64,000 bases of DNA from Alphaproteobacteria bacterium (GTDB lineage: Bacteria > Pseudomonadota > Alphaproteobacteria > Micropepsales > Micropepsaceae), in contig CANJLC010000003.1 in NCBI GenBank assembly GCA_947475445.1, positions 62,001 to 126,000 on the forward strand, given 5' to 3'. The position numbers were made by a program, and so were the translations under genes. Below, one piece after another: positions 1 to 64,000 of this stretch; the first letter of the stretch is position 1; every line of letters begins with the position of its first letter. The notes under the pieces are model-generated. The model saw nothing but the letters and a program-made list of their open reading frames with translations. It did no database searches and had not been told where the DNA came from.

Positions 1-796
1 CTTGAAGCACGTTGCCCGGTTGGCCAGAATCTGGAAATGGCTCTGCCATAAGTATTTTAATGCGTTCGACGCCATTTTTGCTGGACTCAGTCCAAGCGCC
101 CGGCGCCGGTGCCAATCCGCGTATCTGCTGGTCGATTTCTTCCGCCGAATTACTCCACCAAATGCGCGTCTCGGATTTTTCAATTTTCTTAGCGTAGGTA
201 ACGCCCACTTCCGCCTGCGCCCGTTCGCTGGCCTGACCGCGTTCCAGCGCGCCCAGCGCCCGCACCATCAGATCGGCGCCCAGACGCGACAGGATATCGG
301 CCAGCTCGCCACTGGTCTGGCGCCCGATGGTGACGCGTTCGGCCATCAGCACCGGGCCAGTATCCAGCCCTTCATCCATATGCATCACCATTACGCCGGT
401 CTCAGTATCGCCCGCCATGACAGCACGCTGGATAGGGGCGGCGCCGCGCCAGCGCGGCAACAGCGAGCCGTGCAGATTGAAACAACCCAAGCGCGGGGCA
501 TCCAAAATAGCTTTGGGCAGCAGCAAGCCATAGGCCACCACCACGGCAGCATCCAGATCGAGTGCGGCGAAGGCGGCCTGTTCTTCTGTGCTTTTCAGCG
601 ACAAGGGCGTGCGGACATCCAGCTTGGCGGTATTGGCGAATTGATGGACGGGGCCGGGGATGGTTTCCATGCCGCGCCCCTTGGGCCGGGGCGGCTGGGA
701 ATAGACGGCGGCGATGTCATGGCCTTGCGCAATCAGTTCGGCCAGCGCCGGAACCGCGAAGTCCGGCGTCCCCATAAAGGCGAGTCTCAGAGCCAC
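1..796 (-). CDS. fmt: methionyl-tRNA formyltransferase, 3' end cut by window
   Basis: Transfers a formyl group from 10-formyl-THF to initiator Met-tRNA. Reading the minus strand from 796 gives [18 protein letters not shown], the family N-terminus, then [20 protein letters not shown] with the formyl-transferase core (Asn and His of [16 protein letters not shown]) and the Asp of [10 protein letters not shown]. The frame stays open to base 1, so about 265 residues are present and the C-terminal tRNA-binding domain is incomplete. The start is taken as GTG at 796; the ATG at 775 (MGTPDF) is too far into the first strand. It lies downstream of def on the same strand with a 97-base gap, the usual def-fmt pairing in Proteobacteria. 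The initiator tRNA that it formylates is at 32,744. Confidence 0.95.
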
Positions 797-844
797 GTCG
801 TTACCCCTGCCGCTCGCCCAAGCTCGCGGCGTTCGCGGACTTTC

Positions 845-863
845 GCATGTCCACTGGACATGC
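845..863. repeat. intergenic perfect palindrome
   Basis: GCATGTCCACTGGACATGC: 9-base arms around one central base, in the 97-base gap between def and fmt. There is no T-run, so it is not a standard intrinsic terminator, though an mRNA hairpin between the two genes is likely. It shares the centre CC-NN-TGG with palindromes at 43,251 and 59,312 that have different stems. Confidence 0.7.
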
Positions 864-893
864 TCACGCGCCGTGCGCGCCGCCCGCTCACCA

Positions 894-1409
894 TCATGCC
901 TCGGCCAGCTTTTTGGCTTTGGTGAGCTTCTTGAGCAGCATGGCGCGCTTGAGCTTGCTGAGATGGTCTATGAACAGCACGCCTTCGAGATGGTCCATTT
1001 CATGCTGCAGGCAGGTGGCCAGCATGCCATCGGCTTCGATCTCGATTTTCTTGCCGTCCAGATCAAGATATTCGGCGCGGATGCGGGCCGGACGTTCGAC
1101 ATCATCATAGATTTCCGGCACCGACAGGCAGCCTTCCTCGTAAACCGCCAGGTCTTCGGAAGCCCAGGTGATCTTCGGGTTGATAAAGGCGCGCCAATCC
1201 TTCTTGCCCTCCTTCTGGTCGAGATCCATGACGATGATTCGCTTGGGAACCCCGATCTGCACCGCGGCCAGCCCGATGCCGTCGGCGGCATACATGGAAT
1301 CGGCCATGTCCTGCGCCAATTTGCGGATTTCCCCATCCACCTTTTCGACATCGGTGGAGACGGCTTTGAGGCGCGGGTCGGGCGCGGTAAGGATGGGGCG
1401 GATGGCCAT
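894..1409 (-). CDS. def: peptide deformylase
   Basis: Metalloenzyme that removes the formyl group from nascent proteins. All three family motifs are visible in the 171-residue product: [18 protein letters not shown] (metal-ligand Cys) and QHEMDH (two metal-ligand His and the catalytic Glu). The start is set at ATG 1409 (MAIRPIL); the open frame continues 12 codons upstream but those residues are not family-like and would run into rmuC. It is divergent from rmuC and upstream of fmt, so formylation and deformylation are likely co-expressed. Confidence 0.96.
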
Positions 1410-1432
1410 GCCTTTTGAGATAGGCGAGGCCG

Positions 1433-2506
1433 GTGAAAGGGTCAAGAAGCGTGGAATTGGGCCTTATTGTTCTGGCGGTTGCGGTGGTGGCGGCGGCGGC
1501 GATTTTCGCCTTTGCGCGGCCCAGGCCCGCACCCGCCCTGCCTGCCGACCCGCGGCTGGACACCGTCATTTCCGGCCAGGGCGCCATTGCCGGCCAGTTC
1601 CAGGCGACGCTGGAAGCACAGGCGCAGCTGTCGCGCACCCTGGCCGAACGCATCGAGGCGCTGGACCAGCGGCTGGGTGAGAATCTCAAGGACAGCGCCA
1701 CCAAGACCGGCGAGACGCTGGGCGGCATCCATGCCCGGCTGACGGTGATCGACGAGGCGCAGAAGAATATCAGCGACCTGTCGGGCCAGGTGGTGAGCCT
1801 GCAGCATGTCCTGTCCAACAAGCAGGCACGCGGGCTGTTCGCCCAGACCCAGATGGAAAACATCGTGCGCGACGGCCTGCCCGCCTCGCTTTACGATTTC
1901 CAGTTCACCCTCTCCAACCGCAACCGGCCCGATTGCGTCATCCGCATTCCCGGCAACAAGGCCCTGTTGGTGATCGACGCCAAATTCCCCCTGGAAGCCT
2001 TCACCCTGCTGCGCAATGCCGCCAGCGACGAGGAAAAGAAAATCGCCATCGCGCGCGTGAAGAATGATGTCTCCAAGCATGTGAGCGACATTTCCGAGAA
2101 ATATCTCATTCCGGGCGAGGTGCAGACCCCCGCCATCATGTTCATACCCTCGGAAGCGATCTATGCCGACCTGCATGCCGATTTCGAAGACCTGATCATC
2201 AAGGCGCATCGCAGCAATGTGATGGTGGTGTCGCCCAATATCCTGATGCTGGCGATCAGCACCATCCAGACCCTGATGAAAGACGCGCGCATGCGCGAGC
2301 AGGCCGACCTGATCAAGAAGGAAGTGGGCAACATGCTCAATGACGTGCGGCTGCTGGGCGACCGCGTGTCGAAGCTGCAGGCTCATTTCAACCAGGCCGA
2401 TGCCGATCTGAAGAATATCCTGATTTCCACTGACAAGATCGTGGGCCGGGCGGAGCGGATTGAAAAAGTGGAATTGACGCCCGACGGGCCCAAGACGCTG
2501 ATCTAA
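1433..2506 (+). CDS. rmuC: DNA recombination protein RmuC
   Basis: RmuC-family proteins have a coiled coil and a PD-(D/E)XK-like nuclease core and are linked to limiting inversions between short repeats. The 357-residue product has one N-terminal membrane segment (about residues 9-28), a helical region (about 50-125), and the RmuC core with [24 protein letters not shown] around residues 165-188 (DAKFP is the family hallmark). GTG at 1451 is an alternative start that would leave more room for the divergent def promoter. Its last four bases overlap the end of convergent recR. Proteobacterial RmuC is often about 450-500 residues, so this is a short form. Confidence 0.92.
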
Positions 2507-3090
2507 AGCGCGCGGCGCGCCTTGAAGGCGGCGCTGAGCGTGCCCTCGTCGAGATAATCGAGTTCGCCGCCCACCGGCACGCCATGGGCCAGGCGCGTGA
2601 CTTTCATGCCCTCCAGCATGTCCATCAGGTAATGCGCCGTGGTCTGGCCTTCCACCGTAGCGTTCATCGCCAGGATGACTTCATCCACGCCATGCTTCAC
2701 ACGTTCCAGCAGCGGCGCGACACTGAGGCGCTCGGGCGTGATGCCGTCCAGCGCCGACAGCGCACCGCCCAGCACATGGTATCGGCCGCGGAATACGCCC
2801 GCCCGTTCCAGCGCCCACAGGTCGGCCACATCTTCCACCACGCACAGCAAGCTGGCGTCACGGCGCGGATCGCGGCACACGGCGCAGGGCGAAATCGTAT
2901 CGAGATTGCCGCAGATTTCGCAGTCGCGGGTGGCGGCGGCGGCGCTTTGCATGGCCGATGCCAAGGGCTCCAGCAGCAGGTCGCGTTTTTTCAAAAGCAC
3001 CAGCGCGGCGCGCCGTGCCGAGCGGGGCCCCAGGCCCGGCAGCTTGGCAAGAAGCTGGATGAGGCGTTCAATTTCGGTGCCCGACGCCAT
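2503..3090 (-). CDS. recR: recombination mediator RecR
   Basis: RecR works with RecF/RecO to load RecA on gapped DNA. The 195-residue product shows the N-terminal HhH ([17 protein letters not shown]), a four-Cys zinc finger ([16 protein letters not shown], residues about 57-72) and a Toprim domain ([14 protein letters not shown] onward; later [19 protein letters not shown]). The start ATG shares one base with the dnaX stop (TGATG), so translation is probably coupled. dnaX-recR is a widely conserved pair; a ybaB-type gene that often sits between them is absent here. Confidence 0.97.
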
Positions 3091-4817
3091 CAGTCTTCGT
3101 TATCCGGGGGTGCGTCCGGCGCATCAACCACAGGCGCTTCGACATCGCGCACTGCCACGATTTCCGCGCCGGGAAATCGGTCCAGAACGGCGCGCACCAG
3201 CGGCGCCTGCATCACGCTTTCAATGCGCGCGGCCTTGGCGCTTTTCTTCTGCTCGGCCAGGGTCAGCGCGCCCTGTTCGTTGGAGATGGAGACGCTCCAG
3301 CGGATGCCGGTCCAGTCGCGCAATTTCTGCTGCAGGTCGCCCGCCAGGGTGCGCGGGGCGCGCGGGCCGGGGCGAAATTCGAGATGGCCCTGTTCCAGCT
3401 TGACCAGATGCACGTCATTTTCGATATGCACCTTGAGCACCGGGGCATGATTGGCGGCGGCAAGGGCTGCAATGTCTTCCAGACCCTTCATCACCGGCGC
3501 GGATTCGGTGGAAGGGGCCGGCTGCGGCGCGGCCTGCATTCTTGGCGCGGCGGAAGAGGAAGCCGTCGGTCCGCGCGGCGCGGAAGACGGCGCGCCGGGG
3601 GCACGCGGCGTCACGCCATTATCCAGGATATCGCGCACAAGCTTGTCGGTGGGCGGCAATTCGGCGGCATAGGCCAGGCGGATCAGCGCCATCTCGCAGG
3701 CCAGGATGGGCCTTGTGGCGTCGCGCACTTCGAACAGGCCCTTGAGTAGCATCTGCCAGGCGCGGGTGAGCGAGGCCACCGACAGCTTGGCCGCCAGTTC
3801 GCCCGCACGCCTGGCTTCGCCCGAGCCGCCGTCGAAGAACCCTTGCGCCGAAGGCGCGACTTTGACGCGGGTGAGGAAATGGGTGATTTCCAGCAGGTCC
3901 TGCACCACCGCCAAAGGATCGGCGCCGGAATCGTAAAGGCCCTGCAAATCGTTCAGGGCATCGGCAATTTTTCCGCCCATGACTTTTTCAAACAAATCGA
4001 GAATGCGGCCGCGGTCGGCCAGGCCCAGCATCTGGCGGATGGTGTCGGCCTTGATGCTGCCGTCGCCACCGCCGGTGCCATGCGCCATGGCCTGGTCCAG
4101 CAGGGACAAGGCATCACGGGCGCTGCCTTCGGCGGCGCGGGCGATCAGCGCCAGCGCGCTTTCCTCGATTTTCACATTTTCCTTTTCGGCGATGCCGGCG
4201 AGGTAGGAGGCCAGTTCCGCGCTGTCGATGCGTCGCAAATCGAAACGCTGGCAGCGCGACAGCACCGTCACGGGGACTTTACGGATTTCCGTGGTGGCAA
4301 AAATGAATTTCACATGCGGCGGCGGCTCTTCCAGCGTCTTGAGCAGGCCGTTGAAGGCCTGCTTGGACAGCATGTGCACTTCGTCGATGATATAGACCTT
4401 GTAGCGCGCCGAGGCGGGGGCATAGCGCACGCCCTCGATGATCTCGCGGATATCGTCAATGCCGGTGCGGCTGGCGGCGTCCATTTCCTGGACATCGACA
4501 TTGCGCGATTCGGCGATGGTGATGCAGGGATCGCACTGGCCGCAGGGCTGGATGGTGGGTTCGGTGCGCTTGCCGTCCGGCCCGATGCAATTGAGGGCGC
4601 GGGCGATGATGCGCGCCGTGGTGGTCTTGCCCACGCCGCGCACCCCGGTGAGCATGAAGGCATGGGCAATGCGCCCCGTGGCGAAGGCGTTGGACAAGGT
4701 GCGCACCAGCGCTTCCTGCCCGATCAGGCCGGTGAAATCGGACGGGCGGTATTTGCGCGCCAGAACGCGGTAGGGCTCGGGCTCGGCGCCCAAATCCAGG
4801 GAAAGGTCTTTGGCCAT
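3090..4817 (-). CDS. dnaX: DNA polymerase III subunit tau/gamma
   Basis: Clamp-loader ATPase of the replicase. The 575-residue product starts at ATG 4817 ([10 protein letters not shown]); an upstream in-frame extension runs through the SRP RNA gene and is rejected. Walker A GVRGVGKT is at residues 58-65, followed by the four-Cys zinc module (CGQCDPC is visible), the DExH-like DEVHML and the SRC sensor ([11 protein letters not shown]). After about residue 375 there is an Ala/Pro-rich linker and a C-terminal tau domain. I see no convincing A-rich slippery heptamer for gamma production. Genes upstream on the strand are the SRP RNA, pheA and kdsB; recR follows. Confidence 0.97.
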
Positions 4818-4882
4818 GGCCGGACTATAGCAAGGACAGTGCCTCGCGGAGGGAAGAAATAAGACAGGGGTTGTGGGTAAAG

Positions 4883-4975
4883 GTGAGAGCCCGGCGACCC
4901 GAAGCAAATTCGTTACGGCTGCTTCGTTCCCGACCTGACCGGGTTGGCGACAGCTTCGTCCACCGGACTCCCAAG
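4883..4975 (-). ncRNA. ffs: signal recognition particle RNA (4.5S, bacterial small type)
   Basis: The minus strand carries the conserved SRP domain IV core: GGTCAGGTCGGGAACGAAGC resembles the E. coli sequence GGTCAGGTCCGGAAGGAAGC. The ends pair: bases 4963-4973 with 4884-4894 form an 11-bp helix including two G-U pairs, closing a hairpin of about 90 nt. Exact ends are inferred from that helix. The RNA binds Ffh for co-translational membrane targeting. Its position next to dnaX is common in Alphaproteobacteria. Confidence 0.92.
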
Positions 4976-5036
4976 GCAAATATATGGAATCAGGCGGCAA
5001 ATTGCGAGTCGCAATTCCTGCCGGTTCCCCGCGCCG

Positions 5037-5894
5037 TTACGGCATATCCTCGCGGAAGGGGTGTGCCGGATAGGCGCCCAGAATGGTGAGGCGCGTGGTG
5101 TAAAAGGCCAATTCTTCAAGCGCCCTTTTCACCGGCGCATCCTCGGGATGGCCCTGGATGTCGGCATAGAATTGGGTGGCGTTGAAGGAGCCGCCCAGCT
5201 GGTAGGATTCCAGCTTGGTCATGTTGACGCCATTGGTGGCGAACCCGCCCATCGCCTTGTAGAGCGCGGCGGGGACATTCTTCACCTGGAAGACGAACGT
5301 GGTCACTACCTTGCCGCCGGGGGCGGCGTCTTCGCGCTTTTTCGACATGATGAGAAAGCGCGTCATGTTGTGATGTTCGTCTTCGACATCGGCCTTCAGC
5401 ACTTTCAGGCCGTACAATTCGCCCGCCAGAGTCGAGGCGATGGCGGCGCAGCTCTTGTCACCCATTTCGGCGACATGCTTGGCGCTGCCGGCCGTGTCGT
5501 ACCAGTTATGGACCACCGGCTTCATGTCGCGGATCAGGTTGCGGCACTGGGCCAGCGCCGGGGCCTGGCTGTAGAGGCTCTTGATGTCCGAAAGCTTGGC
5601 GTCCTTCAGACCCAGCAATTGATGGCGGATGGGCAGGAAATGCTCGCCCACAATGTGCAGGCCGGAATCGGGCAAAAGGTGATGGATGTCTGCGATACGG
5701 CCCATCAGCGAATTTTCCACCGGGATGATGCACAGATCGCAATCGCCCGATGTCACCGCGTCAATCGCATCCTCGAAACTGGGCTTGGGAATTGCCGCGG
5801 CATGCTCCACCGCCTCGCGCGCCGCCAGATTGGCATAGGCGCCCGGTTCGCCCTGGAAGGCGATGCGTTTTGCGTGGGCTATCGCCTGAATCAT
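5037..5894 (-). CDS. pheA: prephenate dehydratase (monofunctional)
   Basis: Converts prephenate to phenylpyruvate for phenylalanine synthesis. The 285-residue protein has the PDT domain (FQGEPGAYANLAAREA at the N-terminus; IIPVENSLMGRI; NMTRFLIMSKK containing the catalytic TRF) followed by a C-terminal ACT domain (KNVPAALYKAMGGFATNGVNMTKLES) that in this family binds Phe for feedback control. No chorismate mutase domain is fused. The start overlaps the end of kdsB by 4 nt (ATGA), implying co-translation. Confidence 0.96.
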   Translation of the reverse strand: MIQAIAHAKRIAFQGEPGAYANLAAREAVEHAAAIPKPSFEDAIDAVTSGDCDLCIIPVENSLMGRIADIHHLLPDSGLHIVGEHFLPIRHQLLGLKDAKLSDIKSLYSQAPALAQCRNLIRDMKPVVHNWYDTAGSAKHVAEMGDKSCAAIASTLAGELYGLKVLKADVEDEHHNMTRFLIMSKKREDAAPGGKVVTTFVFQVKNVPAALYKAMGGFATNGVNMTKLESYQLGGSFNATQFYADIQGHPEDAPVKRALEELAFYTTRLTILGAYPAHPFREDMP

Positions 5895-6616
5895 GTCTTC
5901 AAGAGCCTGTTGGCTTTGGCCAGATCGGCGGGAGTATCAACAGACAAAGGCACGCTGTCCACGCGCGCCACTGCAATGCTCATATTCGCTTCCAGCGCCC
6001 GCAGCTGTTCCAGTTTTTCGCGTTTTTCCAGCGCCGAGGGCGGCAGGCAGACAAAGCGGGCCAGCGCCTGGCGCGTGTAGGCATAAAGGCCGACATGATG
6101 AAACAGCGGCCCCTCGCCGCTGGGCGCGGTGCTGCGCGTGAAATAAAGGGCGCGGCCCTTTTTGCCGTCCGGCTCCCAGGCCACCACGGCCTTGACTACG
6201 GCGGGATTGTCGCGCTCGGCAGGGTCGGTGATCTCGGCCGCCAGGGTGGCGATATCGGCCCCCGGCAAAGCGGCGACAACGGCCCCCAGCGCCGCCACTT
6301 CCAGCGCCGGCAGGTCGCCCTGGAGATTGACCACCACGTCATGGCGGCCATCAGGGTCCAGGACCTTGAGGGCGGCAAAGATTCGGTCCGAGCCGGAGGG
6401 CAGGTCTGGGTCGGTCAGGACCGCCTGGCCCCCTGCTGCCTCGACCGCGGCCACAATTTCGGGTTCGCCCGCTGCCACCACCACCGGGCCCAGCCCGGCG
6501 GCCATGGCCCGGTCCCAGACGCGCAGGATCATGGCCCGGCCGGAGATATCCGCCAAAACCTTGCCCGGAAGCCGGGTGGACGCCATGCGGGCAGGGATCA
6601 ACAGGATTGGATTCAC
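5891..6616 (-). CDS. kdsB: 3-deoxy-manno-octulosonate cytidylyltransferase
   Basis: Makes CMP-Kdo for the inner core of lipopolysaccharide. The 241-residue product begins with the nucleotidyltransferase signature LIPARMASTRLPGKVL and has VVNLQGDLPAL, the metal/CTP-binding region (usually VQGDEP; here GDLP), and HHVGLYAYTRQAL further on. The first gene of a leftward kdsB-pheA run; the 161-base gap to divergent cycM must hold both promoters. The usual QGDEP Glu being Leu is a visible deviation worth noting. Confidence 0.95.
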   Translation of the reverse strand: MNPILLIPARMASTRLPGKVLADISGRAMILRVWDRAMAAGLGPVVVAAGEPEIVAAVEAAGGQAVLTDPDLPSGSDRIFAALKVLDPDGRHDVVVNLQGDLPALEVAALGAVVAALPGADIATLAAEITDPAERDNPAVVKAVVAWEPDGKKGRALYFTRSTAPSGEGPLFHHVGLYAYTRQALARFVCLPPSALEKREKLEQLRALEANMSIAVARVDSVPLSVDTPADLAKANRLLKT

Positions 6617-6777
6617 GGCCGGTTCCTCAGGAGGCGTTGTTTAGGCCCTGTTTGGGGCTAAAGCCAGCTATGGGCTGGATTTTATGCGACGCTTCGCCGC
6701 AATGATTTGGAGAAGTGGGCGGGTAATGTCGCCCCGTATTCGCCGGTCAAACCACCGGCTAAGGGGAGCTTGGCCTT

Positions 6778-7473
6778 ATGGATTCCTTCGAGTGGAACAA
6801 GATCGCTGGCGCAGTCCTTGGCACCGCGATCTTCATCTTCGTGATCCGTCTGGTGGCCGAGCACGTCTATGAAGCGGAAGTGCCGGCAAAGCCCGGCTAT
6901 GTCGTCGAAGGCGTTTTGGAAGAAGCAGCCCCGGGCGCTGCCGCTGCTCCCGCCGAAGAAGCCATGCCCGACTGGGGCACCGTGCTGGCCAGCGCCGATG
7001 TGGCGGCGGGCAAGGCCGTCTCCGTGAAGTGCGAGCAGTGCCACGACCTGGCCAAGGGCGGCCCCAACAAGATCGGCCCCAATCTCTATGCAGTGGTGGA
7101 CCGCGCCCGCGGTTCGCATCCGGGCTTTGATTATTCCAGCGCCATGAAGGGAAAGCCCGGCAACTGGACTTATGACGAGCTGTTCAAGTTCGTGAAGGCT
7201 CCTGGCGTTGATATTCCCGGCACCAAGATGAGTTTTGCCGGCATCAAGAGCGCCAATGACCGCATCAACCTGATCGCCTTCCTGCGCAGCAATGCCGACA
7301 GCCCCGCAGCCCTGCCCGCACCCAAGCCGGCCGCGGCCGCGCCTGCCGCCGCCGAAGCGGCGCCTGCCGGTGCCGCCCCTACCGGTGAAGCGGCTCCCGC
7401 GGGTGCGACACCTGTCGCTCCGCCGGCTCCGGGTGGCAGCAATGTCGCGCCGGGCAAAGCCGGCGTTCAGTAA
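6778..7473 (+). CDS. cycM: membrane-anchored cytochrome c (CycM/c552 type)
   Basis: Monoheme class I cytochrome c that carries electrons between the bc1 complex and terminal oxidase while tethered to the inner membrane. An uncleaved N-terminal anchor spans about residues 9-28; the haem motif CEQCH is at 85-89; the sixth ligand Met is probably in TKMSFAGI. The 231-residue product ends with a low-complexity Ala/Pro tail of about 50 residues that mitochondrial-type cytochromes lack; its role is unclear. A good RBS (AAGGGGAG) lies 10 nt upstream. The kdsB-pheA/cycM divergent arrangement is common in Alphaproteobacteria. Confidence 0.93.
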   Translation: MDSFEWNKIAGAVLGTAIFIFVIRLVAEHVYEAEVPAKPGYVVEGVLEEAAPGAAAAPAEEAMPDWGTVLASADVAAGKAVSVKCEQCHDLAKGGPNKIGPNLYAVVDRARGSHPGFDYSSAMKGKPGNWTYDELFKFVKAPGVDIPGTKMSFAGIKSANDRINLIAFLRSNADSPAALPAPKPAAAAPAAAEAAPAGAAPTGEAAPAGATPVAPPAPGGSNVAPGKAGVQ

Positions 7474-7476
7474 GGC

Positions 7477-8412
7477 GTGAAGCCAAAAGTCCTGTTCCTG
7501 TTGCCGCCGGGCTGGAATGCCCTCGGCAGGGAGACTTTTCACAGCCCGCATTACGAAGCCTTGTTCGCCGATCGCGACAGCCTTGATCCGGCCAGCATTG
7601 ATTATTTTGTCGGCTTCCGTCCGCCGCCGGGCTTCCTGAAAACTTTGTCCAAACTGAAACTGGTCATCTCGCTGGGCGCGGGCGTGGACGGCTTCCTCAG
7701 CGATCCGGAATTTCCCAAGGAAATTCCGCTGGTGCGCTTCACCGATCCGCAGCTGGGAATCGAGATGGCGCAATATGTCACCATGCATGCGCTGATCATC
7801 CATCGCCACCAGCGCTATTTCGACCAGGCGCAGAAGGAGGGGGTGTGGCGGCAATTGATGCTGCCGCGCGCCACCGACAAGACCCGCATCGGCATATTGG
7901 GGCTGGGCGAGATTGGCGGGCGCATCGCCACCGCGCTGGCGCAATATGGTTTTGCGCTTTCGGGCTGGAGCCGCACCCGCAAGGAGATTGCCGGCGTCAA
8001 AAGCTTTGCCGGTGACGGCGAACTGGGCGCGTTCCTGGGCCAATGCGATATCCTGGCCTGCGTATTGCCCCAGACGCCGGGAACGGCGGGCATGCTGAAT
8101 GCGGGTTTTTTCGCGCAGATGGCAAAAGGCGCCTGGGTGATCAATGTGGCGCGCGGCGGCCTGCTGGTGGAAGAAGACCTGATCACCGCGCTGGACCGTG
8201 ATCACCTGGCGGGCGCGGTGCTGGATGTTTTTCGCACCGAACCCTTGCCGGAAGGAAATCCCCTATGGGCGCATCCCAAGGTGACGGTGACGCCGCATAT
8301 TGCCGGCATCACCGATCCGCGTGCCGCGCTGGCGCATGTCGAAAACAGCGTCCTGGCGTTTGAAGCCGGCAAGGCGCTGGACGATATCGTGGACGTGTCG
8401 CGGGGTTACTAA
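7477..8412 (+). CDS. 2-hydroxyacid dehydrogenase, GhrA-like (glyoxylate/hydroxypyruvate reductase)
   Basis: NAD(P)-dependent D-2-hydroxyacid dehydrogenase of 311 residues. The Rossmann motif is GILGLGEIGGRIATAL (residues about 131-146); the catalytic Arg is in INVARGG, Glu in FRTEPLPEGNPLW, and His in VTPHIAGITDP. The arrangement is that of the GhrA subgroup that reduces glyoxylate and hydroxypyruvate; substrate is inferred. GTG start only 3 nt after the cycM stop, so it is in the same transcript. It overlaps convergent NlpC/P60 by 4 nt. Confidence 0.88.
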   Translation: MKPKVLFLLPPGWNALGRETFHSPHYEALFADRDSLDPASIDYFVGFRPPPGFLKTLSKLKLVISLGAGVDGFLSDPEFPKEIPLVRFTDPQLGIEMAQYVTMHALIIHRHQRYFDQAQKEGVWRQLMLPRATDKTRIGILGLGEIGGRIATALAQYGFALSGWSRTRKEIAGVKSFAGDGELGAFLGQCDILACVLPQTPGTAGMLNAGFFAQMAKGAWVINVARGGLLVEEDLITALDRDHLAGAVLDVFRTEPLPEGNPLWAHPKVTVTPHIAGITDPRAALAHVENSVLAFEAGKALDDIVDVSRGY

Positions 8413-9236
8413 AGGCGCTTGATCGCGGTGACGGGGCCGGCGGATTTTTCAATCCGGGCAATGGCCTGATCCAGATTTTCGGCAAAAACTTCCATGTGGA
8501 AGGCGTTGGCGTGGAGCAGCGTGCCAGCATCTTGCATCACGCCCATATGGCCTTTCCAGAATACCAGGTCGCCGCGCTGGACATCGCGGCGGTCCACCGG
8601 CAGACCCAGCGCCTTTTCCATCATGTCGGTATCGCGCGGCGCGCTGATGCCGGCCGCCTGCAATGCGGTCTGGACCAGGCCGGAGCAATCCAGTCCCGCT
8701 GCCGTCCTGCCGCCCCAGACATAGGGCACATGGAGGAATTGCTGGGCGACCGAAACAAAATCCGTGGCGTGTTCTTCCAGCGGCGCGACATGGCGGTGAT
8801 GGACAAAGCCGCCGCCCTTGAGGGCAAAGAAATCACCATCCAGTCCCGTCTGTTCCAGTGCGGCATTGAGGGGCAGAGAAATCGAGACCAGCGACTTGAT
8901 GGACGGGCTGGTGAAGACCGGCGTCATCAGCGCGCTGACCCGCTTGTCAGGCTGCATCACGGCGTCCAGCGCCATGACATTAACATAGCCGACATAGTGA
9001 TCGCGCACCGCCTGGCCCCAGGCGCGATTGTCCTTCACCTCATAGACAATGAATTCCTCGCCATAGAGAAGTTCGCTGACCTGTTCGGCAAGCGGCTCGG
9101 GGCTGCCCAGCAAGGCGGTGCGGCCCGACCAGACGCTGTAAGCCTTGCCTTCGACAAATTGCGCCGCGTCCACCTTGCCCTTCAGGTGCGCGGCGGCGAG
9201 ATCGGCGCGTGCCGGCGTGATTCTTTTATCGGCCAT
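8409..9236 (-). CDS. NlpC/P60 family cell-wall endopeptidase with SH3 domains
   Basis: Predicted gamma-D-Glu-diaminopimelate peptidase acting on peptidoglycan stem peptides. N-terminal SH3-like region (about residues 20-150), then NlpC/P60 domain with catalytic Cys in GLDCSGLVQ (about 178-186) and His in WKGHMGVMQ (about 227-235). 275 residues, no visible signal peptide, so it may act in recycling in the cytoplasm or be exported by another route. Its start overlaps the end of the M17 aminopeptidase by 11 nt; this pairing recurs in Alphaproteobacteria. Confidence 0.9.
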   Translation of the reverse strand: MADKRITPARADLAAAHLKGKVDAAQFVEGKAYSVWSGRTALLGSPEPLAEQVSELLYGEEFIVYEVKDNRAWGQAVRDHYVGYVNVMALDAVMQPDKRVSALMTPVFTSPSIKSLVSISLPLNAALEQTGLDGDFFALKGGGFVHHRHVAPLEEHATDFVSVAQQFLHVPYVWGGRTAAGLDCSGLVQTALQAAGISAPRDTDMMEKALGLPVDRRDVQRGDLVFWKGHMGVMQDAGTLLHANAFHMEVFAENLDQAIARIEKSAGPVTAIKRL

Positions 9237-10578
9237 AGCGTTCCTTCAGCAGCGCATAAAGCGCGCGGGCGGCGTTGGCTTCGCCGCCCGTCTTGCGGCC
9301 GGGCCTTGGCCGGTCATTCCAGGCGGGAATGTCGAAATGCGCCCAGCTTTTGGACTTTTCGACAAAGCGGTTCAGGAACAGGGCGGCCGTGATGGCGCCG
9401 GCATAGCTGTAATGGGGATTGTTGGTGAGGTCAGCGACCGGGCTGGACAGGGTGGACTCATAGCCGCGCCATAGCGGCAGCCGCCACAGCGGATCGCCTG
9501 TCAGCGCGGCGTGGCGCGCCAGGTCGGCCGCCAGGATTTCATCATCGGTGAAGAAAGGCGGCAACTCCATGCCGGTGGCGACCCGGGCCGCGCCGGTCAG
9601 CGTGGCGATATCGATCAGCAGTTCGGGCTTTTGCGCATCGGCATCGGCCAGCGCATCGGCCAGCACCAGCCGGCCTTCGGCATCGGTGTTGCCGATTTCC
9701 ACGGTCAGGCCCTTGCGGCTTCTGAAAACATCGGAGGGACGAATGGCGCTGCCGGAAACGGAATTCTCCACGGCGGGAATCAGGACGCGCAAGCGCAGTT
9801 TCAGTTTTGCGCCCATCACCATGCCGGCAATGGCCAGCGCCACGGCGGCGCCGCCCATGTCTTTTTTCATGGTCGCCATGCCGGAGCCCGGTTTCAGATT
9901 GTAGCCGCCGGTGTCAAAGCAAACGCCCTTGCCCACCAGCGTGACCTTGGGGCCGCTGCCCCACACCAGTTCGATCAGGCGGGGGCCGCGCACCGAGCCG
10001 CGGCCCACCGCCTCAATCAGGGGATAGTCTTTTTTCAGCGCCGCGCCGCTGACGGTGCGGAATTTCGCGCCATGCTGTTTGGCGAGCGCAGCGGCAGCGT
10101 TCGCCAATTCTTCCGGGCCCATGTCATTGGGCGGGGTGTTAATCAGATCGCGGGCGAGAAAAATATTCCCGGCGATGCGGCTGATCTCGCCGCCGTCCAC
10201 CTCCGCCGGCAGCGCCAGCTTGAGGGCGCGCCTTGCCGGCTTCTTGTAGCGGGAGAATTGATACAGCCCCAAGAGCCAGGCCAGCGCGGCATTGGCGCCG
10301 CCGCAAAAATCCGGGACCTCGCCCAGCCGGTAGGTGCCATCGGGCAGCATTTCGGAAAAAGCCGCCAGCGCCAGCGCATCGGTGGATTTGCCCAGGCCCA
10401 GCACGGCGGCGGCGATGCCGCCGCGGCGGCCCGGCACCAGCCGGATTTCGCCGTCCCTGGCCGTAAAGCCGTTGGCTTTCAGGTAAGGCATCCGGGCCTG
10501 CCAGGATTTGAGGTCCCTGGCCGCCACCGCATGCAGAGGGACGGCATTTTTTGCAGATTTCACAAGGCCAGCATGCAT
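9226..10578 (-). CDS. M17 leucyl aminopeptidase family protein
   Basis: Two-metal aminopeptidase. 450 residues. The C-terminal catalytic domain has the family core: VGKGVCFDTGGYNLKPGSGM (Lys and Asp ligands; Asp-Thr-Gly-Gly), KKDMGGAA, and NTDAEGRLVLADAL (Asp/Glu ligands, catalytic Arg). The N-terminal domain (1-150) is divergent. It is closer to the shorter PepB/PepA-like alphaproteobacterial type than E. coli PepA. Precedes and overlaps the NlpC/P60 gene, suggesting the pair degrades peptides including cell-wall peptides (inference). Confidence 0.93.
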   Translation of the reverse strand: MHAGLVKSAKNAVPLHAVAARDLKSWQARMPYLKANGFTARDGEIRLVPGRRGGIAAAVLGLGKSTDALALAAFSEMLPDGTYRLGEVPDFCGGANAALAWLLGLYQFSRYKKPARRALKLALPAEVDGGEISRIAGNIFLARDLINTPPNDMGPEELANAAAALAKQHGAKFRTVSGAALKKDYPLIEAVGRGSVRGPRLIELVWGSGPKVTLVGKGVCFDTGGYNLKPGSGMATMKKDMGGAAVALAIAGMVMGAKLKLRLRVLIPAVENSVSGSAIRPSDVFRSRKGLTVEIGNTDAEGRLVLADALADADAQKPELLIDIATLTGAARVATGMELPPFFTDDEILAADLARHAALTGDPLWRLPLWRGYESTLSSPVADLTNNPHYSYAGAITAALFLNRFVEKSKSWAHFDIPAWNDRPRPGRKTGGEANAARALYALLKERYGR

Positions 10579-10643
10579 GATTGACTATACCCAAAAGCGC
10601 GGCTGACTTTATGAATACCGCCCGTCCCCTGCAAGGAGTTCCC

Positions 10644-11300
10644 ATGTACACCTTGATTGTCGGCAACCAGGAATGGTCGAGCTGGAGCCTGCGGCCCTAT
10701 ATGGCGCTTGTGGCCACGGGCGCGCCGTTCAAGACCGAAGTGATCAAGCTGCGCCAGCCTCCGGCAAGCAAGGAGAATATCCTGAAACATTCTCCGGCCG
10801 GCAAAGTGCCGGTATTGAAATCGGGCAGCGAAATCATCTGGGACAGCCTGGCGATCTGCGAAACGCTGGCGGAGCGCCATCCTGAGGCCCGGTTATGGCC
10901 GGATGACAGCCAAATCCGGGCGCGGGCGCGGGCCTATGCCGCCGAAATGCATTCAGGCTTTCCTGATGTGCGCGACCAGCTTTCCATGCATTTTTCGCAA
11001 AGCCTGCCCTTGCCGGAGTTGCGCGATGACACCAAGGCCCAGATCGCGCGCATCATCGCCGCCTGGGAGGACACGCTGGCGCAACATGGCAAGGAGGACG
11101 GATTCCTGTTCGGGCGGTTTTGCGTGGCCGACTGCATGTATGCGCCGGTGGTATCGCGTTTCACCACCTTCGGCGTCGAGGTGCCGGCGCAGGTCAAGGC
11201 TTACATGGACAAAGTCTGGGCGCTGCCGGGCATGCAGTCCTGGCTTGCGGCCGCCAAAGAAGAAGTGGCGAACGGATTTTCCGGTCTTTATCCGGCCTAG
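10644..11300 (+). CDS. glutathione S-transferase family protein
   Basis: 218 residues with the GST fold: thioredoxin-like N-terminal domain (WSSWSLRPYMALVATGAPF; HSPAGKVPVL with the cis-Pro; SLAICETLAE with the Ser/Glu that bind the gamma-glutamyl group), then an all-helical C-terminal domain. SSWSLRP supplies the usual catalytic Ser/Cys position. A TTG 63 nt upstream keeps the frame open, but ATG 10644 has an AAGGAG RBS 6 nt before it and is chosen. Substrate unknown. Confidence 0.88.
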   Translation: MYTLIVGNQEWSSWSLRPYMALVATGAPFKTEVIKLRQPPASKENILKHSPAGKVPVLKSGSEIIWDSLAICETLAERHPEARLWPDDSQIRARARAYAAEMHSGFPDVRDQLSMHFSQSLPLPELRDDTKAQIARIIAAWEDTLAQHGKEDGFLFGRFCVADCMYAPVVSRFTTFGVEVPAQVKAYMDKVWALPGMQSWLAAAKEEVANGFSGLYPA

Positions 11301-11340
11301 CGCTTGATGGCGCTGTAGAAGCGCGCGGAGCGACGGCCCG
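11297..11340 (-). pseudogene. C-terminal tip of a second TAXI receptor gene (remnant)
   Basis: Minus-strand frame reads PGRRSARFYSAIKR then TAG (stop at 11297-11299, overlapping the GST stop). The neighbouring TAXI remnant ends PGAARFYSSVNR then TGA. The match suggests that a tandem duplicate once stood here and that only its last codons remain, bordered by the REP-like repeat at 11,339. Short, so open to chance. Confidence 0.4.
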
Positions 11341-11363
11341 GAAAAGTGCGAAGCGGTTTTCCG
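11339..11363. repeat. REP-like repeat, copy 1
   Basis: Inverted arms CGGAAAA and TTTTCCG enclose GTGCGAAGCGG. The similarity continues 3' (about TTGGCCGCGCGACCATCAAAC here). A second copy is at 30,289 with the same arms and similar flank (CGTGGCCGGTGCGACCAAAC). I recognise this as a short palindromic element type common in Alphaproteobacteria; function unknown. Confidence 0.75.
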
Positions 11364-11405
11364 TTGGCCGCGCGACCATCAAACAATGCCGCGCGGCGCA
11401 CAAGT

Positions 11406-12002
11406 TCAGCGATTCACGCTGCTGTAAAACCGCGCGGCGCCGGGATGCAGGGGCGCCGGCGGCGCGGCGGCGGCCGTGGCGACCCCGATCTCGCGCGCGG
11501 CGGGATGGCTGGCGGCCAGCGTGCCGTGATTTCGCGCATTGAACAGGGCGCTGGTGATGCCGAACACCAAACTCTCGGGCTCGCTGTCGCGCACCACCCA
11601 CAGCGCGCGGGCTGAGACCGTTTTTGTCTCGGTGCTGCCGGGATAGGCGCCTGCGGCAATCGTGTCGGCGCTGAGGGACGGCACCATCCTGAGCAGGCGG
11701 TCACGGCCCACGCCGTCAATGGCGACCAGGCGCGCCTTGCCGCTGGCGATCAATTCACCCAGCGGTTCCAGCGGCACGCCGCCCACGGCAAAGAAAGCAT
11801 CAATCTTGCCGTCCTTTAAAAGCTGCGCGGCGGTGAAAGCATCGTCATGGCCGGCCTTGAAGGATTTTTCCGAAATATGCCAGGCCGCCAATATCTCGCG
11901 CGCCGTGATGCTGACGCCGGAGCCATCGCTGCCCAGCGAGACACGCTTGCCGCGCAGATCGGCGACGCTTTTGATTTTTGCCTTCGACGCCACCACCAGA
12001 TG
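11406..12002 (-). pseudogene. TAXI family TRAP transporter solute receptor, 5' half deleted
   Basis: About 198 codons of the C-terminal half of a TAXI solute-binding protein: HLVVASKAKIKSVADLRGKR, then VSLGSDGSGVSITAREIL and later AYPGSTETKTVSARALWVV are typical, and the end matches family C-termini. The N-terminal half (signal peptide and first lobe) is missing: upstream of about 12,002 the frame continues only into residues that are the antisense of other sequence. The break coincides with the start of a TadE-like fragment on the other strand. No start codon or RBS is visible, so no functional product is expected. Confidence 0.8.
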
Positions 12003-12128
12003 GCGGAAGTGACCTATACCTACAGCTCCGCCACGACCCAGACGCTTTCGACGCCCACCACCATGACCAATACATTTTATTCGCGCCCGCGCCGCGTGGC
12101 GCAAATTTCGCTGTCCGCTTGTCCTTAA
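12000..12128 (+). pseudogene. TadE-like pilus assembly protein, C-terminal fragment
   Basis: About 42 codons: MAEVTYTYSSATTQTL, then TMTNTFYSRPRRVAQISLSA, ending Cys-Pro-stop. This looks like the C-terminus of TadE/TadG-type pseudopilins (VTYTY, then an aromatic-X-RPR motif and a terminal Cys). No 5' part remains; it begins exactly where the minus-strand TAXI fragment stops. Assignment rests on a short stretch. Downstream (12,145-12,171) is a hairpin with arms CTTCC/GGAAG and GGCGC/GCGCC. Confidence 0.5.
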
Positions 12129-12190
12129 TTTGAACCCCCTCTGCCTTCCAGGCGCTTCGCGCCAAAGGAAGAGCCTGACCTGTGTTTGGT

Positions 12191-13051
12191 CTAGCGTGGT
12201 CTGATAAGCCCTTCCTGTGTCATCGAAGCCAGCAAGGTGCCGTCGCGCGCGAATACCGCGCCGCGGGTAAAGCCGCGCGCGCCGGAAGCGGACGGGCTGT
12301 CCTGTGCATAAAGCATCCAGTCGCCGAAGCGGAAGGGACGATGAAACCACATGGCGTGGTCGATGCTGGCCACCTGCAGGTTTGAAAATATGCTTTTGCC
12401 ATGCGGCAGCAGCGATGTGGAAAGCAGCGAAGCGTCGGAGGCATAGGCCAGGAGCGGCAGCGTCAGATGTTCCGGCACGGGAGCCGCCGCGCGGAACCAC
12501 ACATTGTCGTAAGGCGGGCGTGGCGGACGGTCGCCCGGCAGGTCAAAGATCACAGGCCTTGTTTCAAACGGCCGCGCCCGCATCAGCCATTCGCGCAACA
12601 TGTCCGGCATGGAATCCGCACTCTGGCGCAGCTTTGCGATTTCATCTTCCAGCGATTCGGGCGGCGGCACATCGGGCATGGGAAACTGGTGGTCGAGGCC
12701 GGTTTCCGGAATCTGGAAGGAGGCGGCAAGAATGAAAATCTGCTTGCCATTCTGCAGCGCCACCACGCGCCGGGCGGAAAAGCTGCGGCCGTCGCGCGAA
12801 CGGTCAACTTCGTAAAGTATGGGAATCCTGGGATCGCCCGGCCGCAGGAAATAGGCGTGCAGGGAATGACAGATCCGTGACGGTTCGACGGTGCGCGCCG
12901 CGGCCACCAGCGCCTGCCCCAGCACCTGGCCGCCATAGACGCGCCGGATGCGATCTGGAGGGCTGAAACCGCGGAAAATATCCTCCTCGATCTTTTCCAG
13001 ATCGAGCAATCCCAGCACCGCCTGCATCGCGATTGTTGAATCGTCAGTCAT
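12191..13051 (-). CDS. tesB: acyl-CoA thioesterase II
   Basis: Hydrolyses acyl-CoA to free fatty acid and CoA. 286 residues in the TesB double hot-dog arrangement: N-terminal half with RVYGGQVLGQAL and HSLHAYFLRPGD, C-terminal half with ASIDHAMWFHRPFRFGDWML (catalytic Asp in the family) and SGARGFTRGAVFARDG. Start ATG 13051. Lies alone between the TadE remnant and the divergent btaAB pair. Confidence 0.95.
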   Translation of the reverse strand: MTDDSTIAMQAVLGLLDLEKIEEDIFRGFSPPDRIRRVYGGQVLGQALVAAARTVEPSRICHSLHAYFLRPGDPRIPILYEVDRSRDGRSFSARRVVALQNGKQIFILAASFQIPETGLDHQFPMPDVPPPESLEDEIAKLRQSADSMPDMLREWLMRARPFETRPVIFDLPGDRPPRPPYDNVWFRAAAPVPEHLTLPLLAYASDASLLSTSLLPHGKSIFSNLQVASIDHAMWFHRPFRFGDWMLYAQDSPSASGARGFTRGAVFARDGTLLASMTQEGLIRPR

Positions 13052-13117
13052 GGCTTCGCCAATCCGTCATGCAAATCGCCTATGCCCTTCATGCGACGAA
13101 TCGCGAAGGTTTCACAC

Positions 13118-14341
13118 ATGGCCAATCTGCTCCTGGAACGCGCCGCCCATCAACGCCCATTCGCCAGTCCCAGGGGGGCATTGGAGCGGCTTTTTACCAT
13201 GATGTTCCAGGGCTTTGTGTACAACCAGATCTGGGAAGACCCCGCCGTGGACCTGGAGGCGCTGGCCCTTGCGTCCCATCACCGCCTGGTCACCATCGCC
13301 AGCGGCGGCTGCAATGTCCTGAATTATCTGGCCGCCGCACCCGCCCAGATCACGGCGCTGGACCTCAACCCGCACCATGTCGCGCTGACAAGGCTCAAGC
13401 TGGCGGCGCTGGAGCATCTGCCGGACCATGAAAGTTTTTTCCGCTTTTTCGGCGCCGCCAATCTGGGCGCCAACATACAGGCCTTTGACAGCGGGCTTGC
13501 CGGCCGGCTCGATCCGCAAACCCGCGCCTATTGGGAGAAAAAAATCGGGCCGCGCCAACGCCGCCGCATCGAGATGTTCGAGCGCGGCCTTTATAACCAC
13601 AGCTTGCTGGGCCGCTTCATCGGCCTGCTGCACATGGTGGCGAGGCTGCACGGCAAGAAGCTGGACGGCTTGCTGGACGCGAAAAATGCCCATGAACAGC
13701 GCGCCGCCTTCGACCAGCTGATCGCGCCTTTGTTCGATTCCGCCGCGGTAAGGCTGATTTCCAAAAGCCCCATCTCACTTTACGCGCTGGGAATTCCGCC
13801 GGCGCAATATGATGCGCTGATGGCAGGCGGCAACGATGCCGCCCTTGTCCTGCGCGAGCGGGTGGAGCGGCTGGCCTGCGATTTTCCGATCCAGGACAAT
13901 TATTTTGCCTGGCAGGCCTTTGGCCGTTCCTATGATCTTGGCCTGCGTGAAGCGGTGCCCGCCTATCTGAGGGCGCAGAATTACGCGGCGCTCAAATCGC
14001 GGCTGGACAAGGTGGAGGTGCATCACGCATCGCTGGTGGATTACCTGAAAACGCAGCCGGCCCAGTCGCTCCACCGCTATGTCCTGCTGGATGCGCAGGA
14101 CTGGATGGATGAAGGCCAGCTGGCGCAATTGTGGAGCGAGATAGACCGCACCGCCGATTCCCGCGACGCCCGGGTGATCTTCCGCACGGCCGGCCCGGAT
14201 TCGCCCCTGGGCGAAAAGCTGCCCGAAAGCCTGCTGGCGCCCTGGCTTTATCATGAGTGGCAGAGCCGGGTGCTGCATACTCAGGACCGGTCCTCGATCT
14301 ATGGCGGTTTCCATGTCTATGCCCGCCGCCCCCTGTCCTGA
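13118..14341 (+). CDS. btaA: S-adenosylmethionine:diacylglycerol 3-amino-3-carboxypropyl transferase
   Basis: First step of betaine-lipid (DGTS) synthesis: moves the aminocarboxypropyl group of SAM to diacylglycerol giving diacylglyceryl homoserine. 407 residues of the DUF3419/BtaA family: FVYNQIWEDPAVDLEAL, SAM-binding IASGGCNVLNYLA, ALDLNPHHVALTRLKLA, and YVLLDAQDWM near the C-terminus. Start ATG 13118 is preferred (GAAGG 9 nt upstream); ATG 13082 is an in-frame alternative. Overlaps btaB. In other bacteria these genes are induced by phosphate limitation, replacing phospholipids; I found no clear Pho box here. Confidence 0.93.
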   Translation: MANLLLERAAHQRPFASPRGALERLFTMMFQGFVYNQIWEDPAVDLEALALASHHRLVTIASGGCNVLNYLAAAPAQITALDLNPHHVALTRLKLAALEHLPDHESFFRFFGAANLGANIQAFDSGLAGRLDPQTRAYWEKKIGPRQRRRIEMFERGLYNHSLLGRFIGLLHMVARLHGKKLDGLLDAKNAHEQRAAFDQLIAPLFDSAAVRLISKSPISLYALGIPPAQYDALMAGGNDAALVLRERVERLACDFPIQDNYFAWQAFGRSYDLGLREAVPAYLRAQNYAALKSRLDKVEVHHASLVDYLKTQPAQSLHRYVLLDAQDWMDEGQLAQLWSEIDRTADSRDARVIFRTAGPDSPLGEKLPESLLAPWLYHEWQSRVLHTQDRSSIYGGFHVYARRPLS

Positions 14342-15020
14342 GACCCCCCATGCGGGGCTGATGGACCAGGTTTACCGATATCAGCGTTATGTGTATGATT
14401 GCACTAGGAAATATTACCTTTTTGGCAGGGATGGGCTGATCCAGGGCCTGGACCTCAAACCCGGCCAAAGCCTGGTGGAAATCGGATGCGGCACGGGGCG
14501 CAACCTGATTGTCCTGGCCAGGCGCTATCCGGGGGTCCGGCTCTATGGCCTGGACGCCTCCGCCCAGATGCTGGAGACGGCCCGTCAGCAGATCGCACGC
14601 GCCGGCCTGTCGGACCGGGTGATTGTGATGCAGGGGCTGGGGGAAAACCTCTCGGCGCAGCTTTTCGGCCAGGGCAGTTTCGACCATGCCCTCTTCTCTT
14701 ACAGCCTTTCGATGATTCCAGACTGGCGGCGGGCCCTGTTCGCAGCCGCAGCAGGGCTTTCGCCGGCCGGATTTGTCCATATTGTCGACTTTGGCGACTT
14801 CAAAAACCTGCCTGGCCGAGGGCTGTTGCGGGCCTGGCTGAGGGCTTTCCATGTCTGTCCAAGAGCCGAATTGCTGGAGAGGCTGGAGCAGGAATTTTGC
14901 AATGTAGGGAGAGCACTTACGCTGTTACCGGGGCGCTATGCCTTCCGGTTTTCCGGGCCAAAAGGTAAAATGGGACCGCTTTGTGTGGCCGCAGAGTCAC
15001 GGGTTTGGGTTAAACATTGA
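14319..15020 (+). CDS. btaB: diacylglyceryl-homoserine N-methyltransferase
   Basis: Second betaine-lipid enzyme: three SAM-dependent N-methylations of diacylglyceryl homoserine. 233 residues: MDQVYRYQRYVYDCTRKYYL matches BtaB N-termini; class I methyltransferase motif VEIGCGTGRNL, acidic LYGLDAS; family-typical FGDFKNLPGRG. ATG 14319 is chosen because PHAGLMD aligns with known BtaB leaders; ATG 14361 is the alternative. Overlaps btaA by 23 nt, so the two are translated as a unit. Confidence 0.93.
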   Translation: MPAAPCPETPHAGLMDQVYRYQRYVYDCTRKYYLFGRDGLIQGLDLKPGQSLVEIGCGTGRNLIVLARRYPGVRLYGLDASAQMLETARQQIARAGLSDRVIVMQGLGENLSAQLFGQGSFDHALFSYSLSMIPDWRRALFAAAAGLSPAGFVHIVDFGDFKNLPGRGLLRAWLRAFHVCPRAELLERLEQEFCNVGRALTLLPGRYAFRFSGPKGKMGPLCVAAESRVWVKH

Positions 15021-15156
15021 AAAGGAACCGGGCTTGGGTTCCAATCGTGCAGCTGCGAGGGAGACTTTTTGCCCGATCGTAGTTATAAGCCAAGTATTAA
15101 TTCTGACAATTTTGGTGGGGGCTTTCCTGCCCGTCGGTTATTTAGCGAGGGTAAAA

Positions 15157-16224
15157 ATGAAAATTCGTATGATCGCCTTGGCAGGCGTCGCGGCGCTTGC
15201 GCTTTCGACACCAGCAATGGCTGCCGAAGGCTGGTATCTGGGTCTGGGCGCAGGCTGGGATCATCAGAACGGCATCCGTTATGACTCCGTCCCGACTCCG
15301 ACCGTTCTGCGCGGCGTCGCCAAGACCAGTGACAATGCCCTCATCGCCGGCTCCGTCGGTTATGGCTGGGCCAGCGGCTTCCGCGTGGAAGACGAACTTG
15401 GCTGGTCTGGACATGAAGTCAGCTCTGACCGTGGCGGTTACACTTCCACGCAGACCAACATGATCAACCTGGTGTGGGACACCCCCATCGGCGACAACGT
15501 CAAGCTCTCGCTTGGTGGTGGTATGGGCCTGGGCGTTGTGCGCGCCCATTTGCAGGGCCCCAGCGGCGCTGGCGGCCTTGCCACGGCGGACATCACCAGT
15601 GGTTCGCGTTCGGCCTTCTCCTACCAGGGCATCATCGGCCTGGCCTTCGGCATCTCGCCGGACGTCGACCTGTTCGTTGATTACCGCTATCGCTCGCTGC
15701 TGCTGGATGACAGCTTCCGCAGTGGCTTTGCGGCCAACTCCCCCGTCCATCTGGGCAACGTGAATCAGCACGCTGCGATGATCGGCTTCCGGTGGTTCAT
15801 GACGCCGCCGGCCCCGCCGCCGCCCCCGCCGCCCCCGCCGCCTCCGCCGCCGCCGCCGCCTCCCCCGCCGCCGCCGCCTCCGCCGCCGCCGGCCAAGACT
15901 TACATCGTCTTCTTTGACTTTGATAAGTCGAACCTGTCGGCTGAAGCGCAGTCCACGATCTCGCAGGCTGTTGCTGCCGCCAAGCAGCTGGGTTCTGTCC
16001 GGATCATGGTCACCGGTCACACGGACACGGTTGGCTCGGATCGCTACAACCAGGCTCTCTCGATCCGCCGCGCCACGTCGGTGAAGGAAGAGATGGTTCG
16101 CCAGGGTCTGACCACCGACAGCATCGCGATCGAAGGCAAGTCCTTCCACGATCCGATGGTGCCGACTGGCCCGAACGTCCGCGAGCCGCAGAACCGTCGT
16201 GCAGTCATCGATCTTGGTGGCTGA
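15157..16224 (+). CDS. outer membrane beta-barrel protein with OmpA C-terminal domain
   Basis: 355 residues: cleavable signal peptide (MKIRMIALAGVAALALSTPAMA), an eight-strand-type barrel (about residues 23-215; EGWYLGLGAGWD, VDLFVDYRYRS, HAAMIGFRW), a run of 26 uninterrupted prolines (15,814-15,891), then an OmpA peptidoglycan-binding domain (FFDFDKSNLS; VTGHTDTVGSDRYNQALS; EPQNRRAVID). It anchors the outer membrane to the wall. The start is set by GCGAGG just upstream and the signal peptide; an upstream open frame overlaps btaB and is rejected. Followed by a strong terminator. The length of the proline run is unusual. Confidence 0.95.
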   Translation: MKIRMIALAGVAALALSTPAMAAEGWYLGLGAGWDHQNGIRYDSVPTPTVLRGVAKTSDNALIAGSVGYGWASGFRVEDELGWSGHEVSSDRGGYTSTQTNMINLVWDTPIGDNVKLSLGGGMGLGVVRAHLQGPSGAGGLATADITSGSRSAFSYQGIIGLAFGISPDVDLFVDYRYRSLLLDDSFRSGFAANSPVHLGNVNQHAAMIGFRWFMTPPAPPPPPPPPPPPPPPPPPPPPPPPPPPAKTYIVFFDFDKSNLSAEAQSTISQAVAAAKQLGSVRIMVTGHTDTVGSDRYNQALSIRRATSVKEEMVRQGLTTDSIAIEGKSFHDPMVPTGPNVREPQNRRAVIDLGG

Positions 16225-16247
16225 TCCGGTTCGGATCTGAAATGAGA

Positions 16248-16276
16248 AAAGGCCGGTCGCAAGACCGGCCTTTTTT
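16248..16276 (+). terminator. intrinsic terminator of the OmpA-like gene
   Basis: AAAGGCCGGTC-GCAA-GACCGGCCTTT followed by a six-T run. The hairpin GGCCGGTCGCAAGACCGGCC recurs exactly at 25,951. Confidence 0.93.
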
Positions 16277-16295
16277 CTTGGTCATATGAATCACT

Positions 16296-16330
16296 AAAAA
16301 AACGGCGCGATTCCCATCGCGCCGTTTTTT
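16296..16330. terminator. second, bidirectional terminator
   Basis: A 15-bp stem (ACGGCGCGAT/ATCGCGCCGT plus A/T flanks) with loop TCCC and T-runs on both strands. It can stop residual rightward transcription and also leftward transcription from the secreted-protein gene at 16,461. Confidence 0.88.
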
Positions 16331-16372
16331 CCTTCATCACGCTAGCGCGCAGCATTTTGTGGCGTGAGCAGG

Positions 16373-16399
16373 GTTGCCCAGCGACAGCGCAGTGGCAAC
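16373..16399. repeat. intergenic hairpin, variable-stem palindrome type
   Basis: Arms GTTGCC and GGCAAC with an inner AGCG/CGC pairing, flanked by GCGTGAGCA and GCGCGGAGCG. A smaller palindrome (TACG-GA-CGTA) followed by GTGAGCACGCGC lies at 16,409-16,430. The GTGAGCA/GCGCG context is shared with the antisense of the palindrome at 845. The 16,331-16,460 gap holds nothing coding. Confidence 0.5.
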
Positions 16400-16460
16400 G
16401 CGCGGAGCGTACGGACGTATGTGAGCACGCGCGACGAACCCAGAGCCCGAAAGCCCAGCG

Positions 16461-17033
16461 TTAGGGAAAGAGATTCTGATTGGGCACGTCGCCGGGCAGA
16501 TCGGGACGCGGAATGGGCATAACCGCCGGGCCAGCCGCCACGCCGGTGAGCGCCACGCTGACCGAGATCTGGCAGACATCCACCGGGGTGGCTTCCTGGA
16601 CGGGAACGCCGGCGACAAAATCCTCCAGCACGGGCTTGTCCGGCGCCAGGGCGGCGGCAAAAACAATATCGGCGGCCTTGCAGAAATTGGCATGCTCGCC
16701 CGGAACGGTGCGGCGCGCCTCGGCATGGTTGATGGCGCGGGTCTTGAAGGCGTCATACTCGGCATTGCCTTTCTTGACGCCATGCATGCGCTTGAACATG
16801 GTCAGCATGCGCGCATCGGAGGCGCGCAGTTCCTTCTGGAACACGGTCTGGAAGCGGTTGAAGAGGGCGACTTCCTTGTCGCCGCAAGCCAGGGCCGCAT
16901 CCGTCAGTTCCTGCTTCACCGCCGAGACCTGGATTGCCGACACTTCCGCCGCGGTGGCGCAGGTCGCCGCCTGGGCGGCATTGTTGAAGGCAAGAAGGGC
17001 GATGCCTGCCCCGGCCAAAATTCGCTTGTTCAT
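16461..17033 (-). CDS. secreted hypothetical protein
   Basis: 190 residues with a signal peptide (MNKRILAGAGIALLAFNNAAQA). The mature part has four or five Cys (CATAAEV, ALACGD, NFCKAAD, VDVCQIS), compatible with periplasmic disulfides, and a helical middle. The C-terminus is Pro-rich (MPIPRPDLPGDVPNQNLFP). I do not recognise a family with a known function. Start chosen at the signal-peptide Met (17033). Confidence 0.75.
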   Translation of the reverse strand: MNKRILAGAGIALLAFNNAAQAATCATAAEVSAIQVSAVKQELTDAALACGDKEVALFNRFQTVFQKELRASDARMLTMFKRMHGVKKGNAEYDAFKTRAINHAEARRTVPGEHANFCKAADIVFAAALAPDKPVLEDFVAGVPVQEATPVDVCQISVSVALTGVAAGPAVMPIPRPDLPGDVPNQNLFP

Positions 17034-17193
17034 CTTCAATCCTGTCTTCGGCGCCCCCGGCCCCACTCTAAGAGTTTTTTGGGACCGCACAATTGGGCGA
17101 ACCCTGCCTCAAATACCTTTCCGGCCGGCAAAACCATGCAACCCAAAAGGGAACTGTCCGTTTTCTTAACCGACGCCAAACGGGTTCCGTCAC

Positions 17194-17526
17194 ATGCGGC
17201 AGCTGGTGACATTAGGGGTGATTTTCGGTGTGGCCCTGCTGGCGGCTACCCCCGCCCAGGCACGCAGGCCTTTCAGCCATGGCGGGGCCATCGTTTCGCC
17301 CCAGAGCTACCCCGGTGCGCCCAAGCTGGCCTACGAAGACGAAGACAAATCCCCTTATGCCATGAATTATGCCGAGGAAGCCGTGGAAACGCTGGGTTTT
17401 CGCGATGGCCACATGGACGTTTTCACCACCAAACCGGCGCGAAACCGCTCCTATCTGCCCAGCCTGAGCGGCGGCCTGGGTGGCAACGGCGCCATGCTGA
17501 AATTGCAGTGGCATCCGGGCGAATAG
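17194..17526 (+). CDS. small secreted hypothetical protein
   Basis: 110 residues. Signal peptide MRQLVTLGVIFGVALLAATPAQA; mature part about 87 residues, Gly/Ser/Pro-rich with no Cys and no recognisable domain; C-terminus SLSGGLGGNGAMLKLQWHPGE. Divergent from the secreted protein at 16,461. Codon use matches neighbours and the signal peptide is good, so it is probably real; function unknown. Confidence 0.65.
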   Translation: MRQLVTLGVIFGVALLAATPAQARRPFSHGGAIVSPQSYPGAPKLAYEDEDKSPYAMNYAEEAVETLGFRDGHMDVFTTKPARNRSYLPSLSGGLGGNGAMLKLQWHPGE

Positions 17527-17603
17527 CCCCCTTTTAACTGTTCAGCCAGTTTAGTATCTGTTCGCCCGCGCGGAGGTTCCGCGCCCGCAAAGGATACAGG
17601 CCC

Positions 17604-18632
17604 GTGGCTTACAAAATCGCAGTGGTTGGCGCGACCGGCAATGTCGGGCGCGAGATGCTTTCGGTGCTGGCGGAACGCCAGTTCCCCGTCAGCGAAGTCG
17701 TGGCGCTGGCCTCAACGCGCTCGGTGGGCACCGAAGTGTCGTTTGGCGACAGCGTCCTGAAGGTCAAGGCGCTGGATTATTATGATTTCAAGGACACCGA
17801 CATCTGCCTGATGTCCGCCGGCAGCGCCATCGCCAAGGAATGGGCGCCCAAGATCGCGGCCCAGGGCTGCCTGGTGATCGACAATTCCAGCTTCTGGCGC
17901 ATGGACCGCGACGTGCCGCTGGTGGTGCCGGAGGTCAATGCCGACGCCCTGTTCGATATCAAGAAAGGCATCGTCGCCAATCCCAACTGCTCGACCGCCC
18001 AGCTGGTGGTGGCCCTCAAGCCGCTGCATGATCTGGCGAAGATCAAGCGCGTGGTGGTGTCCACCTATCAATCGGTGTCCGGCGCCGGCAAGGAAGGCAT
18101 GGACGTTCTGTTCCGCCAGACCCGTGCCGTGTTCGTGGCCGATCCGGTGGAAGTGGAGAAGTTCACCAAGCAGATCGCCTTCAACGTCATTCCGCACATC
18201 GATGTATTCCTGGATTCCGGCTACACCAAGGAAGAATGGAAGATGACGGTGGAGACGCAGAAGATCCTGGACCCCGACATCCAGCTCTTCGCCACCTGCG
18301 TGCGGGTGCCGGTGTTCATCGGCCACAGCGAAGCGGTCAATATCGAGTTTGAAAATCCCATCACCGCCGAGAAGGCGCGCGCTGCGCTGCGCGAAGCGCC
18401 CGGCGTGCTGGTGGTCGACAAGCGCGAAGATGGCGGCTACGCCACGCCGCTGGAATGCGCCGGCGAGGACGCAACCTTTGTCAGCCGCATCCGCAAGGAC
18501 CCGACGGTCGAGCATGGCCTGTCGCTATGGTGCGTATCCGACAATCTGCGCAAGGGCGCGGCGCTCAACGCCGTGCAAATCGCAGAATGCGTCGTCAACC
18601 GCAAATTGCTGAAGGCCAGGGAACATGCCTAA
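17604..18632 (+). CDS. asd: aspartate-semialdehyde dehydrogenase
   Basis: Reduces aspartyl phosphate to aspartate semialdehyde on the path to lysine/DAP, threonine and methionine. 342 residues: VVGATGNVGREML (NADP-binding), catalytic Cys in ANPNCSTAQLV (about residue 132), SVSGAGKEGMD, and the His region VPVFIGHSEAVNIEFE. GTG start at 17604. Leads a run of five overlapping genes (8, 4, 4 and 23 nt overlaps) through zapE. Confidence 0.97.
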   Translation: MAYKIAVVGATGNVGREMLSVLAERQFPVSEVVALASTRSVGTEVSFGDSVLKVKALDYYDFKDTDICLMSAGSAIAKEWAPKIAAQGCLVIDNSSFWRMDRDVPLVVPEVNADALFDIKKGIVANPNCSTAQLVVALKPLHDLAKIKRVVVSTYQSVSGAGKEGMDVLFRQTRAVFVADPVEVEKFTKQIAFNVIPHIDVFLDSGYTKEEWKMTVETQKILDPDIQLFATCVRVPVFIGHSEAVNIEFENPITAEKARAALREAPGVLVVDKREDGGYATPLECAGEDATFVSRIRKDPTVEHGLSLWCVSDNLRKGAALNAVQIAECVVNRKLLKAREHA

Positions 18633-18912
18633 GGGCTACTGGATCGCGCGCATCGACGTGCATGACCCGGAGACATACAAGAAGTATGTCGAGGCGGGCC
18701 GTCTTGCCTATGAGCGCTACAACGCCAAATTCCTGGTGCGCGGCGGCAACATGGAAAGCCTGGAAGGCGTGAACCGCAGCCGCAATGTGGTGATCGAGTT
18801 CAATTCCATCGACGATGCGCGGGCCTGCTACAACTCGCCCGAATACACCGCCGCGCGCGCTTTCCGCCAGGCCGCCAGCACCGGCGAATTCATCCTGGTG
18901 GAAGGCATTTGA
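18625..18912 (+). CDS. DUF1330 family protein
   Basis: 95-residue single-domain protein with the dimeric alpha/beta-barrel-like DUF1330 pattern: GYWIARIDVHDPETYKKYVE, FLVRGGNMESLEG, RNVVIEFNSIDDARACYNSPEY. Function unknown in the family. Overlaps asd by 8 nt and the lyase by 4 nt, so expressed with them. Confidence 0.92.
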   Translation: MPKGYWIARIDVHDPETYKKYVEAGRLAYERYNAKFLVRGGNMESLEGVNRSRNVVIEFNSIDDARACYNSPEYTAARAFRQAASTGEFILVEGI

Positions 18913-19763
18913 CCCAGCGCCGGATAGAAGAAGTCCGGCCGCAGCGTTCGCTCCTGTTCATGCCCGGCTCAAACGCCCGCGCCCTGGAAAAGGCGCGCAC
19001 GCTTGCCTGCGATTGCGTGGCGCTGGACCTTGAGGATGCCGTGACGCCCGAGGCCAAGACGCTGGCCCGCGCCCAGGTCTGCGAGGCCGTGAAGGCCCGC
19101 CCATACGGGTCCAGGCTCGTTGCCGTGCGGATCAATTCCCTGGAAACGCAATGGGGCGAGGCCGATGTGTCGGCCGTTGCCGAGGCGGGGCCCGATGCGG
19201 TCATCCTGCCCAAGACATCCTCCGCTGGCGATATTGCACAGCTTCACCGCTTGCTGCCGGACGGCATCGCGATATGTGCGATGATCGAAACGGCGCGCGG
19301 CGTGCTGCATCTGCCCTACATTGCGGAATCGGGCGCAGCCTGCCTGATCCTGGGAAGCAATGACCTGCTGAAGGAAATGCGCGCGCCCGCCATGCCGGAG
19401 CGTGAAAATCTCTGGCCCGTGCTCAGCGCCATGGTGATGCATGCCAGGGCGCATGGGCTGGCGGTGATCGACGGGACCTTCAATGACATTGCCGATGAGG
19501 CCGGTTTCGCCAAATCCTGCGCGCAAGGCCACGCCTTCGGATTTGACGGCAAGAGCGTGGTCCATCCCAGCCAGATCGAAACCGCCAATCGCGCCTTTTC
19601 GCCCAGTCCCGAACAATTGACGGAGGCACGCGCCATCATTGCCGCTTTTGCAAAAAATCCGGGCCAGAGCGTCATTGCCCTGGAGGGACGCATGGTGGAG
19701 CGCCTGCACGCCGTGGAAGCGGCGCGCCTGATCGCGCTTGCCGAGGCGACCAGCGCACGATGA
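18909..19763 (+). CDS. HpcH/HpaI-CitE family CoA-ester lyase
   Basis: 284 residues of the CitE/malyl-CoA-lyase-like TIM-barrel family: RSLLFMPGSNARALEKA, DLEDAV (metal/CoA region), VRINSLETQWG, MIETARGVLH (metal-binding Glu) and GFDGKSVVHPSQI. Such enzymes cleave or hydrolyse malyl-, citramalyl- or methylmalyl-CoA; the exact substrate cannot be told. Start TTG 18909 overlaps the preceding stop (TTGA), which also fits the family N-terminus. Confidence 0.88.
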   Translation: MTQRRIEEVRPQRSLLFMPGSNARALEKARTLACDCVALDLEDAVTPEAKTLARAQVCEAVKARPYGSRLVAVRINSLETQWGEADVSAVAEAGPDAVILPKTSSAGDIAQLHRLLPDGIAICAMIETARGVLHLPYIAESGAACLILGSNDLLKEMRAPAMPERENLWPVLSAMVMHARAHGLAVIDGTFNDIADEAGFAKSCAQGHAFGFDGKSVVHPSQIETANRAFSPSPEQLTEARAIIAAFAKNPGQSVIALEGRMVERLHAVEAARLIALAEATSAR

Positions 19764-20842
19764 TCGAAGCGTACCAGGCGGCGCTGGCGGACAATTCGCT
19801 CAAGCCGGACCCTGCCCAGGCGGCGGCGGCGCGGGAACTGGAAGCCTTGTCGGCAGCGCTGCGCAATGCAAAAAGCGGCTTTTCCCTGTTTGGCAAAAAG
19901 GAACCGCCGCGCGGGCTTTATATCTGGGGCGAGGTGGGCCGCGGCAAATCCATGCTGATGGACCTGTTCTTTGAGGATGCGCCGATCCAGCCCCGGCGGC
20001 GGGTGCATTTCAACGCCTTCATGGTGGAAACCCATGCCCGCATTCATGCCGAGCGGCAGCGGGCGGGAAGCAGCGATCCCATTCCGGTGGTGGCGCGGGC
20101 CATCGCGGCGCAGGCCCGGCTTTTGTGCTTTGACGAATTCCAGGTGGCGGATGTGGCCGATGCCATGATCCTGGGGCGGCTGTTCGAGCAGCTTTTCGCG
20201 GCCGGCACGGTGATTGTCGCCACCAGCAATGTCGCCCCGGACAGGCTTTACGAAGGCGGCCTGAACCGCCAGCTTTTCCTGCCTTTCATTGAAGAGATTA
20301 AAAAGCGGCTGGGGATCGTGGAGCTGAGCGGCCCCACCGATTACCGGCTGCAGCGCATTTCGGGCCTGAATGTCTACCTGACGCCGCTGTCGCTTGCTGC
20401 CGACGCCGCCATGGATGAAGCCTGGACGCGCCTGACCGGCGGGACAAAGGCCAAAAGCCTCAGCCTGAGCGTGCTGGGCAGGAGCGTGATCGTGCCACGC
20501 GCGGCCCGCGGCGTGGCGCGGTTTGATTTCTCCGATCTGTGCATGCAGCCGCTTGCGGCTGCGGATTACCTGGCCATCGCGCGGGATTTTCACACCGTGA
20601 TGATCGATCATGTCCCGGTCATGACCGAGAACATGCACAATGTGGCGCGGCGTTTCATCGTGCTGATCGACACGCTGTATGATGAAGGGGTCAAGCTGAT
20701 CTGCTCGGCGGATGCTGCGCCGGAGGGGCTTTATCCCGATGGCACAAGCGCGCAAGCCTTTCGCCGCACCGCCTCGCGCCTTGCGGAAATGCAAAGCGAG
20801 GACTACCTCAGGCGCGGCCATGGAGTTCACGCCCTTGACTGA
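19760..20842 (+). CDS. zapE: cell division ATPase ZapE (AFG1 family)
   Basis: AFG1-like AAA ATPase; in E. coli ZapE acts at the Z ring under stress, and the mitochondrial homologue helps protein quality control. 360 residues: Walker A GEVGRGKSML (about 58-67), FNAFMVETHARIH, Walker B LLCFDEFQVADVADAM, TSNVAPDRLYEGGLNR, and C-terminal ARRFIVLIDTLYDEGVKL. Overlaps the lyase by 4 nt. Confidence 0.94.
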   Translation: MIEAYQAALADNSLKPDPAQAAAARELEALSAALRNAKSGFSLFGKKEPPRGLYIWGEVGRGKSMLMDLFFEDAPIQPRRRVHFNAFMVETHARIHAERQRAGSSDPIPVVARAIAAQARLLCFDEFQVADVADAMILGRLFEQLFAAGTVIVATSNVAPDRLYEGGLNRQLFLPFIEEIKKRLGIVELSGPTDYRLQRISGLNVYLTPLSLAADAAMDEAWTRLTGGTKAKSLSLSVLGRSVIVPRAARGVARFDFSDLCMQPLAAADYLAIARDFHTVMIDHVPVMTENMHNVARRFIVLIDTLYDEGVKLICSADAAPEGLYPDGTSAQAFRRTASRLAEMQSEDYLRRGHGVHALD

Positions 20843-21257
20843 TGTCTACTGGGCCTGCGCCTTTGTCCTAGCCTGCCTGGGCTTCTACAAATTTGTCCTG
20901 CCCGCCCTCAAGCGTTTTGACGAGGCCAACCGGCTGCGCATTGCGCGGCAGGAAACCGAGACCGCTGATCCCGAGGCCCATTTTCGCCATGCGCTGGAGG
21001 TGGCCAATGAGCAGGTCGAAGCGGTGCAGGAAATCCGCGCGGGCGCCACAACGCATTATCTGTTTGAAACCCAGATCTATTTCAGCCGTGATGAGGCCGA
21101 GGACGCGCGCGCGCAGCGGGTGGGCGTGATTGCACGGCGCTTTTACCAGGAATTGCCGGCCGCGCTGGCCGGGGCACAGCAACGCGGCCGGATGAGCGCG
21201 CGCGAACGGGCGTCACAGAAATGGCGCAGCGGCCGGGGCGGCGAGACCATGCATTAG
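20820..21257 (+). CDS. membrane-anchored hypothetical protein
   Basis: 145 residues. One N-terminal membrane segment (about residues 8-27: VYWACAFVLACLGFYKFVLP) then a charged, helical cytoplasmic part with likely coiled coil (RIARQETETAD through EVANEQVEAVQEI). The start ATG 20820 lies 23 nt inside zapE; the upstream frame is zapE shadow. Ends overlapping ubiH-like by 4 nt (convergent). Family not recognised. Confidence 0.7.
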   Translation: MEFTPLTDVYWACAFVLACLGFYKFVLPALKRFDEANRLRIARQETETADPEAHFRHALEVANEQVEAVQEIRAGATTHYLFETQIYFSRDEAEDARAQRVGVIARRFYQELPAALAGAQQRGRMSARERASQKWRSGRGGETMH

Positions 21258-22471
21258 GCCGCTTCACCCTTGAGCAACTTCGGCAACTTGCCGATATCGC
21301 CGCCGGCATGACGCATGAAAAAGCGGCGCGCGGGACCTATGGAATCCACAATTCCCAACCCCAGGTCGCGCAAATGGCGCAGCGGCGCGATGTCGTTGGA
21401 GAAAAGCCGGTTGAGCGCATCGGTGCTGGCCGCCATTGCCAGGGAATCAAAGCGCCGCCAGCGCTCATAGCGCTTCAAGGTATCGAGCGCGCCGATATCG
21501 CGGCCCAGCCTTGCAGCATCGAGCAAGGTTTCCACCAGGGCGGCGGCATCCTTCAAACCCAGATTGAGGCCTTGGCCGGCAATGGGGTGTATGCCATGGG
21601 CGCAGTCACCGGCCAGCGCAAAGCGCGGACGGACAAAATCGCGCGCCAGGTGGAAGCTCAAGGGATAGCTCCATCGTCCGCCCACCACTTTGGTGGCGCC
21701 CAGATGCGATCCGAAGCGCCGTGCCACCTCGGCGTTGAATTCGTCTTCGCCCAGCGCCATCATGGCGGGCGCCTTGCTCCTGGCTTCCGTCCAGACCAGC
21801 GAGGAGCGGTTTTGCGTCATGGGCAAAATCGCAAAAGGCCCCGAGGGCAGGAAATGTTCGTAGGCCACGCCATTGTGCGGCCTTTCATGCGCCACGGTGG
21901 CGACGATGCCGGTTTGCGGATAGGACCAGCCCACCACGCCGATGCCCTGCTGGCCGCGCAATTTTGAATCGCGTCCGTCGGCGGCGACAGCCAATGCGCT
22001 ACGGATTTTTTCGCCGGTGCTGAGATGGACGATGACATGGCCGGGCGCCTGCTCCAGCGCCGTCACGCCGGCAGGCGCGATGTAGGAGAGATTGGCCGGG
22101 ATCGCCGCATACAGCGCGGCGCGGATATGGCGGTTTTCCACAATATGGCCCAGGGACGGCGCGCCCACTTCGGCCGAATCAAAATGCAGCGAGAAAGGCG
22201 AGGCCGGAGCATCGGGCTTGCCGTCCGTCACCAGGATTTCGGTAATGGGCTGGGCCTGGCCTGCCATGTGCGGCCAGACCCCCAGCGCCGTCAGCATCCT
22301 GACCGAGGAATAGGCCAGGGCCGAGACCCGGCCGTCAAAGCCGGCATCCAGGGCTTTTTCCGGCGACAGGGTATCCACCACCGCCACGCCAAGCCCGCCC
22401 TGGGCGGCGGCAAGGCCCAAGGTGAGGCCCACCATGCCCCCGCCGCAAATCACGATGTCTGTCTGTTTCAT
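21254..22471 (-). CDS. UbiH/UbiF/COQ6-family FAD monooxygenase
   Basis: Ring hydroxylase of ubiquinone synthesis. 405 residues: FAD dinucleotide motif DIVICGGGMVGLTLGLAAA, DGRDSKLR, and the second FAD motif FALAGDCAHGIHPIAGQGLNLGLKDAAAL. Which ring position it hydroxylates is not readable. It would work with the COQ7-type hydroxylase encoded at 63,090. Confidence 0.92.
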   Translation of the reverse strand: MKQTDIVICGGGMVGLTLGLAAAQGGLGVAVVDTLSPEKALDAGFDGRVSALAYSSVRMLTALGVWPHMAGQAQPITEILVTDGKPDAPASPFSLHFDSAEVGAPSLGHIVENRHIRAALYAAIPANLSYIAPAGVTALEQAPGHVIVHLSTGEKIRSALAVAADGRDSKLRGQQGIGVVGWSYPQTGIVATVAHERPHNGVAYEHFLPSGPFAILPMTQNRSSLVWTEARSKAPAMMALGEDEFNAEVARRFGSHLGATKVVGGRWSYPLSFHLARDFVRPRFALAGDCAHGIHPIAGQGLNLGLKDAAALVETLLDAARLGRDIGALDTLKRYERWRRFDSLAMAASTDALNRLFSNDIAPLRHLRDLGLGIVDSIGPARRFFMRHAGGDIGKLPKLLKGEAA

Positions 22472-22518
22472 GGCGCCTAGCTAAAGCAGAATTTGAGGCA
22501 AAAGGCAGTGGTCAAAAA

Positions 22519-22555
22519 TTGTGCAAATTCGGTTTTTTGGCTATTTTTTGTGCAA
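22519..22555. promoter_or_regulatory. direct repeats upstream of glnK-amtB
   Basis: Two TTGTGCAA boxes (22,519-22,526 and 22,548-22,555), 29 nt apart start to start, in the 233-base gap between ubiH-like and glnK. Spacing near three helical turns would suit two activator dimers. A degenerate sigma-54-like element (GGCAC-N5-TTGAT near 22,631) lies closer to glnK, but its -12 GC is replaced by GA. NtrC/sigma-54 control is expected for glnK-amtB in general; here it is only suggested. Confidence 0.35.
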
Positions 22556-22656
22556 TAGTCCTTTTCTGGCAGGACGGCAAAAATCGGCAATCGCGTATTT
22601 CTTTCAATGGCTTGGCGATTCCCAGGCGCGCGGCACGGTTCTTGATAATTCGTTAA

Positions 22657-23043
<387 letters not shown>

Positions 23044-23073
23044 TCGGGGCCGTCCATATAGGGGACTGAAAAT

Positions 23074-24498
23074 ATGACACTTGAAAGTTTGAAAAAAGCG
23101 GGCCTTGCGACGCTTGCCGGAGCCGGCACGCTCGCAATGACCGCAGGTGTTGCCTGGGCACAGGCAGCGCCGGCCGCACCGGTGCCCGACAAGGGCGACA
23201 CGGCATGGATGCTTGTCTCCACCGTCCTGGTGCTCTTGATGATCGTGCCGGGCCTGGCCCTGTTCTATGGCGGCCTGGTCCGCACCAAGAACATGCTGTC
23301 CATCCTGACCCAGACCCTGGTCATCACCTGCATCGTGATGGTTGTCTGGGCCCTGTGGGGTTACTCGGAGGCTTTCACCGACGGCGCAGGCCTCAACGCC
23401 TATGTCGGCGGCTTCACCAAGGCCCTGCTGAAAGGCGTGGACCCGTCCACCAATGTCGAGACCTTCTCGCGCGGCGTGGTCATCCCGGAAATCGTCTTTG
23501 TCGCCTTCCAGATGACCTTCGCGGCGATTACCACCGCGCTGGTGATCGGCAGCTTCGCTGAACGCATGAAGTTCAGCGCCATCTGCATCTTCTCCGTCCT
23601 GTGGCCGACGCTGGTCTACTTCCCCATCGCCCACATGGTCTGGTGGTGGCCTGGCCCGGAATTCGCCTCGACCCATGCGGCCGATGCGACGGCCGCTGGC
23701 GCGGGCTTCATCTGGGCCAAGGGCGCGCTGGATTTCGCGGGCGGCACGGTCGTGCACATCAATGCGGGTATCGCCGCGCTGGTGGGTGCAATCCTCTGCG
23801 GCAAGCGTCTCGGCTATAAATCCGAGTCCATGGCGCCTCACTCCCTGACCATGACCATGATCGGCGCCTCGCTGCTGTGGGTTGGCTGGTTCGGCTTCAA
23901 TGCCGGTTCCAACCTGGAAGCAAACGGCTATGCCGGCCTGGCAATGATCAACACCTTCCTGGCCACCGCGGCCGCCGGCATCATGTGGCCGGCGATCGAG
24001 TGGATCCATCGCGGCAAGCCCAGCCTTCTGGGTGCGGCCTCGGGTGTTGTTGCCGGTCTCGTCGCGATCACGCCTGCCGCCGGCTTTGCCGGTCCGATGG
24101 GCGCGATTGTGCTGGGCCTGATCGTCAGCCCGATCTGCCTGTTCTTCGTCTCGGTTGTGAAGAACGCGCTGGGCTATGACGACGCCCTGGATGTGTTCGG
24201 CGTGCACTGCATCGGCGGTATCGTCGGCGCCATCGCCACCGGCATCCTGGTCAATCCGGCCCTGGGCGGCGCAGGCATCGTGGACTACACGGCTGGCGGC
24301 GCTGCCGTCTATCCGGGCCTGGTTCCGCAGGTGATCTCGCAGCTCTGGGGTGTCGGCACGACCATCGTGTGGTCCGGCATCGGCAGCCTGATCGTGTTCG
24401 GCCTGATCAAGGTCACGATCGGCCTGCGCGTCAAGGAAGAAGTCGAGCGCGAAGGCCTCGACATTGGCGAGCATGGCGAACGTGCGTACAACATGTAA
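23074..24498 (+). CDS. amtB: ammonium transporter (first copy)
   Basis: 474 residues. N-terminal signal-like segment (MTLESLKKAGLATLAGAGTLAMTAGVAWA), then 11 membrane helices. Amt hallmarks are present: GLALFYGGLVRTKNML, FQMTFAAITTALVIGSFAERMKFSA, the pore His residues in FAGGTVVHINAGIAALVGA and in VHCIGGIVGA. Ends with an Arg/Lys/Glu-rich cytoplasmic tail (GLRVKEEVEREGLDIGEHGE) that contacts GlnK in homologues. Followed by a strong terminator before the second amt gene. Confidence 0.96.
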   Translation: MTLESLKKAGLATLAGAGTLAMTAGVAWAQAAPAAPVPDKGDTAWMLVSTVLVLLMIVPGLALFYGGLVRTKNMLSILTQTLVITCIVMVVWALWGYSEAFTDGAGLNAYVGGFTKALLKGVDPSTNVETFSRGVVIPEIVFVAFQMTFAAITTALVIGSFAERMKFSAICIFSVLWPTLVYFPIAHMVWWWPGPEFASTHAADATAAGAGFIWAKGALDFAGGTVVHINAGIAALVGAILCGKRLGYKSESMAPHSLTMTMIGASLLWVGWFGFNAGSNLEANGYAGLAMINTFLATAAAGIMWPAIEWIHRGKPSLLGAASGVVAGLVAITPAAGFAGPMGAIVLGLIVSPICLFFVSVVKNALGYDDALDVFGVHCIGGIVGAIATGILVNPALGGAGIVDYTAGGAAVYPGLVPQVISQLWGVGTTIVWSGIGSLIVFGLIKVTIGLRVKEEVEREGLDIGEHGERAYNM

Positions 24499-24510
24499 GA
24501 CAGCCTGAAG

Positions 24511-24544
24511 CAAAAGGGGTGCGGGTAAAACCGCACCCCTTTTG
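24511..24544 (+). terminator. intrinsic terminator between the two amt genes
   Basis: Perfect 14-bp stem CAAAAGGGGTGCGG / CCGCACCCCTTTTG with a six-base loop and T-rich tail. It separates the two amt genes into different transcripts or reduces read-through to the second. Confidence 0.92.
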
Positions 24545-24579
24545 TGTTTTTCACCACAAGAAGAATGCAGGGGGCCGCA

Positions 24580-25893
24580 ATGCCGACCAAGTCAAAAAGC
24601 CTTGCCCTGATCGCGTCCGCTGCCGGTGTTTGCGCCGCGACCCCCGCCTTCGCGCAAACAGCGCCCGCGCTCAATAGCGGCGACACTGCCTGGATGCTGA
24701 CCTCAACCGCCCTGGTCCTGATGATGACCATTCCGGGGCTTGGCCTGTTTTACGGCGGCATGGTGCGCAAGAAGAATGTGCTGGCGACCCTGGCGCAGAG
24801 TTTCGGCGCCACCGCCCTCATCACCGTGCTGTGGATGATCATCGGCTATTCGCTGGCCTTCAAGCCCAACGCCAATCCCACGCTCAACCAGTTCATCGGC
24901 GGCTTCGATTATCTCTTCCTCAAGGGCATGGCGGTGGATGCACTGAGCGGCACCATTCCCGAATCCGTGTTCATGACCTTCCAGATGACGTTCGCCATCA
25001 TCACGCCGGCGCTGATCGCGGGCGCCCTGGCCGACCGCATGAAGTTCAGCGCCTTTCTCTGGTTCATGGGGCTGTGGCTGATCTTCGTCTATGCGCCCAT
25101 CGCCCATATGGTGTGGGGCGGCGGCATCCTTTTCACCATGGGCGCGCTCGACTATGCCGGCGGCTCGGTGGTGCATCTCAACGCCGGCACCGCGGCGCTG
25201 GTCACCTGCATCGTGCTGGGCAAGCGCCTGGGACTGGGCAGCGAGAACATGTCGCCGCACAATCTGGTGCTGTCGGTGATCGGCGCATGCTTGCTGTGGG
25301 TGGGCTGGTTCGGCTTTAACGCCGGTTCAGCCCTGAGCTCTGGCTTTAACGCCGGCATGGCCATGGCCGCCACCCAGATCGCGGCGGCGGCCGCGGCCCT
25401 GGCCTGGATGTTCGCCGAATGGCTGATCGCCGGAAAGCCGTCCGTGCTGGGCATGATCTCGGGCGCGGTTGCCGGACTTGTGGCCATCACGCCGGCATCG
25501 GGCTTTGTCGATCCGGTGGGCGCGCTGTTCATCGGACTGGCCGCCGGCATTGTCTGCTATTTGTCCGCCGTGTGGATGAAAAAGGCCCTGGGCTATGACG
25601 ACAGCCTGGACGCCTGGGGCGTGCATGGCGTGGGCGGTGCGCTGGGCGCCCTGCTCACCGGCGCCTTTGCCAACAGCGCCATCAACCCGGCCAGCAAGGG
25701 CTGGCTGATGGACGGAAATTTCCACCAGATGCTGGTCCAGCTGTGGGACGTGCTGATCACCTTCGGCTATTGCGCCATCGCCACCTTCATCATCCTCAAG
25801 GTGATCGACATGATCGTGGGCCTGAGGGTTTCCCCGGAAGTCGAGGTCGAGGGCCTGGACATCAATCTGCACGGCGAAACCGTGCAACATTAG
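24580..25893 (+). CDS. ammonium transporter (second copy)
   Basis: 437 residues from ATG 24580 (RBS AGGGGG 9 nt upstream; GTG 24544 and ATG 24565 are in frame but would start in or near the terminator). Signal-like N-terminus ending TPAFAQ, then the Amt core: GLGLFYGGMVRKKNVL, FQMTFAIITPALIAGALADRMKFSA, YAGGSVVHLNAGTAALV and VHGVGGALGALL (pore His). C-terminal tail GLRVSPEVEVEGLDINLHGE. Clearly a paralogue, not a recent duplication. No second PII gene accompanies it. Confidence 0.95.
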   Translation: MPTKSKSLALIASAAGVCAATPAFAQTAPALNSGDTAWMLTSTALVLMMTIPGLGLFYGGMVRKKNVLATLAQSFGATALITVLWMIIGYSLAFKPNANPTLNQFIGGFDYLFLKGMAVDALSGTIPESVFMTFQMTFAIITPALIAGALADRMKFSAFLWFMGLWLIFVYAPIAHMVWGGGILFTMGALDYAGGSVVHLNAGTAALVTCIVLGKRLGLGSENMSPHNLVLSVIGACLLWVGWFGFNAGSALSSGFNAGMAMAATQIAAAAAALAWMFAEWLIAGKPSVLGMISGAVAGLVAITPASGFVDPVGALFIGLAAGIVCYLSAVWMKKALGYDDSLDAWGVHGVGGALGALLTGAFANSAINPASKGWLMDGNFHQMLVQLWDVLITFGYCAIATFIILKVIDMIVGLRVSPEVEVEGLDINLHGETVQH

Positions 25894-25948
25894 GTCAACG
25901 CCGGCGGACGCTTTGTCTCCCGAAGAGCTTATTTCCCGAAGACTTGGG

Positions 25949-25975
25949 GGGCCGGTCGCAAGACCGGCCCTTTTT
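25949..25975 (+). terminator. intrinsic terminator after second amt gene
   Basis: GGGCCGGTC-GCAA-GACCGGCCC followed by T5-C-T4. The hairpin core is identical to that after the OmpA-like gene. Confidence 0.92.
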
Positions 25976-26027
25976 CTTTTCTTGCTGTCTATCTACAGTC
26001 CGGGCGCGAAATCGCGCCGAGGCCCTC

Positions 26028-27212
26028 TTGTCCCAGACTTTGCTGTCCGCCCTGCCCGCCGGGCCCTTTGCCCAGCTGGCGACGCTGCTGGGGGAAACCA
26101 GCCCGGGCAAACCGCCCATCAGCCTGGCGGTCGGCGATCCGTCCGGCACCGTGCCCGATTTCATCATCGAGGCCCTGACCAAAAACGCCAGCGCGTTTGG
26201 CAATTATCCCGCCATCACCGGCACGGCCGACTGGCGGCAGGCGGCGGGCGATTGGCTGAACACGCGCTTTGGCCTGGGCGGCGCCATCAACCCGGAAAAA
26301 AACCTGCTGCCGCTGGACGGCACGCGCGAGGGATTATTCTCGGTGCTGTTTCCCCTGATGCCGCTGAGCAAGGGCGGCGGCAAGCCCATCGTGGCGATGC
26401 CCAATCCCTTTTATCAATGCTACGCCGCCGCAGCCCTGTCGGCCGGCGCCGAGCCGCTTTACGTCCCGGCGACAAAGCAAAGTGGATTCCTGCCCGATTA
26501 TGCGGCGCTTCCCAAAGACGTGCTGGACAGGATCGCCGCGCTTTACATCTGCAGCCCGTCCAATCCCGAAGGCGCGGTGGCGAGTGAGGCCTATTGGCAG
26601 ACAGTGTTCGAGCTGGCCGAGCGGCATGATTTCATCGTGCTGGCGGATGAATGCTATGCCGACATCTATTTTGATGCGCCGCCCGCCTGCGCCCTGCCGG
26701 CGCGGCTGGCGCAAAGCGGCGGATTCACCCGGCTGCTGACGTTTCATTCCCTGTCGAAGCGCTCGGGCCTGCCGGGATTGCGCTCGGGCATTGTTGCGGG
26801 CTGCGAAACCCTGATCGAGAAATTCCGCGCCTTCCGCAATATCGCCGGCCCGACAATCCCCACGCCCATCCTTGCCGCCTCGGCTGCGGCCTGGCGCGAT
26901 GAGACCCATGTCGCGCAGGGCCGCGCCGTCTATGCGCAAAAACTGGCGGCCGCCCAACGCATACTGGGAGCGCGGATGCAAAAGCCGGCTGGTGGTTTTT
27001 TCCTTTGGCTTGAAGTGGCCAATGGCGAGGAAATGGCTTTGCGCCTGTGGCGCGAACAGGGGGTGCGGGTGTTGCCCGGGGCCTATATGGGCCGGGAAAT
27101 TGTGCCGGGAAAAACCCAGTCAAACCCTGGCTTTTCCTACATCCGGGCCGCCCTCGTTAATGACTTGTCAACCATTATGACCGCACTCGAAAGAGTGAGC
27201 GAAATTCTGTAG
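26028..27212 (+). CDS. class I/II aminotransferase, probable succinyldiaminopimelate aminotransferase (DapC)
   Basis: PLP-dependent fold-type I enzyme, 394 residues. N-terminal SLAVGDPSGTVPDF, ANPFYQ-like MPNPFYQCYAAAALSAGAEP, LADECYADIYF (Asp and Tyr contacting PLP), Lys of the internal aldimine in FHSLSKRSGLPGLRSG. Alphaproteobacterial members of this branch are annotated as DapC in lysine/peptidoglycan DAP synthesis; assignment inferred. TTG start 26028 (LSQTLL) is taken because the frame upstream runs through the amt terminator. Confidence 0.82.
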   Translation: MSQTLLSALPAGPFAQLATLLGETSPGKPPISLAVGDPSGTVPDFIIEALTKNASAFGNYPAITGTADWRQAAGDWLNTRFGLGGAINPEKNLLPLDGTREGLFSVLFPLMPLSKGGGKPIVAMPNPFYQCYAAAALSAGAEPLYVPATKQSGFLPDYAALPKDVLDRIAALYICSPSNPEGAVASEAYWQTVFELAERHDFIVLADECYADIYFDAPPACALPARLAQSGGFTRLLTFHSLSKRSGLPGLRSGIVAGCETLIEKFRAFRNIAGPTIPTPILAASAAAWRDETHVAQGRAVYAQKLAAAQRILGARMQKPAGGFFLWLEVANGEEMALRLWREQGVRVLPGAYMGREIVPGKTQSNPGFSYIRAALVNDLSTIMTALERVSEIL

Positions 27213-27230
27213 GCGGCCATCTCAGGTCCG

Positions 27231-27305
27231 CCTCCCCTTCCGGGCGAAGCCCATAGAAGGGGAGGTGGCCGAAGCACCGATCCGGTGCGAAGGCCGGAGG
27301 GGTTC
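27231..27305. repeat. intergenic GAAGGGGAGG-type repeat
   Basis: Inverted arms CCTCCCCTTC (27,231-27,240) and GAAGGGGAGG (27,256-27,265) followed by GTGGCCGAAGCACC, then a second inverted pair GCACCG/CGGTGC and CCGGAGGGGTT. I recognise the GAAGGGGAGGTGGC...CCGGAGGGGT layout as a frequent alphaproteobacterial intergenic repeat. It lies in the gap upstream of ftsK and is not coding. Confidence 0.65.
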
Positions 27306-27368
27306 AAAGTCATGGGTTCATCAAGAATGGTTGGAGGCGTCTACCACCCCAGGTCCCGTGGCGGCGCG

Positions 27369-29735
27369 ATGAGCGACGCCCTGGCCGATGCCCGCCGGGC
27401 GCTGGCGCGGTTGACCCGCATGGCGGCTCTCAGAGGCGCCGGCCTGATCCTGTTCCTGGCGGCGCTGGCCGCCCTTGTGGCGCTGGTCAGCTATAGCGGC
27501 GACGATGCCAGCTTCAACAACGCCAATGCACGGCCCATTTCCAATTTGCTGGGCCCGCTGGGCGCAACCGCCGCCGACCTGCTGCTGCAGACGTTCGGCT
27601 TCGCCGCCATCTTTGCTTTTTCGCCGCTGCTGGTGTGGGGCATACGCGCCCTGACCGGCCGCACCCTGCGCTACGCCATGTGGCGGCTGGTGGCCTGGCC
27701 GCTGGGCACGGTCACCGTGGCGGCAGGGCTTGGGCTTTTCCCCGCGCCTGCCAGCCTTCCTGCGGGGGCCGGCGGCTGGATCGGCATTGCCGCCGCCAGC
27801 CTGTCGGCCAATGCGGCAGGAATTTTCGCGGCGCCGTCTTTGTCCTGGGTGTTGCCGCTGTTTCTTCTGGCGGTGGGATTGCCGCTGGCTTTCCTGGCCA
27901 CGGGCCTGCGCTTCATGCCCATCCTGCGCGGGGCGATGAACCTTCCCGCCATGGCGCTATGGCTCGCCAGCCTGCTCAAAATGCCCGGGCTGAAAAAAGC
28001 GCCCGCGAAAAAATCCGCCACCTCGCTGGTCTATGACGATGAAGAAGATGACCATGACGATGACGAGGACAGCGACGAGGAGGGCTATCATTTCGAAGCC
28101 GCCGAACCGCTGGCTGCCACCAGGCTGGCTGAGCGCCGCGAAAGCCGCGTCAAGCGCGAGGAAGCCCGCCGCACCCCGGTGACCGCCGCCAAGCGCAGCC
28201 AGGCGGCGCTCAATTTGGGGGCGGGGGAATATCAACTGCCCGCGCTGGAGTTGCTGGCAGAACCCGTCACGCTCAAGGACACCCACAAGCTTACCGACGA
28301 GGCGCTGGAGGAAAATGCCCGCATGCTCGAAGCGGTGCTGGCCGATTTCGGCGTCAAGGGCCGCATCACGGCGGTGCGCCCGGGTCCGGTTGTAACCTTG
28401 TATGAATTCGAACCGGCCGCGGGTGTCAAATCCAGCCGCGTGATTTCCCTGTCGGACGATGTGGCGCGGTCCATGTCGGCGGTGGCGGCGCGCATTGCCG
28501 TGATTTCCGGGCGCAACGTGATCGGCATCGAACTGCCCAACCAGATGCGCGAGACGGTTTACCTGCGCGAAATGTTCGCCAGCGGCGATTATGAAAAGGC
28601 CCGTGCGCCGCTCACCCTGGCGCTGGGCAAGAATATCGGCGGCGAGCCGGTGATGGCGGACCTGGCCAAGATGCCCCATTTGCTGGTGGCGGGCACCACC
28701 GGCTCGGGCAAGTCGGTTGGCCTCAACACCATGATCCTGTCGCTGCTGTACCGCATGTCGCCGCAGCAATGCCGGTTGATCATGATTGATCCCAAGATGC
28801 TGGAATTGTCGGTCTATGACGGCATTCCGCATTTGCTGGCGCCCGTGGTCACCGATCCGCGCAAGGCGATTGTCGCCCTGAAATGGGCGGTGCGGGAAAT
28901 GGAGGAGCGTTACCGCAAAATGTCCAAGATGGGCGTGCGCGGCGTGGAAGCCTTCAATGACCGGGTCCGCAAGGCCAAGGAAAAAGGCGAAGTCCTCAAG
29001 CGCACGGTGCAGACAGGTTTTGACCGCGAGACAGGCAAGCCGGTTTACGAGGACGAGAATCTGGAATTCGAAGTGATGCCTTACATCGTCGTGGTGGTGG
29101 ACGAAGTCGCCGACCTGATGATGGTATCGGGCAAGGAAATCGAAGGCGCGGTGCAGCGCCTGGCCCAGATGGCGCGCGCCGCCGGCATTCACCTGATCGC
29201 CGCCACTCAGCGTCCGTCGGTGGACGTGATCACCGGCACCATCAAGGCCAATTTCCCCACCCGCATTTCCTTCCAGGTCACCTCCAAGATCGACAGCCGC
29301 ACCATCCTGGGCGAGCAGGGCGCCGAACAGCTGCTGGGCCAGGGCGACATGCTTTACATGGCGGCCGGCGGGCGCATCGGCCGCGTCCATGGACCCTTTG
29401 TATCCGATCACGAAGTCGAAGACGTGGTGCGTTTCCTCAAGGCCCAGGGCACACCGGAATATCTGGATGCCGTGACCGAGGAGCCGGACGAGGAATCCGA
29501 CGATCCCTATGCCGTGATGATGCAGGGCAATGGCGAAAGCGGCGACGATCTTTACGACAAGGCGCTGGCCGTTGTGGCGCGCGACCGCAAGGCTTCCACC
29601 TCCTACATCCAGCGCCGCCTGGGCATCGGCTACAACCGCGCCGCCAGCCTGATCGAGCGCATGGAACAGGATGGCGTCATCTCAAGCCCCAATCACAAGG
29701 GCATGCGAGAAGTCCTGCTCCCGGACCACGACTAG
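27369..29735 (+). CDS. ftsK: DNA translocase FtsK
   Basis: Segregates chromosome ends at the division septum. 788 residues: four membrane segments (residues about 20-200), an Asp/Glu-rich linker (DDEEDDHDDDEDSDEE, about 222-237), motor domain with Walker A AGTTGSGKSVGLN (about 440) and Walker B PYIVVVVDEVADLMM, ATQRPSVDVITGTIKANFP, and a C-terminal gamma winged helix (STSYIQRRLGIGYNRAASLIERME) that reads KOPS. Start ATG 27369 (MSDALADA); the open frame upstream translates the intergenic repeat. Confidence 0.96.
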   Translation: MSDALADARRALARLTRMAALRGAGLILFLAALAALVALVSYSGDDASFNNANARPISNLLGPLGATAADLLLQTFGFAAIFAFSPLLVWGIRALTGRTLRYAMWRLVAWPLGTVTVAAGLGLFPAPASLPAGAGGWIGIAAASLSANAAGIFAAPSLSWVLPLFLLAVGLPLAFLATGLRFMPILRGAMNLPAMALWLASLLKMPGLKKAPAKKSATSLVYDDEEDDHDDDEDSDEEGYHFEAAEPLAATRLAERRESRVKREEARRTPVTAAKRSQAALNLGAGEYQLPALELLAEPVTLKDTHKLTDEALEENARMLEAVLADFGVKGRITAVRPGPVVTLYEFEPAAGVKSSRVISLSDDVARSMSAVAARIAVISGRNVIGIELPNQMRETVYLREMFASGDYEKARAPLTLALGKNIGGEPVMADLAKMPHLLVAGTTGSGKSVGLNTMILSLLYRMSPQQCRLIMIDPKMLELSVYDGIPHLLAPVVTDPRKAIVALKWAVREMEERYRKMSKMGVRGVEAFNDRVRKAKEKGEVLKRTVQTGFDRETGKPVYEDENLEFEVMPYIVVVVDEVADLMMVSGKEIEGAVQRLAQMARAAGIHLIAATQRPSVDVITGTIKANFPTRISFQVTSKIDSRTILGEQGAEQLLGQGDMLYMAAGGRIGRVHGPFVSDHEVEDVVRFLKAQGTPEYLDAVTEEPDEESDDPYAVMMQGNGESGDDLYDKALAVVARDRKASTSYIQRRLGIGYNRAASLIERMEQDGVISSPNHKGMREVLLPDHD

Positions 29736-29788
29736 GCGGCGGCGGCGAATTCGCGTAAGACTCTGCAGGCGTTCGTGCGGGAGTTTGC

Positions 29789-30301
29789 ATGTCCTATATC
29801 CTGCAATCCTTGGGCGCCGGCGAAACCATCATCGCGCGGGCGAAGTTTCACTGGCTTTACACCGGCGCTGCCTGGGCAGCGCTGCTGTTGCCAGGGGCGG
29901 CGTTGCTCTATTTCCTGGGCTGGTGTGCCCGGCGCCCCGAGCCATTTGCCATGGGCGATCCGGTCAGCTGGTACGCCGCGCTGGCGGGCTTTTTCTTCCT
30001 GTGGGGCATCGTCACCTTCCTCAAATCCATGATCACCGTCTGGACCACGGAAATCGGCGTCACCAGCCACCGCTTTGTTGAAAAGCATGGGCTGTTTTCC
30101 ACCCATAGCAGCGAAATCGCCCTGCCCAATATCGAAGGCGTGAAAGTGAACCAGAATATCCTGGGCCGGATTTTCGGTTTCGGCACGGTGAAGATCGAAG
30201 GCACGGGCGTTGACGCGGTCACGACGCCGACCATTGCCGATCCGGTGGGATTTGTGCGGGCGATCCAGACGGCCAAGGAGCATCCGTCGGGAAAAGTGTA
30301 A
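29789..30301 (+). CDS. membrane PH-domain (YdbS/bPH2-like) protein
   Basis: 170 residues: two membrane helices (about 27-46 and 63-83), then a bacterial PH domain (TEIGVTSHRFVEKHGLFSTHSSEIALPNIEGVKVNQNILGRIFGFGTVKIEGTG). Family members are small membrane proteins with unknown role. The last codons (SGKV-stop) lie inside the REP-like repeat copy at 30,289. Confidence 0.85.
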   Translation: MSYILQSLGAGETIIARAKFHWLYTGAAWAALLLPGAALLYFLGWCARRPEPFAMGDPVSWYAALAGFFFLWGIVTFLKSMITVWTTEIGVTSHRFVEKHGLFSTHSSEIALPNIEGVKVNQNILGRIFGFGTVKIEGTGVDAVTTPTIADPVGFVRAIQTAKEHPSGKV

Positions 30302-30313
30302 GCGGTTTTCCGT
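30289..30313. repeat. REP-like repeat, copy 2
   Basis: Arms CGGGAAAA and TTTTCCG around GTGTAAGCGG, then GTGGCCGGTGCGACCAAACATCA, closely matching copy 1 at 11,339. It supplies the stop codon (GTG TAA) of the PH-domain gene. Confidence 0.75.
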
Positions 30314-30331
30314 GGCCGGTGCGACCAAACA

Positions 30332-32194
30332 TCAGCCCGCGGCGGCGAATTCCAGTTCGTCCATGGCGCGGGACGGAAACACCACCGTGATGCGCGTGCC
30401 CTGGTCGCGGGCGCTGTCGAAGCTCATGGCGCCACCATGCAATTCGACAAAAGCGCGCGTCAGGGGCAGGCCCAGGCCGGTGCCCTCGTAGCGCCGCTCC
30501 AGCCGGTTATCCACCTGGCCGAAAGGCTGCAGCGCCACGTCAATATCTTCCAGGATCAGGCCAATCCCGCTGTCGCCCACCGTGACGGTGACGCGGCCGT
30601 CCTGCATCTTCGCGTCCAGCCAGATGCGCCCGCCCGCCGGGGTGAATTTCATGGCGTTGGACAGCAGGTTGAGGAATATCTGGCGCAGCTTGGCGGGATC
30701 GCCGGACAGCGGCAAATTCTGCTCCAGGCCTGAAACGGTGAATTCCAGGCCGGCGGCGGCGATCTGCTCGCGCACCATGGTGACGCAGTCCTTCAGCACC
30801 TCGCCCATGTCGGCGGGGCGGGTGTCCAGGATCATCTTGCCGCTTTCGCTTTTCGCAAGATCGAGCACCGAGTTGATCACATCCAGAAGATGACGGCCGC
30901 TGCGCAGGATATCGCCGGAATAATCGAGGTAACGGGCGTTGCCGATCTCGCCGAACATCTGGCCGTTGATGATCTCGGAGAAACCGATAATGGCGTTGAG
31001 CGGGGTGCGCAGCTCATGGCTCATATTCGCCAGGAAGCGCGTCTTGGCGGCGTTTGCCGCTTCGGCGGCGCGGGTGGCGCGGCGCAGGGATTCTTCGCGT
31101 TCCTTCACCAGCGTAAAGTCGGACAAAAGCACGATGGAGCCGCCTTCGCTGGTGGCGCTGGCGGTCATGCGCACCCAGCGGCCATCGGCCAGTTCCAGTT
31201 CGGCATGTCCGGAAATATCCGCGGCGCCCGATTGCGACGAAAGCTGCCCCTGGATCAGGCGCAGCGCATCGGTGAAGGCAGCGCCCGGCACCAGCGCGCC
31301 GGCAATCGCCGGGAAAAAGGACCGCAGGCTGGAATTGGCCAGCACGATATGGCCATCCGGTCCCACCAGGATGACGCCTTCACGCGAGGTCTCAAGCGCG
31401 TCGGCCAGGCGGTTTTCCGCGGACAGGCGCAGGGAGGTTTCGCGGGTCATCATGGCGCGAATGGAATCCTGCATCACGGTCATGGATTTGAGCAGGGCGC
31501 CGGTTTCATCCGCGCCGCCGGGCGGGATCACAGTCTGCAATTCGCCTTTTGCGATGCGGTCCGCGACGGCCGCGGCAGCCGACAAGGGCCGTATGATGCG
31601 GCGGCGCAGGAACAGGGTGATGCCGGCAGCCAGCATGAGCGCCAGCACCGTGGCGGCCAGGGTGGCGTAGCGGTAATTGGTGACATTGGTGACGGTCTGG
31701 CGGCGGCTGATGAAACTGTGATCGGTGTTGAGTTCAATCAGCAGGTCGAACTTGTCGTCAATCTGGGTGTCGAGCCGCTCCAGCGTCCTGATGTCGCCGC
31801 GATTGCGCGCTTCGCGCCATTGGCCCACCAAAGGGCGGATCTGGCGGATCAGGCGCTGCTCGTCGGTGGCATAGGAACGCTGCGCCGCCACATCCAGATC
31901 GTCATAGAAGGTGGCGACGGTGTCGGCGATGTCGGCGGTGATGGCAACCTTCTCTTGCGGCGTGGCGTGTTCGAAGCGCAGCTCGTCCATCTGCAACTGG
32001 GTGAAATCGGTTTGCGCGGCGCGGGCGTAATTGATTGCCATCAACGGGCCGTCAAAAGTGGTGACGGCCATGTCTCCGGCAGACGCCAGCACCGCATAGC
32101 CGGCAGCGCCCAGCAACGCGATAATCGCGCTCATCGCAATGAAGGCGCCAAAAATCTTGGCGCCAATCGAGGTATCGGAGGGTGACATCCTCAT
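30332..32194 (-). CDS. membrane sensor histidine kinase (HAMP-PAS-HisKA-HATPase)
   Basis: 620 residues. Membrane helices at about 13-37 and 176-196 bracket a periplasmic helical sensor of about 140 residues (4-helix-bundle type). HAMP about 197-250, PAS-like about 262-365, phospho-acceptor His 393 in NMSHELRTPLNAIIGFSEI, N-box LLSNAMKF, G1 GDSGIGL, and G2 RYEGTGLGLPLTRAFVELHGG. No receiver domain and no adjacent response regulator, so an orphan. Signal unknown. Confidence 0.93.
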   Translation of the reverse strand: MRMSPSDTSIGAKIFGAFIAMSAIIALLGAAGYAVLASAGDMAVTTFDGPLMAINYARAAQTDFTQLQMDELRFEHATPQEKVAITADIADTVATFYDDLDVAAQRSYATDEQRLIRQIRPLVGQWREARNRGDIRTLERLDTQIDDKFDLLIELNTDHSFISRRQTVTNVTNYRYATLAATVLALMLAAGITLFLRRRIIRPLSAAAAVADRIAKGELQTVIPPGGADETGALLKSMTVMQDSIRAMMTRETSLRLSAENRLADALETSREGVILVGPDGHIVLANSSLRSFFPAIAGALVPGAAFTDALRLIQGQLSSQSGAADISGHAELELADGRWVRMTASATSEGGSIVLLSDFTLVKEREESLRRATRAAEAANAAKTRFLANMSHELRTPLNAIIGFSEIINGQMFGEIGNARYLDYSGDILRSGRHLLDVINSVLDLAKSESGKMILDTRPADMGEVLKDCVTMVREQIAAAGLEFTVSGLEQNLPLSGDPAKLRQIFLNLLSNAMKFTPAGGRIWLDAKMQDGRVTVTVGDSGIGLILEDIDVALQPFGQVDNRLERRYEGTGLGLPLTRAFVELHGGAMSFDSARDQGTRITVVFPSRAMDELEFAAAG

Positions 32195-32290
32195 CCTGCC
32201 CTAAAGCATTGAGGAATATGGACGATGGAGAGTTTATGCGGGCTTAAGCCCAGGCCGTGCCTGGCACCGCCAAAAGACCAGGGCGCCAGG

Positions 32291-32596
32291 CTACTTTACG
32301 CGAACCACCAGCTTCATCTTGGGGTGAATATGGCAGCGCACGTCGAAGGTGCCCGATTGCGTAAAGCTTTCGGTAAGATTTTCGCCCGGGGACTTCTCTT
32401 CGGAATCGAACAGCCCGTTGACATAGATCTGGTGGATGAAGGTGTCCTTGTTGGTGAAGGTCAGGGCTTCGCCGCGGCTGATGGTCACCTCGCCCGGGCG
32501 GAACATGCGCCCGCTCTGGGTGATGGTATGGGCCGCGTCCGCCGCAAAGGCGCCGCCGCAGGACAGCAAGAGCAGAGGCAAGGCATATCGGGTCAT
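32291..32596 (-). CDS. small periplasmic cupredoxin-domain protein
   Basis: 101 residues: signal peptide (MTRYALPLLLLSCGGAFA), then one cupredoxin domain. Type-1 copper ligands are all visible: His 55 (FIHQIY), Cys 88 and His 91 (RCHIHP) and Met 94. It resembles plastocyanin/MauL-type small blue-copper proteins; partner unknown. Start ATG 32596 has AGGA 10 nt upstream and the signal peptide; a longer frame upstream is rejected. Confidence 0.85.
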   Translation of the reverse strand: MTRYALPLLLLSCGGAFAADAAHTITQSGRMFRPGEVTISRGEALTFTNKDTFIHQIYVNGLFDSEEKSPGENLTESFTQSGTFDVRCHIHPKMKLVVRVK

Positions 32597-32743
32597 GGCT
32601 GGGTTCCTGAAAGCGCCCTTCAGGAATGTTGGCCCGCCGGGCTTTAAGGCCGCGTAAACCCCCTCGGAAAGGGGCAAAAAGGCAGGCTTTTTCCGGGGGT
32701 GGACAGGGTCCAGCCCATGTCCTATATCCGCCCACCTTCGTGA

Positions 32744-32820
<77 letters not shown>

Positions 32821-32826
32821 TCAATA

Positions 32827-32857
32827 AAAGCCGGTCCCGCAAGGGCCGGCTTTTTTG
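32827..32857 (+). terminator. terminator of initiator tRNA gene
   Basis: AAAAGCCGG-T-CCC / GGGCCGGCTTTT stem with one bulged T and loop GCAA, then T6. Confidence 0.88.
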
Positions 32858-32918
32858 ATGCCTCCGCGGCAGCGGCTTCAAAAAAACCCTTGAGGCGCGA
32901 CCAGCGCCGAAAGACCTT

Positions 32919-35219
32919 ATGGCGATGACAACACCCTCCCCTTGCGACCAGGCCATTGCGCTTCACCAGTCGGGCAGGCTGGCGCAGGCCGAGGCGCTGT
33001 ATCGCCAGGCGATCGCACAGGATGCGAGCGCCTTCGTGCCGCGCCATTATCTGGGCGTGCTCAAGCTGCAGCAGGGCGACAATGAGCAGGCGGTGGCGCT
33101 GATCGGCGAGGCGCTGAAAATCGACCCCGGCAACGCCGAGGCCATGATCAATTACGGCAACGCGCTCAAGCAGCTGGGCCGCCATGACGAGGCGCTGGAT
33201 GTTTTTGATGCGGCGCTGGCGGCAAGGCCCGATTTCGCGGCCGCGCCTTACAACCGCGCCATCTTGCTGCAGGAGCTTGGCCGGCTGGAGGATGCGGCGC
33301 GCGCCTATGAGCAGGCGGTGACGCTGCGTCCTGATTTTTCCGCAGCCTGGCATGAGCGCGCCATCCTGCTGCTGCAGTCGAAACAGCAGGAGGCGGCGCT
33401 GGAAAGCTTTGACCGGCTCTTGGCGCTGGAGCCGCGCTTTGCGGAAGGCTGGAGCAACCGCGGCGTGCTGCTCACCGACATGAAACGTTTTGAAGAAGCC
33501 CTGGCCAGTTGCGAACGCGCCCTTGCCATCAATCCGGGCTTCGCCGAAGCCTGGCACAATCGCGCCAACGCGCTGAGCAAATTGCGCCGTTACGACGAAG
33601 CGCTGGCCAGCTTTGACCGGGCGCTGGCACTGAAGCCCGATGCCCATCCCAGGGCCTGGAACAATCGCGGTGTGCTGCTGCAGGAGATGAAACGCTTTGG
33701 CGAAGCCAGCGCCAGCTTCACCAAGGCGCTGGCGATTGCGCCGGACTATGCCGAAGCGCTTTACAATCGCGGCAAGCTGGCCTGGGCCGAGCATGAAGAT
33801 TATGACGCGGCGCTGGCCGACCTGACGCGGGCCGTGGCGCTGGACCCGGATTATCCCTATGCGTTGGGCGCGCTGCTGCATCTGAAAAACCATGGCGGCG
33901 ACTGGAGTGGCCGGGACGCTGCCATTGCCGCAATCAACGTCGGCGTGCGCGCAGGCAAGCCGGTGGTGGAACCCTTTGTTTATCAGGCCATTTCGACATC
34001 GCCGGCGGACCAGCTGGCCTGCTGCCGCTTGCACGCTTCGCTTCACTATCCGGCAAAGAGTCCCCTATGGCACGGCAGGCAGCGCAAACCGGGAAAAATC
34101 CGCATCGGCTATGTCTCGGGCGAATTTCGCGAACAAGCCACTGCTTTTCTCACGGCGGGCCTTTACGAGCAGCATGACAGGAGCCGCTTCGAGATCACCG
34201 CTTTCGATATCGGGCGCGCCGACACCTCAGCCATGCGCAAACGGCTGGAGGCGGGCTTTGACCATTTCACCTCGATCGCCGGCCTGTCCGACGAGGCAGC
34301 GGCCCAGGCGATTGCCGCCGCCGGCATTGATATCCTTGTCAATCTGAACGGCTATTTCGGCGAACGGCGCATGGAAATTTTTGCGCACCGGCCCGCACCC
34401 ATCCAGGTCAATTTCCTGGGCTTTCCCATGACCCTGGGCGCGCCCTATATCGATGCCATCATCGCCGACCGCATAGTCATTCCGCAGGATGAACAGAAAT
34501 ATTACAGCGAGAATGTGGTGCTCCTTCCGGACAGCTACCAGGTCAATGATTCCCGGCGCGCCATTGCCGCCCAGCCCGGCCGCGACGAATGCGGCTTGCC
34601 GCCATCGGGATTTGTCTTTTGCAGCTTCAACCAGAGCTACAAGCTGACGCCGGAAGTCTTTGGCTGCTGGATGCGGATTGTGAAAGCCTTGCCGGGCAGC
34701 GTGTTATGGCTGCTGCAAGGGCATGAGGAATTCCAAAAAAATATCCGGCGCGAGGCGCAGGCGGCGGGCGTGGATGCGGCGCGCATCATTTTCGCGCCCA
34801 TGATTGCGGCAGACCTGCACCTGGCGCGGCTTGGCCATGCCGACCTGTTCCTCGACACCATGCCGTGCAATGCCCACACCACGGCCAGCGACGCCTTGTG
34901 GGCGGGCGTGCCGCTGGTCACTTGCCAGGGGAGCGCTTTTTCCGGGCGCGTCGCCACCAGCCTGCTGCATGCGGTGGGCCTGGAGGATCTGGTGACGCAA
35001 AATCTCGCGGGCTATGAGGCGCTGGCGGTGGCGCTGGCGCTGGACAAGGCGCGCCTGCAGGCCCTGCGGCAAAGGCTCAAGGACAACCGCCTCCGTGCCC
35101 CTCTGTTTGATACCGCACGCTATTGCCGGCACCTGGAAGCGGCTTTTTGCGTCCTGCTGGCAAATTGGGAGCAGGGATTGCCGCCAAAATGCGTGACCAT
35201 AGAGCCTATAAACAATTGA
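32919..35219 (+). CDS. TPR glycosyltransferase, GT41 (SPINDLY/OGT-like)
   Basis: 766 residues. About eight TPR repeats (residues 7-310), then a two-lobe GT41 domain: KIRIGYVSGEFREQATAFL, DILVNLNGYFGERRMEIFA, RPAPIQVNFLGFPMTLGAPY, FVFCSFNQSYKLTPEVF and the UDP-sugar-binding LFLDTMPCNAHTTASDALWAG. Homologues attach sugars to protein Ser/Thr, in bacteria often surface or flagellar proteins. The first motif usually reads DFR(D/E)H; here the His (human OGT H498 position) is Gln, so activity or donor may differ. Located between the initiator tRNA and dksA, next to the flgH scar. Confidence 0.9.
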   Translation: MAMTTPSPCDQAIALHQSGRLAQAEALYRQAIAQDASAFVPRHYLGVLKLQQGDNEQAVALIGEALKIDPGNAEAMINYGNALKQLGRHDEALDVFDAALAARPDFAAAPYNRAILLQELGRLEDAARAYEQAVTLRPDFSAAWHERAILLLQSKQQEAALESFDRLLALEPRFAEGWSNRGVLLTDMKRFEEALASCERALAINPGFAEAWHNRANALSKLRRYDEALASFDRALALKPDAHPRAWNNRGVLLQEMKRFGEASASFTKALAIAPDYAEALYNRGKLAWAEHEDYDAALADLTRAVALDPDYPYALGALLHLKNHGGDWSGRDAAIAAINVGVRAGKPVVEPFVYQAISTSPADQLACCRLHASLHYPAKSPLWHGRQRKPGKIRIGYVSGEFREQATAFLTAGLYEQHDRSRFEITAFDIGRADTSAMRKRLEAGFDHFTSIAGLSDEAAAQAIAAAGIDILVNLNGYFGERRMEIFAHRPAPIQVNFLGFPMTLGAPYIDAIIADRIVIPQDEQKYYSENVVLLPDSYQVNDSRRAIAAQPGRDECGLPPSGFVFCSFNQSYKLTPEVFGCWMRIVKALPGSVLWLLQGHEEFQKNIRREAQAAGVDAARIIFAPMIAADLHLARLGHADLFLDTMPCNAHTTASDALWAGVPLVTCQGSAFSGRVATSLLHAVGLEDLVTQNLAGYEALAVALALDKARLQALRQRLKDNRLRAPLFDTARYCRHLEAAFCVLLANWEQGLPPKCVTIEPINN

Positions 35220-35386
35220 TATTGTTATAGTATTTCTGGATGTCGGCCTGGTGGCAAAATTGGGGAAGGAAGTCTTTCCCCTGTCCGACAATTGCGATTG
35301 CTGGGGGGTAGAGGCATCGCTATAACCCCCGCCCGTCGCGGCGGCCCTATTATAAGGAGCCGATTCGTGGCGCCGAAGGAGTGTGC

Positions 35387-35803
35387 ATGGGAATCCAGAT
35401 CGCCGCCGACTACCGGCCGCAGGAGAGCGAACCCTTCATGAATGAGAAGCAGCGGGAATATTTCCGCCGCAAGCTCAACAGCTGGAAGGAAGAGATCCTC
35501 AAGGAGAGCCGCGAGACCATCCAGAACCTGCAGGCGGAAACCGTGCCGCATGCCGACCTGGCCGACCGCGCCTCCACCGAGGCGGAGCGCCAGCTGGAAT
35601 TGCGCACCCGCGACCGCCAGAGAAAATTGATCGCCAAGATCGATTCCGCGCTGCGCCGGATTGAAGATGGTTCTTACGGCTTTTGCGAGGAAACCGGTGA
35701 GCCGATTTCCCTTAAGCGGCTGGACGCCCGCCCCATCGCCACCTTGTCGATCGAGGCGCAGGAGCGCCATGAAAGGCGCGAGAAGGTTTACCGCGACGAC
35801 TAG
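35387..35803 (+). CDS. dksA: DksA family RNA polymerase-binding regulator (Cys-poor)
   Basis: 138 residues from ATG 35387 (GAAGGA 6 nt upstream; GTG 35381 also in frame). Coiled-coil region EYFRRKLNSWKEEILKESRE to about residue 90, with the zinc-finger region reduced to one Cys: YGFCEETGEPISLKRLDARP. In this lineage type the fold holds without the four-Cys site. DksA binds the RNA polymerase secondary channel with ppGpp. In many Alphaproteobacteria a dksA sits beside flgH, as the flgH remnant does here. Confidence 0.93.
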   Translation: MGIQIAADYRPQESEPFMNEKQREYFRRKLNSWKEEILKESRETIQNLQAETVPHADLADRASTEAERQLELRTRDRQRKLIAKIDSALRRIEDGSYGFCEETGEPISLKRLDARPIATLSIEAQERHERREKVYRDD

Positions 35804-35819
35804 CCGTTTTGGCAGGAAT

Positions 35820-35855
35820 TAAAAAAGGCCCGGTCGAAAGACGGGGCCTTTTTTT
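35820..35855. terminator. bidirectional terminator after dksA
   Basis: AAAAAAGGCCC-G-GTC / GAC-G-GGGCCTTTTTT with loop GAAA; T-runs on both strands. It terminates dksA and would have terminated flgH from the other side. Confidence 0.88.
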
Positions 35856-35874
35856 CTTTCCCCACTCAAAACTT

Positions 35875-36063
35875 TTACCAGGGCATCAGGATGTCCATCA
35901 CCTGCGAACCCAGGCGCGGCTGCTGCACGTCGCTGACCGTGCCCTTGCCGCCGTAGGAGATGCGCGCTTCGGCGATCTGGGCCAGGTCCACGGTATTCTG
36001 CGCCGTGATGTCCTCGGTGCGGACAATGCCGCTGACCTGAAGGTCGCGCAGCTCGTTGTTCAA
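35875..36063 (-). pseudogene. flgH: flagellar L-ring protein FlgH, C-terminal remnant
   Basis: About 62 codons: [20 protein letters not shown], then [20 protein letters not shown] and the family end [19 protein letters not shown] with TAA. This is the FlgH C-terminus. The signal peptide and first two thirds are missing; at 36,063 homology stops and the plus strand begins a different protein. No flagellar genes are elsewhere in the window. No product expected. Confidence 0.88.
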
Positions 36064-36661
36064 GCGCCTGGACGGCATCGCCAAGGCCCAGGTTTCAACC
36101 CGCCTTGCCACGGTCTATTTGATGGACCACAGGCCGCAGGACGCGATCAATACCCTGCACGAGTCCCAGATCACCGGCCTGCCCGATGACACCATGCATG
36201 AACGCCTGCTGCTGGAAGCGCGCGGCTTTGCTGCCCTCAAGCAATGGGACAATGCGCTGGATCTGATTGCGGTGGATGACAGCGCCGATACGCGCCGGCT
36301 GCGGGCCGACATTTACTGGGAAAGCGGCAATTGGGCCGTGGCCGGCCAGAAGGCGGAAGAATTGCTGGGCGCCCGTTACACCGACGCCGCGCCGCTGACC
36401 AAGGGTGAGCGCGAAGAGGTCCTGCGCATGGCGGTGGCCTATTCGCTGGTAAACGACGAAGCCAGCCTGGAAAGGCTGCGGGTGAATTTCATGCCCAAGA
36501 TGACCGGCACGCCCGATGCCAGCGCCTTTAGCGTGTTGTCGCAGAATATTGAATTGCACGGCATCGCCTTCCGCGACGCGGCGGCGAAAATTGCCTCTAT
36601 TGATACGCTGCAGGCCTTCATGAAGGATTTCAGCAGCCGCAAGGACGTGGCGGCCTACTGA
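36062..36661 (+). pseudogene. C-terminal remnant of a TPR-like protein of unknown function
   Basis: About 199 codons open from the junction: [34 protein letters not shown], later WDNALDLIAVDDSADTRRLR and TPDASAFSVLSQNIELHGIA. Helical, TPR-like composition. A TTG at 36,056 could start translation but has no RBS and lies in flgH antisense, so this is taken as the 3' part of a larger gene. A role at the flagellar locus is suggested only by its position. Confidence 0.65.
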
Positions 36662-37437
36662 TCCTGATCCAGCCATTTCAAGGCGCGGGCGGCGATATTT
36701 TCCCAGCCCGGCTCGGCCACCAGCCAGTGACTCATGCCGGCGCATTTCTCAAACGTGGCCAGATCGCGATATAGCGCCGCCGCCCGCTCCACCGTGCCGG
36801 GCGGATTGACCCGGTCGTCACTGCCGCAGAACACCAGCAGCGGGCATGTCACCTCGCGCGCATTCACTTCGCTGGCGCGGCGCATGTCCAGGCCCCAATG
36901 CAATATCTCGAAGGTGGCGCGGCCCGATTCCGGCACCATGCGCTTGAAGATGGCGTCATGCTTGGGCTGCGGCACGCGGTCGAGCGAATGGCTGCCGGCA
37001 ACATATTGATCGGGCTTGAGCACCGAATTCCAGAAGCCCACATTGAGCAGCATGGCCTGGGCAGCGGCAATTTCCATCAGGGTTGAAGGCGCCACGCCCC
37101 ACGGCGCCGAAGGCGCCAATAATATAAGCGCGCGGACGTCACATCGCGCCGCCAGCATCTGGGCCAGCAGCCCACCCATCGAATGACCCACCAGGATGGG
37201 CGGCGCCTCCAGGGTTTCGATAAATTCTTCCAGGTCACCGGCATAGTCCGTCAGGCTGGTGGTGCCAAGGCTTGGCGGAGGCTTGCCTTCGCCGTGATGG
37301 CGCAGCGCCGGCAGGTGCACAACATATCCCGCGCTGCGGAATTTCGCCGCGAATTCCTCCAGCGACCAGGGGCCGGTGAAAGCGCCATGGATCATCACCA
37401 CGGGCGGCTTGGCGCCGGGCTTTTTCCTGGCGCTCAC
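36655..37437 (-). CDS. alpha/beta hydrolase
   Basis: 260 residues with the alpha/beta-hydrolase fold: VVMIHGAFTGPWSL (oxyanion HG), nucleophile elbow VGHSMGGLLAQML (Ser), acid Asp in CGSDDRVNPP, catalytic His in MSHWLVAEPGWE. Substrate unknown. GTG 37437 overlaps the rppH stop (GTGA), so it is last in the yibQ-rppH run. Overlaps the TPR-like remnant by 7 nt at its end. Confidence 0.87.
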   Translation of the reverse strand: MSARKKPGAKPPVVMIHGAFTGPWSLEEFAAKFRSAGYVVHLPALRHHGEGKPPPSLGTTSLTDYAGDLEEFIETLEAPPILVGHSMGGLLAQMLAARCDVRALILLAPSAPWGVAPSTLMEIAAAQAMLLNVGFWNSVLKPDQYVAGSHSLDRVPQPKHDAIFKRMVPESGRATFEILHWGLDMRRASEVNAREVTCPLLVFCGSDDRVNPPGTVERAAALYRDLATFEKCAGMSHWLVAEPGWENIAARALKWLDQDQ

Positions 37438-37907
37438 AAGGGCTTCGCAATCTCGCGGAAAGCGGCAATCACGCTGGCATAGGTGTCGCGCTTGAAGGGC
37501 ACGATCAGCTGCGGCAGGGCGGCAAGATCCACCCATTTCCATTCGGCGAATTCCGGTTCGTGGGTATGCAGGTCAATATCGCTGTCCTGCCCGGAAAAAC
37601 GCAGGGCAAACCATTTCTGGCGCTGGCCGCGATATTTGCCGTGGAAAGCAACGCCAATCAGGTGCTTCGGCAGGTCATAGGTGAGCCAGCCGTCCATTTC
37701 CCCGATGATTTTCGCCTTGTCGGTGCCGGTTTCTTCCTTCAGTTCGCGCAAGGCCGCGCTGCGCGGGTCCTCGCCCGCATCAATGCCACCCTGAGGCATC
37801 TGCCAGCCTTCCACGGTCTGGTCGATGCGCTTGCCGACAAAGACCTGGCCGCTTTGGTTGAGCAGCATCAGGCCCACACAGGGGCGATAGGGAAGATTGG
37901 AGGTCAT
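37434..37907 (-). CDS. rppH: RNA 5'-pyrophosphohydrolase
   Basis: Removes pyrophosphate from 5'-triphosphate RNA to trigger decay (or cleaves dinucleoside polyphosphates). 157 residues with RppH/NudH traits: YRPCVGLMLLNQSGQVFVGKR, QMPQGGID, Nudix box GGIDAGEDPRSAALRELKEE, and PEFAEWKWV near the end. Lies 9 nt after yibQ. Confidence 0.95.
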   Translation of the reverse strand: MTSNLPYRPCVGLMLLNQSGQVFVGKRIDQTVEGWQMPQGGIDAGEDPRSAALRELKEETGTDKAKIIGEMDGWLTYDLPKHLIGVAFHGKYRGQRQKWFALRFSGQDSDIDLHTHEPEFAEWKWVDLAALPQLIVPFKRDTYASVIAAFREIAKPL

Positions 37908-37916
37908 TCAACCGCG

Positions 37917-38963
37917 CTATTTTTTAGGCGCGTTCACTATGGCGGATACGGGGACCAATACAAACCCCCGTCCCTGCAAGCCTTTTGCCCAGGCCGCAAT
38001 GCGGTCTACCGTGACCGGATAGAGGAAACCCGAGCCTATGGCGCTGCCATTGGCGCGCGCCTGTTCCTCCAGCGCCGAAAGATGGCGGTCTATTTCCAGC
38101 GCGGTCTGGATGCCGTCCAGGCTTTCACTGGACTGCGCGAAGGGAATGGCCGTGGCGCCGGCCACCTGCGGTGCGACCGACTGGGCGGCGGCGCCATTGT
38201 CGTAGAAATAAAGGCCCCGGCGCGCCAGATAGGTCATGGCGGGCGACAGGACATCGGCATCCGACAAAAAACGCTGGCCCAGCAGGTTGGTGACGCCGGC
38301 ATAGCCGGTGAAGCGCGACAGCGTCCAGGTCAGGCGCTGCAGGTTGGAATCTTCGTCCGCGCCAGCGCGCAACGTATGCGGGCCTGGATCGCTGTCGGGA
38401 AAGTCGAAGGGCTCCATGGGGATTTCCAGCAGCACTTCATGGCCGAACTGGCGCGCCTGGTTCACCCAATGCTGGACATCGCCGGCATAGGGCGCAAAGC
38501 CCAGCGTCACGCCCGCCGGCAGGCTGGTCAAGGCGGCATTGGTCGCCTTGGCGCTGATGCCAAGCCCCGATACCAGGATGGCGATGCGAAGTTTTCCGTC
38601 TGCCGCGGGACCGGCATAGGCGTTCATCGGCTTGCGGCCGTCATCGGCGATGCGCGGCAAGGGACCGTAAGGCGAATTTTCAATCAGCGCCGGATCGGCG
38701 ATCAGGGCCTTGCCGGCAAACACGGCCTTGTCGATCACCACCGGCGGCGGCAGGGCTTCGGCCACATCTTTCTGCGGCGCAGCGCTTTGCGTTTGCGGCA
38801 GCGGCGGCAATTCCAGGCTGACTTGCGGACGATGGGTCGGACCCAGCAGCGTGATGAGCAGGACGCCGGCCGTCAGGGCGCAAAAGAAAAAGGCGGTGGA
38901 AATGCCAAGCGCGCGCACAGCGCGGGGCCCGCGAATTTCGTCCGTGAAGGCTGTGTCCGCCAT
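37917..38963 (-). CDS. divergent polysaccharide deacetylase (YibQ/DUF610)
   Basis: 348 residues: one membrane segment (about 20-42), Pro-rich linker, then the YibQ catalytic-like domain from about 125 (RIAILVSGLGISAKATNAAL; LEIPMEPFDFPDSDPGPHTL; GLYFYDNGAAAQSV). Related to NodB-fold deacetylases but with altered metal motif (VSGLG instead of the usual DDxG, so the metal Asp is absent). Periplasmic; linked to envC/ctpA by conserved order in Alphaproteobacteria. Confidence 0.88.
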   Translation of the reverse strand: MADTAFTDEIRGPRAVRALGISTAFFFCALTAGVLLITLLGPTHRPQVSLELPPLPQTQSAAPQKDVAEALPPPVVIDKAVFAGKALIADPALIENSPYGPLPRIADDGRKPMNAYAGPAADGKLRIAILVSGLGISAKATNAALTSLPAGVTLGFAPYAGDVQHWVNQARQFGHEVLLEIPMEPFDFPDSDPGPHTLRAGADEDSNLQRLTWTLSRFTGYAGVTNLLGQRFLSDADVLSPAMTYLARRGLYFYDNGAAAQSVAPQVAGATAIPFAQSSESLDGIQTALEIDRHLSALEEQARANGSAIGSGFLYPVTVDRIAAWAKGLQGRGFVLVPVSAIVNAPKK

Positions 38964-39019
38964 GCGCCAAAAGTTAACGCAGCATGGTTAGGGGATCGTT
39001 AATTTCTTCCCGGGCAACA

Positions 39020-39047
39020 AAAAAGGCGCCGCAAAGGGCGCCTTTTT
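39020..39047 (-). terminator. terminator downstream of ctpA
   Basis: Stem AAAAAGGCGCC / GGCGCCTTTTT with a short loop; on the minus strand it ends in T6. Separates ctpA from yibQ; the 99-base gap may also hold a yibQ promoter. Confidence 0.88.
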
Positions 39048-39062
39048 CGCAATTCCGGAGCC

Positions 39063-40379
39063 TTACTGGGCCTTGGGGGCCGCGGCGGCGGGCGTGTTGG
39101 CGGAGGCCACCGTCATTTTCCCGTGCAGCAGGTCCAGCGCATAGGAGAGCTGGAAGTCGTCATACTTCTTGTCCGGCGCCGGCTTGATCACCGGACCGAG
39201 CTTCTTGGCCAGGGGCTCGCCCACCAGATGGCCCGGCAGCTCGGCTTCCGAGGGACGGATCAGCTTGCGCATGGCCTCATTGGGGTCATCGCCCTGCGAC
39301 ACGGCGATATCCGGCACGATGCCCTGGGCCTGGATGGAATGGCCCGACGGCGTGAAGTAACGCGCCGTGGTCAGGCGCAGCGCGCCGCCGCCTTCGCCCA
39401 GCGGAATGATGGTCTGCACCGAACCCTTGCCGAAGCTGGTGACGCCGATGACGGTGGCGCGCTTGTGGTCTTGCAGCGCACCGGAAACGATTTCCGAAGC
39501 CGAGGCGGTGCCGGCATTGATCAGAACCACGATGGGCTTGCCGTCGGTGATATCGCCACCCTTGGCGTCATAGCGCTGCGTGTCTTCGGCATGGCGGCCG
39601 CGGGTGGACACCACTTCGCCGCCGGTGAGAAAATCATCCGAGACCTGGATGGCCTGGTCGAGCAACCCGCCGGGATTGTTGCGCAGGTCCAGCACATAAC
39701 CCTTGAGGGCGGGGCCGATCTGCTTCTTCAGTTCGCGCACGGCCTTTTCCAGGCCAGAGGCGGTCTGCTCGTTGAAGCCGGGCATGCGGATGTAACCGAT
39801 ATCGCCTTCCTTGCGCCATGTCGTGGCGTCCACCTGCACGATGGCGCGTTCCAGCGTCACGTCGAAGGGCTTCTTCTCGCCTTCGCGCAAGACCGTGAGC
39901 GTGATCTTGGCGCCGACCGGGCCGCGCATCTTGTCGATGGCGTCGTTGAGCGGCAGGCCCTGGATGGACGTGCCGTTGATGGCGGCGATGCGGTCACCCG
40001 ACTTGATGCCGGCCTTGGCGGCGGGCGTGCCGTCGATCGGCGAGATCACCTTGATGAGGCCGTCTTCCTGCGTCACTTCGATGCCGACGCCGCCGAACTG
40101 GCCATGGGTGGTGATCTGCATGTCGCCATAGGATTTGGCGTTCATGTAGCTGGAATGAGGATCGAGGTCGGAGACCATGCCCTGGATGGCGGCGTCAATC
40201 AGTTCGCCGTCCTGCACGGGGCGGACATAATTGGCGCGCACCCGCTCGAACGCGTCGGAGAAAAGATCAAGCTGGCGATAGGCGGTGAGATCGTTGGCGC
40301 CCTGGGCCGCGGACAACACGCCAAGCGCGATGCCGAAACCGGCAACCATGCCCACACCGACAAGGACAAATTTTTTCAT
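39063..40379 (-). CDS. ctpA: carboxy-terminal processing protease (S41)
   Basis: Periplasmic Ser/Lys protease. 438 residues: signal/anchor N-terminus (KFVLVGVGMVAGFGIALGVL), PDZ domain (about 90-175; GVGIEVTQEDGLIKVISPID, GTPAAKAGIKSGDRI), catalytic Ser in GTASASEIVSGAL and Lys in TSFGKGSVQTI. In the EnvC-CtpA arrangement it likely turns over cell-wall hydrolase factors. Overlaps envC by 4 nt. Confidence 0.95.
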   Translation of the reverse strand: MKKFVLVGVGMVAGFGIALGVLSAAQGANDLTAYRQLDLFSDAFERVRANYVRPVQDGELIDAAIQGMVSDLDPHSSYMNAKSYGDMQITTHGQFGGVGIEVTQEDGLIKVISPIDGTPAAKAGIKSGDRIAAINGTSIQGLPLNDAIDKMRGPVGAKITLTVLREGEKKPFDVTLERAIVQVDATTWRKEGDIGYIRMPGFNEQTASGLEKAVRELKKQIGPALKGYVLDLRNNPGGLLDQAIQVSDDFLTGGEVVSTRGRHAEDTQRYDAKGGDITDGKPIVVLINAGTASASEIVSGALQDHKRATVIGVTSFGKGSVQTIIPLGEGGGALRLTTARYFTPSGHSIQAQGIVPDIAVSQGDDPNEAMRKLIRPSEAELPGHLVGEPLAKKLGPVIKPAPDKKYDDFQLSYALDLLHGKMTVASANTPAAAAPKAQ

Positions 40380-41662
40380 GTCTTTTTCGCCTTCCGCGTT
40401 GCGAGCATTAACCAGGACTCCGGATTGAGCCCTTTGCCATTCTGGCGAAGCTCAAAGTAGAGCTGCGCCCCGCCGTCTTGCGCCGGCATGATGCCAAGCG
40501 GTTCACCGGCAAGCAATTCATCTCCAAGCCGCACAGTCACGCGTCCAAGTCCGGCCAGAACCAGATCGTAGCCAGTGGTTATCTCCAGGATCAAGACCTG
40601 GCCACTCTTATGGTAAGGACCGGCAAACAAGACCTTGCCGTCACCAGGGGCTATGACCTGGGCACCCGGCGCGGTGGCGTAGGTAAGCCCTGGATTTGCG
40701 TCATTTTCCACCTCCGAAGGAACCAGGGTTCCGGCCACCGGCGTCAGCAGCGAGCCCTTGGCAATACCCCCGGAACCGGCATTGGCGGCCGTCACGGTAA
40801 CAATCCCGTCATCACCCGGATCCTTGGCGCGCAGGGCATTGACCCGGTTCACCAGGGCGGCGAAGTCCGCCGCCTGGCGGGCCACGAGTTCCAGCCGGGC
40901 GGACAACCCGCTGTATAGATCGGCGGCGCCCGCCGCCTCGCGGTCCTTCTGGGCCAGCAACACTTCCAGTTCGCCCTGTGCCTTTGCCAGCGCCGCGGCC
41001 GTGGTGCCGGCCTCGATGCGGCGTGCCACCAGGGCGGTGCGTGTGGCCTTGAGTTTTTCGATCCGCCGCGCCAGCGCGGCCGCCTTGGCATAGATCGGCG
41101 GCAAGGACGCGCCCACCAGCATGGCGCCGCGCGCCGCCGCCAGCGCATCGTCGGGCCGCACCGCCAGGGCCGGCGGCATGTCATGTTGCAGCCGTTGCAG
41201 GATGGCGAGCAGCCGTGTCACGGAAATCCGGTCGCGCGCGAAGCCCGATGCCAGCGCATCGTCCTGCGCCTGGAGCTGGGCGATCTGGCCTGCCAGCACG
41301 CTTTGGTCATTTTCCAGAACCAGGATGCGCGCCGCGCTGGCGATCATTTTTTTGCGCAATGTCGCGGCCTCGGACGCCAGCGCCTGGCTTTTGGCTTTGG
41401 CGCCTGCAAGGGCGGGGCGCGTCCGGGCGATCTCCTCCTTGAGTGCGCCCAATTGCTGCTGGCTGGAGGGCAGTTTCGCCAGACTTTTTTCCGGCAGCGC
41501 CTTGCTGAGATCCATGGGGAGTTCTGGCGCCGGCGGCGGCGCGTCGGATTTCAGGGACGGACGGGCCTTGGGTGTTACGGCAACAAGAACCTGCGCCGCA
41601 TGAACCGGCACTGCCAGGCAAAGCGCCACCGACAGAAGAAAATATTTTCTTTGCCGGGTCAG
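40376..41662 (-). CDS. envC: murein hydrolase activator EnvC (LytM/M23 domain)
   Basis: 428 residues if it starts at CTG 41662: signal peptide (TRQRKYFLLSVALCLAVPVHA), coiled coil (about 55-240), degenerate LytM domain at the C-terminus (APGDGKVLFAGPYHKSGQVL; TVRLGDELLAGEPLGI; YFELRQNGKGLNPESWL), without the full zinc set, as in EnvC activators of amidases. AAGGA lies 7 nt before the CTG, which overlaps the gpmI stop as CTGA. An open frame runs much further into gpmI antisense-free sequence but is gpmI's own coding DNA in another frame. The start codon is unusual. Confidence 0.9.
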   Translation of the reverse strand: MTRQRKYFLLSVALCLAVPVHAAQVLVAVTPKARPSLKSDAPPPAPELPMDLSKALPEKSLAKLPSSQQQLGALKEEIARTRPALAGAKAKSQALASEAATLRKKMIASAARILVLENDQSVLAGQIAQLQAQDDALASGFARDRISVTRLLAILQRLQHDMPPALAVRPDDALAAARGAMLVGASLPPIYAKAAALARRIEKLKATRTALVARRIEAGTTAAALAKAQGELEVLLAQKDREAAGAADLYSGLSARLELVARQAADFAALVNRVNALRAKDPGDDGIVTVTAANAGSGGIAKGSLLTPVAGTLVPSEVENDANPGLTYATAPGAQVIAPGDGKVLFAGPYHKSGQVLILEITTGYDLVLAGLGRVTVRLGDELLAGEPLGIMPAQDGGAQLYFELRQNGKGLNPESWLMLATRKAKKT

Positions 41663-43194
41663 GCGATTTCCTTTTTCGCGAAACTCAGCAGGGAGTGACC
41701 GGTCATGGCGGCAGGCTGCTTCAGGCCCATCAGCGCCAGCATGGTGGGCGCGATATCGGCCAGGCGGCCATTTTCCAGCGTGGCGCCTTCCGGGGCGCCA
41801 TAGACGACAATGGGCACATCGAAGGTGGTGTGGGCGGTAAAGGGCTCGCCGGTTTCCTGGTCCTTCATCAATTCGATATTGCCGTGATCGGCGGTGAGCA
41901 GCATGACGCCGCCGGTCTTCTGCGTGGCGGTGACCAGGCGGCCCAGGCATTCGTCAATCGTATCGACCGCCTTGATCGCCGCCGACATGATGCCGGTATG
42001 GCCGACCATGTCGGGATTGGCGTAATTGCACACGATCAGGTCGTACTTGCCTGATTCAATGGCTTCCACAAGCTTGTCGGTGACCTGATAGGCGCTCATT
42101 TCCGGCTTGTGGTCATAGGTCGTGACCTTGGGGCTGGGCACCAGGATGCGGTCCTCGCCCTCGAAAGGCTCCTCACGCCCGGCGTTGAGGAAGAACGTGA
42201 CATGGGCATATTTCTCGGTCTCGGCGATGCGCAGCTGTTTTTTGTGGTGGCTTGCCATCACTTCGCCCAGCGTCTCGCGCACATCCTGGGGCGGAAACAG
42301 CGACGTCATGAAGGCGTTGAGGAATTCGGAATATTCCGTCATGCCTGCGGCGGCGGCGAAATGCACGATGCGGCTTCTGGTGAAGCACATGAAATCTTCT
42401 TCCAGCAGCGCCTGCGAAATCTCGCGCGCCCGGTCGGCGCGGAAATTGGCGAACAGCAGCGAATCGCCATCGCCCGCACCGGCGTAATTCCCCAGGACGG
42501 CCGGGACGACAAATTCATCCGTGATCCCGGCGGCATAGGACGCATCCAGCGCCGCGAAGGCATCGTCAAAACGCTGGCCCGCGCCATCCACGATCGCGCC
42601 ATAGCATTGTCCCACCCGGTCCCAGCGCTGGTCGCGGTCCATGGCGTAATAACGGCCCGACACAGTGGCGAGGCGTGATCCGGGGCAGCCTTCAATGTCT
42701 TTCAGGAATTTTTCCAGGAAACCGCGCGCGCTTTTGGGCGGGGTATCGCGGCCATCCAGGAAGGCATGCACCAGGACCGGCAGGCCGGCCTGGGTGAGAA
42801 TTTTCACCAGCGCAACCATGTGGTCCTGGTGGGAATGCACGCCGCCGGGCGAAAGCAGGCCCATGACATGGACGCCGCCTTTCTTGGCTTTTGTTTTTGC
42901 GATCAGGTCCAGCAGCGCCGGGCGCGTGGCCAGGCTTCCATCCTCGATGGCGGAATCGATGCGCGGCAAGTCCTGCGCCACGATGCGGCCGGCACCGATA
43001 TTCATGTGGCCGACTTCGGAATTGCCCATCTGGCCGCTGGGCAAGCCCACAGCCCGGCCCGAGGTCTGGAGCAGGGCGTGCGGGCAACTTGCCAGCAGCT
43101 GGGTGTAATTGGGGGTGGTGCCGGCGGCGATGGCGTTGTCGGCGGTATCGGTGCGCCAGCCCCAGCCATCAAGAATACAAAGCAGAGCGGCCAT
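41659..43194 (-). CDS. gpmI: 2,3-bisphosphoglycerate-independent phosphoglycerate mutase
   Basis: Glycolysis: 3-phosphoglycerate to 2-phosphoglycerate, two Mn ions. 511 residues: CILDGWGWR (metal Asp), GNSEVGHMNIGAGR with the phosphoserine-forming Ser, DGRDTPPKSA, RYYAMDRDQRWDR, NYANPDMVGHTG and LLTADHGNIE (metal ligands). First of the run gpmI-envC-ctpA. Confidence 0.97.
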   Translation of the reverse strand: MAALLCILDGWGWRTDTADNAIAAGTTPNYTQLLASCPHALLQTSGRAVGLPSGQMGNSEVGHMNIGAGRIVAQDLPRIDSAIEDGSLATRPALLDLIAKTKAKKGGVHVMGLLSPGGVHSHQDHMVALVKILTQAGLPVLVHAFLDGRDTPPKSARGFLEKFLKDIEGCPGSRLATVSGRYYAMDRDQRWDRVGQCYGAIVDGAGQRFDDAFAALDASYAAGITDEFVVPAVLGNYAGAGDGDSLLFANFRADRAREISQALLEEDFMCFTRSRIVHFAAAAGMTEYSEFLNAFMTSLFPPQDVRETLGEVMASHHKKQLRIAETEKYAHVTFFLNAGREEPFEGEDRILVPSPKVTTYDHKPEMSAYQVTDKLVEAIESGKYDLIVCNYANPDMVGHTGIMSAAIKAVDTIDECLGRLVTATQKTGGVMLLTADHGNIELMKDQETGEPFTAHTTFDVPIVVYGAPEGATLENGRLADIAPTMLALMGLKQPAAMTGHSLLSFAKKEIA

Positions 43195-43250
43195 GACGTC
43201 CTGTTGGTGTATGAGTGAGCGAACATAAGAAGGCCCCTTACCCCTGTCTA

Positions 43251-43271
43251 CGCATGGCCGTTGGCCATGCG
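43251..43271. repeat. intergenic perfect palindrome
   Basis: CGCATGGCC-GTT-GGCCATGCG, 9-bp arms, in the 43,195-43,450 gap upstream of gpmI. Same layout as 845 and 59,312. The rest of the gap is AT-richer (TTGATAATAATACGAAATAT at 43,379) and holds no convincing gene. Confidence 0.7.
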
Positions 43272-43454
43272 GGGCCCCTGTCCATGCAAACAGACGCCAA
43301 ACCGTCCTGCCGGGGGAGAAGTGCCCGGCAAAAGCTGCCGCCGGGCGCCGAACGCCGTTCAGAATCCATCATAAGTCATTGATAATAATACGAAATATTT
43401 TACTGCCGGGCGGCACGGAACTGGCAAGGCTTCTTGCGGAAATTCAGGCAGAAG

Positions 43455-44042
43455 CCGATGGGCAGCGCCCTGCAATATTACAGAAAGTCGCTCAGCGATT
43501 TTCGCCATGAAGCGTTTCTTGTCCCCGATCCCGCCCGCGTGGCGGAATATCGCGCCCTGCTGGACAAGATGCCGGGCAAGAAAGTGGGCATCTGCTGGCG
43601 CTCGATGATGCTGGGGGCCAAGCGGGCGAAATATTACAGCCCGGTGGATGCCTGGGGCCCGATCCTGAAAATACCCGACGTCACCTTCGTCAATCTGCAA
43701 TATGGCGATTGCGCCGGCGAGCTGGCGCGCATGCAGGAAAAATTTGGCGTGCGCGTCCAAACCATTCCCGGCCTGGACCTGCGCGACGACATTGACGGTG
43801 CGGCGGCCCTGTCCGCGGCGCTCGACCTGGTGATTTCCGCCCCCACAGCGGCGGCCGCAACCGCGGCCAGCGTCGGCGCGCCGGTCTGGTTCCTCACCGC
43901 CGGCCGCACCTGGCCGCAATTGGGCACCGATGAATTTCCCTGGTATGCGAAGACGAAAGTCTTTTCGCCGGAGAAATTTGGTGACTGGGCCAGCCTGATG
44001 CCGCAAGCCGGCAAGGCATTGGAAGCCTTCGCCTCGGCCTAA
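43455..44042 (+). pseudogene. TPR-type glycosyltransferase, C-terminal half only
   Basis: About 195 codons matching the C-terminal glycosyltransferase lobe of TPR/flagellin-type transferases: PMGSALQYYRKSLSDF, FLVPDPARVAEYRALL, KKVGICWRSM, PILKIPDVTFVNLQYGDC, and LDLVISAPTAAAATAASVGA plus PVWFLTAGRTWPQLGTDEFP. The TPR region and first lobe are missing; upstream of about 43,455 homology stops. A TTG at 43,434 could start a 202-residue product but lacks an RBS. Read as a remnant; a short functional form cannot be excluded. Confidence 0.7.
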
Positions 44043-44377
44043 TCTTCGCCGATTTTTTCGTCGTAAAGGGCGAAGATAAAGGGGCGGCCACGCGACTTGG
44101 CCTCCCAGCCATGCTCCATGGCCAAACGGATATCGGCAATCAGGCTTTCCGGCGCCGCGCGGGTGCGTTCCAGAACCCGCGCCAGATTCTGGTTCTTGTC
44201 GAACGGATATTCCAGAACCAGTTCGCGGTGGGCCTTGCCGTCAAACATCACGGTCAGGCGAAGTCCCACATCACCATCGGCGGTGCCCTTTTGCGGCTCG
44301 CTGCGCACAACCCAGCGCAGCGGCACATCGTCAATGACGATGGAGCCGCCACTGGTTTTTTTGCGCTGCTTGCTCAC
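44039..44377 (-). CDS. conserved hypothetical protein
   Basis: 112 residues, basic Lys/Arg N-terminus (SKQRKKTSGG), then an alpha/beta stretch (VIDDVPLRWVVRSEPQ; GLRLTVMFDGKAHRELVLEY; LARVLERTRAAPESLIADIR). GTG start at 44377 immediately follows the stop of the chimeric ORF, so it probably relies on coupling. Family not recognised. Confidence 0.6.
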   Translation of the reverse strand: MSKQRKKTSGGSIVIDDVPLRWVVRSEPQKGTADGDVGLRLTVMFDGKAHRELVLEYPFDKNQNLARVLERTRAAPESLIADIRLAMEHGWEAKSRGRPFIFALYDEKIGED

Positions 44378-44959
44378 CTATTGCTGCTGCTGTTGTTGCT
44401 GCTGGTGGTGATAAAGCCGCTCCGGCATGGAATGGGTGGCTGGCGAGGTCATGGGCCGGGCCACCTTGAGAAAATCCTCATGGCGCACCGGCGCCTGGGT
44501 CGGCTCAATGCCCACGGAAATGGAAAGTTCGCTTTCCGCCATGCCCTTGTAGGTGCCCCGGGTCGGCGGCACGTCGGAATAGTCGCGCCCCACGGCGGCA
44601 CGGACATGGCGCTCGCCCGCCTGGATATTGTTGGTGGGATCAAAGCCCAACCAGCCCAGCGACGGAAAATAGGTTTCCACCCAGGCATGGGTGGCGTCTG
44701 CGCCGGACCGGTCCTTGTTGCCGCGCTGGTGCAGGAAGCTCTGCTCGCAGGCCTGCTGGCGGCGATTGAGTTCTTCCAGCGGCAAGGTGGCGATGCGGCT
44801 GTCGAGCGCGCCATAGGGGGCGAACATCTCGTCATAGGCCTTGCCCAGCACGTAATTCTGGTAGGGCTCGTCCTGCCCGGCGCGCGAAGGGCGGTGCGGC
44901 GGGGTGGCCGTATCGGCGCCGCCGAAATCTTCGATATTGGCAAAAGCCTCATGCTGCAT
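44378..44959 (-). pseudogene. in-frame chimera: ATP-grasp N-terminus fused to transglutaminase C-terminus
   Basis: 193 residues. Residues 1-80 match the N-terminus of circularly permuted ATP-grasp proteins (YDEMFAPYGALDSRIATLPL, EELNRRQQACEQSFLHQRG). Residues 84-170 match the C-terminus of bacterial transglutaminase-like proteins (SGADATHAWVETYFPSLGWL, FDPTNN, HVRAAVGRDYSDVPPTRGTY). In many genomes the order is ATP-grasp, alpha-E, transglutaminase, so a deletion from the first gene into the last, in frame, would give this. Transglutaminase His and Asp remain but the catalytic Cys part is gone. It ends in eight Gln after two His, from a CAG/CAA run. An RBS-bearing product could be made, but catalytic function is unlikely. 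Confidence 0.8.
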
Positions 44960-45035
44960 GCGCGAAGTGTGACGGCAGCTAGGCTTTCCCGCAAGCGCCC
45001 TGATTCGGCCTGCAATCTGTAGTTGCAAAAAGGCT

Positions 45036-45728
45036 TCAGTCCAGCAACTTGAGCAGGGCGGACTGATTGGGCTTTGACGCCACCAGCACCTGCCGGAAGC
45101 CCAGCGGCATCAATGCCGCAGCCGTGGCCGCGCTGATGCAGGCTGCGATGACCCCGTCCAGGGCCAGGCCCTCTTCCTTCAGGGCGCAATCGGCAAAGAC
45201 CTGGGCGCTGCGGGGAGAATAGAACAGGGCGGCGTCGATATCCCCAAGGCGGAGCGCCGCCACCGTTTGCGCCGGCAAGGCATCCACGGCCGTCACGGCA
45301 TAAAGAATTTCCTGGCGCAAGGTGAAGCCTTCCAGCGCCTGCATCAATTTTCCGTCATTGCCCTCGCCCGCCACATGCAAAAGCGCGCCCTTGTCCTTTT
45401 CCGCCCAGCGCGAAGCCGCCTTGGCCAAGTCCTGGGCATCACCATCGGCGCTTTTGACAATTTCAAAGCCGGCGCTTTGGGCCTGCGATGCGGTCTGGGG
45501 GCCGACGGCGAAAAGCGGCACGTCGCGTCTTTTGGTACGCCGCACCAGGGCGCGCACGCCATTGGCGCTGGTGGCCAATATCGCCTGCACGCCGTCCAGA
45601 GAAACCTCGGGGCCGTCCAGCATTTTCGTCGTCAGCAAAGGCGCCAGCAAAGCCTGGTGGCCGCGCGATTCCAGCTGGCGGGCGGTTTCCTCGCCGTCTT
45701 CGATCGGCCTTGTTACAAGGATCTTCAT
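45036..45728 (-). CDS. hemD: uroporphyrinogen-III synthase
   Basis: Cyclises hydroxymethylbilane to uroporphyrinogen III in haem synthesis. 230 residues, low identity typical of HemD: ILVTRPIEDGEETARQLESR, AILATSANGVRAL, FAVGPQTASQAQSAGF, ALLHVAGEGN, ALFYSPRSAQVFAD (conserved Tyr-Ser) and ACISAATAAAL. hemC, which usually precedes hemD and is divergent from tsaD, is absent: tsaD starts 65 nt away. Confidence 0.9.
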   Translation of the reverse strand: MKILVTRPIEDGEETARQLESRGHQALLAPLLTTKMLDGPEVSLDGVQAILATSANGVRALVRRTKRRDVPLFAVGPQTASQAQSAGFEIVKSADGDAQDLAKAASRWAEKDKGALLHVAGEGNDGKLMQALEGFTLRQEILYAVTAVDALPAQTVAALRLGDIDAALFYSPRSAQVFADCALKEEGLALDGVIAACISAATAAALMPLGFRQVLVASKPNQSALLKLLD

Positions 45729-45792
45729 CTGTCTTTCGCGGGCCGCTTATCTGCGTTAGAGGAACGAGCGTGTTTAGCGGAAGAACGCAGCT

Positions 45793-46863
45793 TTGGACAG
45801 TTTTACCGTGCTCGGCCTGGAGACAAGCTGCGATGAAACCGCGGCCGCCCTGGTGCGCGGCAGCGTTCCGGGCCCGGGCGAAATATTGGCCAATATCGTC
45901 TTCAGCCAGAATGAGGCGCATGCGCCCTATGGCGGCGTGGTGCCGGAAATCGCGTCGCGCGCCCATCTGGAAATACTGGATGGCGTGATCGACCAGGCTT
46001 TGAAACAGGCGGATTTGGCGCTGGAGGATGTCGACGCCATCGCCGCCACGGCGGGCCCCGGATTGATCGGCGGCGTGATGGTGGGGCTGACCACTGCCAA
46101 GGCGCTGGCGCTGGCGATGGACAAGCCACTTATCGCCGTCAATCACCTGGCCGGCCATGCCTTGACGGTGCGGCTGACCGATGGCGTGGCGTTTCCCTAT
46201 CTGCTGCTGCTGGTGTCCGGCGGCCATTGCCAATTGCTGGCGGTGGAGAACGCAGAGAAATTCCGCCTCTATGGCAGCACGCTGGATGACGCCGCCGGCG
46301 AAGCCTTCGACAAAAGCGCGAAGTTGCTGGGCCTGGCCTATCCCGGCGGACCGAATGTCGAAATCGCCGCGGCAAAAGGCAACGCAAAGCGCTATGCCCT
46401 GCCCCGGCCCTTGCTGGGCCGCAGCGGCGCAGATTTTTCTTTTTCCGGCTTGAAGACCGCCTTGCGCCAATTGGTGCAGGGGGGCGACATAAACGGCAAT
46501 GACGCGGCGGCGTCTTTCCAGGCGGCGGTCATTGATATTCTTTGCGACCGCACCAAAAATGCGCTGGCGATGTTCCGGCGCGATTTTCCCGCGGTGACCT
46601 CACCTTGCCTTGTGGTGGCTGGCGGCGTTGCCGCCAATGTCGCTATCGGCTCAGCTTTGACGGTGCTGGCTGAAAATAATGATTTCAATATTCGCATCCC
46701 GCCCGCCCGGCTTTGCACCGACAATGCGGCGATGATCGCCTGGGCGGGACTTGAACGTCATGCGGCTGGCGCCTGCGATCCTATCGGGATCGGGCCAAGA
46801 GCCCGCTGGCCGCTGGATCCTTCAGACCGTGGCCAAGGTGACCAGCGCCAGGACACCGCTTAG
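45793..46863 (+). CDS. tsaD: tRNA N6-threonylcarbamoyladenosine synthase catalytic subunit
   Basis: Transfers threonylcarbamoyl to A37 of ANN-decoding tRNAs. 356 residues: [15 protein letters not shown], metal-binding His in [44 protein letters not shown] and [15 protein letters not shown] start 45793 (no closer ATG fits). The C-terminal residues after about 335 ([12 protein letters not shown] onward) are divergent and lie over the antisense small gene at 46,822. Confidence 0.96.
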
Positions 46864-46947
46864 AACCAGAAGGACGGCGGAAAGGACATCGCCCGCCTTG
46901 TCAGTCAGGGTGGCGGGGACAAATTTGCTCAAATAGTTGTTGGTCAT
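46822..46947 (-). CDS. small membrane protein, 41 residues
   Basis: ATG 46947 with a strong RBS (GAAGGAG 6 nt upstream), 41 codons and TGA. Sequence begins [20 protein letters not shown], followed by one hydrophobic helix ([21 protein letters not shown]). It overlaps the last 42 nt of tsaD on the other strand. No family recognised. The RBS and helix make it more than chance; expression is unproven. Confidence 0.55.
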
Positions 46948-47031
46948 GCTCTGCTCCTTCAAAATGCCAGGCCGCAGCCTTTGCTGCACTGCGATATAAT
47001 GCTTCGGTACCGCCGATTCAAATCCCCGTTT

Positions 47032-47060
47032 TTGACATAAAATGCGGCGCGTTATTAAAT
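47032..47060 (+). promoter_or_regulatory. sigma-70-type promoter for exonuclease III gene
   Basis: TTGACA (47,032-47,037), 17-nt spacer, TTAAAT (47,055-47,060), in an unusually AT-rich 198-base gap, about 85 nt before the xth start. A good -35 and spacing; the -10 has four of six consensus bases. Confidence 0.6.
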
Positions 47061-47145
47061 AAACTGTTTTTTTACCGCTAGTTATAAGTTTTTTGGCCGA
47101 AGTCTTAACTCATTGTGCAGTTGCAGCATGGAAGGCGTGTAAAAA

Positions 47146-47934
47146 ATGCGGATCGCGACCTGGAACGTCAATTCGGTGCGTCACCGCATTGGCCTTGTGA
47201 CCCGCTTTTTGCGCGACCAGCAGCCCGACGTGCTGGCGCTGCAGGAGACCAAGGTGGTCAACGAGCTGTTCCCGTCCGAGCCGCTAAAAAAGCTGGGTTA
47301 TGTCCACCAGGCGATCCATGGCCAGAAGGCCTATCACGGCGTCGCCATTCTCTCGCGCCTGCCTTTCAAAAAAACCGGCAGCCAGGATTTCTGCCGTGAA
47401 GGCCATGCCCGGCATATGAGCGTCACCTTCGAGAACGGCGTGGAGCTGCATGATTTCTATGTGCCCGCCGGCGGCGATATTCCCGATCCGCAGAAGAACG
47501 CCAAATTTGCCCACAAGCTGCATTTCCTTCAGGGCATGGAAAAATTCTTCGCCAGGAAATCCAAGGGCGATCCCCTCATGCTGGTGGGCGATCTCAATGT
47601 CGCGCCGCTGGAGCATGACGTATGGAGCCACAAGCAATTGCTGGATGTGGTCAGCCATACGCCCGTGGAGACAAAATTGCTGGGTGAAGCCCAGGCGGCA
47701 CTGGACTGGACCGACGCCACGCGCCATTTCATTCCCGCCACGGAGAAAATCTATAGCTGGTGGAGCTATCGCGCCGCCGATTGGGAGGCCTCGGATCGCG
47801 GCCGCAGGCTGGACCATGCCTGGCTCAGCCCCGGACTGAAGGGCGCGCTGAAATCCCAGACCATCCTGAAAAAAATGCGCGGCTGGCAGAAGGCATCGGA
47901 CCACGTACCCGTCATGGTGGAGCTGGACGTTTGA
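47146..47934 (+). CDS. xthA: exodeoxyribonuclease III (AP endonuclease)
   Basis: Mg-dependent AP endonuclease/3' exonuclease of base-excision repair. 262 residues: MRIATWNVNSVRHR, LALQETKVVNE (metal Glu), LVGDLNVAPLEHDVW (Asp, Asn), and RRLDHAWLSPGLKG with ASDHVPVMVEL (catalytic Asp-His). Last codon overlaps the next gene (TTGA). Confidence 0.95.
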   Translation: MRIATWNVNSVRHRIGLVTRFLRDQQPDVLALQETKVVNELFPSEPLKKLGYVHQAIHGQKAYHGVAILSRLPFKKTGSQDFCREGHARHMSVTFENGVELHDFYVPAGGDIPDPQKNAKFAHKLHFLQGMEKFFARKSKGDPLMLVGDLNVAPLEHDVWSHKQLLDVVSHTPVETKLLGEAQAALDWTDATRHFIPATEKIYSWWSYRAADWEASDRGRRLDHAWLSPGLKGALKSQTILKKMRGWQKASDHVPVMVELDV

Positions 47935-48512
47935 AAATCGCTTTCCTGCGCCATGGCCCCACCGACTGGAATGCGCAAGGCCGCATCCAGGGCCATACCG
48001 ATATTCCCTTGAGCGAAAAAGGGCTGGAAAAAATGCGGAGCTTACGCGCCCCTGTTGCGGCGGCGCGCGTCTTTGTCAGCCCGCTGCTGCGCGCCCGCCA
48101 GACGGCGCAAGCGATGGCGCTGGAAAGTCAGCTGCTGGATGACCGGCTGAAAGAGCAGCATTGGGGCGACTGGGAAGGTCTCAGCCGGGCGCAGATATTG
48201 GAGCGTGACGGCAAGGACGCCTTTATCCGCGCCGGGCTGGGCGCCTTGTTTTGTCCGCCGGGCGGGGAATCGACACAGGCCCTGAATGACCGCGTCGCCT
48301 CTTTCCTGAAAGATATTGCGGTGGAAGATGGCGACGCCATCGCCATTGCCCATCTGGGCGTGCTGCGCGCCGCTTATACGCTGGCCACGGGCTGGGACAT
48401 GTTGACCCCAATGCCGAAGGAGCTGGATGTTTCCAGGGCCCTGATTTTGGAATTGGATTCCCAGGGCAGCCCGAGTATCGCGACCTTGAACGTGGCGTTG
48501 ATACCCGTTTAG
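47931..48512 (+). CDS. histidine phosphatase family protein
   Basis: 193 residues of the phosphoglycerate mutase-like superfamily: IAFLRHGPTDWNAQGRIQGH (phospho-His in RHG), SPLLRARQTAQAM (Arg), HWGDWEGLSRAQI (catalytic Glu), AHLGVLRAA (second His). Substrate not predictable; related to CobC/GpmB-like phosphatases. TTG start at 47931 overlaps the xth stop. Confidence 0.88.
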   Translation: MKIAFLRHGPTDWNAQGRIQGHTDIPLSEKGLEKMRSLRAPVAAARVFVSPLLRARQTAQAMALESQLLDDRLKEQHWGDWEGLSRAQILERDGKDAFIRAGLGALFCPPGGESTQALNDRVASFLKDIAVEDGDAIAIAHLGVLRAAYTLATGWDMLTPMPKELDVSRALILELDSQGSPSIATLNVALIPV

Positions 48513-49459
48513 ACCCAGAATGGCGGGACGCTTTTCAGCTTGTCCCAGCGCGCCATGGCTTTTTTTACCTGGCCGGGACGGCGGGCGCGGTACCAGCCCT
48601 GCACCATGCCGGCGGCGAAACGCAGATTGCCGTTTTTATGCGCGGCAGGCGCCAGTTGCGCCAGCACCATGCGGGCATGGGCGATATCATTGAGCCCGCC
48701 CAGCGAATCCTGCAGCCGCTTGACCTGGGACAGGTAATTTTTGACTTTGCCTGTCTTGTAGAGCGGGACAAAAAATTCCGCCGCATAGCGCAGCTTTTTG
48801 AGCGCGATGCGAAGGCGGTGCAAATCGCCTTCTTCATGGCTGCGCGCCGCGCGGCCGCGTTTGTTCGCCCGCTTGGACTGCCGCGCCAGGATTTTCCCAG
48901 CCAGGGGCCTCAGACGCTTGTCCGGCGCCAGCGGCAGGCGCGAATGGGCAAGGCCTGCAATGTCGTCGAGGAAAACGGAAAAATCGCTGCTGGCAAGACA
49001 GGCATGGACCTGCTTCCAGGCATCGTCGCGCGCCTTGGCGCCTTCCGCGCGCAGCGAAACGAAGATTTCGGCGTCCAGGCCCTTGGCCGGCGCTTCCAGC
49101 AATGTTTCCAGGAAAACATCCAGGTCGCGCGCAGGTCCCATCCGGCTGGAAAGAACCTTGGCGCGTCCGCGCAGGGATCCCAGCCAGGGCTGTCCGAAAG
49201 CCCGGCCGAAACATTGCAGCGCCACTTCCAGCCTTCGCAGGCCCACGCGCAATTGATGCAAGCCTTCGGCGGAACGGCCATTGCGCAGCAACCCGGCATT
49301 GGCGCTGATCTGGGCCAGGCAATCCGACAATATGGCGCGGAAAGCGTCATCCGGGCTCATCTTGGCATGCAGATGGGGCTTGCGCGCCTTGACCGGCTGG
49401 GCCGGAAGGGCGGCGCGGCGGGACAGCGTGTGAATCGAAGCGGGGCGCGGATCGTCCAT
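48509..49459 (-). CDS. CHAD domain protein
   Basis: 316 residues with a CHAD domain of about 270 residues: LHQLRVGLRRLEVALQCFGR, RDLDVFLETLL, and LHRLRIALKKLRYAAEFFVPLY with RLQDSLGGLNDIAHAR. CHAD domains bind polyphosphate; no CYTH domain is attached. Last in the run DUF3576-leuS-lptE-holA-hisF; the hisF stop is 15 nt upstream. Confidence 0.9.
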   Translation of the reverse strand: MDDPRPASIHTLSRRAALPAQPVKARKPHLHAKMSPDDAFRAILSDCLAQISANAGLLRNGRSAEGLHQLRVGLRRLEVALQCFGRAFGQPWLGSLRGRAKVLSSRMGPARDLDVFLETLLEAPAKGLDAEIFVSLRAEGAKARDDAWKQVHACLASSDFSVFLDDIAGLAHSRLPLAPDKRLRPLAGKILARQSKRANKRGRAARSHEEGDLHRLRIALKKLRYAAEFFVPLYKTGKVKNYLSQVKRLQDSLGGLNDIAHARMVLAQLAPAAHKNGNLRFAAGMVQGWYRARRPGQVKKAMARWDKLKSVPPFWV

Positions 49460-49474
49460 GCGCCGAACTTAGCC

Positions 49475-50236
49475 TCAGACTGTTCGAACGGGAAGGCCCG
49501 CGGCGGCCAGCGCTTTTTTGGCGTCGGCGATGCTGGCCTCGCCAAAATGAAAGATCGAGGCGGCCAGCACGGCGCTGGCATGGCCCTCTGTCACGCCTTT
49601 GACGAGATCCTCCAGGCTTCCCACGCCACCGGAAGCGATCACCGGCACCGGCACGGCATCGGCAATGGCGCGGGTGAGCGGAATGTCATAGCCCGCCTTG
49701 GTGCCGTCCCGGTCCATGGACGTGAGAAGAATCTCTCCCGCCCCCAGGCTCACCACTTTCCTGGCATACTCCACCGCATCAATGCCGGTGCCGTTGCGGC
49801 CGCCATGGGTGAAAATCTCGAATTTGCCGCCGCAGCCTTTTTTGGCGTCAATCGCGGCCACGATGCACTGGCTGCCGAATTTCTCCGCCGCCTCGCGGAT
49901 GAATTCCGGGCGATGCACGGCCGCCGTATTGATGGAGACCTTGTCGGCTCCCGCCAGCAAGAGGCTGCGAATATCATCCAGATTGCGCACCCCGCCGCCG
50001 ACCGTGAGCGGCATGAAGCAGACTTCGGCGGTGCGGCGCACCACATCCAGCAAGGTGCCGCGCGCTTCGTGGCTGGCGGTGATGTCGAGGAAACACAATT
50101 CATCGGCCCCGGCCGCGTCGTAAAGGATCGCCTGTTCCACCGGGTCGCCGGCATCGCGCAGCCCCAGGAAATTCACACCCTTGACGACGCGGCCATCCTT
50201 GATGTCGAGGCAGGGGATGATGCGGACCTTCAACAT
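49475..50236 (-). CDS. hisF: imidazole glycerol phosphate synthase, cyclase subunit
   Basis: Makes IGP and AICAR from PRFAR with ammonia from HisH. 253-residue TIM barrel: [16 protein letters not shown] (catalytic Asp 11), [38 protein letters not shown] (Asp 130), [32 protein letters not shown] 50236 shares one base with the holA stop (TGATG). No hisH, hisA or hisE nearby, unlike the usual his cluster. Confidence 0.96.
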
Positions 50237-51261
50237 CAGTTTCTGCCTTTTGCCATGGCGGCAATGTTCATCATGGTGCGGCCGCACAGGGCCTCATTGG
50301 GTACGCCGGTGGTCTTGCACAGCGTTTCGGCCTCCAACAGCATGTCCAGCGCATGGCTGATAGTCTCGCCATTCCAGCGCTGGGCCTGGGCCTTGAAGCT
50401 ATCGGCGCGCAGGAAATGCACCGGCGGCCTCAGCTTGCGCATGGCGCTGTCGGCATTGTCGCCCCGCGCCATATTTTCCTTGGCCAGCGCCAGGCGCTGG
50501 AAATGCCCCATGGCGCCGCGCAGCACCGCCACTGCCGACATTTCCGCGTTCCACAGCCGCTCCAATGTCCGGTCGAGGCGGGCGAAATCGCCGCTGCCCG
50601 CCGCATCAGCGGCTTCCTCGGAGCGGCCTTCCACTTCGTCGCCCAGCATGGCACGCACATCGTCCAGGCTGACACTTTTCTGCCCCTTGCAATACAGCGC
50701 CAGTTTTTCCAGCTCACGGCGCGACACGCCGCGGTCCGAGCCCAGCCGCGAGACGGCATCGGCCAGGGCATCAGGTGCAATGGAAAGTCCTTCGGCGCGC
50801 AAGGCGTCACGCACCAGATCTTCAAGGCTGCGGGCGGTATCGGCATAACAGGCGATGGCGGCGGCGCTATCGTCTTCCTCGAACAGCTTGCGCAAGCCCG
50901 TGCCCTTGGACAAATCGCCCGCTTCCACCACCACCAAGGCGTCACCGGGCATGTCGTCCAGGAAAGTTTCGAACAAGGCGGCCAGGCCATTGCTGGCGCC
51001 GCGGATACGCACCACCCGCCTGCCGCCCATCATGGAAATGGCGGCGGCCTCATCCGCCAGGCGCGCCGGATCATTGCTGAGCACGCTTTCATTCAAATCC
51101 GCGACATTGAAGGGATCGGTCAGGTCAGCGACCACCGACTTCATCAATTTTTCGGCGCGTTCCTGCACCAGCCCGGAATCGGGGCCGAACACCAGGGCGC
51201 AGCGCAAAGTCTTTGGCGGCGCAGCGGAGAATTTGTCGGCATCGCGGGCTGCGATAATCAT
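50236..51261 (-). CDS. holA: DNA polymerase III delta subunit
   Basis: Clamp-opening subunit of the clamp loader. 341 residues: [20 protein letters not shown] (family N-terminus), [38 protein letters not shown], and C-terminal helical collar domain. Overlaps lptE by 4 nt; lptE-holA pairing is widespread. Works with DnaX encoded at 3,090. Confidence 0.93.
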
Positions 51262-51746
51262 GACCCGTTCCGGCGGCGGAAAAACACGCCCAGGTCTATG
51301 CGGATGCGTTCGGCAATATCCTGGGCGGCGCGCTTGTCGGAATCCTGCTGCGCCGCCAGCGTGGCGTAAGGCGAATTCGCCACATTGTAGGACGACAGGC
51401 TGGACTGGCTGCCGCGGGTGATTTCCACGCCCTTGGCGTCGGTCAGCACATAACTGACCGTGAGGGTGTCATTGTAGCGGGTGATGGCGGCGTCATTCTG
51501 CAGCGCCACGCCCTGGCCCGCCTGGGTCAGGTTCATTTTCAGCCGATAGGGTTTGCCGCCAGCCTGGCCATTGCCGCCCAGCAGATTGATCAGGGTATTG
51601 CGCAGTTCATAGCCGTCACGCTCGGCGACAGGCTCGACATAAATGGAAGCCAGCTGCGGCGAAAGCCGTGCATCGCCGTAAAGGGGCCGAAAGCCGCAAG
51701 CGGCCAGGAGGGGCAACAACAGGAGAAGGGCCAGGGCCTGCTTCAT
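51258..51746 (-). CDS. lptE: LPS-assembly lipoprotein LptE
   Basis: Outer-membrane partner of LptD in LPS export. 162 residues: lipobox [12 protein letters not shown] (lipidated Cys 17), then the LptE alpha/beta fold ([26 protein letters not shown]-like [20 protein letters not shown]-position [15 protein letters not shown]). GFRPLYG after the lipobox is the alphaproteobacterial hallmark. Overlaps leuS by 4 nt. Confidence 0.93.
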
Positions 51747-54295
51747 GCCACGATATTGACGATACGGCCCGGCACCACAATCACTTTTTTTGGAGCCTTG
51801 CCTTCCAGGGCGCGGATGACGCCTTCATCGGCCAGGGCGGCTTTTTCCACCGTCTTGTTGTCGGCATCCAGCGCCACCGTGACTTCGCCGCGCCTTTTGC
51901 CATTGACCTGAACCGCCATGGTGACGCTGTCGGTCTTGAGCAGGGCGGGATCATGTTTTGGCCAGGGCATTTCGGCTGCCAGCTTTGTGTGGCCCAGCGC
52001 CTGCCAGCAGGCCTCTGCCAGATGCGGCATCATCGGGGCGGCCAGCAACACCAGCGTTTCCACCGCTTCGCGCCGCACCGCGCCATTGGCCTTGTCGCCT
52101 TCGCCGATGGCGTTGGCCAGCATGTAAAGCTGCGCCACGGCGCGGTTGAAGCGCAGCTGCTCCAGGTCATCCGTTACCGCGGCGATGGCCTTGTGCGCCG
52201 CCTGGCGCAGGGTCTTGGAAATTTCGTCATCCGCAGCAGGGGCAGTGCCAACCGGCGACAGCCCCTCGGACTCGCCCGCCATGCGCCAGATGCGCTGGAC
52301 AAAACGCCAGCAGCCTTCGGCGCCGGCATCGGTCCATTCGATATCGCGTTCCGGCGGCGTATCGGAGAGCATGAACCAGCGAATGGTGTCGGCGCCATAC
52401 ACGTCGATAATTTCTTCCGGCGCGATCACATTCTTTTTCGACTTGGACATTTTCTCGGAACCGCCAATGGCGATTTGCGCGCCCGAAGAACGCAGGAAGG
52501 CCTTGCCGTCGCGCTTTTCGATTTCGTCCGGCGACACCCAGCTTCCTGCCGCATCCTTGTAGGTCTCGTGGCAGACCATGCCTTGCGTGAACAATCCGGC
52601 AAAAGGCTCGGGTGTCGAAACCAGACCAAGCTTGTACATGGCGCGCGTAAAGAAGCGGGCATAGAGAAGATGCAGAATCGCATGCTCGATGCCGCCGATA
52701 TACTGGTCCACCGGCAGCCAGTAATCCGCCGCGTCCTTGTTGACCGGGGTGTCCGAGGTGGGATCGGTGAAGCGGGCGAAATACCAGGAGGAATCGGCAA
52801 AGGTATCGAGCGTGTCGGTGTCACGTGACGCCGCGCCGCCGCAGCTGGGGCATTTTGTGCTTTTCCAGTGCATGTCGCGGTCCAGCGGATTGCCTTGCCG
52901 GGAAAAATCGATCACATCGGGCAGCAGCACCGGCAGGTCGGCTTCGCGCACCGGCACCACGCCGCATTTTTTACAATGCACCATGGGAATGGGGCAGCCC
53001 CAGGGGCGCTGGCGCGACACAAGCCAGTCGCGCAGCCGGTAATTGATGGTGCGTTCGCCGATGCCGGCTTTCTCAAAACGGCTGATGACCTCGGCCTTGG
53101 CCGCTTCCACCGTCAGGCCGTCAAGGAATTGCGAATTGGCCAGCTTGCCGGGGCCGGTATAGGCCTCGTTGCCGACGGCGAAACTCTTGGGATCACCGTC
53201 CGAAGGCACCACCACCGGCGTGACGGAAAGCCCGTATTTGCGGGCGAAATCCAGGTCGCGCTGGTCATGCGCCGGGCAGCCAAACACTGCGCCGGTGCCG
53301 TAGCCCATCAGCACAAAATTGGCGACATAGACTTTGAGCTTGCGGCCGGGGTCGAAGGGATGGCTCGCCAGCAGGCCGGTTTCATAGCCCAGCTTTTCGG
53401 CTTTCTCGATATCGGCTTCGGCCGTGCCGGTCTTGCGGCACGCCTCGATGAACGCCGCCAGCCGCATATCTGTTATCGCCAGTTCCCTGGCCAGCGGATG
53501 CTCAGGCGAGATCGCCACAAAGCTGGCGCCGAATATGGTGTCGGGCCGCGTTGTGAAGACTTCCAGCTTCTGCGCCGGATCGCCCCAGGTTAAGTCAAAT
53601 CTGAAACGCACGCCTTCCGACTTGCCGATCCAGTTTTTCTGCATGGTGCGGACTTTTTCCGGCCAGCGGTCCAGCGTATCCAGCGCAGCCAGCAATTCTT
53701 CCGAAAAGGCCGTGATCCTGAAAAACCACTGGCTGAGCTTGCGCCGTTCCACCAGCGCGCCCGAGCGCCAGCCGCGTCCGTCGATCACCTGCTCGTTGGC
53801 GAGCACGGTCATGTCCACCGGGTCCCAGTTCACATCGGCTTCGCCGCGATAGACAAAACCGGCCTTGTAGAATTGCAGGAACAGCTTTTGCTGCTGGTGA
53901 TAGTAAGCCGGATCGCAGGTGGCGAATTCGCGCGACCAGTCGATCGAAAGACCCATCATTTTCAGCTGGGCCCGCATATGGGCGATATTTTCATAGGTCC
54001 AGTCGCGCGGGCTGACATTCTTGTCGCGCGCGGCATTTTCCGCCGGCAGGCCGAACGCATCCCAGCCCATGGGATGCAGCACATTATAGCCCTGGGCGCG
54101 GCGGAAGCGGGCGATGACGTCGCCCATGGTGTAATTGCGGGTATGGCCCATATGGATGCGCCCCGACGGATAGGGAAACATCTCCAGCACATAGGCCTTG
54201 GGCTTGTCGCTTTGGCGCGGCGTTACGAACAGCGCGCGGTCATCCCACACGCTCTGCCAGTGCCGTTCGGATTCCTTGGCGTTGTAGCGCGCCAT
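51743..54295 (-). CDS. leuS: leucyl-tRNA synthetase
   Basis: 850 residues, class I synthetase: HIGH box [14 protein letters not shown] (about 36-49), editing (CP1) domain about 225-415 ([13 protein letters not shown]; ending [14 protein letters not shown]), KMSKS in [13 protein letters not shown], and anticodon domain to the C-terminal [12 protein letters not shown] motifs not traced. Start ATG 54295. Confidence 0.97.
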
Positions 54296-54324
54296 GATTG
54301 ATCAGGCCTCCCGGCGCTGAAAAA

Positions 54325-54774
54325 CTAGCTGGCCTGGTTGAGCGACGCCAGCCGCAATTCGCGGGCGCGTGTCAGGATGGAATCTTCCAGCCGGTGCGCC
54401 GTGTCCGGGCTGGGCTGGGCATCGCTCCACACGCCGCCATTGCGGGTCTGGCGGAAGACCACGACCTTGAGCCCGTCGGCGCGCAAGGTGCGGTCCATGA
54501 TGTAGATGGTCACTTTCAGCCGCTCATCCGGAGCTGTGGGCGCGACATACCAGTCGGTGATGACCACGCCGCCAAACGGATCGGCGCTTGCCAGCGGCAT
54601 GAAGGCCATGGTGTCGAGCGCGGCATGCCAGAGAAAGGAATTCACCCCGAGCGTCAGGCGATTATTGCCATTGCCGGCCACGATGGTGGCGCCGGTTTCC
54701 ATGTCGGTGGTGGCGGGATCGGAGCCGCAACCGGCCAGGGCCAGCGCGCAGAACAAAACAGGCAGAATTCGCAT
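54325..54774 (-). CDS. DUF3576 lipoprotein
   Basis: 149 residues: lipoprotein signal (LPVLFCALALAGCGS, Cys 16) and a DUF3576 domain (VNSFLWHAALDTMAFMPLAS; ADPFGGVVITDWY; DERLKVTIYIMDRTLRADGL). Conserved in Alphaproteobacteria just upstream of leuS; role unknown, probably envelope-related given lptE in the same run. 29 nt before leuS. Start ATG 54774 fits the lipoprotein signal. Confidence 0.9.
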   Translation of the reverse strand: MRILPVLFCALALAGCGSDPATTDMETGATIVAGNGNNRLTLGVNSFLWHAALDTMAFMPLASADPFGGVVITDWYVAPTAPDERLKVTIYIMDRTLRADGLKVVVFRQTRNGGVWSDAQPSPDTAHRLEDSILTRARELRLASLNQAS

Positions 54775-54956
54775 CGGGTACTCGTATCCTTCGACTGGCC
54801 GGCGCCCCAACAGGGCACGGCTGCACCCCCGATATGGCCTTGGTTTGCGCTTATACTTGCCTGAACCCGCAGACGCAACGGCGCAAGGATGGCGGCGGCG
54901 GCCAAGATCGGCTTATATTAGAAGGGCTTAGGGCCAAATTGCAAAAGGGTAAGCGG

Positions 54957-56132
54957 GTGAGAAGGCTGGTTGCGCATATCGGAGTGTTGCTGGCGGCGGC
55001 CAGCCTTGGCACCGCGGCGCTGGCCCAGGGCTGGGACGGCACAATCGCGCCCTACCAGGCCTTTCCCGGCAACGCCCAGTTCGACCTCAACGCCTCTGCC
55101 GAGGGTGCCCTTTTCAGCCCCCATGGCGGACAACGCGCCAGCGGCGCCCTCAAGCTCAGCCCGCGCCTGCACCGCGATTATGACAGCGGCCTTGTGCTGG
55201 GCCTGAACGCCACGCTCACCGCCAGCGATGTGCTGTCGCGCGGCCGCTATGACGGCGACGTGATCGAAAAAATCTATGGCGATGTGCGCACAGGGTTGGG
55301 ACGGCTGGAGATCGGCCAGAGCGATGGCGGCGCTTATGACCTTGCCATCAGCGGACCGAAAGTGGACGCCGCCGTAAGCCTGGACAATCCGCAGATCACA
55401 TTCTTCCGCGATCCGTCCACGGGGCGCGCCTTTACCGACATTTTCAGTTTGCGCACGCAGATCGGTGCCTCGTCCAACTACGCCAAATTTTCCTATGTCA
55501 GTCCAAGCCTGCTGGGGGCGCAGCTGGCGCTTTCCTTCACGCCAAACCAGGCCAAGCTGGGAATTCCATTCCTGCATGCGGGACCCCATGTGCCGGGGCG
55601 GCAGGTGGATATCTGGGAAGGCGCGATCCAATATTCCGATGAGTTTGGCGACTGGACGCTGAGCGCCTATGGCGGCGGCGCCTGGGGACGCGGCGAGCAC
55701 AAGCTGCCGGGGCAGGAAGGCGTCAGCGACCTGGGCGCAGGCCTTCGCGCGGATTACCAGGCCAGCGATGAAATGATGGTTTCGCTGGGCGGCGCCTGGC
55801 GGCAAAGCAACGCCTATGCTTTCCAGATCGCGCGCAGCTTCCAGGCCAATACCAGCAGCGTGATGCAGGCCAGCGGCAGCATCAGCTATGGCGATTGGGT
55901 GGCGGGCCTGGAAGTTGGCAGCGGCGATGCCGGCAGCTTCGGCGCCATGCCGCATCTGGGTCTTGACGGTTATCAGGCCTCACTGGGCTATGTCTTGGGC
56001 AACAGCATCCAGGTCACCGGCGGCTGGCAGCGGCTGACCTATCACCGCTCCAGCGGCAAATTTTACAATGGCGCGGCGCATATCGGACTGGATGCGGGCT
56101 TCCTGCATCTCACCGTGAAAACATCAAATTAA
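54957..56132 (+). CDS. general porin-type beta-barrel protein
   Basis: 391 residues: signal peptide (RRLVAHIGVLLAAASLGTAALA), then alternating amphipathic strands ending in an aromatic-poor C-terminus (HIGLDAGFLHLTVKTSN). Resembles alphaproteobacterial porins (family porin_4-like): LKLSPRLHRDYDSGLVLGLN, GRLEIGQSDGGAYDLAI, GLEVGSGDAGSFG. GTG 54957 is taken as start. A final Phe, common in barrels, is absent, so insertion efficiency may differ. Confidence 0.78.
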   Translation: MRRLVAHIGVLLAAASLGTAALAQGWDGTIAPYQAFPGNAQFDLNASAEGALFSPHGGQRASGALKLSPRLHRDYDSGLVLGLNATLTASDVLSRGRYDGDVIEKIYGDVRTGLGRLEIGQSDGGAYDLAISGPKVDAAVSLDNPQITFFRDPSTGRAFTDIFSLRTQIGASSNYAKFSYVSPSLLGAQLALSFTPNQAKLGIPFLHAGPHVPGRQVDIWEGAIQYSDEFGDWTLSAYGGGAWGRGEHKLPGQEGVSDLGAGLRADYQASDEMMVSLGGAWRQSNAYAFQIARSFQANTSSVMQASGSISYGDWVAGLEVGSGDAGSFGAMPHLGLDGYQASLGYVLGNSIQVTGGWQRLTYHRSSGKFYNGAAHIGLDAGFLHLTVKTSN

Positions 56133-56705
56133 GGCGCCGATGGCGGCGATGCCAGCAAAGCCAGACACTTGGCCCGCATTTTGCGCGGTGATGCCGCCCA
56201 GCGCGAAGACTGGCAGCGGAACGGCGCGCGCAATCAGGCGGGCCCGCGCCGGCGTCAGGGCGCGCGCGTTTCGATGGCTCTTGGTGGCAAAAACCGGCGA
56301 CAGCAAAACCGCATCGGCGCTGCCGGACCTGAGCACCGCGCCCAGCGAATGGGCGGCAGCGGTGATCAGCCAGTGCGGATTTTTCGCCCGCCAATGCGCC
56401 GCCTGATGGGCGCGAATCTCCGGCAAATGCAGCCCATTGGCGCCGATGGCGCGCACCAGGGCGGGATCATCGGCGATCAGCAGGATCAAGCCACGCGCAA
56501 AAGCAATAACGCGCAGGGCCAGGGCCAATTTGGCGCGCTTTTTTGCATCCCGGGCGCGCACGATCACGATGGCGCCAGGCGGCAACCGCCTTGCCGCAGC
56601 CAGCGGATCCGGCAGGCGCTCGTCATCGGTCAGCAATATCAACTGGCCTGCATTGAGGCCGGGGGCCGCCCTTGCTAGTTTCGCGCGCGACAAGGCATCC
56701 GACAT
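56124..56705 (-). CDS. ThiE/TenI-family protein (thiamine phosphate synthase-like)
   Basis: 193 residues of a TIM-barrel: LILLTDDERLPDPLAAARRL, VRARDAKKRAKLALALR, ANGLHLPEIRAHQAAHW, LITAAAHSLGAVLRSGSADA, LLSPVFATKSH and PVFALGGITAQNAGQ. In ThiE the site usually shows HLGQ after GVH; here HLPE, so the activity may have shifted. Its ATG (56705) and the ATG of yggS (56704) overlap as CATG on opposite strands, leaving no 5' UTR; a later start is possible. Ends 9 nt into the porin gene end. Confidence 0.75.
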   Translation of the reverse strand: MSDALSRAKLARAAPGLNAGQLILLTDDERLPDPLAAARRLPPGAIVIVRARDAKKRAKLALALRVIAFARGLILLIADDPALVRAIGANGLHLPEIRAHQAAHWRAKNPHWLITAAAHSLGAVLRSGSADAVLLSPVFATKSHRNARALTPARARLIARAVPLPVFALGGITAQNAGQVSGFAGIAAIGALI

Positions 56706-57375
56706 GAGCATTCCCGAAAATCTTGAGGCCATATTGGCGCGCATCGCAGCCGCGCGAAAGGCCGCATTCCATCCCGCGCCCTTTACCCATCTGGTCGCCG
56801 TCTCCAAAACGGTGGATGAAGCGGGCATCAGCAAAGCGCTGGAGGCGGGACAGCGCCTGTTCGGGGAAAACCGGGTTCAGGAAGTGCAAGGCAAATTTCC
56901 CGCCCTCAAAAGCGAATATCCCGACCTTCAGCTGCACCTGATCGGCCCCTTGCAAAGCAACAAGGTCAAGGATGCGCTGGCGCTGTTTGACGTCATCCAG
57001 ACGCTGGACCGGCCCAAGCTGGCGCAGGCGCTGGCCACCGGGCGCGACCAAAGCGGCTTCTGCCCGCCCTTGTTCGTGCAAGTGAACACCGGCGAAGAAC
57101 CGCAAAAGGCCGGCGTGATGCCCGGTGAGGCGGCGGAGCTGATCGCGCTGGCGCGCAAGCTGGAATTGCCCGTTATCGGCCTGATGTGCATTCCGCCCGC
57201 CGGTCAGGATGGCGCGCCGCATTTCGGCTTCCTGCAAAAGCTGGCGCGCGACAATGGCCTGGACCAGCTCAGCATGGGCATGAGCGGCGATTTTGAAATG
57301 GCGATCCGCTTTGGCGCCACGCATGTGCGGGTGGGCACTGCCATATTCGGCGCGCGGGAAATTTCTGCGCTTTAA
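56704..57375 (+). CDS. yggS: YggS family PLP homeostasis protein
   Basis: 223-residue PLP-binding TIM barrel (PLPBP): FTHLVAVSKTVDEAGISKAL (Lys holding PLP), GENRVQEVQGKFPAL, LHLIGPLQSNKVKDAL, PVIGLMCIPP and QLSMGMSGDFEMAIRFGATH with VRVGTAIFG. No catalysis is known; it buffers PLP. Divergent from the thiE-like gene with overlapping ATGs. Confidence 0.94.
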   Translation: MSIPENLEAILARIAAARKAAFHPAPFTHLVAVSKTVDEAGISKALEAGQRLFGENRVQEVQGKFPALKSEYPDLQLHLIGPLQSNKVKDALALFDVIQTLDRPKLAQALATGRDQSGFCPPLFVQVNTGEEPQKAGVMPGEAAELIALARKLELPVIGLMCIPPAGQDGAPHFGFLQKLARDNGLDQLSMGMSGDFEMAIRFGATHVRVGTAIFGAREISAL

Positions 57376-57398
57376 TAATCCGGCCGCTCGCCTCAGCT

Positions 57399-57471
57399 GT
57401 CCATACGCGGACGCTATGGACCGTTCGTCGTTTCAAACGGTTCGCTGGACCGTTTGATTTGCCTTCGGCAA
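57399..57471. repeat. three adjacent hairpins between convergent genes
   Basis: Hairpin 1: 57,399-57,421 (GTCCATA and GCG pairing with one bulged C). Hairpin 2: 57,433-57,457 (TCAAACGGT / ACCGTTTGA). Hairpin 3: 57,459-57,471 (TTGCC-TTC-GGCAA). No clear T-run. The 104-base gap separates yggS from the L,D-transpeptidase and may hold shared termination or processing signals. Confidence 0.55.
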
Positions 57472-57479
57472 TCCACTCC

Positions 57480-57983
57480 TCACCCAATACGGATGCGGTC
57501 ACCGGGCTGCAACTGTTCCAGCGCCGCGCGCAAATCCTGCTGCGCCAGCGCGACGCAGCCCGCCGTGGGGGCATAATCCGGTTTCGCCAGATGGAGGAAA
57601 ATCGCGCTGCCCTTGCCCGGCACAATGGGATCGTCGTTGAAACCCACCACTGCCACCAGATCGTAGAGATTGTCGTCGCGCCACATATTTTCCGCGCTTG
57701 CGGGATAAGGCAGCTTCACCAGACGATTGTAATTGGCGTCATCCGGCGCATCGCACCAGCCGTCATACCTGGCGATGGCGCGCACCGGCAGGACGCAGCG
57801 CGGCTTTGCAACATGATCGCCGCGATAGAAAACTTCCCGCAGTTCGAAAACGCCCAGCGGGGTAACGCCGTCACCTTCGCTGAGCTTGCGCGCAATGCCG
57901 GCCGGGCCGATGGCGCAGCGGCACGGACCGGCGCCAAAATCCAGCACGGGGCCTTCAGGGGAATAGGAAACAATCAGGTCCAT
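57480..57983 (-). CDS. L,D-transpeptidase catalytic-domain protein (YkuD)
   Basis: 167 residues made of one YkuD domain: VTPLGVFELREVFYRGD, FLHLAKPDYAPTAGCVAL, with the catalytic His (FLHLA) and Cys (TAGC). No signal peptide or PG-binding domain. This cytosol-like DUF-type YkuD subgroup is common in Alphaproteobacteria; substrate uncertain. ATG 57983 taken; the longer frame has a poor start. Confidence 0.85.
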   Translation of the reverse strand: MDLIVSYSPEGPVLDFGAGPCRCAIGPAGIARKLSEGDGVTPLGVFELREVFYRGDHVAKPRCVLPVRAIARYDGWCDAPDDANYNRLVKLPYPASAENMWRDDNLYDLVAVVGFNDDPIVPGKGSAIFLHLAKPDYAPTAGCVALAQQDLRAALEQLQPGDRIRIG

Positions 57984-57999
57984 CGCTGCGCAGTATAGC

Positions 58000-58551
58000 T
58001 TACTGCGCGGCGGCAAGCACCGTGGTGTTGGTCATGTCCTGGCTTTTTTGATAGGCGAAGACGGCGCGCCTTGCGATGTCGCCGTCAAAGCCTTTCTGGG
58101 CCAGCGCCGCCGTCAGGGCCGCGAGATTTGCATCGGGCGGCAAGGCGGCGGGTTTGCCGGGCGTGGCAGCGGCGACCTTTTCTGCGGCCGCATCATCGCC
58201 GGTGAACAGGGCCAGCATGGTTTCGCCGACATCCTTGCCGGTCACCGCTTCAAAGGCTGCGTCGGCAACGGACGTCACTGCGCCCCACAGCCCGCCATAG
58301 AGCGTATCGCCCGCGATCTTTTCCAGCGTGCCAATCGTGTCGTGGGTGATGGCGCGATACAGCGTGCCGATCACCGGCAAATGCTGCAGCGGATTGACGA
58401 TGGAAACCAAGTCATGGAAGGAGAAACTGCTGTCCGGGTTCGGCGCGCCCTCTTGCGCAGCGGGCGCAGAAGCCTGCGCCTGCCTTGCGGGCATGCCGAT
58501 CATTTTCAGACTGCCAAAGGCCGGGTTGAACTGGGTCACGCCAGTAGCCAA
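58000..58551 (-). CDS. conserved hypothetical protein
   Basis: 183 residues. No signal peptide. Middle segment FHDLVSIVNPLQHLPVIGTL, YRAITHDTIGTLEKIAGDTL, YGGLWGAVTSVADAAFEAVTG shows the pattern of a conserved alphaproteobacterial protein, followed by a low-complexity linker and a C-terminal AALTAALAQKGFDGDIARRAV. Same strand as the L,D-transpeptidase, 17 nt upstream of its ATG, so probably co-transcribed. Function unknown. Confidence 0.7.
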   Translation of the reverse strand: MATGVTQFNPAFGSLKMIGMPARQAQASAPAAQEGAPNPDSSFSFHDLVSIVNPLQHLPVIGTLYRAITHDTIGTLEKIAGDTLYGGLWGAVTSVADAAFEAVTGKDVGETMLALFTGDDAAAEKVAAATPGKPAALPPDANLAALTAALAQKGFDGDIARRAVFAYQKSQDMTNTTVLAAAQ

Positions 58552-58687
58552 GCAAGCGCCGGGCCGGGGAAAACCCCCTGGTCTTGCTGGATTTTCATGA
58601 TGCGCCGGTCAGCAAGCCCGGCAGAAATTGCCGTGCGGTGAACGCAAATCGCGCTATGGTTCCGCCGCCCATAGATTTTCGAGTTCC

Positions 58688-59302
58688 ATGCCCAGCGCCA
58701 AGCGCATACTTCTGGTCGACAGCAACGAGGTGCCGCGCCGCATGCTGGCGCAGCAGCTGGCGCGCGAAGGGTCTTATGCGGTGATCGAGGCCGGCAGTGC
58801 AGCGCAGGCCAGCGCGGCCGGGGGCTATGACCTGGCGATCCTGGATACGGCCACGGCGCGCAGCCTGGATTTTTCCGGTCCCATCCTGTTTTTGACCGAT
58901 GGCGAGGAAGCCGGGCTTGGCGGTGACCAGCTGGTCAAGCCGTTCCGCCTGTCCGCCCTGCTGGCGATGCTTGCAGCGCGCCTTGGCCATCAAGGCGCAG
59001 GCGACGATGAAGGCTTTGCCATCGGGCCTTACATCTTCCGGCCCGGCGCCAAGCTGCTGACCGATGGCAAGGGGCGCAAGATCCGCCTGACCGAGAAAGA
59101 AACCAATATCCTGCGGTTCCTGCATGGGGCGGCCGACACCGTACCGCGCGAGACCTTGCTGCATGAAGTCTGGGGTTACAGCCCCGCCGCTACCACTCAT
59201 ACCCTGGAAACCCATATCTACCGGCTGCGCCGCAAGATCGAGGAAAACCCAGGCCAGGCGCGGATTGTGGTCACCGAGGGCGGCGGCTACCGGCTGGGGT
59301 GA
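58688..59302 (+). CDS. OmpR-type response regulator with compact, degenerate receiver
   Basis: 204 residues. Receiver about 1-105: the usual acidic pair reads Asp 11-Ser 12 (VDSNE), phospho-acceptor Asp 53 (LAILDTAT), Thr 70, Lys 84 (QLVKPF). It is about 15 residues shorter than a standard receiver. DNA-binding winged helix 110-204 (RLTEKETNILRFLHG; THTLETHIYRLRRKIEE; VTEGGGYRLG). No adjacent kinase. Phosphorylation may be weak with the second acidic residue lost. Confidence 0.88.
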   Translation: MPSAKRILLVDSNEVPRRMLAQQLAREGSYAVIEAGSAAQASAAGGYDLAILDTATARSLDFSGPILFLTDGEEAGLGGDQLVKPFRLSALLAMLAARLGHQGAGDDEGFAIGPYIFRPGAKLLTDGKGRKIRLTEKETNILRFLHGAADTVPRETLLHEVWGYSPAATTHTLETHIYRLRRKIEENPGQARIVVTEGGGYRLG

Positions 59303-59311
59303 GGCCGATCA

Positions 59312-59336
59312 GCAAAAGCTCCAGTGGAGCTTTTGC
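59312..59336 (+). repeat. intergenic perfect palindrome, terminator-like
   Basis: Arms GCAAAAGCTCC and GGAGCTTTTGC with loop AGT, 9 nt after the response regulator stop. TTTTG follows the stem, so it could terminate the regulator gene weakly. Centre CCAGTGG as in the palindromes at 845 and 43,251. Confidence 0.75.
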
Positions 59337-59425
59337 CGGCCGAACGCCCGCGCAGCGGGCCGGAAGCAGGAGGCCAAGCTCCAATCTTTAACAGCCGTTA
59401 ACTCTTCGCGGCCGATAAATCCGCC

Positions 59426-61411
59426 ATGGCAAAGCGCAAGCCCAAGGGGGATGTCCCACGCAAGCGAAGCCGCGCACGGCGCGACGACGATGATGACGCG
59501 CCGACGCCGCCAAAAAGAAAAGCCGCCTGGCCTTTCGTGCTGCTGGTGATCCTGGCCTGGGGCGGAATCTTTGGCGCCATCTTTGTCTCGCGCTTTTTAT
59601 CCGAATTGCCCGATGTGCAGCATTTGATGGTCACGGGCGGGCCAACGCGCGACGTCACCATCCTGGATGATCGCGGAAGACTGATTGCGCGCCGCGGCCT
59701 GACCCAGGGCGCCACGATCAATGCCGCCGAGCTGCCCGACTATGTCACCAACGCCTTCATCGCCATCGAGGATCGCCGCTTCCGCAGTCATTTCGGTGTC
59801 GATCCCTTCGGCATGGCGCGCGCCGGCGTCGCCAACATGATGGCCGGTCATGTGGTGCAGGGCGGCTCCACCCTGACCCAGCAGCTTGCCAAGAATATTT
59901 TCCTGACGCCCAGCCGCACCTTTGACCGCAAGATCCAGGAAGCGATGCTGGCGATGTACATGGAGTCGCGCTACTCCAAGGAGCAGATCCTCACTTTGTA
60001 TCTCAACCGCGTTTATTTCGGCGCCGGTGTTTACGGCATCGAGGCGGCCAGCCAGAAATTCTTCTCCAAGCATGCCACCGAGTTGGGCTTGACTGAAGCC
60101 GCCATGCTGGCGGGCAGCGTCAAGGCGCCGGCGCGCTACAACGCCATGGCGGATGCCGATGCCTCGCTGGCCCGCGCCCGGATCGTCCTGCGCGCCATGC
60201 AGGAGGCGGGCTTCCTTGACGACAGCACAAGGGCGCAGGCGCAGGCGACACGGCCGCGCATTGTCAAAGGCTCCGGCACGCCGGACTCCGGCTATTTCGC
60301 CGACTGGGTGATAGCGCGGCTTGACGGATTTATCGGCCCCAGTGACGAGGCGGTGGTCGTGGAAACCAGCTTCGACCTGGAAACGCAGCGGCTGGCGGAA
60401 TTGGCGGTGCGCGAAGGCCTCAGCAATGAAGGCTCCCGGATCGGCGCGTCCCAGGCGGCGCTGGTGGCGATGACGCCCGATGGCGCCATTCGCGCCATGG
60501 TGGGCGGCCGCTCGTATGCCCAGTCCAGCTTCAACCGCGCCGCGGATGCCACGCGCCAGCCGGGCAGCGCCTTCAAGCCCTTTGTCTATCTGGCGGCGTT
60601 CGAGCATGGCCACACGCCTGACGACATCATGCATGACGGGCCGGTGGATATTCGCGGCTGGAAGCCGCAGGATTTTGAAGGCGAATACCAGGGCGATATC
60701 AGCCTGACTTTGGCTTTTGCAGAATCCTCCAATGTCATTTCCGCCATGCTGACCGATGAAATCGGCGCCAAGGAAGTGGCGCGCACGGCAAAGCGGCTGG
60801 GCATCATCTCGCCGCTGGAAGAAGTGCCGTCGCTGGCGCTGGGCACGTCAGGCGTCTCGCCGCTGGAGCTGACCAGCGCCTATGCACCTTTCGCCAATGG
60901 CGGCGAAGGCGTGGTGCCGTTCGGCATTGTCGCCATCCGCACCAAGGCGGGAAAAATCCTGTATGAGCGCAAAAGCGCTGGGCTGGGCGCGGTGATGTCG
61001 CCCCAGAACAATGCGTCCATGACAAGGCTGATGGTCGAGACCGTCACCACGGGCACCGGCAAATCCGCGCGGCTGGAGGAACGGCCCAGCGCCGGCAAGA
61101 CCGGCACCACGCAGGATTCGCATGACGCCTGGTTTGTCGGCTTCACCGCAGACCTGGTGACGGGCGTGTGGGTGGGCAACGACAATAACGCGCCCATGCA
61201 CAAATCGGGCACACTGACTGCGACCGGCGGCGGCGTGCCGGCCCATATTTTCCATGCCTTCATGGAAAATGCGCATCAGGGCCTGCCGGTGCGGCCTTTG
61301 GCCGGCGCCAATCTGGTCGCCGATGCCGGCGCGGCGCAGCCCGTGTCCGGCGATGAGGACGACAAGCCGGGCGCTTTCGAGAGCCTGCTGAATGGAATCT
61401 TCGGCGGCTGA
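59426..61411 (+). CDS. class A penicillin-binding protein (PBP1A family)
   Basis: Bifunctional glycan polymerase and transpeptidase. 661 residues: basic N-terminus, one membrane helix (about 34-56), GT51 domain ([61 protein letters not shown]), transpeptidase domain with SxxK in [10 protein letters not shown], SxN in ESSNVIS, and KTG in [18 protein letters not shown]. Shorter than typical PBP1A (about 800), lacking the extra outer-membrane docking insert. Confidence 0.95.
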
Positions 61412-62170
61412 TCAGTTATAGCGCAGCAGGTTGCGGCCGTTTTCGCGCAGCCATTTGCGCGCCTTGCGCGCATGGGGTGTCAGGCCTTCTACATGGGCCC
61501 AGAAGTCCGGGCCGTGATTCATTTCCTTCAGGTGCGCCGCTTCATGCGCCACCACATAATCGCGCACATAATCCGGCGCGAAAATCAGCCGCCAGGAAAA
61601 GGACAGCGAGCGCGCCGAGGAACAGGAGCCCCAGCGGCTGGCGGTGTCGCGCACCGTGATGCGGGACGGCTTGACGCCCAGCTGCTCGCCGAACGCAAGT
61701 GCGCTGGTTTCGAAAGCCTGCTTGGCTTCGCGCTTGAAAAAATCCGTCAGGCGGCGGGCGGCATGTTCGGCCCGGCCACTGACGAAAATCTCATTGCCGT
61801 CCCGCCACACCGGCGCCGGACCGCGCGCGGTGGCGGCGCGGATGCGGTGCGGCTCGCCGCGGAACGGCACCAGCGCGCCCGGCGCCAATGCAATCGGCTT
61901 GAGGGTGGCGGCGCGCTGGCGGCTGACCCAGGCAAATTCGCCGCGCACGAAATGCAGCGCCGCGGCCCGTCCCACCCGGCTGGGGGCGGTGACGGTCACT
62001 TCGCCCGATACCGGGCTGACCCGCATGGTGATGCGCCGGGCCCGGGGATTGAGGCGCACCAGCACCGGCACGCTTTCGCCGTCAATCGCCAGCAATTCGC
62101 GCATCAGGCTGAGCTTGCGCGTTGTCTTCTTTTTCAGGATACGCAGGACGGCTCGCATTTTGCCCATCAT
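61412..62170 (-). CDS. DUF45 (YgjP-like) zinc metallopeptidase
   Basis: 252 residues: YgjP/UTP-pyrophosphatase-like fold with HExxH in VVAHEAAHLKEMNHGPDFW (zinc ligands His and a downstream His), RWGSCSSARSLSFSWRLI and YVRDYVVAHE. Family function is little known. Start at 62170 or at Met 62,101 region; the first is used. Divergent from the VOC gene. Confidence 0.88.
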   Translation of the reverse strand: MMGKMRAVLRILKKKTTRKLSLMRELLAIDGESVPVLVRLNPRARRITMRVSPVSGEVTVTAPSRVGRAAALHFVRGEFAWVSRQRAATLKPIALAPGALVPFRGEPHRIRAATARGPAPVWRDGNEIFVSGRAEHAARRLTDFFKREAKQAFETSALAFGEQLGVKPSRITVRDTASRWGSCSSARSLSFSWRLIFAPDYVRDYVVAHEAAHLKEMNHGPDFWAHVEGLTPHARKARKWLRENGRNLLRYN

Positions 62171-62205
62171 CTGGTTAGGCTCCGTCCGTCAAGCAGAGAC
62201 GGAAA

Positions 62206-62628
62206 ATGGCCGAGCGTCCGCGATTTCATCTTGCCTTTCCCGTGCGTGATTTTGCCGAAGCGCGCGCCTTTTACGGCGCGTTGCTCGGCTGTCCCGAGGG
62301 ACGTTCGAGCGATGAATGGGTGGACTTTGATTTCTTCGGCCATCAGATCGTCGCCCATTTAAGCCCGAACGAAGCCGGACACAAGCAGCATAATCAGGTT
62401 GACGGGAAGGCCGTGCCCGTGCGCCATTTCGGAACAATCCTCAGCATGACGGATTGGAAGCAATTGGCGGATCGCCTGGTGGAAAAGAAAATCACTTTCA
62501 TCATCGCGCCGGGCATTCGCTTTGCCGGGCAACCGGGCGAGCAGGCGACATTTTTTTTCCGGGATCCCAGCGGCAATGCGCTGGAATTCAAGGCCTTCGC
62601 GAATGAGGAGCAGATCTTTGCGCGCTGA
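62206..62628 (+). CDS. VOC (glyoxalase/dioxygenase-fold) protein
   Basis: 140 residues. Two beta-alpha-beta-beta-beta units: RFHLAFPVRDFAEARAFYGAL (metal-position His 8), FDFFGHQIVAH, HFGTILSMTDW, FFFRDPSGNALEFKAF (metal-position Glu). Substrate unknown. Ends inside the dsbB leader. Confidence 0.88.
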   Translation: MAERPRFHLAFPVRDFAEARAFYGALLGCPEGRSSDEWVDFDFFGHQIVAHLSPNEAGHKQHNQVDGKAVPVRHFGTILSMTDWKQLADRLVEKKITFIIAPGIRFAGQPGEQATFFFRDPSGNALEFKAFANEEQIFAR

Positions 62629-63100
62629 CCAAATCGCACTGGGTGTTGGGCTTGGCGCCCTGGCGTTGCTGCTGGGCGCTCTGGGCTTTCAATATATCGG
62701 CGGGCTGGCCCCCTGCGAAATGTGTCATTGGCAGCGCTGGCCACACATTGCCGCCGCCATCATCGGCATCGCAGGTGTTCCATTGTTGTCTTCGCGCGCT
62801 TCTGGCTCGGCTGCCCGCGACAGGGCGCGCATGCTGGCCTGGATCGCGGTGGGGCTGGTCGCGGTGTCGGGCCTGATCGGCCTTTACCAGAGCGGCATGC
62901 AATGGGGCATCGTGCCGGGACCTTCTTCCTGCAGCGGCCAGCGTTTTGTCATGGGCAGCAATGTGGTGCCGGAAATCCAGTGCGATGTGGTGAGCTGGTC
63001 CCTGTTTGGCCTGTCCATGGCGAGCTATAACATGATCTTCTCCTTCCTGATCGCGGGGCTTGGCAGCCTGGCGCTTTTGAAAGACAAAAATGCCGCGTAA
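62618..63100 (+). CDS. dsbB: disulfide bond formation protein DsbB
   Basis: Inner-membrane quinone-linked oxidant of DsbA. 160 residues, four membrane helices, Cys pairs CEMC (33 and 36) and the second pair in SSCSG and EIQCDVVSW. WQRWPH follows the first pair as in DsbB. TTG 62618 with GAGGAG 7 nt upstream is the likely start; ATG 62603 is in frame. Overlaps coq7. Confidence 0.9.
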   Translation: MRADQIALGVGLGALALLLGALGFQYIGGLAPCEMCHWQRWPHIAAAIIGIAGVPLLSSRASGSAARDRARMLAWIAVGLVAVSGLIGLYQSGMQWGIVPGPSSCSGQRFVMGSNVVPEIQCDVVSWSLFGLSMASYNMIFSFLIAGLGSLALLKDKNAA

Positions 63101-63635
63101 AGCAAAACCCCTTGCGCCGGGACGCACCGGCCCTGACAGCGACGCCATGATTCGCGTCGATCATGCCGGCGAATATGGCGCGGTGCGCATTTATGAAGGC
63201 CAGCTGGCGGTGCTGAAAGGCCGCGCCAGCGCGCAAACGATCCAGCACATGGCCGAGCAGGAACAGGCTCACCTGAAGGCCTTTGACAAGCTGATCAATG
63301 AACGCCGGGTGCGGCCCACCGCGCTGGAGCCGGTATGGCGGGTGGCCGGTTTCGCGCTGGGCGCCGCCACCGCCCTGATGGGCGAGAAGGCCGCCTTCGC
63401 CTGCACCGCAGCCGTGGAAGAAGCGATTGATGAACATTATGCCGCCCAGATCGAGGCCATCGGCGCATCCGATCCGGTCTTAAAAAAAACCGTCGAGGAG
63501 TTTCGCGCGGATGAGGCGGCCCATCGCCAGACCGCGCTGGACAATGGAGCGGAATCCGCTCCCGGCTACAAATTCCTCAGCGAAGCGATCAAGGCGGGTT
63601 GCCGCGTGGCAATCAAGCTCTCGGAAAAAATCTAG
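63090..63635 (+). CDS. coq7: demethoxyubiquinone hydroxylase
   Basis: Di-iron enzyme hydroxylating C6 of the ubiquinone ring. 181 residues: MIRVDHAGEYGAVRIYEGQL, MAEQEQAHLKAF, ALMGEKAAFACTAAVEEAID, EHYAAQIE and EEFRADEAAHRQTA; the Glu and ExxH iron ligands are visible. Overlaps dsbB by 11 nt. Pairs with the UbiH-like hydroxylase at 21,254. Confidence 0.96.
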   Translation: MPRKAKPLAPGRTGPDSDAMIRVDHAGEYGAVRIYEGQLAVLKGRASAQTIQHMAEQEQAHLKAFDKLINERRVRPTALEPVWRVAGFALGAATALMGEKAAFACTAAVEEAIDEHYAAQIEAIGASDPVLKKTVEEFRADEAAHRQTALDNGAESAPGYKFLSEAIKAGCRVAIKLSEKI

Positions 63636-64000
63636 GCTTCCAGCTCGCTGTCCCAGTAGAGATAGTCGGCCCAACTCTCGTGCAGGTAATTGGGCGGGAA
63701 TTTGCGTCCGCGTTCGCGCAATTCGGTAACCGTGGGCTGGCGCGGCGTCTGGCGCGGATACATTTTCGCCTTGGCCGGCATCAGCCCGCCTTTGGTGAGA
63801 TTGCAGGGGCTGCAGGCGGTGACGACATTTTCCCAGGTGGTGCGTCCGCCCCGCGAGCGCGGCACCACGTGATCGAAGGTCAAATCCTGGGGATCGCCGC
63901 AATACTGGCATTCAAAGCGGTCGCGCAGGAAAACATTGAAGCGCGTGAAGGCGGGATGGCGGGCCGGCTTGATATAGGTCTTGAGCGACACCACCGACGG
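63632..64000 (-). CDS. HNH endonuclease, 5' end cut by window
   Basis: Frame is open from the window edge. PSVVSLKTYIKPARHPAFTR, FRFNVFLRDRFECQYCG-type start of an HNH domain, FDHVVPRSRGGRTTWENVV, ACSPCNLTKG (Cys pairs that bind structural zinc), then a tail ending YLYWDSELEA. This is the conserved alphaproteobacterial HNH protein of about 185 residues; about 60 residues are missing beyond 64,000. Overlaps coq7 end by 4 nt. Confidence 0.9.
   Translation of the reverse strand, partial: PSVVSLKTYIKPARHPAFTRFNVFLRDRFECQYCGDPQDLTFDHVVPRSRGGRTTWENVVTACSPCNLTKGGLMPAKAKMYPRQTPRQPTVTELRERGRKFPPNYLHESWADYLYWDSELEA

Follow-up and report, generated by a model that had tools for sequence, protein, structure and literature searches.

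The analysed stretch of DNA, hereafter the window, comprises 64,000 nucleotides of a draft genome (G000), and on its minus strand hemD, a chimeric open reading frame and the uncharacterised gene hyp112 follow one another in this order (Table 1). The chimeric ORF is free of internal stops and ends in a run of eight glutamines. The tsaD-like gene served as a marker for both locus and tree.

Table 1. Positions in the window of the chimeric ORF, its parts and the neighbouring genes
Feature	Position	Strand	Remarks
hyp112, uncharacterised	44039..44377	-	112 aa; GTG start directly after the TAG stop of the chimera
Chimeric ORF	44378..44959	-	193 aa, ATG start, open frame; stop codon 44378-44380
Tail, last transglutaminase-like codons	44378..44722	-	ATHAW (His), DPTN (Asp), Gln-rich end; catalytic Cys absent
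Joint, codons 78-79 (CAGCGC; Q78-R79)	44723..44728	-	ATP-grasp and transglutaminase alignments overlap here
Head, first codons of circularly permuted ATP-grasp gene	44729..44959	-	Chimera residues 1-77
hemD (Pfam HEM4)	45036..45728	-	Lies upstream of the chimera and, in relatives, of the intact operon
tsaD-like gene	45793..46863	+	Marker for locus and tree

An initial annotation read this ORF as the start of an ATP-grasp gene joined in frame to the end of a transglutaminase gene, and tblastn with proteins of the nearest relative used as reference (G009) bears this out. Residues 1-85 of the G009 ATP-grasp protein matched the window with 77.6% identity (E = 9e-36) in a stretch that includes a deletion of seven codons, and chimera residues 1-78 are an ATP-grasp start with 85% identity to G009. 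Residues 204-321 of the G009 transglutaminase matched with 91.5% identity (E = 8e-73). The deleted 21 nt lie after residue 46 of the head, were lost in phase and are present in the other 18 genomes aligned. Compared as DNA, the head aligns with G009 to about 48 bases before the start codon of the chimera, and the joint CAGCGC has the G009 counterparts CAGGGC in the ATP-grasp gene and CATCGC in the transglutaminase gene. The tail accordingly begins about five residues before the start given to it in the initial annotation, which had identified both head and tail correctly. Between the two pieces 2,834 nt are missing relative to G009, within the 2.5-3 kb that had been proposed, and with them the alpha-E gene, the entire Pfam ATP-grasp domain and the transglutaminase Cys.

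The chimera gave no hit above cut-off in Pfam or NCBIfam. Its residues 85-108 are the last piece of Transglut_core (PF01841) and score 18.1 bits, below the cut-off of 23, compared with 83.1 bits for the intact G009 transglutaminase. Membership in the circularly permuted ATP-grasp families (PF14403/PF04174) was likewise not found by Pfam; what is kept of ATP-grasp stops near parent residue 85, and the domain occupies residues 108-482 of the G009 parent. The ATHAW His and the DPTN Asp of the tail are present, and the loss of the catalytic Cys is seen in the alignment with 3isr, where GVCQDFAH of the G009 transglutaminase (Cys at residue 180) aligns with GVCRDFAH and has no counterpart in the chimera; the assignment of the Cys-His-Asp triad is taken from this alignment and from the general background on transglutaminases. 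Both parents resemble solved structures, the ATP-grasp protein matching 3n6x, annotated as glutathionylspermidine synthase, over residues 37-504 (E = 2e-170) and the transglutaminase matching the transglutaminase-like 3isr over residues 107-260 (E = 4e-15), and the chimera itself gave nothing better than E = 0.05 against solved structures. Its predicted structure had a pLDDT of 35, and an intact transglutaminase control with a similarly shallow alignment had 38, so that the low value carries no weight either way. ORFs of this chimeric kind are easily annotated as hypothetical or as transglutaminase unless the neighbourhood is compared.

The gene order ATP-grasp, alpha-E, transglutaminase, which the initial annotation gave as known for many bacteria, was found at this very locus, between hemD and hyp112, in seven relatives of the same genus at the DNA level (G009, G042, G036, G052, G016, G108 and G107). 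In G009 the three proteins have 506, 315 and 321 residues, with the transglutaminase start taken at MFYSIRH, and match CP_ATPgrasp_2 (PF14403), Alpha-E (PF04168) and Bact_transglu_N (PF08379) with Transglut_core, respectively, all above cut-off. The chimera of the window sits in the same place, with hemD and the tsaD-like gene on one side and hyp112 on the other in G000 as in the seven intact relatives. The three-gene operon itself was not found in G000, where a profile search of the genome at E = 0.001 matched neither PF04168 nor PF14403; a second related cluster of G009, on contig C151, is missing from G000 by the same search.

A four-gene order of ATP-grasp, alpha-E, transglutaminase and Anbu is described in passages of PMC5666114 and PMC6376114, and in the latter the hypotheses on the role of that operon are said to have no experimental confirmation. 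An ATP-grasp protein of Y. bercovieri is there described to release orthophosphate from ATP (PMC6376114). Compared with the operon as these passages present it, the intact relatives have the same order of the first three genes but differ in that all seven loci lack an adjacent Anbu and carry hyp112 instead, and the window keeps only the two outer ends. PF00227 (proteasome/HslV/Anbu) had no match in 10 of the 14 genomes searched, including G000 and G009; it was matched in the other four, never at the operon locus, and in 10 of 14 control genomes.

The head was matched in 41 of the 69 genomes of the genus set, most of the close relatives being metagenome drafts, some of which appear from their isolate names to come from fresh water. 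Essentially full-length PF14403 was in place in 34 of these carriers, two (G014 and G048) were cut by contig ends, and five were collapsed (G000, G006, G015, G025 and G045). The G025 chimera joins ATP-grasp residues 1-154 to transglutaminase residues 187-321 in an open frame of 297 aa, and retains 54 CP_ATPgrasp_2 profile positions and part of Transglut_core. In G045 residues 1-177 are joined to 256-320 in an open frame of 254 aa with 70 CP_ATPgrasp_2 profile positions. G015 holds a pseudogene of ATP-grasp 1-211 and transglutaminase 252-318 with in-frame stops and its parts in different frames, and G006 a scrap of ATP-grasp 1-33 and a short piece with the Gln end, also in different frames. The catalytic Cys is kept in none of the collapsed loci. 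The locus was viewed in three of the 28 genomes without a head match: in G060, a genome of 1.8 Mb, operon and hyp112 are gone and a GT-like gene lies about 170 nt after hemD (L159, 5382-5555), in G051 no operon match occurs in the 2.5 kb of contig past hemD, and in G040 the contig ends inside hemD. The drafts G036 (L042) and G015 (L058) are titled 'Rhizobium sp. Q54', others only Alphaproteobacteria, possibly a mislabel.

A pattern-based scan of the genome contigs gave 56 loci, 22 of them with head and tail on one strand, and in 19 of these the two are spaced by 2.8-3.2 kb. In the remaining three they lie less than 400 nt apart, each with a different joint. None of the 228 matching plasmid records covered 80% of the query. 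A conserved chimeric family, the reading that the same architecture in many genomes would have favoured, was rejected on these results, and the chimera is neither unique nor a protein family.

A tree of 24 genomes, based on the tsaD-like protein together with one of 850 aa which we take to be leucyl-tRNA synthetase, showed collapsed and intact genomes interleaved. G045 and G006 group together (100%) and then with G008 (100%), in which ATP-grasp and alpha-E matches are full length, and G015 groups with the intact G036 and G042 (100%). G000 groups with the intact G009 at 69% with 16 syntenic proteins in 8 genomes and at 56% in the 24-genome tree, and alternative orders of G000, G009 and G025 were kept by the AU test (p = 0.27 for G000 with G025, and 0.25). 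The placement of G060 was weak and varied, being with G052 in the 24-genome tree (39%) and with G045 and G108 in the 16-protein tree (77%). The best tree thus gives at least five losses (G000, G025, G045/G006, G015 and G060), assuming vertical descent in place, or four if G000 and G025 share one. The retained pieces are nested, those of G000 within those of G025 and those of G006 within those of G045. The best tree separates the losses, and a single ancestral collapse was rejected, with the reservation that a sister relationship of G000 and G025 would allow these two a common collapse.

The collapsed genomes are small. Their completeness-corrected sizes are 2.20, 2.21, 2.22, 2.24 and 2.50 Mb, and the smallest of the other 36 carriers has 2.55 Mb, with a median of 3.88 Mb; the difference in these rounded sizes gave p = 1.8e-4 in the Mann-Whitney test, which is without correction for kinship. 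Deletion-fused gene remnants occur in shrinking bacterial genomes, and the present loci are like them in the loss in place, the graded remnants and the small genomes. What sets them apart is the joining of an operon's first gene to its last in an open frame, in several relatives and at differing joints.

Words shared by the two outer genes mostly stand in the same codon phase. For words common to the ATP-grasp and transglutaminase genes of six intact operons (L034-L038 and L126), the in-phase share was 63-71% at 6 nt and 74-91% at 8 nt, and for 21 pairs of seven other genes of the window it was 59% and 69%, respectively. Shuffling of G009 gave in-phase shares of 33-35% when bases were shuffled, 53-59% within codon positions and 60-68% when whole codons were shuffled. 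Because shared words are mostly in phase, a short-homology deletion between two such genes will usually be in frame. The collapse is parallel and the in-frame join is favoured by shared codons and is not a one-in-three accident, both of which go beyond the initial annotation. An argument for selection from the frame counts, three clean in-frame joints beside no clean joint out of frame being 1 in 27 at odds of one in three, was dropped, as the phase bias puts about two thirds in phase; G015 was left out of this count since a 1-nt length difference from its relatives beside the joint makes the phase of the joint ambiguous.

The joints themselves point moderately to deletions that may have used short homology. 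At the G025 joint 6 nt are shared in the letters of G009, which is the case for 0.6% of random in-frame joints. The alignments overlap by six columns at the G000 joint and by 7-9 columns at that of G045, with mismatches, as read against diverged relatives in which exact microhomology is unreadable. Among 20 listed families (of 21) of longer direct repeats in the intact G009 operon, none links the joint sites of G000 or of G025.

The start of hyp112 follows the chimera stop in G000 with 0 nt between them; relative to the preceding stop it lies at -4 in G009, G025, G107 and G016, at -1 in G017 and at +3 in G014. Of the 34 loci examined, 21 had a hyp112 match and 13 had none, and in seven of the 21 the start either overlaps the stop before it or lies no more than 3 nt away. 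The gap is 42 nt in G015 and about 110 nt in G045, and also about 110 nt in G006, a value taken from locus alignments for a genome outside the 34-locus set. The gene hyp112 had no Pfam or NCBIfam match and is under purifying selection with an omega of 0.15 in 13 genomes. A promoter scan of positions 43900-45800 found none, which is uninformative with only 0.4 expected in shuffles. In all 30 non-collapsed loci of the 34 examined, four or more of the last seven codons encode Gln, as they do in the chimeras of G000, G025 and G045 but not in the G015 pseudogene. The eight-glutamine tail seen in the initial annotation is therefore an old trait of the intact transglutaminase family and not a product of the joint.

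Selection on the chimeras was examined by codon models with 17 and 12 genomes, respectively. The omega of the tip branch was 0.095/0.094 for G000, 0.095/0.087 for G025 and 0.065/0.064 for G045 against a background of about 0.09, none of the three being significantly different from it. The tip of the G015 pseudogene had 0.179/0.185 (2dL 7.3 and 7.2), that is some relaxation. The intact control tips G052 (0.108) and G008 (0.07) did not differ from background, and G009 (0.002, 2dL 7.4) and G042 (0.028, 2dL 10.3) were significantly lower. Single-branch omegas are accordingly noisy, two of the four intact controls departing as strongly as the pseudogene, though downwards. With G000 and G025 set as sisters the G000 omega was 0.105, and when the G000 chimera was taken apart the head had 0.15 and the tail 0.056, neither significant. 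The 95% upper limits, interpolated from profiles, are about 0.18 (G000), 0.14 (G025) and 0.12 (G045), which, if each branch is taken to combine constrained with neutral time, allow a neutral share of the tip branch of at most about 10%, 5% and 3%, respectively. In these tests the last 8 codon columns (the Gln run) were dropped, stop codons were treated as missing, 27 G000 tail columns up to the joint were left out, G012 and G107 were without tail, and G018 and G037 were aligned but left out. Open-frame remnants must be young or selected because old neutral ones gain stops. Either collapse was recent or selection on the ORFs persists, and the omegas do not decide which.

An artefact of assembly or binning that joined the two ends of an intact operon is very hard to credit. 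The draft genome has 29 contigs, but the joint lies inside a contig of 222,573 bases, no alpha-E or ATP-grasp family match occurs elsewhere in the genome, the missing seven codons of the head are a separate change, and the separately deposited drafts G025 (L040), G045 (L057) and G015 (L058) are collapsed alike with other joints. Only slightly easier to accept, and still quite improbable, is a working protein whose pieces were kept for binding, for instance to some partner that the lost enzymes had. In its favour, omega is not raised on the three chimera tips and is raised on the pseudogene; the noise of single-branch omegas, two intact controls departing downwards, weakens this point, and the profile searches gave nothing above cut-off. 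The chimeras moreover keep differing pieces, G045 having only transglutaminase 256-320 and G000 only ATP-grasp 1-85, which leaves no more than some 85 residues of the head and 65 of the tail shared between them.

That the ORF serves as a translated lead-in is unlikely, though less so than a working protein: the frame would be selected because hyp112 starts at the chimera stop, which ribosomes would have to reach by translating the remnant (translational coupling), and because polarity between hemD and hyp112 would be avoided. The abutting or overlapping starts in a third of the loci with hyp112 and the constraint on hyp112 itself speak for it, and both chimeras so arranged (G000 and G025) are clean, and two of the three collapsed loci without this arrangement, G015 and G006, are broken. 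The third, G045, is however a clean in-frame chimera despite its gap to hyp112, and the G060 locus is without a hyp112 match as well. The phase bias explains the frames without selection, and coupling would select an open frame and not the low rate of amino-acid replacement observed. Protein-level selection on in-frame chimeras in at least two lineages, whether as lead-ins of hyp112 or as small proteins, is on the whole doubtful. If it were true, new short genes would arise from operon erosion, their frame fixed in advance by the codon phase in which short-homology deletions occur.

The ORF is best regarded, with fairly good confidence, as an erosion relic of a dispensable operon that was lost in parallel through short-homology deletions, and it is probably non-functional as a gene. 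The ancestral order at this locus would have been hemD, ATP-grasp, alpha-E, transglutaminase and hyp112. In this lineage about 2.8 kb would have been deleted, probably through a few bases common to both sites; alpha-E would have gone completely, the ATP-grasp gene for the most part and the transglutaminase gene over its first two thirds. Seven more codons are missing from the head. The enzymes are gone, with no Pfam ATP-grasp domain, alpha-E or transglutaminase Cys left, and other members of the genus with small genomes have likewise lost this dispensable operon. No selection is needed for the open frame, as codon use places about two thirds of the short words common to two genes in phase. Against this reading as a relic stand the three chimera tips without relaxed selection, all of which must be recent if they are neutral, and the loss in phase of the seven codons of the G000 head.

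One locus in one genus, alphaproteobacterial by its record titles, thus displays several stages of loss, from the intact operon through open-frame chimera and pseudogene to a clean gap. The literature search found no work recognisably about this locus or the phase bias, which does not prove that none exists. An open frame by itself is poor evidence of function, and shrinking genomes should commonly leave in-frame chimeras behind.
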